Source: Methanomassiliicoccaceae archaeon (GTDB lineage Archaea > Thermoplasmatota > Thermoplasmata > Methanomassiliicoccales > Methanomethylophilaceae). From it: a stretch of 38,591 nucleotides of DNA. The DNA is taken from positions 1 to 38,591 of the forward strand of contig PWHV01000003.1 in NCBI GenBank assembly GCA_003555025.1, read 5' to 3'. The stretch's first letter is position 1; each line of letters starts with the position of its first letter. A model generated the notes under the pieces. The model did not search any database. It was not told where the DNA came from and saw only the letters and a program-made list of their open reading frames with translations. Positions 1 through 38,591 of the stretch are shown one piece after another. The position numbers and the translations under genes are program-made.

Positions 1-347
1 ACGCTGCTGCGGGAATCGGTTTTCAGCGCCACCATTTCCATGCCCATTGCGTAGGCGTAGCCCATCTCGAAGCATGCCCCTTCGTCCGGTACCCGTCCGT
101 CGAGCACGAAGAGGAAGAGGTCGCAGCCCCTCAGCATCTCCATGTCCTTCTCGAAGACCAGGCTCAGCGCGTCCTCGACGCCCATCCCAGAGGACAGGAG
201 CTCGCGGAAGGGCAGGCAGGAGTCCTGGGGAAGGAAAGGCTCGTGCCCTTCCGAGCGCAGGAAATCGGCCAGCTCCTCGTTGAACCGCCTCTCGGCGGCG
301 GAGAACAGGGGGCCGGCGATGTAGATCCTTCTCATTCGTCCAGTCAT
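1..347 (-). CDS. Nucleoside 2-deoxyribosyltransferase family protein (3' part cut off by window edge)
   Basis: Reading the minus strand gives about 115 residues before the sequence runs out at base 1. The N terminus has the family hallmark IYIAGPLF, where the beta strand ends in a glycine-rich nucleotide-binding turn. It is followed by FLPQD and then CDLFLFVLDGRVPDEGACFE and GYAYAMG. The acidic DEG...FE segment matches the nucleophile/ribose-binding region of nucleoside 2-deoxyribosyltransferases, which cleave or exchange the N-glycosidic bond of deoxynucleosides or deoxynucleotides. Start: ATG at 347, with a second ATG at 335 also possible. The C terminus is missing, so the substrate class (nucleoside or 5'-monophosphate) cannot be judged. 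It is divergent from the next gene. Confidence 0.8.
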   Translation of the reverse strand, partial: MTGRMRRIYIAGPLFSAAERRFNEELADFLRSEGHEPFLPQDSCLPFRELLSSGMGVEDALSLVFEKDMEMLRGCDLFLFVLDGRVPDEGACFEMGYAYAMGMEMVALKTDSRSS

Positions 348-408
348 GGTTAGTAGGCAATGTTTTAAGTAATAAAAGACATGTCCTGCGAAATGCGGAG
401 TTATTGCA

Positions 409-738
409 TTGAGTGTTAACACGAAAAACACCACCAGGAGAGCCCCGAGGAAGTTCGGCCCCTCGAAGTCCAAGAGCCGGGACAACAAGAGGCAGTCCAT
501 GCTCAGCACCAAGCGCATCGGGCCGTTCAAGTACGACATGAAGGAGATCCTGCAGAACAGTGCAATGGAAGAGTCCACCGCGTCGTCTTTTCTAGCCAGC
601 CTCATAGCCAAGGCATCCCGCACATCAATCAAGGACGCCAAGCTGTACGCCAAGGAATTCATCTCGCCTGAAGGGCTCAGCGAGGAGGAGTACAGCAAGG
701 TCAGCCGACTCCTAGACCGCTACAGCAAGTACCGCTGA
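409..738 (+). CDS. Small basic protein of unknown function
   Basis: A 109-residue protein from a TTG codon; no in-frame ATG lies upstream. The first 45 residues are very basic and low in complexity (RRAPRKFGPSKSKSRDNKR), as in nucleic-acid-binding or ribosome-associated tails. The remainder looks alpha-helical and acidic-basic mixed, ending LSEEEYSKVSRLLDRYSKYR. I do not recognise a family. An AT-rich tract at about 362-378 could hold its TATA element. It ends just before the PPC-domain gene and could be co-transcribed with it (10-base gap). The codon pattern fits its neighbours and no overlapping reading frame is more convincing, so I regard it as real, but the start is uncertain. Confidence 0.65.
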   Translation: MSVNTKNTTRRAPRKFGPSKSKSRDNKRQSMLSTKRIGPFKYDMKEILQNSAMEESTASSFLASLIAKASRTSIKDAKLYAKEFISPEGLSEEEYSKVSRLLDRYSKYR

Positions 739-748
739 GCGTGGACCG

Positions 749-1201
749 ATGAAGCACGCCGCCGCCTCCCCGGGAAGGTCGTTCATATTGCGTCTGGAGG
801 ACGGGGAGGTGCTGCACGAGCAGCTGGAGTCGTTCGCTTTTGACAACGGCATCAGGGCCGCCTCGGTGATCGCCGTGGGCGGCGCCGACCACGGCTCGCG
901 GCTGGTGGTGGGCCCCCGCGACGGCCGCGTCTCGCCGGTGGAACCGATGCATCATGAGCTAGAGGGAGTGCACGAGCTCAGCGGCAGCGGCACCATCTTC
1001 CCCGACGAGGACGGCGCTCCTCTGTTGCACATGCATGCATCCTGTGGCCGAGCCGGGAGCTCGGTGACCGGATGCGTGCGCGCCGGAATCAGGGTCTGGC
1101 TTATAATGGAGGTCGTGATCCACGAGATGGCCTGCAGCGAGGCGCTAAGACGCCAGGACCCGGTCAACGGATTCGCACTCCTCGACCCTGAGGGGGGATA
1201 G
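749..1201 (+). CDS. PPC (DUF296) domain protein, putative DNA-binding
   Basis: A 150-residue single-domain protein of the plant-and-prokaryote-conserved (PPC, DUF296) family. Visible features are the opening SFILRLEDGEVLHEQLESFA, the glycine strand ASVIAVGGADHG, and the LHMHASCGR motif at residues 93-101. The histidines of that last motif bind a metal in crystal structures of prokaryotic members. The family forms trimers; archaeal and bacterial members lack the AT hook of plant relatives, and their role is not settled (DNA binding has been proposed). ATG start at 749. It stops with TAG at 1199-1201, one base before the ATG of the ATPase gene, so the two are probably translationally coupled. 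Confidence 0.85.
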   Translation: MKHAAASPGRSFILRLEDGEVLHEQLESFAFDNGIRAASVIAVGGADHGSRLVVGPRDGRVSPVEPMHHELEGVHELSGSGTIFPDEDGAPLLHMHASCGRAGSSVTGCVRAGIRVWLIMEVVIHEMACSEALRRQDPVNGFALLDPEGG

Positions 1202-1202
1202 G

Positions 1203-2912
1203 ATGTCCAGGGACCTGCTGTCCGAGATCCGCAGGATCGACGGCAAGGGCTACCGCGCCTACAAGGACCTCAAGGGAGACTTCCCCTTGGAGGACATGCA
1301 TCTTTTCATCGACCACGTCCAAGGGGACCCTTTCGCCGCCCCTAGCCGCATGAGGGTCCGCATACCCCAGAAGGACGCGGCGTTCCCGGAGGACACCTAC
1401 GCCAACAAGGTACGCGAGGTCGCTCTCCGCGACTTCATCGCCCGCCGCTTCTGGGACTCGGGACGCTCCCACGCCCGCGGCGGCATGGGGAGCGGCGGCA
1501 GCGGCAGGATATCGGTACCCCGGCCGGGACAGGAGATCCTGGAAAGGAGCTCGGTGTCGGTGAACCGGGAGTTCGTGGAGGTCAGGTTCAGCGCCGGCCT
1601 CCCCGCCGACGGGAGGAGGATAGCCGGGGGCAACGCCGTCCGCCTGCTGACGGAGTACCTCCCGCGGATCGCCCGCGAATCGATGCTCTTCCGCTCCCAC
1701 AAGGAGCCCCGCCTACGCCGCCACATCGAATGCGCCGAGGACGCCCAGGCGCTGCGCGGATCGCTGCAGGAAAAAGGCCTGGTGGCATTCATCGCCGACG
1801 GCTCGGTCCTGCCCCGCAGCAGCGGAGTGGACCAAGGCCCGTTGGCGGCCGCCCTCCCGTTCTCCTCCCCCGAGGGGCTGAGGACCTCCTTCGAGCTTCC
1901 CCACGCCGGAAAGGTGGAGGGGATGGGGGTGTCCGCGGGGCTAACGCTCATCATCGGCGGCGGCTACCATGGCAAGTCGACCCTGTTGGAGGCCGTCAAG
2001 CACGGGGTCTACGACCACATACCTGGCGATGGAAGGGAGCTCGCCGTCACCGTCCCTGACGCGGTGAAGATCAGGGCGGAGGACGGCCGTCGGGCGGAGA
2101 AGGTGGACATCTCGCCCTTCATAGACGAGCTCCCCGGCGGGGTGGAGACCTCGGCGTTCTGCAGCGACAACGCCAGCGGCTCCACGTCGCAGGCGACCAA
2201 TGTAGTGGAGGCCCTGGAAGCGGGCTCCAGCCTCTTGCTCATAGACGAGGACAGCTCCGCCAGCAACTTCATGACCCGGGACCTGCGCATGCAGAGGCTG
2301 GTGAGCAAGGACAACGAACCCATCACCCCGTTCGTGGACCGGGTGCGGCCGATGATGGAGTCCACCGGATGCAGCTGCGTCATGGTCCTCGGCGGGTCCG
2401 GAGACTTCCTGGACCTCGCTGACACCGTCATCATGATGAGCGGATACCGTGCCCTGGAGGTCACCGAGGAGGCGCGGACCGTCGCCGCCGAATTCCCCAG
2501 CGGAAGGGAGCGCGAGGCCCCCGACGTCTTCGAGATGCCCACGGAGAGGGTTCCGCTGGCCCAGAGCCTGGACCCCAGCAAGGGGGGCCGGAGGGAGAAG
2601 GTGTCCGCCCGTTCCCTAGATGCCATAGACTTCGGCAAGGAGCAGATAGACCTTTCAGCGGTGGAGCAGCTGGTGGACGTCTCGCAGGCGCGGGCGCTGG
2701 CGGATGCCCTGGTGTGCGCATGGAAGGCCATGGACGGGGACCACAGCATCCGGGAGCTGGCCGATAAGGTCCTCGCCGACGTCGAGGAGGGGGGCCTCGA
2801 CCGCCTGGGGGAGCTCAACGGAGACCGGGCGCTGTTCCGGAGGCAGGAGTTGGCGGCGGCGCTTAACCGCCTCCGCACGCTGGTTGTCTATCAGAGGTCC
2901 AGGTCGAGGTAG
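1203..2912 (+). CDS. Predicted ATPase of the ABC class (PF09818-type)
   Basis: 569 residues, close to the usual length of this widespread but uncharacterised ATPase family. It starts with the family-typical N terminus (IRRIDGKGYRAYKDLKGDF). The Walker A loop GGYHGKST lies at about residues 253-260, and the Walker B-like strand LLLIDEDSSASNFM at about 345-358. A second hydrophobic strand, CVMVLGGSGDF, resembles the switch region. There are no membrane segments, so it is cytoplasmic and not a transporter component. It lies one base after the PPC-domain gene. Its 3' end overlaps the 3' end of the convergent exonuclease gene by 22 bases. The specific job of the family is unknown. Confidence 0.88.
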   Translation: MSRDLLSEIRRIDGKGYRAYKDLKGDFPLEDMHLFIDHVQGDPFAAPSRMRVRIPQKDAAFPEDTYANKVREVALRDFIARRFWDSGRSHARGGMGSGGSGRISVPRPGQEILERSSVSVNREFVEVRFSAGLPADGRRIAGGNAVRLLTEYLPRIARESMLFRSHKEPRLRRHIECAEDAQALRGSLQEKGLVAFIADGSVLPRSSGVDQGPLAAALPFSSPEGLRTSFELPHAGKVEGMGVSAGLTLIIGGGYHGKSTLLEAVKHGVYDHIPGDGRELAVTVPDAVKIRAEDGRRAEKVDISPFIDELPGGVETSAFCSDNASGSTSQATNVVEALEAGSSLLLIDEDSSASNFMTRDLRMQRLVSKDNEPITPFVDRVRPMMESTGCSCVMVLGGSGDFLDLADTVIMMSGYRALEVTEEARTVAAEFPSGREREAPDVFEMPTERVPLAQSLDPSKGGRREKVSARSLDAIDFGKEQIDLSAVEQLVDVSQARALADALVCAWKAMDGDHSIRELADKVLADVEEGGLDRLGELNGDRALFRRQELAAALNRLRTLVVYQRSRSR

Positions 2913-3652
2913 ATGGGGCAGTGGTCGGACCCCATCACTTCCGGCATTATACCGGCACCCTTCATCGAGCCAGTGAGACCCTCGCTAACCAGGAAGTAGT
3001 CGATCCTCCATCCGACGTTCCTCTCCCGGGCCCGTGTCCGCACGGACCACCAGGTGTAGAGGTGGGGGCTGGTATCGAACTCGCGGAGGCTGTCCACGAA
3101 ACCGATGTCCAGGAAACGGTCGATCCAATCCCGCTCCTGGGGGAGGAAGCCGGATATGTCGGAGTTCTCCTTCGGCCTCGCCAGGTCGATCTCCTTGTGG
3201 GCGGTGTTCACATCGCCGCAGACCACCACGCTCTCCCCGTCCTCGAGGAGCCGCTTGCAGAGTCCGAGGAAATCCTCATAGAAATCCATCTTGTACGCCA
3301 GCCTCTCCGCCGAGGCCTTGCCGTTGGGGAAGTACACGTTCAGCAGTGTGAACTCTGGATAACGGCAGAGGCAGAACCTGCCCTCGTCGTCGAAGCGGGG
3401 CGAGAACTGGAAGCTCACCTCCTCCGGCTCCTTGCGGGTGTAGGTGGCCACGCCGGAGTACCCCTTCCTCTCCGGCCTCGACATGTGCAATGAATAGCCC
3501 TCAAAGCCGGTCAGCTCCGGTCCGAGCTGCTCCAGCCAGGCCTTGGTCTCCTGCAGGCAGAGCACGTCCAGGGACTCGGACCGGAACCACTCTGTGAAGC
3601 CCTTCTTCTGCACCGAACGCAGACCGTTGACATTCCAGGAAACCAACCTCAT
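2891..3652 (-). CDS. xthA: Exonuclease III / AP endonuclease
   Basis: 253 residues from the ATG at 3652, the start that gives the standard MRLVSWNVNGLRS N terminus; the frame stays open 21 bases further upstream. Motifs of the ExoIII/APE1 family are present in order: SWNVNGLRS, CLQETK (metal-ligand Glu), GYSGVATYTR, LLNVYFPNG, VVVCGDVNTAHKEIDL (Asp/Asn catalytic pair), VDSLREF, and the C-terminal GSDHCPIYLDL with the catalytic Asp-His. The enzyme incises DNA 5' to abasic sites in base-excision repair. It is transcribed convergently to the ATPase gene, with a 22-base overlap of the two coding ends. Confidence 0.95.
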   Translation of the reverse strand: MRLVSWNVNGLRSVQKKGFTEWFRSESLDVLCLQETKAWLEQLGPELTGFEGYSLHMSRPERKGYSGVATYTRKEPEEVSFQFSPRFDDEGRFCLCRYPEFTLLNVYFPNGKASAERLAYKMDFYEDFLGLCKRLLEDGESVVVCGDVNTAHKEIDLARPKENSDISGFLPQERDWIDRFLDIGFVDSLREFDTSPHLYTWWSVRTRARERNVGWRIDYFLVSEGLTGSMKGAGIMPEVMGSDHCPIYLDLDL

Positions 3653-3769
3653 GGACTCCGTCCTCCGCCCCAAAGGTTATCATTCGTGAGCGCATTATAG
3701 TTTTCTGCCGGCGTTACCAGAGAGGTCATGGTGCGAACGGACCATTCTTGAATCAATGAACATCGATTT

Positions 3770-3786
3770 TTGCAACATTGTTGCAA
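3770..3786. promoter_or_regulatory. Perfect 17-base palindrome, candidate operator
   Basis: TTGCAACA, a central T, then TGTTGCAA: eight base pairs of perfect dyad symmetry. It sits about 90 bases upstream of the TATA box of the methyltransferase-like gene, within an AT-rich tract. A looser TTGC...GCAA pair occurs at 3852-3871, next to the TATA box. Dyads of this size are typical binding sites for dimeric helix-turn-helix regulators; the regulator is not evident in the window. Confidence 0.5.
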
Positions 3787-3873
3787 TTTTTTCTGATTTT
3801 CCCTGTTTGACCACCTTAAACAAGCGTAAAAAATTCCTTAGTGAAACAAAGTTGCGAACAAGACATGGCAACG

Positions 3874-3881
3874 TATAAATA
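3874..3881 (+). promoter_or_regulatory. TATA box of the methyltransferase-like operon
   Basis: TATAAATA, a near-consensus archaeal TATA element. Transcription should begin about 25 bases on, near 3903-3905, leaving a leader of only about 10 bases before the ATG at 3915. The whole 3745-3914 stretch is markedly AT-rich compared with the surrounding genes, which suggests a strongly expressed and possibly regulated promoter. Confidence 0.65.
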
Positions 3882-3914
3882 CACTGATTAATGTAACATG
3901 ACCTAGGGATTGCA

Positions 3915-5033
3915 ATGGGTTACGAAGAGCTGTTTCCGAAAAACGATCTCGACGGTTGGCATGCGAATGCCGCCAAGAGATTTGCAAGTCCCTTCGTAGA
4001 CAACTTCCACGACAGAATCGATGTGGATCCGATTATCCTATCGCACGCTGCCGTGGCATGTGGATACACCATCCGTGACTTCTATGAGAAGCCGGAGCTG
4101 GGCATCCACTGCGTTGGCTATATCTCCGAACTCTACGACCTCCTGCCGGTCACCCACTGGTTCTTCTCGCTCCCGTGGGTCACCGAGCTGGGGCTCACCC
4201 TGGAGTACAAGGAGACTCTGCCTCCGATTCCGACCGGACCCGTATGGGGCCCTGAGGACGTCGAGAAGGCGGAGCCCATAGCCAAAGAGGACCTACTGAA
4301 GGGTTGGACGATGCCGTTGTTCTTCAACCTCTACGACTATGTCGCAGAGAACCTGCCCCACACCTTGGTTCCGATATCCTATGGATTCGACCTGGTGGGG
4401 GCGGCCTCTGAGATGGTCGGGGTTGAGGAGTTCATCATGTGGACCTTCACGGAGCCGGACCTGGCACACAAGCTGGTCGACACCTACGTGGAGACATCGG
4501 TCAATGGCGCCGACGCACTATCCGACAAGTATGGCATGGCCATGCTCATCGTGGGCTCGGTGCTTGCGAACAACGACATATTCGCCGACGAGCAGGTCGA
4601 GGAGTTCTCCGCCAAGAAGATGGGCCACTATGTGGACCAGTGCTTCAGAAAGGGAGCCGGGCCTCAGATCTTCTACCACATGTGCGGTAACCACGAGACC
4701 TCCTACAAGGTCTTCAGGGACAACCTGGTATGGTCTCCCTTCACCGTTACCCACGTTGGTTACGATGGATCGAAGGTCTTCCCGTCCGACAAGCTCAAGG
4801 AGACGTTCCAGGATGTGTCCACGTGTATGGGATCGGTTGACACCAAGCTGATGATCAACCCGAACCCCAAGGCGGTCTACGACCAGAGCAGGGACCAGCT
4901 CCTTGCCGGCCGCGACGCCAAGAAGGGCTACATCCTCGGCAACTCCTGTGAATGCCCACCGTACACCATACCGGGCAACATGCTCGCTATGACCCGCGCG
5001 GCAAGGGACTTCGGCACATACGGAACATGGTGA
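3915..5033 (+). CDS. Uroporphyrinogen decarboxylase-fold methyltransferase (MtaA/CmuA-like)
   Basis: 372 residues. I assign the URO-D fold family that also contains corrinoid:coenzyme M methyltransferases (MtaA, MtbA) and bacterial demethylase methyltransferases. The zinc-site signature is visible: His255-x-Cys257 in FYHMCGNHE, and a distal cysteine pair at Cys345/Cys347 (NSCECPPY), matching the H-x-C...C ligands of MtaA-type enzymes rather than haem-pathway HemE. The aromatic-rich N-terminal half (HWFFSLPW) is unlike housekeeping HemE. It likely transfers a methyl group to or from a corrinoid or thiol; the substrate is unknown. A short leader follows a strong TATA box. The downstream 149-residue partner begins 10 bases after the stop, so they form an operon. 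No corrinoid-binding protein (DxHxxG) is adjacent. Confidence 0.8.
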   Translation: MGYEELFPKNDLDGWHANAAKRFASPFVDNFHDRIDVDPIILSHAAVACGYTIRDFYEKPELGIHCVGYISELYDLLPVTHWFFSLPWVTELGLTLEYKETLPPIPTGPVWGPEDVEKAEPIAKEDLLKGWTMPLFFNLYDYVAENLPHTLVPISYGFDLVGAASEMVGVEEFIMWTFTEPDLAHKLVDTYVETSVNGADALSDKYGMAMLIVGSVLANNDIFADEQVEEFSAKKMGHYVDQCFRKGAGPQIFYHMCGNHETSYKVFRDNLVWSPFTVTHVGYDGSKVFPSDKLKETFQDVSTCMGSVDTKLMINPNPKAVYDQSRDQLLAGRDAKKGYILGNSCECPPYTIPGNMLAMTRAARDFGTYGTW

Positions 5034-5043
5034 GGTGATTAAG

Positions 5044-5493
5044 ATGGAGTTTGAATTTTCTGACGCAGTGAAGGAGGTCCTTGGTTCCAGGGGTCTCAAA
5101 GAGGATGACATAAAGGCTGTCATCGAGAATGCGGAGGGCTCCAACGACAAGATCACCGATGGCGAGAAGAACATCGCCAAGAAGGAGATCGGAGACCTCA
5201 CCGTATATGCCGTGTACTCGGTCGATGGCGGAAAAGCAGTGGTCCAGTCGGGCTACGCGCACAAGATGAAAATCCTCGACATCGTGCAGGACACCTCCGA
5301 TGCCGAGGGATGGACCTACGCCAAGAACGGCGCCCCGGTCAGGAAGGGCCACACCAACCTGACCTACATGGGAGCGACCCGCTCCGGTCCATGCATGTGC
5401 GAACCCACATCGGGCGAGTCCTGGTTCGAGGAGTACCTGGCCGCCAGCGCTCTGGCCGCCGCCGAGGGTCTCTTCGAGCAGAAGAGGGCATAG
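5044..5493 (+). CDS. Unknown protein co-encoded with the URO-D-fold methyltransferase
   Basis: 149 residues from the ATG at 5044. This start is preferred over an in-frame GTG at 5035 because the Shine-Dalgarno match GAGGTGAT (5032-5039) lies at proper distance from the ATG and itself covers the GTG. The N-terminal half reads SDAVKEVLGSRGLKEDDIK, loosely like small domains that begin with an RGI/L-x-E-x-D helix. Next comes a beta-rich centre (DLTVYAVYSV, KAVVQSGYAHKM) and a cysteine pair GPCMCEP at 117/119. It is not a corrinoid protein, since it has no DxHxxG. I do not recognise the family. Tight spacing implies joint expression with the methyltransferase, perhaps as a subunit or redox/metal partner. 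Confidence 0.75.
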   Translation: MEFEFSDAVKEVLGSRGLKEDDIKAVIENAEGSNDKITDGEKNIAKKEIGDLTVYAVYSVDGGKAVVQSGYAHKMKILDIVQDTSDAEGWTYAKNGAPVRKGHTNLTYMGATRSGPCMCEPTSGESWFEEYLAASALAAAEGLFEQKRA

Positions 5494-5501
5494 AATCAAA
5501 C

Positions 5502-5530
5502 GCCGCGCAAGCGGCATCCTTACTTTCCTT
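5502..5530 (+). terminator. Possible terminator hairpin
   Basis: Eight bases after the TAG stop, GCCGC and GCGGC pair around a GCAA tetraloop (5502-5515), followed by a pyrimidine-rich stretch (TACTTTCCTTTTACTT). The position fits the end of the methyltransferase-like operon. T-rich runs are the main archaeal signal; the hairpin may stabilise the 3' end. Confidence 0.45.
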
Positions 5531-5601
5531 TTACTTATCCACAGTTCTTTTCCAAAGCATTATTATCAGCGTCACCGATTCCGTGCAGGAATGGTGCCAT
5601 C

Positions 5602-6975
5602 ATGTCCAGGAAGCTAGGTGAGACCGCGGCCCTGTGCCCTCAGTGCCTTAAGACCATACCCGCCGAGAAGATCGCCGAGGACGATGTCGTGTACATAGTC
5701 AAGGAATGCGACGAGCACGGCAGCTGGAAGGTCAGGATATGGGAGGGCGTGGACGAATACCTACACCTCTACGATTTCGGAGCGGTGCAGAAACCACCGG
5801 AGAAGTTCGGGGTCAAGGAACTGAAGGACTGCCCCCAGGACTGCGGCCTCTGCTCCGGGCACAAGCAGCACACCTGCCTGAACGTGGTGGAGGTCACCAA
5901 CCTCTGTAACATGAACTGCCCCATCTGTTTCGCCCGCTCCAACACCGACTACCGTTTCCATCCCGACATGGACCTGATCCGCAAGATGCTGCAGACAGTC
6001 ATGGACTACGTGCCGAGCCCCCGTTGTGTCCAGCTCAGCGGCGGAGAGCCCACTATCAGGGACGACCTCCCCGACATCGTGCGCCTGGCAAAGGAGATGG
6101 GCATAGAGCACATCGAGGTCAACACCAACGGCCTGCGCATCGCCAAGGAGAAGGAATACCTGCAGGCGCTAAAGGACGCTGGGGTGGACACATTCTACTT
6201 CCAGTTCGACGGAACCCGGGACGACATCTACAGGCAGACCCGTGGCCGCGACCTGTTCGAGCTCAAGAAGCAGGCTTTGGCGAACTGCGCCGAGGTGGGC
6301 ACGGGCGTCACCTTGGTAGCCACGGTGTCCCCCACTATAAACCTGGACAACGTGGGCGAGATGATACAGTTCGCCATTGAGAACGTGCCCACTGTCAAGG
6401 GCATACACTTCCAGCCCATCTTCTACGTGGGACGCTACCCTGTCGACCCCTCCGACAAAGACCGCGTCACCCTTTCGCAGCTCGCCAAGGCGATAGAGGA
6501 GCAGACCATGGGCATGCTGCAGGCGGACAACTTCATACCCACCTCCTGCTCCAACGTCCACTGCGACATCAAGTCGCTGTCTGTCGTCCTTCCCGACAAG
6601 TCCCTGTTCCCCATGACCACAATGGCCCTGGGGCCGCCCCGCGACACCGAGAACATCGCCGAGAAGACCCGGACCGAGGTGTCCCAGTTCTGGCGCTTCA
6701 TCGAGGAGACCATGGACGGCCCCTCGGAGAGCGATGACAACAGCTGGTCCGCCTTCGTCGACCGGGCGAAGACCCATTACCTTACCGTGTCATCGATGGC
6801 GTTCCAGGACGCCTGGACAGGAGAGACGGAGCGCTGGGAGCGCTGCTGCATACACATGGTCACTCCCGACGGGCGGCTGGTGCCGTTCTGCTTGTTCAAC
6901 GTCAACAACAAGGACGGAGAGACCCTTTATCGCCACCAGGCCTTCAGGCCTTACGGTGAAAAGATGAAGGAATGA
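5602..6975 (+). CDS. Radical SAM protein of the Tes / MJ0619 family (tetraether synthase-like)
   Basis: 457 residues. The radical SAM cluster motif CNMNCPIC (Cys102, Cys106, Cys109) is followed by LSGGEPT and NTNGLR, both standard for the SAM-binding barrel. The N terminus has extra cysteines at 12, 15, 36, 77, 81, 84 and 92, in CPQCLKTIP, KECDEHG and CPQDCGLC. This is the multi-cluster pattern of the family that includes MJ0619 (pterin methylation) and Tes, which couples archaeol chains into tetraether lipids. The C terminus has a WERCCIHM segment. With the other ether-lipid genes in this window, a Tes-like role is attractive, but MJ0619-like pterin chemistry is an alternative I cannot exclude. 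ATG start at 5602. Confidence 0.8.
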   Translation: MSRKLGETAALCPQCLKTIPAEKIAEDDVVYIVKECDEHGSWKVRIWEGVDEYLHLYDFGAVQKPPEKFGVKELKDCPQDCGLCSGHKQHTCLNVVEVTNLCNMNCPICFARSNTDYRFHPDMDLIRKMLQTVMDYVPSPRCVQLSGGEPTIRDDLPDIVRLAKEMGIEHIEVNTNGLRIAKEKEYLQALKDAGVDTFYFQFDGTRDDIYRQTRGRDLFELKKQALANCAEVGTGVTLVATVSPTINLDNVGEMIQFAIENVPTVKGIHFQPIFYVGRYPVDPSDKDRVTLSQLAKAIEEQTMGMLQADNFIPTSCSNVHCDIKSLSVVLPDKSLFPMTTMALGPPRDTENIAEKTRTEVSQFWRFIEETMDGPSESDDNSWSAFVDRAKTHYLTVSSMAFQDAWTGETERWERCCIHMVTPDGRLVPFCLFNVNNKDGETLYRHQAFRPYGEKMKE

Positions 6976-6995
6976 GGCCAAAGGCCTCTTTTTTT
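6975..6995 (+). terminator. Hairpin plus T-run terminator
   Basis: AGGCC, loop AAA, GGCCT (6975-6987), then C and seven T residues (6989-6995). The stop codon of the radical SAM gene overlaps the first base. Immediately after the T-run comes AAAAA (6996-7000), so the convergent zinc-ribbon transcript also meets a T-run in its own direction; the element probably works both ways. Confidence 0.75.
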
Positions 6996-7005
6996 AAAAA
7001 GCGGA

Positions 7006-7311
7006 TCAACGGCGGCGGTTGTAGCCGAAGCTGCCGTAGTGCTTGTTGACCACGCCGCTCATGTAGTTGCTGAGGAATTTCTCCTTCTCCTTGGTGTTTA
7101 CCAAGGAACCAAGCAGGGGGAACTCGTGGTCGCAATGGACGCAGCGGACGTACTTGCAGTTCTGGCTGACCTTGGGGCAACCTCTGCAGGCTATCGCCCT
7201 GGACTGGAACATGCTGAACTCCTTCCCGCACTTGGGGCAGGTGAATCTGTGCGTGGCCGACAACATCTGCGGCGTCACGCCGGCTCTCGCCATCTCCGGG
7301 GTCAGTACCAT
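7006..7311 (-). CDS. Small cysteine-rich zinc-ribbon protein
   Basis: 101 residues. Seven cysteines sit in zinc-ribbon-like spacing: CPKC at 25-28, CRGC at 42-45, then Cys52, Cys57 and Cys60 (CKYVRCVHC) followed by His61, enough for two zinc sites. The N-terminal stretch MVLTPEMARAGVTPQML is helical, and the C terminus is basic and ends GYNRRR. I do not recognise the family; zinc ribbons of this kind usually contact RNA, DNA or proteins. It is convergent with the radical SAM gene and shares a bidirectional terminator. Start ATG at 7311. Confidence 0.65.
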   Translation of the reverse strand: MVLTPEMARAGVTPQMLSATHRFTCPKCGKEFSMFQSRAIACRGCPKVSQNCKYVRCVHCDHEFPLLGSLVNTKEKEKFLSNYMSGVVNKHYGSFGYNRRR

Positions 7312-7384
7312 TTTGCATTCTCTCCGGTCTTGTGGTCGAAGTTAAAGCCTTCCCTATATTTACAATTCACGATAGCACCAGGAG

Positions 7385-8179
7385 CTATTCCAGTTCCTCC
7401 TTCGTCGGCAGCATGGCGGGCGGGAATATCGGGCTCCAACGGGTGAACGGACGGAAGGGGTACGGGGCCATTGGCTTGCTGCCCTCCAGCCCCCTCATCA
7501 GTCCCGGCATGCGGTTGGCGGGAAGGACCATGACCATCTCATCGTCGCCCACCAGACCGTAGAGCCGGTCCCCGATGCAAGGGATGTCCAAGGAAGGCTC
7601 GCCCGTGTCGTGGGCGCGGGATATGGAGGCGCACACCGATGCCTGCCCGGTGACCGGGCTGCAGACCGCACCACCCTCCTCGAAGTGGAGGCCGGTGATG
7701 AGCCTGAGCATCTGGCCAGGGGTGCCGTATATCACCACCACGTCCGGATCGCCGCGGCAATGCGCCAGAGGCGCCACCTCAACCGAACCGTACCTCTTGC
7801 CCCTGTCGCCCATCATGCCCATGCGGGCGTGCATCCGCTCGCCGGCCTCCAGATCCTGGACGAAGCCCAGATAGAGCTGTCCTCTGCTCAGGCGCGGCGG
7901 GGTGTCTATCAACCCCAGGGCCGCCGCCCCCCATACGCAACGCATGGTCGAAGGCGAGGAGGCCAGCACCCCGTCCGCTCCATCGAAACGGGCGCGGAGG
8001 ATCATCTGGCATATGGCGGTGTCCCTCATCGACCTCCCCGGGAATGAGCTGAGCTCCGAAGCGCTCTCCAGGAACCTAACTGCCACTGCGTCCCCGCGGA
8101 GCCGAACGTCCTCTTGCAAACGACGGGATGCTTTTGCCCAATCTATGTCCATGCGGAAGCATTCCCTTTGCAGGCTCAT
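7385..8179 (-). CDS. DUF169 family protein
   Basis: 264 residues. The layout is that of DUF169 proteins, which are common in methanogens and anaerobes and still without an assigned reaction. Features are the early LRLRGDAVAVRF-like strand, an ICQMILRAR segment with cysteine, a central YLGFVQDLEAGERM, DVVVIYGTPGQMLRL, EEGGAVCSPVTG (conserved cysteine), and late IPCIGDRLYGLVGDDEMVMVLP. The start ATG at 8179 is preferred to one at 8152 because an AT-rich TATA-like element (about 8200-8212) lies 25 bases upstream, giving a leaderless transcript. The stop is TAG. The gene is divergent from the PaaK-like ligase, with only 57 bases between the starts. Confidence 0.85.
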   Translation of the reverse strand: MSLQRECFRMDIDWAKASRRLQEDVRLRGDAVAVRFLESASELSSFPGRSMRDTAICQMILRARFDGADGVLASSPSTMRCVWGAAALGLIDTPPRLSRGQLYLGFVQDLEAGERMHARMGMMGDRGKRYGSVEVAPLAHCRGDPDVVVIYGTPGQMLRLITGLHFEEGGAVCSPVTGQASVCASISRAHDTGEPSLDIPCIGDRLYGLVGDDEMVMVLPANRMPGLMRGLEGSKPMAPYPFRPFTRWSPIFPPAMLPTKEELE

Positions 8180-8236
8180 TAGCTTTTCTTCCCATCATAC
8201 CATAATATTATCTATCGAACACAGGATTCAGAGGGC

Positions 8237-9688
8237 ATGAGCGCTTGGAACAGGGTCAAGATCGCCATCGTCCGTAGGAAGCTCCTCTCCAACAAGATCC
8301 CCGAGGACAGCGAGAATCCTTTGGAGGAGTGGATGGCCCTCAAGGCCAAAGATACCCTGAAAAAGAGCCCGGAGATGCAGAAGGCGATCGGCAGGAAGAA
8401 GCTGGACACGGTGGGCCATGAAGAGTTCAGTGAGTACCAGCTCTTCCGCGTCCGTGAACAGATGCGCTACGTCCAAGAGAACTCCATCTTCTACAAGGAC
8501 AGGTTCCGCGAGGCCGGCGTCTCCCCGGAGGACATACGCAGCTACCAGGACCTGGTGCGCATACCGCTGACCACGCCGGACGAGATGGCCGTGGAGCCCA
8601 ACCATTTCCTCTGCGTGTCGATGACCAAGACCGAGAGGGCCTTCACCACCACCGGGACCTCAGGCGTGAGGAAAAGGGTCTTCTACACCCGCGAGGACCT
8701 ATTGGCCAAGATAGACATCATCTCCTCCGCGCTCATGAACGTGGGCATGAGGAAGGGGGACGTCCTCCACATAATGTTCCCCACCGTCGGCGCTTGGGAC
8801 CCGAGCCTGATGCTGGCGGGAGCGTGCATGGTGGCAGGGTACGGTTCTTCAAGCTCGGCGAGCGTGGACATATCCGAGCAGATGCGCACCATCACCGAGA
8901 ACAACTCCTCCTACATCATCGGCCTGCCCTCCTTCATCTACCGCGTAACGGTGTTGGCCGGCGAGCAGGTGGACCTGAGGTCATTGGGCATCAAGAAGGT
9001 CATATGCGCCGCCGAGCCGCTGTCCGAGTCCATGAGAAACATCCTCCAGGAGGCGTGGGGATGCCCAGTGCTCGATGTGTGGGGCATGACCGAGTTCGGA
9101 CTGGCCTGCGCCATAGAGTGCGATGAGATGAACGGCCTCCACACCGATGATGCCAACATGCTGTTCGAGGTCATCGACCCGGAGACGGGGGAGCATGTCG
9201 CGGACGGGGAGAAGGGGGAGCTGGTGGTCACCAGCCTCAACTCCGAGGCCACCCCTCTGATACGGTATCGCACCAGGGACATCAGCTTCCTTTACCCGCC
9301 CCGTTGCGATTGCGGGACCAGGTTCAACCGCCGCATCGGCAAGCCCGGGGGGCGCCTGGACCTGTTGACCAAGATCGGGCTGGGCCAGAAGGTTTACCCC
9401 TTGCTGTTCGATGAGGCGTTGCTGCAGTTCCCGGAGGTTGTCAGTTACCAGCTCACCATCGACCGTGAGGGGTACAAGGACGTCCTCACCTTCTGCGTGG
9501 AGACCGAGAGGGCCGATGAGGGGCTCAGGCAGCGCCTCGTCGATGCCTTGGTCTCCATAGCCGAGATAGAGCAAGGTATCGACGAGGAGCTCTTGGAAGT
9601 GCCGAGGGTGCATTTCCGCGATGCTGGAACCAAGGATTACGTCTCCAAGGCCAAGGTAATCGTCGACAAGCGGGAGAATTACGACTGA
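8237..9688 (+). CDS. Phenylacetate-CoA ligase family adenylate-forming enzyme
   Basis: 483 residues of the PaaK branch of the AMP-forming ligase superfamily. The ATP-binding signature reads TTTGTSGVRKRVFYTRED (about residues 136-155). Further motifs are a VWGMTEFG adenine-site motif, LVVTSLNSEATPLIRYRTRD and the later CGTRFNRRIGKPGGR, which position the adenylate. There is an N-terminal extension of about 50 basic residues before the usual QLFRVREQMRYVQENS start of PaaK proteins. In methanogens, relatives include coenzyme F390 synthetase and several uncharacterised acyl-CoA ligases; the substrate here cannot be told. PdxT begins 9 bases after its stop, suggesting co-transcription. Confidence 0.85.
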   Translation: MSAWNRVKIAIVRRKLLSNKIPEDSENPLEEWMALKAKDTLKKSPEMQKAIGRKKLDTVGHEEFSEYQLFRVREQMRYVQENSIFYKDRFREAGVSPEDIRSYQDLVRIPLTTPDEMAVEPNHFLCVSMTKTERAFTTTGTSGVRKRVFYTREDLLAKIDIISSALMNVGMRKGDVLHIMFPTVGAWDPSLMLAGACMVAGYGSSSSASVDISEQMRTITENNSSYIIGLPSFIYRVTVLAGEQVDLRSLGIKKVICAAEPLSESMRNILQEAWGCPVLDVWGMTEFGLACAIECDEMNGLHTDDANMLFEVIDPETGEHVADGEKGELVVTSLNSEATPLIRYRTRDISFLYPPRCDCGTRFNRRIGKPGGRLDLLTKIGLGQKVYPLLFDEALLQFPEVVSYQLTIDREGYKDVLTFCVETERADEGLRQRLVDALVSIAEIEQGIDEELLEVPRVHFRDAGTKDYVSKAKVIVDKRENYD

Positions 9689-9697
9689 GGGTCGGGG

Positions 9698-10300
9698 ATG
9701 CTCAGGGCTGGAGTCCTTACCCTGCAGGGAGCGGCCCCGGAGCACGCGCTCTTGTTGCATGCAGCCATGCGGGAGAGGGGCCAAGCAGGGGAGGTGGTGG
9801 CCGTCCGCGGCCCCGGGGACCTCGCGGGCCTGGACTGCCTGGTGCTGCCCGGCGGGGAGAGCACCACCATAGGAAAACTCCTAAAGAGATTGGATATGGT
9901 AGAGCCAATCCGTGAAATGGCGGCCGCAGGGACGCCGATGATGGGCACCTGCGCCGGCTGCATCCTGATGGCGAAGGAAGGGGATGACGAGGTCCGGAGG
10001 ACCGGGATCGAGCTCCTCGGTCTGATGGACATGAAGGTGTCCCGCAACCGGTTCGGCCGCCAGCGGGAGTCCTTCGAGTGCCAGTTGGAGGTGGAAGGCC
10101 TGGAGGAGGGATTCCCGGCGGTGTTCATCAGAGGGCCGGTGATCGAGGAACGATGGGGCCGCTGCAGGCCGTTGGCCCATTTTAAAGGACAAGCGGTGAT
10201 GGTGAGCCAAAACAATCTGTTAGCGCTCTCCTTCCATCCTGAGCTGTCCGTGGACACGCGCATCCACCGGATGCTGCTCGACATGGTCCCTAGGACTTGA
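9698..10300 (+). CDS. pdxT: Pyridoxal 5'-phosphate synthase glutaminase subunit PdxT
   Basis: 200 residues, the usual PdxT length. The catalytic triad is visible: nucleophile Cys85 in GTCAGC, and His180/Glu182 in FHPELS. The PGGEST loop at 51-56 forms the oxyanion region. PdxT releases ammonia from glutamine and passes it to PdxS, which builds PLP from ribose 5-phosphate and glyceraldehyde 3-phosphate. No pdxS lies in this window, although rpiA does. The gene follows the PaaK-like ligase closely. Its 3' end overlaps the convergent GGGP synthase gene by 11 bases. Confidence 0.95.
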   Translation: MLRAGVLTLQGAAPEHALLLHAAMRERGQAGEVVAVRGPGDLAGLDCLVLPGGESTTIGKLLKRLDMVEPIREMAAAGTPMMGTCAGCILMAKEGDDEVRRTGIELLGLMDMKVSRNRFGRQRESFECQLEVEGLEEGFPAVFIRGPVIEERWGRCRPLAHFKGQAVMVSQNNLLALSFHPELSVDTRIHRMLLDMVPRT

Positions 10301-11024
10301 TGGCCTCTATCACCGATTCGAGCTCCTGGTGGTAACCGTCCTTCTCCACCAGGGTCCCGGTGACGACGGCATCGGCGCCGGCCTGCTTGGCGGCCGCCGC
10401 GGCCTCGGGGGTCCGGATGCCCCCTCCCACTATCAGGGGCACCGACAGCACGCTCTTGACGGTCGATATCATCTCCGCGGGGACGGGCTGGTCGGCGCCG
10501 CTGCCCGCCTCAAGGTAAACGAGGTCCATGCCCAGGAATTCCGCCGCCAAGGCATATCCCAGTGCGCTCATGGGGTCGTCCCGGGCCACCAGGTCGGCCT
10601 GTCCGACCTCCCCCACCTTCATCCCCGGCTCGACGAGGATGTAGCCCATAGACACCGGTTCGATGCCCAGCTTCTTCACTACCGGCGCCGCCATGGCCTG
10701 CTCCCTGATGACCATGCGGACATCGCGGCTGTTGAGCATGCTCATGAAGTACAAAGCGTCGCAATGCATCGAGATGGCGTGGGCTCCGGAGGGGAAGTAG
10801 ATCACGGGGATCCCAACAGCCCTCTTTATGGCGGCGGCTGTCTGGTCGAGGTTATTCTGGTTGACGTCGGTGGATCCACCTATCATGATGGCGTCGGTCC
10901 CCATCCTCTCAGCATTAACCGCCACCTCGGCGGCAAGCTCGGTATCCTGTTTGTCAGGGTCGACGAGCGTCATGTGAATCGTCCCTATGGCCATCCTTTC
11001 GATCAGGTAATCCTTGACTGACAT
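10290..11024 (-). CDS. Geranylgeranylglyceryl phosphate synthase
   Basis: 244 residues from ATG 11024, which overlaps the TGA of the upstream UbiA gene in the arrangement TGATG. The TIM-barrel family motifs are HMTLVDPDKQ near the N terminus, DAIMIGGST, VIYFPSGAHAIS, YLEAGSGADQPV and the phosphate-binding LIVGGGIRTPE and ADAVVTGTLVEK. The enzyme makes the first ether bond of archaeal lipids from sn-glycerol-1-phosphate and GGPP. The frame is open upstream to 11117, but the start at 11024 fits the family and the translational coupling. It is followed in the pathway by its operon neighbour, the DGGGP synthase. Confidence 0.95.
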   Translation of the reverse strand: MSVKDYLIERMAIGTIHMTLVDPDKQDTELAAEVAVNAERMGTDAIMIGGSTDVNQNNLDQTAAAIKRAVGIPVIYFPSGAHAISMHCDALYFMSMLNSRDVRMVIREQAMAAPVVKKLGIEPVSMGYILVEPGMKVGEVGQADLVARDDPMSALGYALAAEFLGMDLVYLEAGSGADQPVPAEMISTVKSVLSVPLIVGGGIRTPEAAAAAKQAGADAVVTGTLVEKDGYHQELESVIEAIKS

Positions 11025-11836
11025 CAAAATCCTCCGAGTATGAAAGCTACGAGAGCGACCATCATGCCGAATTTCGCGTACCTCTGGCCGGCACGCGGGT
11101 TCTTGAAAAGAATCCAAGCGCAGTATATAAAGATTGCATCAGCCGCCAGCACCGCCCCGAAATAGAGGTCGTTGAACAGGCCGGCGAGCACCGGCTGCAT
11201 GCTCAGCGCCACTCCGGAAAGGTAGCAGAGCGCGGCCACCAGGCCGGCGTTCCTCGTTCCTATCGCCATGGGGAGGGTGCGGCGGTCGAAGTCCCCTTCG
11301 ATGTCCTCGATGTCCTTGGTTATCTCCCTGCCGATGGTCACCAGCCCCGCCATGCCCGCAATGGCCACGGTGTTCATGACCGCCCCGACCACCACTCCGC
11401 CGAGTATGAAGAGCAGGCCGGTCAGCACCGCGATTATGACGTTGCCCATCACCCCAGTGCGCTTGTATCGGAATTCGTAGGCGAGTATGAGAACTATCGC
11501 CACCACCACCACCGCGGCGGCCTCCCAGGAGAGCAGACCCGACACCAGGATGGAGACGGCGAACGCGGCGGCCGAGACCTTCAACGCAGTGCCTGCCCCC
11601 ATCCTCCCTGAGGGTACCGGCCGGGAAGGATGGGCTATACGGTCGACCTCGCGGTCTATGTAGTCGTTGAGGGAGTTGCCTCCCGCTATGAATGTGAACA
11701 CCACCATCGAGGCAACCGCCAAATCGCGCCAGTGGTCCAGAAGATCGGCGCCGGCGCCTATGAATGCGGCCACCATCAGGCCTATAACTCCCATGAAGCA
11801 ATTGCCCAAGCGGAACAACTGGAGGAACTGGTTCAC
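11024..11836 (-). CDS. Digeranylgeranylglyceryl phosphate synthase (UbiA prenyltransferase family)
   Basis: 270 residues, with eight or so hydrophobic helices. The first aspartate motif is NSLNDYIDREVDRI at about residues 54-67 (N57, D58, D61, D65), and the second is DIEDIEGDFDRRT; both bind the Mg-diphosphate of the prenyl donor. PSRPVPSG after the first motif is typical of archaeal DGGGP synthases, which add the second geranylgeranyl chain to GGGP at the membrane. It overlaps the GGGP synthase start by one base, so the consecutive steps of ether-lipid synthesis are translationally coupled. ATG start at 11836; divergent from the site-2 protease. Confidence 0.93.
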   Translation of the reverse strand: MNQFLQLFRLGNCFMGVIGLMVAAFIGAGADLLDHWRDLAVASMVVFTFIAGGNSLNDYIDREVDRIAHPSRPVPSGRMGAGTALKVSAAAFAVSILVSGLLSWEAAAVVVVAIVLILAYEFRYKRTGVMGNVIIAVLTGLLFILGGVVVGAVMNTVAIAGMAGLVTIGREITKDIEDIEGDFDRRTLPMAIGTRNAGLVAALCYLSGVALSMQPVLAGLFNDLYFGAVLAADAIFIYCAWILFKNPRAGQRYAKFGMMVALVAFILGGF

Positions 11837-11925
11837 GGCCAGTCATCCTCTTTCCCATTGAAATCGTTTGTGCAGCAGCGTGTGGCTCCGCTAGTTTATT
11901 GATGTGGTAACAACTACAGGTAGCG

Positions 11926-13005
11926 ATGCCCTCAGGCAAGGACACCCTGGACCTTTTGAACCGGGAGGTGGGGCGGCGATTCCCCGTAAGGCAGGTGATG
12001 GTCTACTCTGAAGGCGTGGTGTTCCTGGTCGACCATTCAATGGGGGGCATGGATGAGGATTTCGAGGCCCTGCGCATGAATCTCCGTGAGATGGGGTTCA
12101 TCGCCACACTCCGGGAGTCCGGGGGCCAATACAGCATCGGTGTGATGAAGATGCCCCCTGTGAACACCCGGTCGGTACGGGTCAACCAGATAATGCTGAT
12201 ACTCACGATGGCCACCACCGTGATATCCGGCTCCTTCTTATGGGGGAGCTACTCCGGAGACCTGGACCTCCTCGCTCCCAGCAACCTCTTGTGGGGTGCG
12301 GTCTACTTCGCCCTGCCGCTGCTGTTGATCCTGGGGACCCATGAGCTCTCCCATTTCTTCATGGCGAGGAGGCACGGCCTCAACGCGTCGCTGCCTTTCT
12401 TCATCCCATCCATACCGCCGATAGGGACCTTCGGCGCATTCATATCGATAAGGGAGCCCCTACCCAACCGCAAGGCGTTGCTGGATGTGGGCATCTCCGG
12501 CCCCATCGGCGGATTCATAGTGACCTTGCCGGTCCTTTTCCTCGGCTACCATCTCACCGCCGTCGGTGGTCAGCTGGCGCAAGGGGAGGCAGGGGTCATG
12601 GCGCTTTTGGGGGTGCCGCTGGGCATGCAGCTCGTATCCCTGCTCTACCCGGCGGCGGAGGGGATGTTCATGCATCCCACCCTCTTCGCCGCCTGGCTCG
12701 GCCTCTTCGTGACGGGTATCAACCTGCTCCCCGCCGGACAGCTGGACGGGGGGCATATCGCCAGGTCGGTGCTGGGGGAGAGGACGAAATGGATGGGCAT
12801 CGCCACCGTTGCCGCGCTCCTGGTGCTGTCGTTCTTTTACACCGGATGGCTGATATTCGCGGCGTTGATCTATTTCCTAGGGGTAATACACCCTCCCCCT
12901 CTGAACGACATCACGCCCTTGGACCGGAAGAGGAGGGTTTTGGCCGGAGCGGCGTTGCTCCTCCTGCTGTTCTGCTTCACGCCGCTGCCGATACAGGCCG
13001 CGTGA
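11926..13005 (+). CDS. Site-2 protease family (M50) membrane metalloprotease
   Basis: 359 residues with about six hydrophobic segments. The zinc motif HELSH is at residues 139-143, inside a membrane helix (LLLILGTHELSHFFMARRHG), and the third ligand motif is NLLPAGQLDGGHIARS near residue 265. The cytoplasmic N-terminal 80 residues resemble the small domain that often precedes archaeal S2P proteases. Such enzymes cut transmembrane segments of regulators or clear membrane proteins; the target is unknown. The gene ends 9 bases before the convergent trmG10 stop. Confidence 0.9.
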   Translation: MPSGKDTLDLLNREVGRRFPVRQVMVYSEGVVFLVDHSMGGMDEDFEALRMNLREMGFIATLRESGGQYSIGVMKMPPVNTRSVRVNQIMLILTMATTVISGSFLWGSYSGDLDLLAPSNLLWGAVYFALPLLLILGTHELSHFFMARRHGLNASLPFFIPSIPPIGTFGAFISIREPLPNRKALLDVGISGPIGGFIVTLPVLFLGYHLTAVGGQLAQGEAGVMALLGVPLGMQLVSLLYPAAEGMFMHPTLFAAWLGLFVTGINLLPAGQLDGGHIARSVLGERTKWMGIATVAALLVLSFFYTGWLIFAALIYFLGVIHPPPLNDITPLDRKRRVLAGAALLLLLFCFTPLPIQAA

Positions 13006-13014
13006 GCTGCCGCA

Positions 13015-14007
13015 TCAGCCGCGCCTCTGCAGCACGTGGTAGTTGCGTGTCAATGAGCGGTGCACTCTCTGGGAAAAACGGTACACCTCCTGGAAACCCT
13101 TCCATCCCGCCAAAGGGGAGGGGAGGGCGATCCCCAGGGCGCCGCCCCTTTTCAGCACCGCGTGCGATGCGTCCACTGTCCTCGCGTAGAGTTTTTCGAG
13201 CGGTTCGCCACCGGTGCTGGTGGACCTGCCGTATGGGGGGTCGGTGACGACAGCGGCCAGATGGCCAAAATGGTCCTCGATGTCCCCCACATCGCATACC
13301 GCGGAGTCGAAGAGCTCATGGCCATAGTGCGCCAGGTTGCTGCGGCAGCCGTCGACCATGCTCTCGGATACGTCGCTGGCGATGGCCTTGATGCCCATGG
13401 ACGCCGCCTCCAGCAGGAGACCGCCCGTGCCGCATAATGGGTCCAGCAATGCCTCACCTGGCCGGACGCCGGTCATATTCACCAACGCCCGGGCGAATCG
13501 CGGATGGAGAGATATGGGGGAGGAGAACGGGCGCTCGGCCACCTTGCGGGTCTCCAGCGACCTACGGTCGATGCCGCGGCTGGCGATATGAATGCTGACC
13601 CGGTCGGAGAGGAAGACCCTCAGCTCCATGTCCGGATTGTTGAGCTCCACCTTGTTGTTCTTGAACAGGCCGCCCATCCTGCGTGTCAATGAACGGGTGT
13701 CCACCTCGGCCATGGCGCTCTCAAAGCGTTTGACCCTCACCGAGAAGCTGCCGGGTGGAAGCTCCAGGGCCTCAGCCCTGTGCCAGAGCTCATCGGGATG
13801 GCAGGTGAGAAGGTGCTTACCGATGCGATGGGTGAGGGCGATGCGATCGGCCACGCGGTCAAGCGAGGCATCCTCCATGCTGCAGACCAGATACCCGGGG
13901 CCGCTCTCCACCACACGGCCCTGGGGCTCCAGTGCCAGCAATGACAGGGCCTCCGCCATGGGCATGCTGGGATGCTCGCCCGAGAGTTCAAAAAGAAAAG
14001 GGTCCAT
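13015..14007 (-). CDS. trmG10: tRNA (guanine-10-N2) methyltransferase, THUMP-Rossmann type
   Basis: 330 residues. A THUMP-like N-terminal domain (about 1-155) precedes a class I methyltransferase domain. That domain has motif I DPLCGTGGLLLEAA, ASDVSESMVDGCRSN, and the catalytic motif IV TDPPYGRS, typical of N2-guanine methylation by Trm-G10/Trm11 enzymes. These make m2G or m2,2G at position 10 of tRNA. It starts 18 bases after radA's stop on the same strand, so the two are probably one operon; this pairing may reflect shared expression rather than function. Confidence 0.88.
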   Translation of the reverse strand: MDPFLFELSGEHPSMPMAEALSLLALEPQGRVVESGPGYLVCSMEDASLDRVADRIALTHRIGKHLLTCHPDELWHRAEALELPPGSFSVRVKRFESAMAEVDTRSLTRRMGGLFKNNKVELNNPDMELRVFLSDRVSIHIASRGIDRRSLETRKVAERPFSSPISLHPRFARALVNMTGVRPGEALLDPLCGTGGLLLEAASMGIKAIASDVSESMVDGCRSNLAHYGHELFDSAVCDVGDIEDHFGHLAAVVTDPPYGRSTSTGGEPLEKLYARTVDASHAVLKRGGALGIALPSPLAGWKGFQEVYRFSQRVHRSLTRNYHVLQRRG

Positions 14008-14025
14008 TGGGACCCTGTATTGTTT

Positions 14026-14967
14026 TCAGTCTATAACACCATCTTCCGTGATGGTGAAGACTCCCTCGCCCTCGGGAAGGTTGGGGGAGTCAACCAGCCG
14101 CGCGATCCTCTTGCCGGCCTTGCCCTTGCGCAGATAGACGCGGAATGTGGCGGTGTGCCCTACTATGTGGCCGCCGATGGGCCGGGTGGGGTCGCCGAAG
14201 AACGCGTCTGGCTTTGAGGAGACCTGGTTGGTCACCGCAATGAGGGCGTTGTTCAGAGTGGCGAACTCCAGAAGGTCGTGCATGTGGCGGTTGAGCACCT
14301 GCTGCCTCTCCGCCAGGCTGCCCCTCCCGACATACTCGGCGCGGAAGTGCGACGTCAGCGAGTCCACGATGAGAAGCTTGATCTTCCTCTCCTTCGCCAT
14401 CTCGGCCGCCCTCTCCACCAGGAGTATCTGGTGGTGGGAGTTGAATGCCCGGGCGACATGGATCTTCTTCAGGGTCTCCTCCGGGTCGATGCCCAGATGC
14501 TCGGACATCTGCCAGATCCTCTCCGGCCGGAAGGTGTTCTCAGTGTCGATCATCACGACTTCGGAATCGAAACCGCCCATCTCCTCGGGCATGGTGGCGT
14601 TGACCGCCAGCTGGAAACAGACCTGGGTCTTGCAGCTTCCGAACTCGCCGTAGAACTCGGCTATCGATTGGCTCTCCAGCCCCCCGCCCATCAGTTCATC
14701 GAAGGCCTTGGAGCCGGTGGTGAGCTTCTTTATGCTCCTCCGCCGCTCCATTATGTCCTCGCCGCTCTCGAAGCCACCGACATCGGCGTACATCTTTGCG
14801 CCCTCGATGATGTCCTGTGCCTTCTTCTCGCCTATCTCGCACTCATCCGCCAGAGTCTTGGGCGATGCTACGGCGATGGCCATTATGTCCTTGTATCCTG
14901 ATTCGCGGAGTTTCTCTGATATCGCGGGTCCTACTCCTGGTAATTCCTCTAGGCTTATGTTGGCCAT
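14026..14967 (-). CDS. radA: DNA repair and recombination protein RadA
   Basis: 313 residues from the ATG at 14967, which gives the typical [14 protein letters not shown] helix-hairpin-helix N terminus (about 1-60). The polymerisation/linker region and RecA core follow. Walker A is GEFGSCKT at 107-114 (the usual Gly at position 112 is Cys), Walker B is [12 protein letters not shown], then [10 protein letters not shown] (L1) and [20 protein letters not shown] (L2). RadA forms filaments on single-stranded DNA and carries out strand exchange. The open frame runs upstream to 15084, but the internal ATG matches the family. The RadB paralogue is at 34184. Confidence 0.95.
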
Positions 14968-15097
14968 GCTATCACTATCACTTATGCTGTAGGTGGTTTT
15001 TAAAGAGCGAGGAGAGGGGAGAACGAAAGTGAAAACCCCCGTCAACCCAGCCAGGCCCTTCCATCGACATTCATTATGACGCACCTCGTCAAAAAGA

Positions 15098-15105
15098 TTT
15101 ATATT
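15098..15105 (+). promoter_or_regulatory. TATA box upstream of the membrane protein at 15126
   Basis: TTTATATT preceded by a purine run (AAAAAGA, a likely BRE). The ATG at 15126 lies about 25 bases past the element, so the transcript is probably leaderless. Confidence 0.6.
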
Positions 15106-15125
15106 GCAAGTGTATTCAGGAGAGC

Positions 15126-15842
15126 ATGGCCAAGAAGAAGAGGAGGTCCTCCAAGAAGAAGGAGGAGGAGGAAGATTACGAATTCGTACCTCCTGAATTC
15201 GATGAGAGGGAGTTCCTCGAGAAGGACATGTTCACCACCAAGGTTCTTGGCCTCGTCGTTGTCCTCGCCATTGTGCTGGGGATCTTTGCCTTCTTCCTCA
15301 CCGACATTATAGGCGTGGCCGCTGGCGCGCTACTTCTCTTCGTAAGCATCGGCGCCCTCGGGACAATACTCCAGATATTCAAAGTAAGCGTGGCCGACAT
15401 CGAGAAGAAGACGATGATAGGCAACTACCTGACCTTCATATTCCTCTTCCTCGCAGTATGGATAATCTGCATGAACCCCCCCCTAAGCGACTATGCCGAC
15501 CCGGAGATAGGGGAGCCGGTGTTCTTCTTCGAGGACGACGGATGGAACCAGGTAAACGCCACCGATACCAACAGGTATTCATTCACTTTGGCCGGAGACG
15601 CCGACGGGAAAATAGAGGCCGAGGTGGTTGACAACGGCGAACTGGAGAACGTCACCTTGCAGTTGCGCAAGGACGGCGGTGATTGGGAGAAGTTCGAGAT
15701 GGATGAAGGAGAGGACAACATCTACACCCACGAGTTCAAGCTGGACAGCGGCAACGACAACTATGATTTCAGGATAGTGGCGCTTGACGCTGCGGGGAAC
15801 GAGGCGGATAGCGACAGATTCGAGATCCGCAAAACGGCTTAG
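15126..15842 (+). CDS. Membrane protein with extracytoplasmic beta-sandwich-like domain
   Basis: 238 residues. A lysine- and glutamate-rich cytoplasmic tail ([14 protein letters not shown]) is followed by about three hydrophobic helices between residues 38 and 122. The C-terminal 110-residue domain is outside-facing and acidic. It reads like an Ig/fibronectin-type fold, with strands such as [54 protein letters not shown]. No enzyme motif is seen; a surface or adhesion role is possible. The codon usage is ordinary. Stop TAG, 4 bases before the convergent cca stop. Confidence 0.75.
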
Positions 15843-15846
15843 GCTT

Positions 15847-17169
15847 CTAGATATCCCAGGGCAAGCGGGAGTCCAGGAGGGCGGTCATAACAGACATGTT
15901 CCCGATGTGCAGGCTCTCTTCGTGGTCCAGCACATACATCCTCCTTCCCCGCAGACCGGAGCCTATGGATGCGTGCTCCGCCTTCTGAATCAGGAAATCC
16001 TTGGCGTGGCGCAGATCCCGGGGTACTACCGCCCTCCATCTTCCTTCCTCTATGAAAGGCGGCCGCAACGCGTCATGGGACCAGCGTCGGAGAAAACGCT
16101 CGCTGTGCTCCATCCAGACCGGTGGACCGCAGTGCTCCTTGGATGCGGGCAGCACATCGTCCTCCAGCTCGAAGGCCACTATCAGGGGGCCATCGGCCAC
16201 GAAGGCGGAGCGCAGCACGCTGAAACCATGCGACTCCAATGCTTTGGCCACGCCCTTCTCCGTCCTTCTTCCCTGTGAATGGATATTGTCCTCGGTAATC
16301 CCCTCGACCTCGAAGGAGAGGGTGACGGCCCTCGTTCCGGCGGCCTCCAGCATCGCCCTCGCCTCCTCCGTGCCAAGATGGCGGCGCTCACGCGGGAAGA
16401 AGAATCTCTCGTCCTTCCTCTCAAGGTAGCGCTTGCAGGCATGGACGAAGAGGGAGAAACTGTCAACGTGCAGCGCCGACGCCACGTTGCGCCGCGTGTC
16501 CACAGGGTCGATCACTAGCAGCGGTCCGTCCTCGAAGCCTTCTTCCGGCTCTCCGCCCAATCTACCGCCGTAGCGCCAGGAGGATCCAGCCTCTAGCACC
16601 GAGAGGAAATCGCCGTAATGCAGCACCAGCAGCTCCACCAGGTAGCCGGAGAAGCCTAGGTGGCGGGAGTCAGCACCGTAGACGCCGATCCCCTTCATGA
16701 ACGCCTTGAGGAGCCGGGCCTCGTCCTTCTGCCGTTCGCTTATCCTCTCGGTTATGTGCCTGGTATGCAACGGTGTGCGGTCCACGGCGCTGATCACCTT
16801 TGCTCCCTCCTCCATCGCATAGCAGGGGACGAGGTCCACCTCGTGTCCTGCATAGGTACCGTGCACGTAGGGATGGTCGGCGAAACGCTCCTCGGTGTCC
16901 TCCAGCAGGTCGTCGCCTATGCGTGAGCAGACGGAGGCCATCCTTTCCAGCTCACAATCTTGGGGGAAAACCAGGAACACGTCCATGTCCGGAGAGTTGA
17001 GATAGGTGTCCTTCTGCACCGAGCCGACGAGGAGCGCCTCCATGTCCCGCGATGAGAACAGGGCGTGCCCCTCTATCCGGGATATCAGCGATTCCGCGGC
17101 CCGCAGGGTGCGCGCTTTCTCCTCCGCATCGGGCCTGACCCTTTCCAGGACCCTGCTCTCCAAGCTCAT
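15847..17169 (-). CDS. cca: CCA-adding tRNA nucleotidyltransferase, archaeal class I
   Basis: 440 residues. The nucleotidyltransferase signature GSVQKDTYLNSPDMDVFLVF (about residues 45-64) holds the catalytic DxD; the third carboxylate is in GHEVDLVPCY. The rest matches archaeal class I enzymes, including the HTRHITERISERQKDEARLLKAF and GADSRHLGFSGYLVELLVLHYG segments. It repairs or builds the 3' CCA of tRNAs; both tRNA genes in this window already encode CCA. I prefer the ATG at 17169 over a GTG at 17178 because a TATA-like AATATGG lies 25-30 bases upstream (17192-17200), giving a leaderless start. Confidence 0.93.
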   Translation of the reverse strand: MSLESRVLERVRPDAEEKARTLRAAESLISRIEGHALFSSRDMEALLVGSVQKDTYLNSPDMDVFLVFPQDCELERMASVCSRIGDDLLEDTEERFADHPYVHGTYAGHEVDLVPCYAMEEGAKVISAVDRTPLHTRHITERISERQKDEARLLKAFMKGIGVYGADSRHLGFSGYLVELLVLHYGDFLSVLEAGSSWRYGGRLGGEPEEGFEDGPLLVIDPVDTRRNVASALHVDSFSLFVHACKRYLERKDERFFFPRERRHLGTEEARAMLEAAGTRAVTLSFEVEGITEDNIHSQGRRTEKGVAKALESHGFSVLRSAFVADGPLIVAFELEDDVLPASKEHCGPPVWMEHSERFLRRWSHDALRPPFIEEGRWRAVVPRDLRHAKDFLIQKAEHASIGSGLRGRRMYVLDHEESLHIGNMSVMTALLDSRLPWDI

Positions 17170-17215
17170 CGTTGCCACATTGCGGAGAACGGTAATATGG
17201 TTTTGCGAGGGGAAT

Positions 17216-17280
17216 CTCCAAGGCCGACGGGAAGGGGATGCATGGTTTTAGAAGGAGAAATGGACCCATCAGCCTTGGAG
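17216..17280 (-). ncRNA. Candidate 65-nt structured RNA or leader closed by a 9-bp stem
   Basis: On the minus strand the stretch begins CTCCAAGGC (17280-17272) and ends GCCTTGGAG (17224-17216), a perfect 9-base-pair pairing across 47 bases. A palindromic TATA-like CTATAAATAG (17304-17313) lies about 29 bases upstream of the first base of the stem, as expected if transcription starts just before it. It could be a free small RNA or a long leader of cca. No C/D or H/ACA signature is convincing. Confidence 0.3.
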
Positions 17281-17303
17281 TGATTAATACTATGTTTGAA
17301 CTA

Positions 17304-18101
17304 CTATAAATAGGTATTTGTATGAACCCCGATGGAGTCGCCGATGTCCAGACGCATCATGTCGCGGGCGGCGACTATTCTGCAACCGGTCGTCTCCTCC
17401 AGCTTGAGGGCCTGTTCCTCCGGCCCCTCCTCCACCATCTTAACGCCCATGTGCGTGAGCAGGGTCATCTCCGGCTGGAGCCTCTCCACGATGGCGGGGA
17501 CGTCCTCGCTGCAGAGATGGCAGCGCAGGCGGGCGCCGAACGGGCGGGTGACGTTGAGTATGAGTACGCGGCAACCCTCGTGGCTGGCGATGACCTCATC
17601 GCGGGGATCGGTGTCGCCCATGTAAGAAACGGTGCCGGCCGTTGTCCTGAAGATGGCGCCCACGCCGCTGGCATCGGTGTGGCGGGTGGGGGTGAACCGG
17701 GTCCACGTGCCGGCGATGTCCATCTCATCGCCAGCCCTGACGCTCATAACTTGGTGGGGGAGCCGGCGGTGGTAGTCTGATATAGCAGGCCTCATCCCGT
17801 CTATGCCCTCGATGGTGCTCACGCTCCCCGCCAACGTTCCGCGGGTGTTTATGCCCCCGCGCGTCATTCCCTCGACCAAAACCTCCGCGTCGGAGTAATG
17901 GTCAGGATGGCAATGGGAGATCAGCACCGCATCGGTGAAACCAGGGTCGAGATTGAGCCGGGCCATGTTGGTCAGCGCCCCCGGCCCCGGGTCGAGGTGG
18001 ATGCGCCCTCGGTCCTCTATCAGCATTCCCCCGGTCGACCTGGTCTGGTAGATGGTGGCGAAACGTCCGCCCCCGGTGCCGAGGAAGGTTATGCTGACCA
18101 T
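17304..18101 (-). CDS. Metallo-beta-lactamase fold hydrolase
   Basis: 265 residues of the RNase Z-like MBL superfamily. The N terminus is ITFLGTGGGRFATIYQTRSTGG, and the metal motif HCHPDH (HxHxDH) follows LIS. Later ligands are visible as THMG, RHTDA and MGDTDPRD (Asp bridging the metals). There is no CPSF or beta-CASP domain. Such proteins cleave phosphodiesters, thioesters or esters; the GGRFATIYQTRSTGG loop resembles archaeal ribonuclease-like members, but the substrate is unknown. The stop codon (TAG) overlaps the palindromic TATA-like element at 17304-17313. It is divergent from dadD. Confidence 0.88.
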   Translation of the reverse strand: MVSITFLGTGGGRFATIYQTRSTGGMLIEDRGRIHLDPGPGALTNMARLNLDPGFTDAVLISHCHPDHYSDAEVLVEGMTRGGINTRGTLAGSVSTIEGIDGMRPAISDYHRRLPHQVMSVRAGDEMDIAGTWTRFTPTRHTDASGVGAIFRTTAGTVSYMGDTDPRDEVIASHEGCRVLILNVTRPFGARLRCHLCSEDVPAIVERLQPEMTLLTHMGVKMVEEGPEEQALKLEETTGCRIVAARDMMRLDIGDSIGVHTNTYL

Positions 18102-18178
18102 GCGCCGGATTATGGCATATCATTATATTCTCTTTATGGGGCGACAAAATGTTAATAACGGCATCTTAATCCAGAATT

Positions 18179-19468
18179 ATGCGCACCGCTGTAAGGGACG
18201 CCTGGATACTGACTCAGGACGCGGCCAGGGGCATAGTCCGCGGTGATGTTGTCATCGACGGTGACACCATAGTGTCCGTCGGCGGCACCGGTGAGGACGC
18301 CGACCGCGAGATCCCGGCGAGCGGGGACATTGTCATGCCGGGGCTGGTCAACACCCATTGCCACGTGGCGATGTCAGTCATGAAGGGGAGCGTCGACGAC
18401 CTCAACTTCCCCGATTTCCTGGACAACGTTTTCCGCATAGACTCCGACCGTGACGACGACGACCTCGACGCCGGCGCCCGCCTCGGCCTCATGGAGATGG
18501 TCCGCGGCGGCACTACCACCTTCGTCGACCTCTATTATTCGCAGGACGTCATAGCCAAAGCGGTGGAGGACTCGGGGGTTCGCGGCGTGCTGTGCTGGGC
18601 CGTGCTCGACGAGGAGTTCACCACCCAGAGCGGCAAGCCGATGGACAACTGCCGCCGCTTCTGCGAATCGCACTCCTCGATGAGGAAGGTCGTCCCCGGC
18701 GTGGGACTGCAAGGCGTCTACGTCTGCGGGCGCGAGACCTGGGAGGAGGCGAGCGCTTACTCACAGGAGAGCGGGAGGGTGATGACCTTCCACCTCTCCG
18801 AGACCCGCGGCGAGGTCAACGAGCATCAACGCAAGACAGGTATGAGACCGGCGGACTGGCTCGGGTCGATGGGCGTTCTGCACCCCGGTTGCCTGGCCGC
18901 CCACTCGGCGTGGCTGACGGTGAACGAGGTCCGCGCACTCGGCAAGGCGGGGATGTCTGCTTCCACCTGCCCGGTGTCGAACATGAAGCTGGCCACCGGA
19001 GGGGTGGCTCCGATACCGGAGATGCTGGAGCACGGCGTCAACGTGTCCATCGGCACCGACGGCAGCGCCACCAACAACTCCATGGACATGTTCGCGGAGA
19101 TGAAGACCCTGGGGCTGCTGCAGAAATCGAGCCGCTGGGACGCCACCGTCACTCCCGCCCAGGCCCTGCTGGACATGGCCACCATCGGGGGGGCGAGGGC
19201 GGTCGGCATGGGAGACAGGACAGGTTCGATAGAGAAGGGCAAGCTCGCCGACCTCATCGTGCTGGATGGCAAGGCCCCCAATCTGAGGCCGCTGCTGCCG
19301 CAGAACATGGTGTCCAACATCGTCTACTCCGGCAACTCGTTGAACGTGAAGACCGTCCTCTGCCAGGGCGACATGCTCATGCAGGACCGCAGGATGCTCA
19401 CCTTGAACGAGGACAAGGTCCTCGCTAAAGCGGAGGACGCATGGACCAAGCTGTGCTCGCGGCGATGA
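18179..19468 (+). CDS. dadD: 5'-deoxyadenosine / S-adenosylhomocysteine deaminase (amidohydrolase family)
   Basis: 429 residues. The amidohydrolase metal motif NTHCHVAM lies at about 59-66 after the PGLVN strand. The following segment holds GGTTTFVDLYY, then TFHLSETRGEV (metal His), AAHSAWLT, and IGTDGSATNNSMDMF with the catalytic Asp. In methanogens this enzyme deaminates 5'-deoxyadenosine, SAH and methylthioadenosine. It thereby recycles the by-products of radical SAM and methyltransfer reactions, both of which are represented in this window. It starts at ATG 18179 from a short AT-rich promoter divergent from the MBL gene. Confidence 0.88.
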   Translation: MRTAVRDAWILTQDAARGIVRGDVVIDGDTIVSVGGTGEDADREIPASGDIVMPGLVNTHCHVAMSVMKGSVDDLNFPDFLDNVFRIDSDRDDDDLDAGARLGLMEMVRGGTTTFVDLYYSQDVIAKAVEDSGVRGVLCWAVLDEEFTTQSGKPMDNCRRFCESHSSMRKVVPGVGLQGVYVCGRETWEEASAYSQESGRVMTFHLSETRGEVNEHQRKTGMRPADWLGSMGVLHPGCLAAHSAWLTVNEVRALGKAGMSASTCPVSNMKLATGGVAPIPEMLEHGVNVSIGTDGSATNNSMDMFAEMKTLGLLQKSSRWDATVTPAQALLDMATIGGARAVGMGDRTGSIEKGKLADLIVLDGKAPNLRPLLPQNMVSNIVYSGNSLNVKTVLCQGDMLMQDRRMLTLNEDKVLAKAEDAWTKLCSRR

Positions 19469-19626
19469 CGCTCGGATTGGGCCGTCCATGGAGGCCACTC
19501 ATCACCGATGTGGTATCGGGTCTGAAGCCTGCCAGGCATTTTTAATATTATTCGTATAGAATATATTTAGTGGTGCATAATAATTTTATATCCCACTTAT
19601 TAATAGCTTCAACAGTAAAACATGCG

Positions 19627-20178
19627 ATGCGCGGGGGTGTGAACCAGTTGGCAGTCGATATGACCACAAAAATAGGGGCGGTTGTGTTAGCTCTTATATT
19701 GATAATAGTCTTGGCCGTGTCTTACGTGCAGAGTCCAGACTATGAGGTCGGGGACAAGTTCGTCTTCGAGCTCACAGGTGAAGACAACGCTGGAAGGCAA
19801 ATAGAGGGTATATGGACATTTGAGATTACGGCTGAGACTACGGATAGATGGGCCGTGTCGAGCGATCTTGAATACGTCATAAAGGAGACAGGGCAAGCCG
19901 ATATATCGAAAACCCCCTGGTTTCCTTCTGGCAACCCTTTGAAATCCGATGGTCCACTTTATTTCCTTCTTGAGGACGCTGAGACCGATGGGAACTCCAA
20001 GATAGACACTGAGTGGGGCAGCAGGACCCTGGACAAATGGGTGGAGGACGACGGCGGTGACGAGATAGTCTACTTCGCCGATTCTAAGCACCGCATATTC
20101 AAGGTTACCTTCGAGGTCTTCTCTCTGGAGCAGTCCAGCGACTTTGAGGCAGAATTGGTGCTCGTCGATAGGCCTTGA
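19627..20178 (+). CDS. Membrane-anchored extracytoplasmic protein, unknown
   Basis: About 183 residues. A single N-terminal helix (IGAVVLALILIIVLAVSYV) anchors an acidic outer domain with strands such as YEVGDKFVFELTGED and IEGIWTFEIT; I see no enzyme motif. The start is uncertain. ATG 19627 follows a TATA-like TTTTATATC (about 19583-19591) at leader-like distance, whereas TTG 19648 has a GGGGGTGTG Shine-Dalgarno-like stretch 6 bases upstream. ATG 19660 is also possible. The coding stretch and its 5' flank (19540-19620) are more AT-rich than the neighbours. It is convergent with tRNA-Tyr. Confidence 0.65.
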   Translation: MRGGVNQLAVDMTTKIGAVVLALILIIVLAVSYVQSPDYEVGDKFVFELTGEDNAGRQIEGIWTFEITAETTDRWAVSSDLEYVIKETGQADISKTPWFPSGNPLKSDGPLYFLLEDAETDGNSKIDTEWGSRTLDKWVEDDGGDEIVYFADSKHRIFKVTFEVFSLEQSSDFEAELVLVDRP

Positions 20179-20233
20179 AAACCATTTCAACAAACCCATT
20201 CTCATTTTGATTAAAACAATAGATGGGAAATGG

Positions 20234-20344
20234 TGGTCCCGACTCCCAGATTTGAACTGGGGATCTGCTGATATCGGCGGCTGCACCGGTCATCCCGGTA
20301 ACCCACTACAGTCAGCCGCTCTGGCCAGTCTAAGCTAAGTCGGG
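20234..20344 (-). tRNA. tRNA-Tyr (GUA) with a 33-base intron
   Basis: The acceptor halves CCCGACU and AGUCGGG pair perfectly, with C1-G72, the archaeal tyrosine identity pair. The T arm is CCCAG-TTCAAAT-CTGGG, and the anticodon stem is GCUGA/UCAGC. The loop reads C-U-GUA-G then an intron, then A; the anticodon is at 20307-20309. The intron occupies 20273-20305, in the canonical position after base 37. CCA is encoded at 20234-20236. Exon length is 75 bases plus CCA. A TATA-like element TATTTATG lies at 20368-20375 (minus-strand orientation), about 27 bases before the 5' end. Confidence 0.93.
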
Positions 20345-20367
20345 TGGTCCTGGAATTATTGATATCC

Positions 20368-20375
20368 TATTTATG
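20368..20375 (-). promoter_or_regulatory. TATA box of the tRNA-Tyr gene
   Basis: CATAAATA on the minus strand, centred about 27 bases upstream of the tRNA 5' end at 20344. This is the spacing expected if transcription starts at or very close to the mature 5' end. Confidence 0.55.
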
Positions 20376-20408
20376 GTTAACGTATGCGGAGCAACGAAAA
20401 TACGCCGC

Positions 20409-20432
20409 TGACGCCATTGACAGAAGGCGTCA
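20409..20432. promoter_or_regulatory. 7-bp inverted repeat just upstream of the RHH promoter
   Basis: TGACGCC, ten bases, GGCGTCA: a perfect dyad ending three bases before the TTAAATAC TATA-like sequence that serves the ribbon-helix-helix gene. Its position next to the TATA box suits an operator. Confidence 0.45.
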
Positions 20433-20474
20433 TCATTAAATACTGATAAAATTCTCTTTCATTTGTCGGACAAA

Positions 20475-20493
20475 AGAGGTCTTTACGACCTCT
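20475..20493. promoter_or_regulatory. 7-bp inverted repeat in the RHH leader
   Basis: AGAGGTC, loop TTTAC, GACCTCT: perfect dyad ending three bases before the AGGAG ribosome-binding site of the gene at 20508. As DNA it could bind the encoded regulator; as RNA it would make a hairpin beside the ribosome-binding site. Confidence 0.5.
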
Positions 20494-20507
20494 CGTAGGA
20501 GTCTAAC

Positions 20508-20747
20508 ATGCCCGAGGACGATCTGGAGAAGGTGACCATAAGGCTGCCGACGCGCTACGTGCGGCAGCTGGACTTCTTGGTGGGGGTGGACGATTTTCCC
20601 TCACGCTCCGAGGCCATCCGCTCCGCGGTCCGAGACATGCTCTATCAGAGGGTGGAGATGGTCATGGACCGCTTGGAGGAGATGGAGAAGGCGGAGCAGG
20701 CCTTGGCGCGCATGGAGAGCTTCGAGAAGCGGTACATGTCCAAATAG
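20508..20747 (+). CDS. Ribbon-helix-helix (CopG-type) transcriptional regulator
   Basis: 79 residues. The ribbon-helix-helix fold is plain. The beta strand KVTIRLPTRYVRQLDFLV (residues 7-24) starts with the DNA-contacting ribbon, then the DFPSRSEAIRSAVRDML helix-turn-helix, then a coiled-coil-like helix rich in Met/Glu to the end. RHH proteins bind as dimers of dimers to short inverted repeats. Two perfect 7-bp dyads flank the gene's own promoter/leader, suggesting autoregulation. The ATG has a good AGGAG ribosome-binding site at 20497-20501. Stop TAG. Confidence 0.88.
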   Translation: MPEDDLEKVTIRLPTRYVRQLDFLVGVDDFPSRSEAIRSAVRDMLYQRVEMVMDRLEEMEKAEQALARMESFEKRYMSK

Positions 20748-20806
20748 CCGGAGAGGCGATGGGATGCACTCTTAGGCCCCGGGGCTACAAGCCCCACATC
20801 CTTATT

Positions 20807-21565
20807 CTATCCTATGTATCCAAGGTCATCGCGGCCGGGGTCCTGCGAGGACTCCATGTCCTTTATCTTGGACGTGATCTCCTCGACCTGCTCGGCCTTG
20901 CTCTCCAACTCGCTCATGTCCATCTCCAGGCCGATGATGCTGTTCAGCACCTTGAGGACGGACTCGGCGCCCTTGGGGTCCACGAAGTATCCGGAGGTCT
21001 CGCCCATGAGGCAGGCGGCATCGAGGCCATTGAGCTTGCTCAGGCCCAACAGAAGGCCGCTGGCCCCCACTATGCCCGAGCCCGGCTCGCCGGCGGTGAA
21101 TTCCACGCCATGGGGCTCTAGCATTTCGCGGAAGCTTTTGGTGGTGACCGCACCCAGCACCCGGGGCTCCTCCACCATCTTGCCGACGCCGTAGCCGCCC
21201 AGGGTATAGATGGTGCTGACTCCCATCTCCGTGCACATCTTGATGATATGGGAGGAGAGTTCGTACTGTCCCTCAGGGGTCATGCCCTGGTATTCGCCGA
21301 CCAGTATCACCAGGTCACGGCCCTCGCCCACGTTCTTGGCGTAGTAGAGCTCGTTGTTGACCATGGTGGCGACGCAATCTTCGTCCAGCACCACCTGGGG
21401 CGGGAAGTGCTTGGAGTAGATGGTAGCGAATTTCACCGCATCGATGTTGTCCAGTAGATGCTCGGCCGCCAGTTTTCCAACGTTGCCCACTCCGGGCAAC
21501 CCCTCGATGAGTATGGCGTCCTTGAGCTGCGGCTCCTCGCTTATGACGGTGATTATGCTTTCCAT
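20807..21565 (-). CDS. PAC2 family protein (proteasome assembly chaperone-like)
   Basis: 252 residues. It has the PAC2 family beginning ILIEGLPGVGNVGKLAAEHLLD (the glycine-rich turn), followed by ELYYAKN, DLVILVGEYQGMTPEGQYEL, STIYTLGGYGVGK and GIVGASGLLLGL. It ends in a probable coiled-coil tail (ELESKAEQVEEITSKIKDM). The family is named for PAC2 chaperones of the eukaryotic proteasome; in archaea the gene is commonly linked to aIF2-alpha and Nop10, as here, but its own activity is not established. Start ATG 21565, seven bases after the Nop10 stop. Confidence 0.9.
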   Translation of the reverse strand: MESIITVISEEPQLKDAILIEGLPGVGNVGKLAAEHLLDNIDAVKFATIYSKHFPPQVVLDEDCVATMVNNELYYAKNVGEGRDLVILVGEYQGMTPEGQYELSSHIIKMCTEMGVSTIYTLGGYGVGKMVEEPRVLGAVTTKSFREMLEPHGVEFTAGEPGSGIVGASGLLLGLSKLNGLDAACLMGETSGYFVDPKGAESVLKVLNSIIGLEMDMSELESKAEQVEEITSKIKDMESSQDPGRDDLGYIG

Positions 21566-21572
21566 GTGCGAC

Positions 21573-21731
21573 TCACTCTCCGTAGATGGCCTTGCGGCGG
21601 TAGCGACCGTGGCGGTCCTCGGGCGAATACCGCGGCGGGACCGGCACTTTGGTACCCGCCTGACAAATGGGACATTCGTCCTTAAGAGTGTATTCTCGGC
21701 AGCGCGGGCAGAGGCGGAGCAGGGTCCTCAT
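21573..21731 (-). CDS. nop10: H/ACA ribonucleoprotein subunit Nop10
   Basis: A 52-residue gene. The N-terminal zinc ribbon is CPRC...CPIC (MRTLLRLCPRCREYTLKDEC), followed by the conserved VPVPPRYSPEDRHGRYRRKA segment that wraps around Cbf5. Nop10 is a structural core of the archaeal H/ACA RNP that pseudouridylates rRNA. The start ATG overlaps the aIF2-alpha stop as ATGA (21728-21731), so it is translationally coupled. Confidence 0.95.
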   Translation of the reverse strand: MRTLLRLCPRCREYTLKDECPICQAGTKVPVPPRYSPEDRHGRYRRKAIYGE

Positions 21732-22513
21732 GACTTGCCCACGCGCTTCAAGGCGCCTTCGCCGCCGGCGGTGATGATGCTTTCGACCGCGTTGGAGGAG
21801 ACCGACCTCAAAGCATCCTCCGCCGCTTTGTACTCGTCGGCGGTGATGACCACGCGGTAGCGGGGGGCGCCCACGTATTGGATGTTGATTTTCACGTCCT
21901 CTATTTCCTTCTCCGCGGCCAGGAGGGCGTTCCTTATCCTGTCCACTCCATCGGGGGCGGCGCTGCTCAGCTCCAGGTACGCCTCTATCTGCACGTAGGG
22001 CGGGGTGACGTTCTCCACCGCCACCTCTATAAGCGTCTCGACCCAGTCCCCGCTGTTCTCACGGCGGAACTCGTCCGGGGCGGCGGCGATGGTCTCGAAA
22101 GAGCCGTAAAGGGTCTCGTACTCGTCAATGAGATACTGGCCGAAGTCCTGGTAGGCCTTCTCCGGTTTTATTCCCAGTCGCTCGGCGGTTATCTCCAGGA
22201 GCTTCTCCGCCTTGTTCTCGTTCTTCCATTGCTGAATCTTCTCCCGCTTCTGGTGCTCGTTCACCGATTTCAGCGAGAGGTCGATGTGGCCCTTGGACGC
22301 GTCCACGTCCAGGACCTTGCAGACGATCTTCTGTCCTTCCCTGATGTAGTCCCTGATGTACTTGACCCAGCCCGTGGCCACATCCCGGACGTGGACGAAA
22401 CCCTCCTTGTCGCCGTATTCGTCAAGGGTGGCAAAGGCACCGAAGTTCTTGACGTTCTTGACGGTGCAGACTACGAGCTCGCCCGATTCGGGATAGTCCT
22501 GGGCACGGTACAT
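21728..22513 (-). CDS. Translation initiation factor aIF2 subunit alpha
   Basis: 261 residues from ATG 22513, which shares one base with the S27e stop (TGATG). The S1/OB domain (about 1-85) reads PESGELVVCTVKNVKNFGAFATLDEYGDKEGFVHVRDV, as in all aIF2-alpha. A helical domain follows, with KAEKLLEITAERLGI, and then the C-terminal alpha-beta domain that binds aIF2-gamma. aIF2 delivers initiator Met-tRNA to the ribosome. It is the third gene of an operon with L44e, S27e, Nop10 and PAC2, a conserved archaeal arrangement. Confidence 0.95.
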   Translation of the reverse strand: MYRAQDYPESGELVVCTVKNVKNFGAFATLDEYGDKEGFVHVRDVATGWVKYIRDYIREGQKIVCKVLDVDASKGHIDLSLKSVNEHQKREKIQQWKNENKAEKLLEITAERLGIKPEKAYQDFGQYLIDEYETLYGSFETIAAAPDEFRRENSGDWVETLIEVAVENVTPPYVQIEAYLELSSAAPDGVDRIRNALLAAEKEIEDVKINIQYVGAPRYRVVITADEYKAAEDALRSVSSNAVESIITAGGEGALKRVGKS

Positions 22514-22680
22514 CAGCCGACCACCTCGAGCAGTTCGCCCTTTATCTTGCCCACGCCTCCGCGGGGCTCGATCAGGGTGGAACCGCATACGTTGCACACC
22601 ACGGTACTGGCGGGCTTGCGGAACGCGATCTGGTCATTGCTGCAGTCCGGGCATTTGATCTTTACGAAATCTTCTGTCAT
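22513..22680 (-). CDS. rps27e: Ribosomal protein S27e
   Basis: 55 residues with the zinc finger FVKIKCPDCSNDQIAF...VVCNVCGSTLIEPRGG typical of S27e; both CxxC pairs are intact. Small-subunit ribosomal protein. Start ATG 22680, five bases past the L44e stop; its stop overlaps the next start. The frame extends upstream within L44e, but the ATG at 22680 gives the standard N terminus. Confidence 0.95.
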   Translation of the reverse strand: MTEDFVKIKCPDCSNDQIAFRKPASTVVCNVCGSTLIEPRGGVGKIKGELLEVVG

Positions 22681-22685
22681 GCTAT

Positions 22686-22964
22686 TCACTCCACCAACTC
22701 GAACTTCTTGGCGCGGAAGCAGGCCTTCAGGTGGGCCTTCTTGCAGGTCTTGCAACGGTACCTCAGGTTTATCCTCTTGGTGGGCTTCTCCCTCCCCTCT
22801 GGTTTGGGACGGGGGAAACCTCCGTAACCGGCGGTGACCTTCCTGAATCTGCGCTGGCCCCATTTCAGCTCGCTGGCCTTCTTCTTCTTGACCCGCTCCA
22901 CATCATGGTCGCTGTGCGACTTGCAATGCGGGCAGTAAGTGTTCATGATCCTAGGTAGCTTCAC
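22686..22964 (-). CDS. rpl44e: Ribosomal protein L44e
   Basis: 92 residues. I start it at the GTG at 22964 because this gives MKLPRIMNTYCPHC, matching the conserved L44e N terminus (M-K-x-P-x-x-x-N-T-Y-C-P). An AGGTGAT Shine-Dalgarno sits 4 bases upstream. A GTG at 22973 and an ATG at 22946 are less good. The zinc motif CPHC near the N terminus pairs with CKTC near the end (YRCKTCKKAHLKACFRAKKFELVE). It is a large-subunit protein near the E site and leads the five-gene operon. Confidence 0.93.
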   Translation of the reverse strand: MKLPRIMNTYCPHCKSHSDHDVERVKKKKASELKWGQRRFRKVTAGYGGFPRPKPEGREKPTKRINLRYRCKTCKKAHLKACFRAKKFELVE

Positions 22965-23002
22965 AACAATCACCTTGGGAGACAGTTCTTAATACTGATG
23001 TC

Positions 23003-23011
23003 GTATAAAAA
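23003..23011 (-). promoter_or_regulatory. TATA box of the L44e-S27e-aIF2-alpha-Nop10-PAC2 operon
   Basis: TTTTTATAC on the minus strand. Transcription should start near 22980, giving a leader of about 15 bases with the Shine-Dalgarno AGGTGAT. The same sequence read on the plus strand (GTATAAAAA) is also a good TATA box, pointing to the 23030-23110 stretch that has no gene. Confidence 0.55.
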
Positions 23012-23094
23012 CCCTTTACCCTGCCCAGGTACATAAAGCTGTCGCATCCCCCTCCGCGCTCTGGAACGGCCACGCGGACCGCTCCGGAAAACCT

Positions 23095-23122
23095 CTGATT
23101 TTTATCAGGGTGCTGATTATCA
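23095..23122. promoter_or_regulatory. Pair of TGAT-n-ATCA dyads upstream of the winged-helix gene
   Basis: CTGAT-TTTT-ATCAG at 23095-23108 and TGAT-T-ATCA at 23114-23122, two adjacent perfect dyads with the same TGAT/ATCA half sites. They lie 27-50 bases before the TATATAAT box (23149-23156). They are candidate operators for the regulator encoded just downstream. Confidence 0.5.
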
Positions 23123-23148
23123 CAATGTTTTAGTTTAATGCAAAGGTC

Positions 23149-23156
23149 TATATAAT
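23149..23156 (+). promoter_or_regulatory. TATA box of the winged-helix regulator gene
   Basis: TATATAAT, with the ATG at 23182 about 29 bases from its centre, so the transcript is probably leaderless or nearly so. Confidence 0.6.
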
Positions 23157-23181
23157 TAGAATAATTATTTTTAACAGTCCT

Positions 23182-23550
23182 ATGACTAAAAACGCTTGGA
23201 AGAAAGAGGATGAGCATCTCGTCGATCTGCTGTTGAGGACAGGGATGAGGAAGAACGTAGCCAGGACCCTGGTTTTTCTGAAGAACACCCCAGAGACCAC
23301 ATCCGTGGAGATCGAATCGTCAACCTCTTTGCGCCAGCCCGAGGTATCTATCGCCATGCAGGAGTTGCGTAACCGGGGCTGGGTGGAGAAAAGGGACATC
23401 AAGAAGAAGGGCAAGGGCCGCCCCGTGCACTCATACCGGCTGTCGGTGAATTTCCCGGAGATCATTGACGCCATCGAAGAGGACGAGAAGGAGAGGGTGC
23501 AGAGCATACTCGACAACATCGAGGATCTCCGCAGCTTCAACCAGAGCTGA
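23182..23550 (+). CDS. Winged helix-turn-helix transcriptional regulator
   Basis: 122 residues. The fold is an ArsR/TrmB-like winged helix. ARTLVFLKNTPETTSVEIESST leads into the recognition helix SLRQPEVSIAMQELRNRGWVEKRDIKKKGKGRPVHSYRL, where KKKGKGRP is the wing. A C-terminal acidic helix (EEDEKERVQSILDNIEDL) may dimerise. There is no ligand-binding domain, so it may sense nothing directly or act with a partner. The promoter contains two TGAT-n-ATCA dyads, which could be its own sites. The gene is divergent from the ribosomal operon. Confidence 0.82.
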   Translation: MTKNAWKKEDEHLVDLLLRTGMRKNVARTLVFLKNTPETTSVEIESSTSLRQPEVSIAMQELRNRGWVEKRDIKKKGKGRPVHSYRLSVNFPEIIDAIEEDEKERVQSILDNIEDLRSFNQS

Positions 23551-23573
23551 AACCCTTTCCGCGTTCTTTTCAC

Positions 23574-24254
23574 TCATTTCTCGATCAGCTCTACGCCCTC
23601 AGGGCGCGCGACCACCACTTTGCTGGCCATGTCCAGGAACAGGCCGTTCTCCACTACTCCGGGGATATTGTTTATCCTCGATTCAAGATGGAACGGGTGG
23701 TCTATGCCCTCGGGGAACTGGCAGTCGTAGATGAGGTTGCCGCCATCGGTGATGAACGGGCCTCCGTCCCCGCCGCGGAGCTCTGGCTCGCAGCCCAGGG
23801 AGCGGAGGGCGCGGGCGGTGTGGGCGCTACCGAACCCCAGGACCTCCACCGGCAGGGGGGAGCGTGTGCCCAGCTTCTCCACCATCTTGCTGGGGTCCGA
23901 CACGATGACCTGGGTTTCGGTGGCGGCGGCGACGATCTTCTCCCTAAGCAACGCCCCACCCAGCCCTTTTATCAGATTGAGACCGGGGGCGATCTCGTCG
24001 GCCCCGTCTATGGTGACGTCTATCCGCTCCAAATCGTCCATGTCCGTCATCCCGATGCCGCTCTCGCGGGCGATGGCGTCGGTCTGCATCGATGTGGCCA
24101 CGCAGCGGAGGTCGTATCCTGACTCTACCAGCCTTCCCACCGCCTTGATGGCGTAGTATGCGGTGGAGCCGGTGCCCAGGCCAACGGTCATGCCGTCCTC
24201 GATGAATCCCACCGCCCTCTCGGCGGCCGCCCTCTTCAGTTCCTCAGCGCTCAT
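23574..24254 (-). CDS. rpiA: Ribose-5-phosphate isomerase A
   Basis: 226 residues, a normal RpiA length. Motifs: GLGTGSTAYYAI at about 25-36 (phosphate/substrate loop), the VTIDGADEI segment with the catalytic Asp, and KGLGGALLREKIVA with the catalytic Glu. It interconverts ribulose and ribose 5-phosphate, supplying nucleotides and the PdxS substrate. The ATG at 24254 overlaps the TGA of the creatininase-family gene (ATGA), so it is translationally coupled to it. Confidence 0.95.
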   Translation of the reverse strand: MSAEELKRAAAERAVGFIEDGMTVGLGTGSTAYYAIKAVGRLVESGYDLRCVATSMQTDAIARESGIGMTDMDDLERIDVTIDGADEIAPGLNLIKGLGGALLREKIVAAATETQVIVSDPSKMVEKLGTRSPLPVEVLGFGSAHTARALRSLGCEPELRGGDGGPFITDGGNLIYDCQFPEGIDHPFHLESRINNIPGVVENGLFLDMASKVVVARPEGVELIEK

Positions 24255-24961
24255 AGACCGTCCCTCGCCATTATGTCAAGGAGCCGCTCGACAACGTGCT
24301 CGTTCAGATCGCGCCCCATCTCCTCGCTGGCCGTCGCCGGGTCCCCGGCGATGCCGTCGGGGAAGCATATCTCCGGGTCGGGCAGCACCATATGACCGTG
24401 GCTTATGTACTCCCCCTTGTGCATCTCCTCCTTCACCAGGCGGGGCTCGATATGCATCACCCGGGCGGTCTCCACCGCCCCCCCGTGACCGTCCAGGGGG
24501 TCGACGCCGGACCGGATGGCCTTCTCCGCCGCCAGCTCGTAGTCGCAGATGAACATGAGCTTGACGCCGTAGGCGATGACGATGCGGCGGCAGGCCTCCT
24601 TGACGGCGGCCATGTGGGAGCCTCCGGCGTGGCCGCTGATGACCAGAAACCTATTCCCTCCGTTGCGCACAAAGGACTCCAGTATCTCCAAGACCAAGTG
24701 GTGCAAGGTCTCGAAGGATATGTCGATCGTTCCCGGCATGTTGCGGGTGGACGAGTGCATGCCGTAGCGCACCGGCGGGGCCACCAGTGCATCCGTCCTT
24801 TCGGCGATGCGGCCGGCGACCCATTCCGGTTGCAGGCTGTCCGTGCCCAGGGGCAGGTGGGGGCCATGGGCCTCGGTCGCCCCCAATGGCAGTATTATCA
24901 CCGGGCCGCGGTCCATGGCCTGGCTGAACTCGTCGCGGGTGAGCTCCTCAATTTTGGTCAT
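24251..24961 (-). CDS. Creatininase family amidohydrolase (ArfB-like)
   Basis: 236 residues. The metal site motifs of the creatininase family are visible: LPLGATEAHGPHLPLGTD (Glu, His and Asp ligands) and NGGNRFLVISGHAGGSHM, then DGHGGAVETARVM. In methanogens one member, ArfB, is the formamide hydrolase of the archaeal riboflavin/F420 pathway. The sequence is compatible with that, but other members act on creatinine or mycofactocin-type substrates. It sits between the small zinc ribbon and rpiA, overlapping both by a few bases, hence one operon. Confidence 0.8.
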   Translation of the reverse strand: MTKIEELTRDEFSQAMDRGPVIILPLGATEAHGPHLPLGTDSLQPEWVAGRIAERTDALVAPPVRYGMHSSTRNMPGTIDISFETLHHLVLEILESFVRNGGNRFLVISGHAGGSHMAAVKEACRRIVIAYGVKLMFICDYELAAEKAIRSGVDPLDGHGGAVETARVMHIEPRLVKEEMHKGEYISHGHMVLPDPEICFPDGIAGDPATASEEMGRDLNEHVVERLLDIMARDGL

Positions 24962-25127
24962 CCGGTCTCCTCTCCATCAAATCGCCGCCGCAGACCGGGC
25001 AGATACCCTTGTCCAGGGAATCTATGCCGAAGAGATTCTTGAGATCCTCGCTCTTTCTGCCCACGTCCTCGTCGGGAAGAGAGCGGTCGCAGCGCATGCA
25101 GTACACGTGAAGGCTATGGGCGCCACT
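24948..25127 (-). CDS. Small zinc-ribbon protein (59 residues), frame uncertain
   Basis: From GTG 25127 the minus strand encodes 59 residues with a CTAC pair near the N terminus and CPVCGGDLMERRPDDQN near the end, a plausible zinc ribbon. A TATA-like element at 25152-25162 would start transcription just at this GTG. The TGA at 24948-24950 lies inside the creatininase start region (14-base overlap). In the alternative frame of the first third, a natural-looking VYCMRCDRS appears, and the rest would join it after deleting one base near 25076-25081. A sequencing error or a real frameshift there is possible. Confidence 0.5.
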   Translation of the reverse strand, partial: SGAHSLHVYCMRCDRSLPDEDVGRKSEDLKNLFGIDSLDKGICPVCGGDLMERRPDDQN

Positions 25128-25151
25128 CCTTAAAGCTTAATGGCAGAAAAG

Positions 25152-25162
25152 CTAAAAATATC
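25152..25162. promoter_or_regulatory. Shared bidirectional TATA element
   Basis: CTAAAAATATC lies 26 bases (from its centre) before the ATG of dph6 on the plus strand and 30 bases before the GTG of the zinc ribbon on the minus strand. Read either way it resembles an archaeal TATA box, so one element may serve both divergent leaderless transcripts. Confidence 0.5.
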
Positions 25163-25182
25163 AATTCCTGGCTTTAAGTGCC

Positions 25183-25884
25183 ATGAGGTTGGCGTCGCTG
25201 TTCTCGGGGGGCAAGGACTCCATGATGGCACTCTGGTTGATGGAGCAGCAGGGCCATCGGCTGCCATATCTGGTCAACATAGTCCCCAGTCGCAGCGACT
25301 CATGGGTATTCCACACTCCCAACTTGCACCTCCTGCCTCTGATCGCCGAGTCGATGGGGAAGGAGCTGGTGCAGGCCGAGGGCGGCGAGGACGAGGCCCA
25401 TGACCTGGCAGCGCTAAAGGAGACCCTTTCCTCTCTGGACGTGGATGGGGTGGTCACCGGAGCTGTCGCCTCCGACTATCAATGGGACCGGGTCAACCGC
25501 GTCTGCGAGCACCTGGGGTTGAAGACATTCTCTCCGCTGTGGCGCAAAGGCCAGGCCCTGCTCATGGACGAGATCCTCGACGCCGGCATCGACTGCTGCG
25601 TCGTCGCGGTGATGGCGGAGGGCCTGGACGAGGGATGGCTGGGCCGCAGAATCGACGCCGAGGCTCTCGAGGAGCTAGACCGCCTGGCGGTCCGCCACGG
25701 CATAAACGTCGCCGGCGAGGGGGGAGAGTATGAGTCGCTGGTGCTGGACTCCCCGCTCCACTCCCGCCCGCTGGTGGTGGCCGCCGCGGAGCGGTCGATG
25801 GGCCGGGACTCCGGCTTCCTGAAGGTGACGGGGGCTCACCTCGGCTCACGGAAGGACTCGATGAACTCCCGCAGGCCGACGTAG
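25183..25884 (+). CDS. dph6: Diphthine-ammonia ligase family ATPase (Dph6)
   Basis: 233 residues. The PP-loop SGGKDSMMA is at residues 8-16, with family motifs VTGAVASDYQWDRVNRVC and GEGGEYESLVLDSPL near the end. Dph6 amidates diphthine to complete diphthamide on translation factor aEF2. The length and the GEGGEYES signature match archaeal Dph6 (formerly MJ0570 family). ATG 25183 is about 26 bases past the shared TATA box, so it is probably leaderless. The last 49 bases overlap the antiparallel end of the downstream peroxiredoxin-like gene. Confidence 0.9.
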   Translation: MRLASLFSGGKDSMMALWLMEQQGHRLPYLVNIVPSRSDSWVFHTPNLHLLPLIAESMGKELVQAEGGEDEAHDLAALKETLSSLDVDGVVTGAVASDYQWDRVNRVCEHLGLKTFSPLWRKGQALLMDEILDAGIDCCVVAVMAEGLDEGWLGRRIDAEALEELDRLAVRHGINVAGEGGEYESLVLDSPLHSRPLVVAAAERSMGRDSGFLKVTGAHLGSRKDSMNSRRPT

Positions 25885-26339
25885 TCGGGCGGCTGGGCAG
25901 GGTCCTCATCCGCCGCCCACGCGTAGACGATGACCCCATCCTCGTCGATGACGTACACCGCCCTCCCCGCCATGCCCTCGTATATGTCGTGGTTGGATAT
26001 CCGGCAGCCGTAGGTGCTGATGACATCGGAGCCAGGGTCGCTGAGCAGAGGGAACGGGAACGCCATGCGCGACCGGTACCGGCGGTGGGCGTCGATGCCG
26101 TCCCTCGCCACCGCCCATAACCTCATCCCTCTGCTGTCGAGCTCCGGCCAAAGGTCGCGGAACTTGCTCAGGACCCAGGAGCAGGTGGTCCCGAAGTCCC
26201 CCATGTAGAATGCCAGGACAACCGGGCCTTCGGGCAGTTCCTCCGAGAGCGTTAGCGTCCCGGCGGTGGACTCCACGGTGAAGTCCGGGGCCTTGTCCCC
26301 CTCGGCCAGCGGCGAAGGCTTGTACCAACCCAATGACAT
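25836..26339 (-). CDS. Peroxiredoxin-like thioredoxin-fold protein, second of a tandem pair
   Basis: 167 residues. Redoxin/AhpC-TSA fold: GDKAPDFTVES at the N terminus, then PVVLAFYMGDFGTTCSW with the peroxidatic-type Cys53. The usual P-x-x-x-T-x-x-C reads M-G-D-F-G-T-T-C here, so both the Pro and the catalytic Thr are replaced. A second Cys occurs in TYGCRIS, and the closing strand VYVIDEDGVIVYAW is normal. It may be a divergent peroxidase or a thiol-disulfide protein. It starts with ATG directly after the TAG of its paralogue, and its 3' end overlaps dph6 by 49 bases. Confidence 0.85.
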   Translation of the reverse strand: MSLGWYKPSPLAEGDKAPDFTVESTAGTLTLSEELPEGPVVLAFYMGDFGTTCSWVLSKFRDLWPELDSRGMRLWAVARDGIDAHRRYRSRMAFPFPLLSDPGSDVISTYGCRISNHDIYEGMAGRAVYVIDEDGVIVYAWAADEDPAQPPDYVGLREFIESFREPR

Positions 26340-26819
26340 CTATCCTAGAACATCGTCCAAGCTCTTTAAGATGTCCTCCACCTCCGGCAGCTGCTTTGGT
26401 ATATCCGCCTTCCATTTGAAGAGGATGATACCGTCGCGGCCCACCAGGAAGAACTCGCGGTTGGTGAAGCCCTGTACCATCGAGGTGGCCTTGACGATGG
26501 CGTCATATCGCCTGCTGACCTGCTGCCCCTCATCGATTATGTGCTCCAGGTCGGAGCCCAAACGCTCCCTCCACTTGATGTGCGTCTCCTTGCTGTCGGG
26601 GTTGATCGGCATCAGCCGCACCCCTCGCTTCTCGAACTCCTCCACTCTCTCCACCAGCTTGGCCATGAAGTTGGTGCAGTTGATGCCGAAGGCCGCCACG
26701 TGGAAATAGAGCAGCACCGGGTCCTTGGCGGCCTCCTCATGGAGGTTGAAGGCCTCCCTGTCCGTGGTATCGAGGGTGAAATCAGGGGCGGTGTCGCCGA
26801 CCTCGGGAGCTGAACTCAT
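26340..26819 (-). CDS. Peroxiredoxin-like thioredoxin-fold protein, first of a tandem pair
   Basis: 159 residues with VGDTAPDFTLDT, then PVLLYFHVAAFGINCTNF, placing the putative peroxidatic Cys at 48. The position of Thr in the usual PxxxTxxC is Gly45, and that of the Pro is Val41. FFLVGRDGIILFKWKA is the normal late strand. No other cysteine is present, so a resolving partner would be external. The TAG stop (26340-26342) touches the ATG of the paralogue, giving a zero-base gap. If UAG were decoded, a 327-residue double-domain protein would result. Confidence 0.85.
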   Translation of the reverse strand: MSSAPEVGDTAPDFTLDTTDREAFNLHEEAAKDPVLLYFHVAAFGINCTNFMAKLVERVEEFEKRGVRLMPINPDSKETHIKWRERLGSDLEHIIDEGQQVSRRYDAIVKATSMVQGFTNREFFLVGRDGIILFKWKADIPKQLPEVEDILKSLDDVLG

Positions 26820-26869
26820 CGGGCAAGCGCATCGGGTGACAGCGATTTAACGATTGTCATAAAGCAATT

Positions 26870-26877
26870 GATATACC
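26870..26877 (+). promoter_or_regulatory. TATA box of the methyltransferase at 26898
   Basis: GATATACC, about 25 bases before ATG 26898. Its presence argues for this ATG over an upstream TTG at 26868, which overlaps the TATA box itself. Confidence 0.5.
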
Positions 26878-26897
26878 GCCAAACCGATTCATACACC

Positions 26898-27452
26898 ATG
26901 ACCCATGTCTTCGACGTCAAGAGGAGGGAGAGGCTATGGGATGAGGACCGGCGCTCCCGGCAGCCTATCGACACTCTGATGGCCGAGCTGCAGCCGGTCG
27001 AAGGTGAGCACTGGATTGACCTCGGCGCCGGTAACGGATACGTTACCGTGCCTCTGTTGGAGAGAGGGTGCAAAGTGACCGCAGTCGACCTGGAGCAGGA
27101 GATGATATTCGACCTGATATCCCGGGTCCCGGACGGCCTGGAGGAGAAGCTCGAGACCGCCATAGGCCTCATGCCCCCGGTGCCGGTGGAGGACAACGAG
27201 GCAGACGCCGCCGTCTTGGTCAACACCCTGCACGAGATATCCGACAAGAGGGGGCTGGTCAAAGAGCTGTCGCGCGTTCTGTCCGAAAAGGGACGCGTGC
27301 ACGTGATCGACCACCACAAGGACCACGGGGAGAACGGCCCCCCGCGGCAGGACCGCCTGTCGCCGGACGAGGTCATCTCGCTGTTCGAAGGCTTCCGCCT
27401 GCAGCGCCGGAGCGACATTGGCGTTTTCTACCACATGGTGTTCACTCACTGA
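26898..27452 (+). CDS. Class I SAM-dependent methyltransferase
   Basis: 184 residues from ATG 26898, placed just past the TATA box. Motif I is WIDLGAGNGYVTVPLLERG; motif II is VTAVDLEQEM. The later DAAVLVNTLHEISDKRGLVKELSRVL and GRVHVIDHHKD fit the family in which small-molecule methylation is common (UbiE/COQ5-like). There is no clear substrate motif. The 3' end overlaps the RND exporter by 11 bases on the opposite strand. Confidence 0.85.
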   Translation: MTHVFDVKRRERLWDEDRRSRQPIDTLMAELQPVEGEHWIDLGAGNGYVTVPLLERGCKVTAVDLEQEMIFDLISRVPDGLEEKLETAIGLMPPVPVEDNEADAAVLVNTLHEISDKRGLVKELSRVLSEKGRVHVIDHHKDHGENGPPRQDRLSPDEVISLFEGFRLQRRSDIGVFYHMVFTH

Positions 27453-30066
27453 AACCCGCCCGGCGGGCCAGGAATGCCATCGCCACCGGCAGCAGCAGTA
27501 TGCTTATGAGCATGGAGAATACCACCGAGGCCATGGTTATCAGGCCGAACTGGGCTATGGGCGGTATGCTGAACAGGCCCAGCATGGCGAAGCCCAGACC
27601 GGTGGTGGCCGCTGCCCCCATGACTCCCTTCCCGGTCTCCTCCACGGTGCTGCGCATGGCCTCCTGCACTCCTCCGGTCACCACATCTTGAGAGAAGCGG
27701 TGGGTTATGTGAATGCCGTAATCCACTCCCAGCCCCACCGTGAGGGCGGCCACGGTCATGGTGAGCGGGTTCAAGGTTATCCCTAGCATGTACAGCATGC
27801 CCCACATCCAGATGATGGCGATGGTCGCCGGGGCCGCCGCCATCGCCCCCATGGCGATGCCTCTGCCGCGCATAGCCGACAGCGCGCTGACTATGATCAG
27901 GGCCATCGCCAAGGTGAGCGCCACCGAGCTCAGCTGCGCCTCCCGCATCCCCTCTATCACATCGAGCCCGGTGATCTTCGCGCCGGTGAGGATCACATCG
28001 TATCCTTCCTCACGCAAGACGTCCATGTCCTCGTCCACGGCGCCACGCATCGCCGACAGGCTCCTCTCATTCAGGTCCTCGGGCAGCCCGATGGACATGC
28101 GCATCATCTCCGATTCCAGGTTGAGATGCCTCTCCATGTCATTTGCCATCCGCGGATTGTCCTGCATCGAGTCCAGAAGCGAGCTCAGGTAAGCCGTGTC
28201 AGCCTCTCCCAGATACCTGCCGCTGTCGGCATCAAAGTGTAAAGAGTGGAGGGCGGCGAAGTCCGGGTCGTAACGATGGTCGCCAGGGCCGTCCAAAGAG
28301 CTCCAATCGAGCATGATGCTGAAGACGGATTCCACCTGCGCCCTTCCGCCCAGCGAGAGGATGTGCTCGTTATCGCCGAGACGGTCGATGCTGCCCTGCA
28401 TCGCCTGCATCAGCTCAGGGTCGGTGAATTCGCCGTGAACGAGCACATGGGCCTTGGACCTCCCCGAGGTCATGAAGTTCTCTTCCAGGTATGCACCCGT
28501 CCTCTCAGTTTCGGAACCGGAGGGGAGGAACTCGGCGATGTCGAAGTCCATCTCGACATCGGTGGCGGCCACAGCCATCGAGGCGCTGACCACCAGCATC
28601 ACCGCCATCACCGCGGACCCCCTGTGGCGTACGAGTCTGAGCACATGCCGAAGCAGACGGTCCATGGCGCCGATTGCCCGTTTTCTTTCTTTCCAGGAGC
28701 CGCCACGCTCGCGGATCACCAGGAATCCCGGCACCACCAGCATGATTATGATGAAGGCGCTGAGGACGCCCAGGGCGTTCAAGAACCCGAACTGGATCAC
28801 CCCGTCCATGGTGGATATCACATTGGTCATGTACGCGATGCAGGTGGTGATGGTGGCAAGCACGATGGCCTCTCCCACCTTGCGCATGGTGCTGGACAGA
28901 CGCAGAAGCACGTCCCCTTGCCTGTGGCGCTCCTGCCGGTATCTCAGGAAAAGGTGTATCGAGAAGTCCATTCCCACGCCCAGGACCAGAAACGGGACCG
29001 CCAGAGACAGCGGCGAGAACACCATGCCCGCCGCCGCGCCCAGGCCGTAGACCCAGGCGATGGCGGCCAGAAGGCAGGAGATGGTTACCGCCACCTCCAG
29101 CGGGTCTCGGAGGAAGACCAGTAGCACGATTATAACCGCCAGCACCGCAAGGGGGAATAGCTCCAGCAGGTCCTGCACCCCCGCCTCCTCTATCTCGTCA
29201 TAGACCAAGGACTCGCCGAAGGCGGTGAAGGTGACCCATTGCCAACTGCTCGCCCTGGCCGCGTCGGCTATGACGCTCTCGGCGTCAAGGCGTTCGCCCT
29301 GCTCGAGCACCCGCTCCCGGTCGAGACTCACCATGACCACGCCGGCGCTGGCGTTGACGGGGGTGCTATCGTAGCGCAGATCGGAGCTGAACAGGCGCCC
29401 CAGATTGTCCTTGAGTTCGGACGGCACCGTCTCATTGGTCATAAGCAGGTGGATGGCCCTATGGATGGTGTCGGTCCAGACCTTGGATGAGGACATGTAC
29501 TCGATCACGTTCTCATAGGTGGCAGGAGCGTAGAGCTTCTCCTCGCCCTCGTCGTCCAGCACCGGATCCCCCGTCTCCCTGTCGATCACCTTACGCAGCT
29601 CAAGGCCTAAGTCCTCCCACGCCTGGGTGTTGTTTTCCATATATGTCTCGAACATGACCAGGCTGATCATGCCCACCGGGCTCACGATGGACCGCCCCAT
29701 CTCTCCGGGGTCGTCAATCAGCGGAGAGATGCGAGGGTCGGTGGAGATGTTCCGCTCGAATTCAAGCACGCTGAGGAACTGGTCCTTGAGCAGATTCCCA
29801 GCGATGGGACTCTCCGGTGGACTGTACGGCCTCCAATGGAACTCGGTGACCACCGCGACGGTGTAATGGTAGGTGAAGGACTCGCGAACCAGGGCATCGG
29901 CGGCGACCGCTTCGGTGTCCGGCTCGAATTGGGTTATCTCGAAGGACTGCTCCACGCCGTTGACGGCTATGGACAGGGAGGCCAGAAGGGTGATGGCCAC
30001 CACCACCGATATGCCCAACAGGGGCCTTTCGACCAATCGTCGCGAGAAGGAGTCCAGCATCCTCAA
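27442..30066 (-). CDS. RND superfamily (MMPL / HAE3-type) exporter
   Basis: 874 residues, with about 12 membrane segments in the two-fold RND arrangement. There is one N-terminal helix (LLGISVVVAITLLASLSI), a large outer loop to about residue 290, and a five-helix bundle. A second single helix and outer loop follow, then the final bundle (VALTLAMALIIVSALSAMRG to the end). Motifs GVGMDFSIHLFLRYRQE and GLGVDYGIHITHRFSQD, each with a central Asp, are the expected proton-relay signatures. The HAE3/MMPL group is common in archaea; it may move lipids, isoprenoids or drugs. The start ATG is at 30066. It is unaccompanied by an adaptor or outer-membrane channel. Confidence 0.9.
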   Translation of the reverse strand: MRMLDSFSRRLVERPLLGISVVVAITLLASLSIAVNGVEQSFEITQFEPDTEAVAADALVRESFTYHYTVAVVTEFHWRPYSPPESPIAGNLLKDQFLSVLEFERNISTDPRISPLIDDPGEMGRSIVSPVGMISLVMFETYMENNTQAWEDLGLELRKVIDRETGDPVLDDEGEEKLYAPATYENVIEYMSSSKVWTDTIHRAIHLLMTNETVPSELKDNLGRLFSSDLRYDSTPVNASAGVVMVSLDRERVLEQGERLDAESVIADAARASSWQWVTFTAFGESLVYDEIEEAGVQDLLELFPLAVLAVIIVLLVFLRDPLEVAVTISCLLAAIAWVYGLGAAAGMVFSPLSLAVPFLVLGVGMDFSIHLFLRYRQERHRQGDVLLRLSSTMRKVGEAIVLATITTCIAYMTNVISTMDGVIQFGFLNALGVLSAFIIIMLVVPGFLVIRERGGSWKERKRAIGAMDRLLRHVLRLVRHRGSAVMAVMLVVSASMAVAATDVEMDFDIAEFLPSGSETERTGAYLEENFMTSGRSKAHVLVHGEFTDPELMQAMQGSIDRLGDNEHILSLGGRAQVESVFSIMLDWSSLDGPGDHRYDPDFAALHSLHFDADSGRYLGEADTAYLSSLLDSMQDNPRMANDMERHLNLESEMMRMSIGLPEDLNERSLSAMRGAVDEDMDVLREEGYDVILTGAKITGLDVIEGMREAQLSSVALTLAMALIIVSALSAMRGRGIAMGAMAAAPATIAIIWMWGMLYMLGITLNPLTMTVAALTVGLGVDYGIHITHRFSQDVVTGGVQEAMRSTVEETGKGVMGAAATTGLGFAMLGLFSIPPIAQFGLITMASVVFSMLISILLLPVAMAFLARRAGFSE

Positions 30067-30209
30067 TCAAGCACCATCCATCAATCCACGCAGGGATTCT
30101 TAATAGCTTTGAAGCCGACCGCCCCTGGTACCATGGAGGCGGGCATCGCTTCCGGGAGAGGCAGGACCGGCAGCGGGATCAAAGCCCCCAGCGGTATCGT
30201 CGCTCATGG

Positions 30210-30234
30210 GCGGGCCGGCAGGCGACCGGCCCGC
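30210..30234. repeat. Perfect 9-bp hairpin downstream of the small export gene
   Basis: GCGGGCCGG, loop CAGGCGA, CCGGCCCGC. It lies 49 bases past the TGA of the small multidrug export gene on the minus strand, without a T-run. It may act as a 3'-end structure or be part of a short intergenic element. The flanking 30067-30282 region holds no credible gene. Confidence 0.45.
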
Positions 30235-30282
30235 GAGCGATGCCCGGCTGGCACCGGGAATCAACTGGAGCCGTCACATCTT

Positions 30283-30741
30283 TCAGAATCCGAGATAGGT
30301 CATGCCCAGGACCGCCGCGGATGTTATCAGCGCCGCCCATGCCAGGAGGCCGAGCGTCATCCAGGCGAGGGCAGGGCGGGCAGCGGTGCCAGCGGACATC
30401 ACGATGACGATCACCATGTGCGTGCCCAGAGTGACGGGGGCGGTCAATGCCGCCGCCGGCATACCGTAGCGTTCCCAAAGGCGGTCGAATCGCCTCCTGG
30501 AGCGGCCCGGCGGCCTCTTCTCCCGCTTCTCAAAACGGGAACGGTACCATGACCGCAGCCGCTCGAACCCGAGCGTTAGGCCCGCCATGGGCGCGAAGTT
30601 GCCCGCCAGCGATACCGCGGCGGCGGTCAAAGGGTCAAGCCCCAGCGCCAGCCCCGCTGGTATGGCCATCCATATCTCCAGAGTGGGAGTGGCCGCCATC
30701 AGGAACACGATCAGGGCAGCCTGTGCCGCCGTAAACTCCAT
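30283..30741 (-). CDS. Small multidrug-export (PF06695-like) membrane protein
   Basis: 152 residues with four hydrophobic helices. It begins ALIVFLMAATPTLEIWMAIPAGLALGL (the Glu-in-membrane signature), then AVSLAGNFAPM, and ends with LALAWMTLGLLAWAALI-type helices. A basic loop (SRFEKREKRPPGRSRRRFD) lies in the cytoplasm. The resemblance is to the Sm_multidrug_ex family of archaeal and bacterial small export proteins; the substrate is unknown. ATG start at 30741; the tRNA-Pro gene begins 25 bases upstream. Confidence 0.8.
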   Translation of the reverse strand: MEFTAAQAALIVFLMAATPTLEIWMAIPAGLALGLDPLTAAAVSLAGNFAPMAGLTLGFERLRSWYRSRFEKREKRPPGRSRRRFDRLWERYGMPAAALTAPVTLGTHMVIVIVMSAGTAARPALAWMTLGLLAWAALITSAAVLGMTYLGF

Positions 30742-30766
30742 GGGAACACACCTCTCCGCGTGGGGA

Positions 30767-30842
30767 TGGTGGGGCCGCCCGGATTTGAACCGGAGTCAGT
30801 GGCTCCCAAAGCCACAAGGATGCCAAGCTACCCCACGGCCCC
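30767..30842 (-). tRNA. tRNA-Pro (UGG)
   Basis: No intron. Acceptor GGGGCCG pairs with CGGCCCC, the T arm is CCGG-TTCAAAT-CCGG (CTCCGG start), and the anticodon stem GTGGC/GCCAC encloses TTTGGGA, giving anticodon UGG at 30806-30808. CCA is encoded at 30767-30769. A TATA element (TATAAAG on the plus strand, 30870-30876) lies about 30 bases before the 5' end. UGG reads CCN proline codons through wobble. Confidence 0.95.
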
Positions 30843-30869
30843 GTTGACGTCCACAAAAAGCGCTGAGAG

Positions 30870-30876
30870 TATAAAG
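30870..30876 (-). promoter_or_regulatory. TATA box of the tRNA-Pro gene
   Basis: CTTTATA on the minus strand, centred about 31 bases upstream of the tRNA 5' end; it lies directly after the stop codon of the epimerase gene (30884). Confidence 0.45.
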
Positions 30877-30883
30877 CTTCGCC

Positions 30884-31843
30884 TCATTCGGAGAGGATCT
30901 CCATCACCGCCAGCTCAATGGCCTCGGAGCTGGTGAGCTTGGGCGACCATCCCGCCTTCTCCAGCTTCTTGGCGGAGAGCAGCATCTTCCTCACGTCGCC
31001 GATCCAACCGCCGCCGCCCTCCACGCCTCCGGTCCACCGGTACTCGGTGCCCTGCAGACCCATCTTGTCGACGACCGTGTCGGCAATGTCCTTGACGAAT
31101 GTCCAGTCGCGGGAGCCGATGTTGAACACCTCCACCAAGCCCTCCGCCTTCTCCGAGCCTTTGAGAATACCGTTTACGGTGTCGCTGACGTGTATGTAGG
31201 ACTTGCAGGTGCCCGGCTCGGCCCCCAGTATCTCCAGGCTCTCCGGGTCCTCGTTCAGCTTGCGGACGAAGTCGTGCAGCACGTTGTGGGTGCTCCGCGG
31301 CCCGACGACGTTGGCGAAACGGAATATGACCGAACGCATCGAGTACTGATGGCCGTAGGATGACACCAGCGCCTCGCAGGCGAGCTTGGAGGCCCCGTAT
31401 ATCGATATGGGCAGCAGCGGCCCGTAGTCCTCCGGTGTCGGCATCACCGCCGCATCGCCGTAGACAGTGGAGGTGGAAGCGAAGACGAACTTTGGCACTT
31501 TGGCCCGTCGGCACCACTCCAGGAGCCGGTAGGTGGCGACCACGTTCTGGTCGAAATGGGGACGGGTGTCCTCCGCCCCGGAGCGGACGTCCGGATTGGC
31601 GGCGAGGTGATAGACGGTGTCCGCTTTTTGCAGCAACGGAGTGAGGTCGTCCTCAAGGAGGTCGAGCTCTTGGAAGCTGAAACGGTCGTCCAGCATCGCT
31701 TTGTCCAAAAAGTCACTCCTCCCGGTGCTGAGGTTATCGACGCCGATGACGGTGGCACGCTTCTGCAACAAAGCGTCCACCAGGTGGGACCCGATGAATC
31801 CCGCCGCACCGGTCACCAGCACGGTCTTTCCATAGGCGGTCAT
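30884..31843 (-). CDS. NAD-dependent sugar-nucleotide epimerase (UDP-glucose 4-epimerase-like)
   Basis: 319 residues from ATG 31843. The extended SDR fold begins VLVTGAAGFIGSHLV (Rossmann GxxGxxG), then IGVDNLSTGR. The catalytic region is FASTSTVYGDA with Tyr and Lys in ISIYGASKLACEAL. RFANVVGPRSTHNVLHDF and VFNIGSRDWTFVKD complete the sugar-nucleotide binding. It probably makes UDP-galactose or a related activated sugar for glycans or glycolipids. The start overlaps the stop of the XTP pyrophosphatase gene (ATGA at 31840-31843). An upstream extension of the frame to 32023 is not needed. Confidence 0.9.
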   Translation of the reverse strand: MTAYGKTVLVTGAAGFIGSHLVDALLQKRATVIGVDNLSTGRSDFLDKAMLDDRFSFQELDLLEDDLTPLLQKADTVYHLAANPDVRSGAEDTRPHFDQNVVATYRLLEWCRRAKVPKFVFASTSTVYGDAAVMPTPEDYGPLLPISIYGASKLACEALVSSYGHQYSMRSVIFRFANVVGPRSTHNVLHDFVRKLNEDPESLEILGAEPGTCKSYIHVSDTVNGILKGSEKAEGLVEVFNIGSRDWTFVKDIADTVVDKMGLQGTEYRWTGGVEGGGGWIGDVRKMLLSAKKLEKAGWSPKLTSSEAIELAVMEILSE

Positions 31844-32397
31844 GGCCCCATCTCCTCGGCCAACCTCTCGGCCAGCATCGCTATGGCACGGCCCCGGTGG
31901 GAAAGGGAGTTCTTCTCCTCGAGGTCGAGCTCGGCGAATGTGCGCTCGCCGTCGGCGCTGAATATTGGATCGAAACCGAAGCCCCTCTCGCCGCGGGCCT
32001 CCTTCGTTATCGCCCCGCGGCACTCGCCGCTAATCATGAAAGGTTCCCGGCCAGGTATCTTGCAGCCGATGCAGCACTCGAACCGGGCGGAACGCCGCTC
32101 CTCCCCCGCCATGAGCCGCAGGACGCCCTCGTTGCCCAGAGTCTTGAGGGCATAGGAGGAGTAGACTCCCGGGAACCCGTAGAAACGATCGATGAAGAGG
32201 CCGGAGTCATCGATTATGAATGATCCCTCCTTCTCTCTGAGTTCCTCCATCCCGCGCTCCACCACCTCCTCCAAGGTGTCGGCCTGTATCTCATCATACG
32301 GCACCTTGCCATGGAAGACCTCTATTCCCAGCTCTCCCAATGCCTGGCTATACTCCCTCATCTTCCCTTCGTTGGAGGTGATGACCTTGATCCTCAT
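31840..32397 (-). CDS. XTP/dITP pyrophosphatase (RdgB/HAM1)
   Basis: 185 residues. N-terminal ITSNEGKMREYSQAL with the phosphate-binding SNxxK motif, then GSFIIDDSGLFIDRFYGFPGVYSSYA, the RGFGFDPIF metal/base site, and NSLSHRGRAI near the end. These are all hallmarks of the house-cleaning enzyme that hydrolyses XTP and dITP before they enter nucleic acids. Its ends overlap both the epimerase start and the Bud32 stop by four bases (ATGA), so the three genes form a coupled operon. Confidence 0.95.
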   Translation of the reverse strand: MRIKVITSNEGKMREYSQALGELGIEVFHGKVPYDEIQADTLEEVVERGMEELREKEGSFIIDDSGLFIDRFYGFPGVYSSYALKTLGNEGVLRLMAGEERRSARFECCIGCKIPGREPFMISGECRGAITKEARGERGFGFDPIFSADGERTFAELDLEEKNSLSHRGRAIAMLAERLAEEMGP

Positions 32398-33005
32398 GTG
32401 TACCTTCCTCTCCTCTGGATGTCTTCGGCCTTGGCCAAGGCCGTCTGCGCGTCCGGGTTGTTCCGCTTGTAGCCGCCTATGAGAGCATCGAACAGCCCGG
32501 AGACGTCCGAATGGGCGGACATGAAGGCCCGCCTCAGCAGATGCAGGTCCACGCCTTTGTCCTCATCGCTGGCGGGCATGCTGCCCAATGAGAAGTCTAT
32601 GAGGCACAGGCCGTCATCGGCGAGTATCATGTTGGAGGTGGTGAGGTCCCCATGGCTTATTCCTGCCGAGTGCAGATCCGCCAACGCCTCGCCCACCGCC
32701 TCGCAGAGCCTCTCCAAGGAATCAAGCCCTGGCGACAGCACGTCCCTGAGCCTGGGGCCTCTGACCCTCTCCATGGTTATGCTCGCTTCCCGCAGGTCTA
32801 TGTCATAGACGTAGGGTGTCCTGACCCCTGCCCTTCTGGCCTCCCGTAAGAGCCTGGCCTCCTTGCGCGTGCGCGCCAAGCGGAGCGTCAGGTCCAGCTG
32901 CGGGTCGCGGTATGTTTTGGGGCAACGGGCCTTGACCACGGCCTCCCTGCCGAGGAACTCGGCGGCGGAGACCACCGCCTCCGCGCCCCTCTCGAGGGTC
33001 AGCAT
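32394..33005 (-). CDS. bud32: Kae1-associated kinase Bud32
   Basis: 203 residues from ATG 33005. PRPK/RIO-type kinase: RGAEAVVSAAEFLGREAVVKARCPKTYRDPQLD is the reduced glycine loop and Lys. RTRKEARLLREAR follows, and HGDLTTSNMI and CLIDFSLGS are the catalytic and DFG-like motifs; the tail RRGRYT resembles the usual one. Bud32 works with Kae1 in the KEOPS complex that makes t6A in tRNA. In many euryarchaea it is fused behind Kae1; here it stands alone. It heads the operon with XTP pyrophosphatase and epimerase. Confidence 0.92.
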   Translation of the reverse strand: MLTLERGAEAVVSAAEFLGREAVVKARCPKTYRDPQLDLTLRLARTRKEARLLREARRAGVRTPYVYDIDLREASITMERVRGPRLRDVLSPGLDSLERLCEAVGEALADLHSAGISHGDLTTSNMILADDGLCLIDFSLGSMPASDEDKGVDLHLLRRAFMSAHSDVSGLFDALIGGYKRNNPDAQTALAKAEDIQRRGRYT

Positions 33006-33105
33006 GCGTTGGGAATCCCCTCGCCTGTTATAACCTTTTGTCATTATGTTATATGGACCATACAAAAGATTATGTCTTAAGAACGCTAAAACGGGTCCCG
33101 ATATC

Positions 33106-33819
33106 ATGAGGTACACAATAACCGGAGACAACCTGCAGCTGGTGAACATAGAGTTCTCCCCTGAAGAGAGCATCTACTCCCACGGCGGTGCGATGGCGTA
33201 CATGACCGGGAACATCAGTATGGACGCCAAGATGCGCGGCGGGCTGGGAGGCGGACTTAAGCGCATGATGACCGGCAAGAGCTTCTTCACCGTGAGCTAC
33301 AAAGCCTCCGGCGGCGAAGGCATCGCCGGATTCGGCGGAAACCTTCCCGGAAAGATAATGGCGCTTGACATCGGCGATGGCGAGTGGCTCTGCCAGAGGG
33401 AGTCGTTCCTGGTGGCGGAGGACAGCGTCGATATGGACATAGCGTTCCAGAAGAAGCTCCGCTCGGCGTTCTTCGGAGGGGAAGGATACATACTCCAGAG
33501 GATCCATGGCGAAGGCACCGCCTTCATCCACGCCGCCGGGGACTTCACCGTCGTAGAGCTCAAGGAAGGCCAGCAGTACAAAGTGTCCACATCCCATGCC
33601 GTCGCCTGGGAGAAGTCGGTGGACTACAGCATATCAACCACTGGATCGCTGAAGTCCGCCTTGTTCGCCGGCGAGGGACTGTTCGTGACCACGCTCACCG
33701 GCCCTGGCAAGATAGTCATCCAGTCATTGTCGCTCCAGGACCTGGCCTACGCACTGCATCCTCACATGCCCAAGCCCCGCAGGTCCGGGTCGTCCTTCAG
33801 CCTGGGCTCCAGCAAGTGA
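33106..33819 (+). CDS. AIM24 (DUF124) family protein
   Basis: 237 residues from ATG 33106. This is the TIGR00266/AIM24 beta-helix family: MRYTITGDNLQLVNIEFSPEESIYSHGGAMAYM, GGLGGGLKRMMTGKSFFTVSYKA, an IMALDIGDGEWLCQRESFLVAE segment, the turn VDYSI, and glycine-rich late strands such as LFVTTLTGPGKIVIQS. Function in prokaryotes is unknown; mitochondrial AIM24 is needed for cristae organisation. The promoter faces Bud32's across 100 bases. The next gene, a two-helix membrane protein, begins 16 bases on, suggesting a joint transcript. Confidence 0.9.
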   Translation: MRYTITGDNLQLVNIEFSPEESIYSHGGAMAYMTGNISMDAKMRGGLGGGLKRMMTGKSFFTVSYKASGGEGIAGFGGNLPGKIMALDIGDGEWLCQRESFLVAEDSVDMDIAFQKKLRSAFFGGEGYILQRIHGEGTAFIHAAGDFTVVELKEGQQYKVSTSHAVAWEKSVDYSISTTGSLKSALFAGEGLFVTTLTGPGKIVIQSLSLQDLAYALHPHMPKPRRSGSSFSLGSSK

Positions 33820-33835
33820 TGATGGAGGCCCGTAG

Positions 33836-34138
33836 ATGAAGGAGCAGGAATCAGCAGGTAAAAGGGTATGGCTCAACAGCACTGTACTCGTAGCTCTATA
33901 CGCGGCGGTGGCAGTGCTGGGGGTATTGGCATTGTTGCTTATAGCGGCCAACCTGCCCGCCGTCATATACTGGCTGCTGCTGATACTCGTCGCCGTTGCG
34001 TTGGTCCTCATGGTGCTCTCGGTGCTGTCGTTCTTCGTGGCGATACCGTTCTATCTCAGCATGGGCGAGGGCACTCGGGAGGGATCCTACAGCCTGGACG
34101 ACCACGAGGATGTTGACGACGGTCGACAGAAACGCTAG
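33836..34138 (+). CDS. Small two-helix membrane protein
   Basis: 100 residues. Two long hydrophobic stretches (TVLVALYAAVAVLGVLALLL and VIYWLLLILVAVALVLMVLS continuing into SFFVAIPFYL) are flanked by a charged N terminus and an acidic, hydrophilic C tail (YSLDDHEDVDDGRQKR). No known motif. Its closeness to the AIM24 gene suggests a membrane-associated partner. ATG at 33836, stop TAG. Confidence 0.7.
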   Translation: MKEQESAGKRVWLNSTVLVALYAAVAVLGVLALLLIAANLPAVIYWLLLILVAVALVLMVLSVLSFFVAIPFYLSMGEGTREGSYSLDDHEDVDDGRQKR

Positions 34139-34183
34139 GATGATACACCAGCTTTATCAACCCCTTTACCCTTTTTCCTCACC

Positions 34184-34855
34184 GTGGAACGCATTCCCAT
34201 CGACTGCAGTCCTGTGGACCAGATGCTGGGCGGGGGCATCGAGAAAGGCTGCGTGACTCTCTTCTACGGTGAGGCGGGCGCAGGCAAGACCAACATATGC
34301 CTACAGCTCGCCAAGAACGTGGCGTTGCAGGGCCGCAAAGTGGCCTACATCGATACCGAGGGCGTGTCGATGGAGAGGCTTCACCAGATCTCCGGCGGGG
34401 ACGGCGCGGAGGTGTTGCGGAACATCCTCTTCTTCCAGGTGCACGATTTCGAGGAGCAGGCGCGCTCGGTGGAGAACGCCGTCAGAGTGGCGGAGTCCAA
34501 CACCGATGTCGGCCTGATCGTGGTGGACTCAATGACCATGTACTACCGCCTCGGCGCCCGCGATGACATGCACAACGTGAGGAAATCTCTGATAGTGCAG
34601 ACGGAGAGGCTCCTGAACGCCTCCCGTCGCATGGATGTGCCCGTGGTGATGACCTCTCAGGTCTACACCTCGATCGACACCGGGACCTTCGAGTTCCTCG
34701 GCGGCCATGTGCTGCATCACAACGCCAAGACCATCATCCGCTTGGACAAGGCCGGCAGCGCCCGGCGGCGCACGGTGGTGATGAAGCACCGCAGCATCCC
34801 CGAGGGGCGGTCCGCCATCTTCTCCCTTGCAGAGGGCGGCGTCGTCTGCCCTTGA
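34184..34855 (+). CDS. radB: DNA repair and recombination protein RadB
   Basis: 223 residues from GTG 34184 (no ATG fits). This is the RecA core alone, without the N-terminal HhH domain of RadA. Walker A GEAGAGKT is canonical. Walker B is in LIVVDSMTMYYR, followed by NASRRMDVPVVMTSQVYT and a C-terminal basic strand. RadB is a euryarchaeal RadA paralogue that aids recombination. A pyrimidine-rich stretch and a TTTATC TATA-like element (about 34153-34158) lie upstream, at leaderless distance. Confidence 0.93.
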   Translation: MERIPIDCSPVDQMLGGGIEKGCVTLFYGEAGAGKTNICLQLAKNVALQGRKVAYIDTEGVSMERLHQISGGDGAEVLRNILFFQVHDFEEQARSVENAVRVAESNTDVGLIVVDSMTMYYRLGARDDMHNVRKSLIVQTERLLNASRRMDVPVVMTSQVYTSIDTGTFEFLGGHVLHHNAKTIIRLDKAGSARRRTVVMKHRSIPEGRSAIFSLAEGGVVCP

Positions 34856-34863
34856 GCCGGGCC

Positions 34864-35853
34864 TCAGTAGCTGCGGCCGATGGCGAAATCGGCCAGAGCG
34901 ACGAGGAACTCCTTGTGCTTGGAGTCTGGCAGGCAACCGAGCTTCTCCTTGGCGCATTTCACGTAGCGCTCGGCGAGTTCGGTGGCGTATGACACTCCGC
35001 CGAGCTCACGCAGTATCTCGATGGCGCGCTTGACCTCTTGGTCGCTGGCGTCCTGGTTCCCGAGGGTGTTGAGGAGCTCGTCGTACTTCGGATGCCCTCT
35101 GCCTCCCTTGCTGAGCGCCTTGATGACGATGGCGGTCCTCTTGCCGTTGCGGATGTCGCTGCCCACCGGCTTGCCGGTCACGCTTTCGTCCCCGCAAAGC
35201 CCGATGACGTCGTCCCAGAGCTGGAACGCGATGCCCAGCATGTTGGCGTAATCGTAGAGGTCGCTGATCTGCTTCTCGGACCCGCCGCCGATGATGGCCC
35301 CTCCGGCCGCGGCGGAGGCGAACAGCACCGAGGTCTTCTTCTCCACCATGTTGAGGTAGTTGTCCACGGTGGTGTTGGGGTTGTTCTCGTAGTCGGTGTC
35401 GAGCTGCTGGCCCTCAGCGAGGATCCACACGCTCTGCGCCGTGAGCTTGAGAAGCCGGCGCAGCTTGTCGTCGGAGACCTCCACGTCCGCCAGCACCTCG
35501 AAGGCCTTGGCGAAGAGCGCATCGCCCGCCAGCACTGCGGTGGGCATGTCCCACTTCATGTGTACCGCGGGCAGGCCGCGGCGGGTGTCGTCGTCGTCCA
35601 TGAGGTCGTCGTGCACGAGTGTGAAGTTGTGTATAAGCTCCAGGGAGGCGCCGTAGGGGGCGGCGTCCTTGCCCTTGCCGCCGACGGCATCGGCGACCAC
35701 CATGGCCACCACCGGCCTCATCCGCTTGCCCCCTGCTCTGGGATAGTGCCTGACGGCCTCCATGAGGTTATCTGGTCTTCCTTCCTTCAGGTAGCTGGAG
35801 ATCAATGGCTCCAGGTCCCTTGACCTGTTTTTAAGGATCTCAAAAATATCCAT
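34864..35853 (-). CDS. idsA: Geranylgeranyl diphosphate synthase-type prenyltransferase
   Basis: 329 residues. The first aspartate-rich motif is VHDDLMDDDDTRRG (Asp82 onward) with Phe77 five residues before it, as in archaeal GGPP synthases. GGKRMRP binds IPP. The second motif is LWDDVIGLCGD followed by GKPVGSDIRNGKRT; the DDxxG form (rather than DDxxD) also occurs in some archaeal enzymes. It elongates IPP and DMAPP to the C20 chain for ether lipids. It is the last gene of the ipk-fni-idsA operon (12-base gap from fni). Confidence 0.93.
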   Translation of the reverse strand: MDIFEILKNRSRDLEPLISSYLKEGRPDNLMEAVRHYPRAGGKRMRPVVAMVVADAVGGKGKDAAPYGASLELIHNFTLVHDDLMDDDDTRRGLPAVHMKWDMPTAVLAGDALFAKAFEVLADVEVSDDKLRRLLKLTAQSVWILAEGQQLDTDYENNPNTTVDNYLNMVEKKTSVLFASAAAGGAIIGGGSEKQISDLYDYANMLGIAFQLWDDVIGLCGDESVTGKPVGSDIRNGKRTAIVIKALSKGGRGHPKYDELLNTLGNQDASDQEVKRAIEILRELGGVSYATELAERYVKCAKEKLGCLPDSKHKEFLVALADFAIGRSY

Positions 35854-35865
35854 TCGGAAACACCT

Positions 35866-36909
35866 CTACACCCACTCTTTGCATTTACCGGTAATCACGC
35901 TTCTTCTTGAAGATGTTTGCTCCACGCTCTTCGACCCGGTAAGCATCATCGCCGCCTTGAGCTCTGACATGACCTGCATGAGGCGCTCCTCCACCGCATC
36001 GGCGGATTGCGTGGCCTCCTCGAGCACCAGGTTGGCGGCGCCGGCGCAGCAGGCTCCCAGGCTCAGGGCCTTGGCCACGTGCAGTCCGGTCCTTACCCCG
36101 CCGCTGGCGATGACCGGCAGGCCCACATTGGCCCACAGCACCGACACCGGGGAAGGGATGCCCCAATCGAAGAAGCTTGAGCCTATGCTCTCACGGCCGC
36201 GGTCGCCGGCGTCGCGGGCGCGGTGCAGCTCCACGGCGGAGAAGCTCGTTCCCCCCATGCCCGCCACGTCGATGGCGGCCACACCTGCCCCTTTGAGGCG
36301 TTCGGCGGTGCTGCGGGATATGCCCGCGCCGGTCTCCTTGGCCACCACCTTGCGGCCGCGGCACACATCGCGGATGCGTTCGTAGCATCCCGCGGAGCGG
36401 GTGTCGCCCTCAGGCTGCACCACCTCCTGCAGAAAGTTCAGGTGTATCGCCAGCGCATCGGCGCCCACCATCTCCATGGCGTCATCCAGCATGCTGTCTT
36501 CGAAGGCTGGCTTCCTTCGCTGCGCTATCAGCTGCGGCGCGCCGACGTTGGCGATCACCAAGGGCACGTCGTGGTCCTTCACGACCTCGAAGCTCCTCCG
36601 CCCCTCGCCTTCCAGGGATGCGCGCTGGCTGCCCACGCCCATGCCGATGCCCAGCCGGGAGCAGGCCTCGGCGATGTTGCCGTTGATCCTCTCCGCCCCC
36701 GGGAAGCCCCCGGTAATGGCGGTGACGATGAAAGGGTATCTCAATTTCTTGCCCAGCACCCTGGCGCTGGTGTCTATCTCGTCCATGTCCAGCTCCGGGA
36801 GGGCCTCGTGGACCAGTTTGACATCGTCCCAGTAACAGTGCCCGGGCGTGATGCTCTCATTGATGCATATGTTGATATGGTCCTCTTTCCTGTTGCCGAT
36901 GCCAGTCAT
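35866..36909 (-). CDS. fni: Isopentenyl-diphosphate delta-isomerase, type 2 (FMN-dependent)
   Basis: 347 residues. N-terminal RKEDHINICI (IPP binding), then FIVTAITGGFPGAERIN, GMGVGSQRAS, VIANVGAPQL, AIHLNFLQE(V)VQPEGDT (conserved His and Gln/Glu for isomerisation), and VVAKETGAGISRSTAERL. The FMN-phosphate loop IASGGVRTGLHVAKALSLGA completes the set. The flavoenzyme interconverts IPP and DMAPP. It starts 2 bases after ipk's stop; the stop is TAG. Confidence 0.95.
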   Translation of the reverse strand: MTGIGNRKEDHINICINESITPGHCYWDDVKLVHEALPELDMDEIDTSARVLGKKLRYPFIVTAITGGFPGAERINGNIAEACSRLGIGMGVGSQRASLEGEGRRSFEVVKDHDVPLVIANVGAPQLIAQRRKPAFEDSMLDDAMEMVGADALAIHLNFLQEVVQPEGDTRSAGCYERIRDVCRGRKVVAKETGAGISRSTAERLKGAGVAAIDVAGMGGTSFSAVELHRARDAGDRGRESIGSSFFDWGIPSPVSVLWANVGLPVIASGGVRTGLHVAKALSLGACCAGAANLVLEEATQSADAVEERLMQVMSELKAAMMLTGSKSVEQTSSRRSVITGKCKEWV

Positions 36910-36911
36910 TG

Positions 36912-37679
36912 TCAGTCCACCTTCACCCTGGTGCCTCTGACCTCCTTGCCGGCTATGGCGTCAGCGAGGAGCCCGGGCACATTACCGTTTATTATGATGC
37001 AGTCCATGCCAGGGGAGCACATGGCCAGCATGCTTTCGACCTTCCTCCTTATGCCTCCGGTCACATCCTTGACGCGGGCATGGAAGGTCATCGAGTCCAG
37101 GTCATCGGGGGTTATCGCGCCGATCAGCTCCGCACCTTGCTCAGCCGGATCCCGGTCCATGATACCGTCCACATCGGAGACGAATATCGACCTGCGGGGC
37201 GACAGCTCCTTGGCCAGGCGTTCCATCGCCTGGTCGCCGGAGCATATGGCGAATCCCTGGACGCTGTCCAGGGCAACGTCCCCGAAGATGACCGGCACCA
37301 TCCCCATATCCAGGTAGCTTTGGAGCAGGCCGGTGTCGTAATCCTCGAGGACCCCGTCCTTCAAGGTGATGCCGGCGCTGGGCGGCAGCGAGACCGGGCT
37401 CATCCCCGCCTCAATCATGGCGTCGAGGACCATGAGGTTGAGCTCCCTGACGTCCCGCGACACCGCGGCGTAGGCGGGTATCTGCGAGCCGTCGCGGTGA
37501 CCTCCTGCCAATGCGTGCTCGTGCGCCATGATGTGTCCGAAGGAGCCAGCGCCGTGGACGACCACGATGTCCTCCGCGCCAGTCATCTCCTCGCATAGTC
37601 TGCGCAGGACATCGAGGCGAACAGCATGATACTGGGACTTGTCGGTGATGACGCTTCCTCCCAGCTTGACGAGGATCAT
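36912..37679 (-). CDS. ipk: Isopentenyl phosphate kinase
   Basis: 255 residues. Amino acid kinase fold: LVKLGGSVITDK at the N terminus, VVHGAGSFGH (His49 is the probable catalytic/phosphate-binding His), the loop VPVIFGDVAL and ICSGDQAME (nucleotide binding), and FVSDVDGIMDRDPAEQGAELI. It makes IPP from isopentenyl phosphate, the last step of the archaeal mevalonate route. The ATG at 37679 lies 28 bases past a strong TATA box (37704-37711), so it is leaderless and leads the operon. Confidence 0.94.
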   Translation of the reverse strand: MILVKLGGSVITDKSQYHAVRLDVLRRLCEEMTGAEDIVVVHGAGSFGHIMAHEHALAGGHRDGSQIPAYAAVSRDVRELNLMVLDAMIEAGMSPVSLPPSAGITLKDGVLEDYDTGLLQSYLDMGMVPVIFGDVALDSVQGFAICSGDQAMERLAKELSPRRSIFVSDVDGIMDRDPAEQGAELIGAITPDDLDSMTFHARVKDVTGGIRRKVESMLAMCSPGMDCIIINGNVPGLLADAIAGKEVRGTRVKVD

Positions 37680-37703
37680 CGAACTCTCCGATTAAGGCAA
37701 GCG

Positions 37704-37711
37704 TATTTATA
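37704..37711 (-). promoter_or_regulatory. TATA box of the ipk-fni-idsA operon
   Basis: TATAAATA on the minus strand, the strongest TATA match in this part of the window; the ATG of ipk is 28 bases from its centre. Confidence 0.65.
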
Positions 37712-37736
37712 CATTATCGTATGGCCACACCGACCA

Positions 37737-38396
37737 TCATCTAACCTTCTTGCCGCAGGCGCCGCAGAAGCTGTACTCGTCAGGGACATCGAGGCCGCAG
37801 TCGGGGCATAGGCCGTCGTCCTCCCTCTCCTCAGGGCATGCCTCCGATGCCCGGCAGGCCCGGTGGGCAAGCGAGAGGCCTCGCTGCCCCTCGCCAGCGT
37901 CGAGCGCCAGCTCGGCCTCGCTCAGCAAAGCCTCCACCTCATCATCGGTGTTGGAGGAGCGGGTGCGGCCGATCAGGAAACGGGCCTGTATCGCGGTCTC
38001 GCTGACCTTAGGCCGCAGTATCTCATGGTCGCTGGAACCGACAGGTCGCGTCACCGGGAAAGGCTCCTCCTCCACGGACTGCCTAGCGGCCATCATCCTC
38101 TCCCTGGCCTTGGACATCAGCTCGGCGGCGCCGCCGTGGTCCCTCTTCTCATAGGCCACGATGGCCCTCTGGACGTCGGTCTCCGCCTCGTCGACGTCAT
38201 AGCCTTGGTTGCGCAGCGACCCGCACACGGCGCGGGCGGTCATCATCGAGTTGTAAAGGTCCTCCCTCTCCAACTTGGCGTCGATACGCTCATCGGAGCG
38301 GTCGCGGAAGTACTTGAGCTGCAGGTACAGCACCGTCAGTATGACGATCCAGAATAGGATGAACAACAGCGCCCTGATCTCAAGCGAAAGATCCAT
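37737..38396 (-). CDS. Membrane-anchored protein with C-terminal zinc ribbon
   Basis: 219 residues. One N-terminal helix (ALLFILFWIVILTVLYLQL), then a long charged, helical region (coiled-coil-like to about residue 190). It ends in a zinc ribbon CPDCGLDVPDEYSFCGACGKKVR with both CxxC pairs. Such architectures are frequent in archaea, and their roles are mostly unknown (possibly sensors or scaffold proteins). It is separated from ipk by 57 bases that hold ipk's promoter. ATG start at 38396. Confidence 0.78.
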   Translation of the reverse strand: MDLSLEIRALLFILFWIVILTVLYLQLKYFRDRSDERIDAKLEREDLYNSMMTARAVCGSLRNQGYDVDEAETDVQRAIVAYEKRDHGGAAELMSKARERMMAARQSVEEEPFPVTRPVGSSDHEILRPKVSETAIQARFLIGRTRSSNTDDEVEALLSEAELALDAGEGQRGLSLAHRACRASEACPEEREDDGLCPDCGLDVPDEYSFCGACGKKVR

Positions 38397-38428
38397 CCAG
38401 GTGGTAAAGAATGGGATGGCTACTTATC

Positions 38429-38448
38429 GGTTGCGATTGCACGCAACC
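38429..38448. repeat. Perfect 7-bp inverted repeat downstream of the 5S rRNA gene
   Basis: GGTTGCG, loop ATTGCA, CGCAACC. It lies about 22 bases beyond the 5S 3' end on the minus strand and 33 bases before the ATG of the zinc-ribbon membrane gene. There is no T-run. It may help 3'-end formation of the 5S transcript or be an operator for the next gene. Confidence 0.45.
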
Positions 38449-38469
38449 ACAGTTGAGAATTGGAGGGAG

Positions 38470-38591
38470 TGGCTGACGGCGCCCCTTGGTTCCCGTGCGC
38501 TCGCGCAACACAGTACAACAAGGGACGCGGGCGGACTTTACTTCCGGGTTCGGAATGGGACCGGGTGTGACCCCGCCGCTATGGCCGTCAT
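38470..38591 (-). rRNA. rrf: 5S ribosomal RNA (5' end at or just past window edge)
   Basis: The minus strand shows the 5S signatures: ATAGCGGCGGGGTCACACC, the universal loop CCCATTCCGAACCCGGAAGT, and TAAAGTCCGCCCGCG; the 3' strand GCCGTCA pairs with TGACGGC at the 5' end (helix I). About two 5' bases (probably GG, to pair with CC at 38471-38473) may lie beyond base 38591. The 3' end is near 38470. Whether 23S rRNA precedes it cannot be seen. Confidence 0.93.

Follow-up and report, generated by a model that had tools for sequence, protein, structure and literature searches.

A probable zinc URO-D-type protein and a fused two-domain partner adjoin a TrsS radical SAM gene in Methanomassiliicoccales: a possible four-gene biosynthetic module

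The window, that is, the whole stretch of 38,591 nucleotides analyzed here, is contig C31 of a 1.4-Mb genome in 36 contigs (G000), and the relatives used for comparison are Methanomassiliicoccales. Near one end lie two adjacent genes, A and B, followed by genes for a radical SAM protein, a DUF169 protein and a CoA ligase. The features of the locus, in window positions, are as follows.

3770..3786, no strand assigned: palindromic operator TTGCAACATTGTTGCAA, perfect, 8+1+8 (17 bp)
3843..3859, no strand assigned: possible second, degenerate half-site GAAACAAAGTTGCGAAC, tentative and read directly
3874..3881, plus strand: TATA box TATAAATA of the A-B operon, with TATAAA at 3874-3879, -41 from the ATG
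3915..5033, plus strand: gene A, predicted URO-D/MtaA-like zinc methyltransferase, 372 aa, probable zinc ligands H255, C257 and C345
5032..5039, plus strand: Shine-Dalgarno sequence GAGGTGAT of gene B, overlapping the stop codon of A
5044..5493, plus strand: gene B, two-domain partner, 149 aa
5044..5283, plus strand: N-terminal domain of B, like the C-terminus of NCBIfam diclust_near_Sec, with a BrnT/RelE-like fold in the model
5314..5484, plus strand: C-terminal domain of B, a probable degenerate DUF7479/DVU_1557-type zinc ribbon
5502..5515, plus strand: hairpin GCCGC-GCAA-GCGGC after B (-10.7 kcal/mol), then a T-rich stretch; likely terminator
5602..6975, plus strand: TrsS, radical SAM protein of the tetraether-synthase superfamily, 457 aa
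7385..8179, minus strand: DUF169 protein (PF02596, 1e-42), a variable member of the set
8237..9688, plus strand: DVU_1553-like AMP-dependent CoA ligase, 483 aa, about 1.3 kb beyond TrsS

The open reading frames of A and B are real, and the adjacent pair is kept in essentially every relative examined. The stop codon of A (5031-5033) and the ATG of B (5044) are separated by exactly 10 bases, and a near-identical overlap of Shine-Dalgarno sequence and stop codon recurs in most of the 13 relatives' loci compared. A first-pass annotation of this DNA had stressed the tight pairing, the 10-base gap and the strong Shine-Dalgarno sequence; all were confirmed in the window, and in the relatives' loci B adjoins the URO-D homologues rather than being absent next to them. 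Where the flanking sequence is long enough to tell, most loci, drawn from six Methanomassiliicoccales families, show the order A-B-TrsS; the DUF169 gene is missing from the locus in several genera of the window's family. One genome carries a second A-B copy without an adjoining TrsS (L087, G026:C5), and the B protein encoded there is the closest of all to diclust_near_Sec. Family f2 has a ZnuABC-type metal ABC transporter gene set upstream of A (L083, L085, L091, L094), with a rhodanese/metallo-beta-lactamase protein encoded further upstream. Elsewhere in the window are an ABC-class ATPase with an MRB1590 C-terminal domain (1203-2912), an MreA-family transcriptional regulator (23182-23550; 133.5 bits, cut-off 100) and two adjoining ORFs judged by eye to be peroxiredoxin-like (25836-26339 and 26340-26819). 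An Rfam search of positions 3300-7500 gave no match.

The strong TATA box, the perfect upstream palindrome and the downstream hairpin described at first pass were all found, and all are conserved in relatives' loci. All 15 loci compared have a TATA element between -38 and -41 ahead of A. The palindrome TTGCAACATTGTTGCAA has one site in the window against 0.05 expected in shuffled sequences, and it is conserved in three genera; the half-site GAAACAAAGTTGCGAAC is near-identical in L002/L017 and L019 and similar in L021. All four loci tested from the same genus retain the hairpin, and several of the deeper relatives (L030, L036, L040) have GC-rich hairpins ahead of T-rich stretches. A further TATA-like element lies at about 5560-5565, upstream of TrsS. 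Hairpin and element together suggest that TrsS has its own promoter, so co-transcription of B with TrsS is not required.

Exact copies of the palindrome, TGCAACN3GTTGCA, occur at two real sites in G000: one precedes A, and the other lies about 12 bp ahead of a gene for an Lrp/AsnC-type regulator of 154 aa. A third apparent site is a 121-base contig overlap shared by contigs C15 and C5, which can be joined. The regulator gene falls at this junction (end of C15, start of C5; L157, L156), flanked by a YcaO-like gene and another DUF169 gene, and was assigned from its sequence rather than by a profile scan. In the motif-holding genomes of genera g1 and g10, every exact site is upstream of A or of the Lrp/AsnC gene (in one incomplete genome of this survey the A gene is off the contig). 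Genus g9 retains only the A-side palindrome, and family f5 has two sites, both at other places. The natural reading of this distribution is a putative autoregulated Lrp/AsnC protein whose operator is common to A-B, and this regulator probably controls the pair.

Gene A belongs to the URO-D family: it scores 86.7 bits against PF01208 (gathering cut-off 23.9; 2e-24), its only Pfam match at E<=1. Its sole PDB sequence match is the methylcobalamin:CoM methyltransferase 4ay7, an MtaA, with which its H-x-C motif aligns. The H-x-C...C zinc signature recognized earlier is borne out: H255, C257 and C345 are invariant in 22 homologues, whereas the second cysteine of C-E-C, C347, alternates with threonine. 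The nearest NCBIfam families are MtaA/CmuA models, on which A scores far below the cut-offs (40.8 bits against 235 for TIGR01463 and 35.5 against 400 for NF040654). We therefore describe A as a probable zinc-binding URO-D protein of the MtaA kind that lies outside any characterized family. Its predicted model was poor (pLDDT 65.5) and was left out of the analysis.

The context of A was read in the window and in relatives' loci, where not every ORF is annotated. In agreement with the first pass, the genes identified beside A in these loci include no corrinoid protein and no substrate methyltransferase, nor is a Ram or other activase among them. Plasmids and viral contigs yielded no B; A had only two distant plasmid matches, with 21-23% identity, of which the annotated one is a URO-D protein beside a cobalamin-dependent protein. 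A URO-D paralogue, A', scores about 500 bits against the A profile (G000:C27:48874-49989; L124:6875-7990) and is restricted to A-bearing lineages. In G000 it adjoins cobyric acid synthase (CbiP/CobB type) and CobB-type genes; its neighbors vary among genera. Corrinoid methylotrophy was considered from gene context and rejected: no corrinoid protein or activase was identified near A, and the context of A' varies outside G000.

These data bear on the role first proposed for the pair, a methyl-relay or demethylation system with a new partner, read here as one that would feed methyl groups to coenzyme M for methanogenesis. An MtaA-like enzyme tightly paired with B does exist, its nearest curated families are MtaA/CmuA models, and the hosts are methyl-reducing methanogens. 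However, the A proteins score only 36-55 bits on these MtaA/CmuA-type models against cut-offs of 235-400, the corrinoid protein, activase and substrate methyltransferase expected of such a system were not identified beside A in the loci read, and a relay gives no account of why A-B is so strictly linked to TrsS and the CoA ligase. Since the conserved partner is a tetraether-synthase-like radical SAM protein, methyl relay is no longer the simplest overall role, and we regard it as unlikely.

A second possibility is that A, partnered by B much as MesD is by MesX, resembles a methionine synthase that needs no folate (methylcobamide:homocysteine); an Lrp/AsnC regulator of the amino-acid type would control it, and it would have been lost where the surroundings may supply methionine. 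Consistent with this, the fold superfamily that holds the zinc thiolate site of A also holds methionine synthases, the operator is common with an Lrp/AsnC-type gene, the module is missing from several genera, and A' lies beside cobyric acid synthase in G000. The growth needs reported for two species point the same way: M. alvi requires rumen fluid or Eggerthella filtrate, and M. luminyensis is listed with acetate only (PMC10673518). Against it, Methanomassiliicoccales are reported to have MesB (Price et al., PMC7857596), A matches URO-D/MtaA rather than MetE-type structures and lacks the PF01717 catalytic domain, and co-loss with TrsS and the ligase would go unexplained. A PF01717 search matched 0 of 76 genomes, a result that is uninformative on a missing methionine synthase because the search misses MesB/MesC; it also misses M. 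acetivorans, which has MesC. On this evidence, a methionine synthase role is unlikely.

The partner B, called unrecognized at first pass, resolves, in profile searches with it and its deeper orthologues, into two known domains. For the N-terminal half the match is to the final 80 positions of diclust_near_Sec (E 4e-9 for the window protein, 5e-15 for the L034 orthologue), and in deeper orthologues this half matches positions 679-758 with up to 54.6 bits. A search of relatives with the whole NF045663 profile was dominated by its oxidoreductase domains and is uninformative for B. The C-terminal half of the window protein scores 19.4 bits (E 0.0011) against DUF7479 (PF24292), below the gathering cut-off of 27, while six deeper orthologues exceed that cut-off with 47-63 bits (62.9 in L032). 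The related DVU_1557 redox protein profile (NF045645) finds no match in the window's B itself; B orthologues among deep relatives reach at most 43.6 bits against its cut-off of 60. Several deeper relatives carry a C-x2-C...C-x2-C pattern that was lost in the window's own lineage. By sequence comparison, then, the C-terminal half of B is probably of the DUF7479/DVU_1557 family, eroded here and clear in deeper relatives. The late CMC motif once highlighted as a feature of B is present and unconserved: it falls in the eroded zinc-ribbon region and, given the loss of the CxxC...CxxC pattern, is a remnant or a coincidence.

The AlphaFold model of B is confident (pLDDT 89.6), and its N-terminal domain resembles BrnT/RelE folds with middling Z scores of 5.8-5.9 (5.8 to BrnT 3u97). 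A Foldseek search gave no match at E<=0.001, and no chain listed in the fold search accounted for the C-terminal half. The modeled likeness might suggest a toxin-like protein unconnected with the metabolism of A, but it shows no function by itself. The sequence match of this domain is to the diclust_near_Sec C-terminus, the domain is fused to a DUF7479 domain and encoded directly behind A in every case, and no antitoxin-like gene was seen adjoining B. A toxin role is accordingly very improbable.

TrsS begins 108 nt downstream of B and scores 516.7 bits against NF045646, above the curated cut-off of 490; this cut-off is exceeded in 49 of 116 genomes of the order. Weaker matches in G041 and G237 were set aside as standalone radical SAM genes without A or B. 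The only PDB match of TrsS at E<=1e-10 is tetraether synthase 7tol (1.7e-86). Its candidate ligands are C12-x2-C15-x20-C36-x2-H39, C77/C81/C84, a CX3CX2C motif and C415/C416/C430; the metal-type cysteines are invariant in 24 TrsS sequences, and the histidines were read in the window protein only. This spacing matches that of tetraether synthase, with its C-x2-C-x20-C-x2-H, C73/C77/C80-type set, CX3CX2C and C-terminal cysteines (PMC9433317). By this comparison TrsS retains the residues traced as ligands of all four tetraether synthase metal cofactors. The "class D methylase" activity once ascribed to MJ0619 is reported to lack corroboration (PMC9433317), so TrsS should not inherit a methylase label. 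A selenoproteome review counts TrsS among the prokaryotic selenoprotein families (PMC13188914); there is no in-frame stop in the gene here and hence no selenocysteine. Beyond the listing in that selenoproteome review, no literature on the function of DVU_1551-1557 or TrsS was found. The CoA ligase co-occurs with TrsS, and its best family is DVU_1553, with 260.6 bits here and at most 269 overall against a cut-off of 300.

Co-occurrence was assessed in 76 Methanomassiliicoccales genomes, each at least 90% complete, counting A as a close orthologue. A is present in 40, B in 39, TrsS in 38 and the ligase in 39; all four occur together in 37 genomes, none in 36, and some in three. The partial cases (G363, G372, G314) are assemblies of 130-230 contigs, in which absent genes may be assembly gaps. 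The set is absent from genera g4, g5, g11, g12 and g13 of the window's family and, separately, from two genomes of genus g20, which indicates at least two independent events. These results do not support the earlier description of A-B as self-contained: TrsS and the CoA ligase come and go with the pair.

The same chromosomal site was read over 12-19 kb in eight module-free genomes. All four genes are absent there, while UbiA and/or GGGPS still lie beside a zinc-ribbon gene (six genomes) or pdxT (two genomes), and GGGPS was present in 12 of 12 module-free genomes searched. Since UbiA and GGGPS stay in place, they are housekeeping neighbors separate from the module, and a lipid link drawn through them was rejected, the neighbors being in place in eight of eight regions read. 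This bears on a reading in which membrane lipids, such as those of M. luminyensis with butanetriol/pentanetriol backbones, would be methylated or extended by the module, with TrsS as a tetraether synthase paralogue beside GGGPS and UbiA. TrsS is indeed related to tetraether synthase, another gene of this genome, on G000:C32, is Tes-like, and butanetriol lipids with evidence of backbone methylation are cited for M. luminyensis. Yet the adjacency is uninformative, TrsS belongs to a listed selenoprotein family, and 73 residues separate two conserved blocks in TrsS against 116 in tetraether synthase. We consider a lipid role distinctly unlikely.

Taken together, the reading that fits best is a Trs-type radical-SAM module for biosynthesis in which a zinc methyltransferase is either an addition or a component not reported before. 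We put at about even the chance that A, B, TrsS and the CoA ligase form a four-gene biosynthetic module, gained and lost as a unit and working by the following mechanism. The Zn(His-Cys-Cys) site of A would activate a thiol, and a methyl group would be moved between this thiol and a methyl donor, by analogy with MtaA probably a cobamide. The CoA ligase would activate a carboxylate substrate, and TrsS, with the cofactor set of tetraether synthase, would form a new carbon bond on the activated substrate via a 5'-deoxyadenosyl radical. B may dock A and/or TrsS and support electron or metal delivery. An Lrp/AsnC-type regulator with the common palindromic operator would probably control A-B. The adjacency, the near-perfect co-occurrence, the clean absence at the same chromosomal site, the metal ligands and the shared operator were observed directly; we infer methyl transfer by A, activation by the ligase, bond formation by TrsS and docking or redox support by B.

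The transporter upstream of A in one family and the operator common with the Lrp/AsnC gene were counted in favor of the module. Counted against it were the scores of B (at most 43.6 bits against 60) and of the ligase (at most 269 against 300), which miss curated bacterial cut-offs, and the small number of independent losses behind the co-occurrence (at least two). Also against it, B and TrsS are divided by a hairpin and probably a second promoter, and neither a methyl donor nor a corrinoid protein nor a substrate was found for it. A more specific claim, that A and a fused DVU_1557/diclust-type B are dedicated partners of TrsS and the CoA ligase and make a metabolite or cofactor by coupling a methyl-thiol step to radical C-C bond formation, is tentative and on balance less probable than its contrary. 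No rival explains the co-loss better, and each covers part of the data.

Among known systems, the methylcobalamin:coenzyme M methyltransferases MtaA/MtbA share with A the URO-D family and the H-x-C...C zinc site; A differs in lying far under the family cut-offs, in having no corrinoid protein identified nearby and in its partner genes. Type 1 mlp clusters (Kountz and Balskus, PMC10418091) likewise place MtaA-like proteins outside canonical methylotrophy, but they need at least two Mlps, a corrinoid protein and a Ram activase; the latter two were not identified here, and the locus is not a type 1 mlp cluster. MesD/MesX (PMC7857596) also combine a zinc methyltransferase with an obligatory partner protein, but MesD is of the MetE catalytic family, MesX is DUF1852, and the system is found in aerobes. 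Tes/GDGT-MAS (MJ0619) has the same metal-ligand set as TrsS and strong sequence similarity to it; however, the 376 bits of TrsS on the Tes model fall short of the cut-off of 450, its stretch between conserved blocks is shorter, and its genome has a Tes-like gene elsewhere. No published cluster resembling the locus was found.

The closest likeness is to the TrsS-type sets described by NF045646 together with NF045645 (DVU_1557), NF045663 (diclust_near_Sec) and NF045666 (DVU_1553): TrsS is above its cut-off, and both B domains and the CoA ligase match families of these neighboring NCBIfam accessions, B and the ligase below the cut-offs. Two of the names are Desulfovibrio vulgaris locus tags four genes apart, and from the accessions and locus-tag names we infer that these families describe one bacterial gene set. 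The locus departs from such sets in that B fuses two of the families and has just the C-terminal part of diclust_near_Sec, the first gene encodes a URO-D methyltransferase, and TrsS lacks selenocysteine. We would class it as a variant of the uncharacterized TrsS-type sets, with two parts below curated cut-offs. TrsS itself is a curated radical SAM (seleno)protein family related to an archaeal lipid-joining enzyme, and we found no functional account of it. The locus reveals its companion genes in methanogens and adds a zinc methyltransferase and a fused adaptor. With a unit of gain and loss defined and a candidate regulator named, an orphan family can now be approached as a pathway open to testing, in an order some of whose members can be cultivated.
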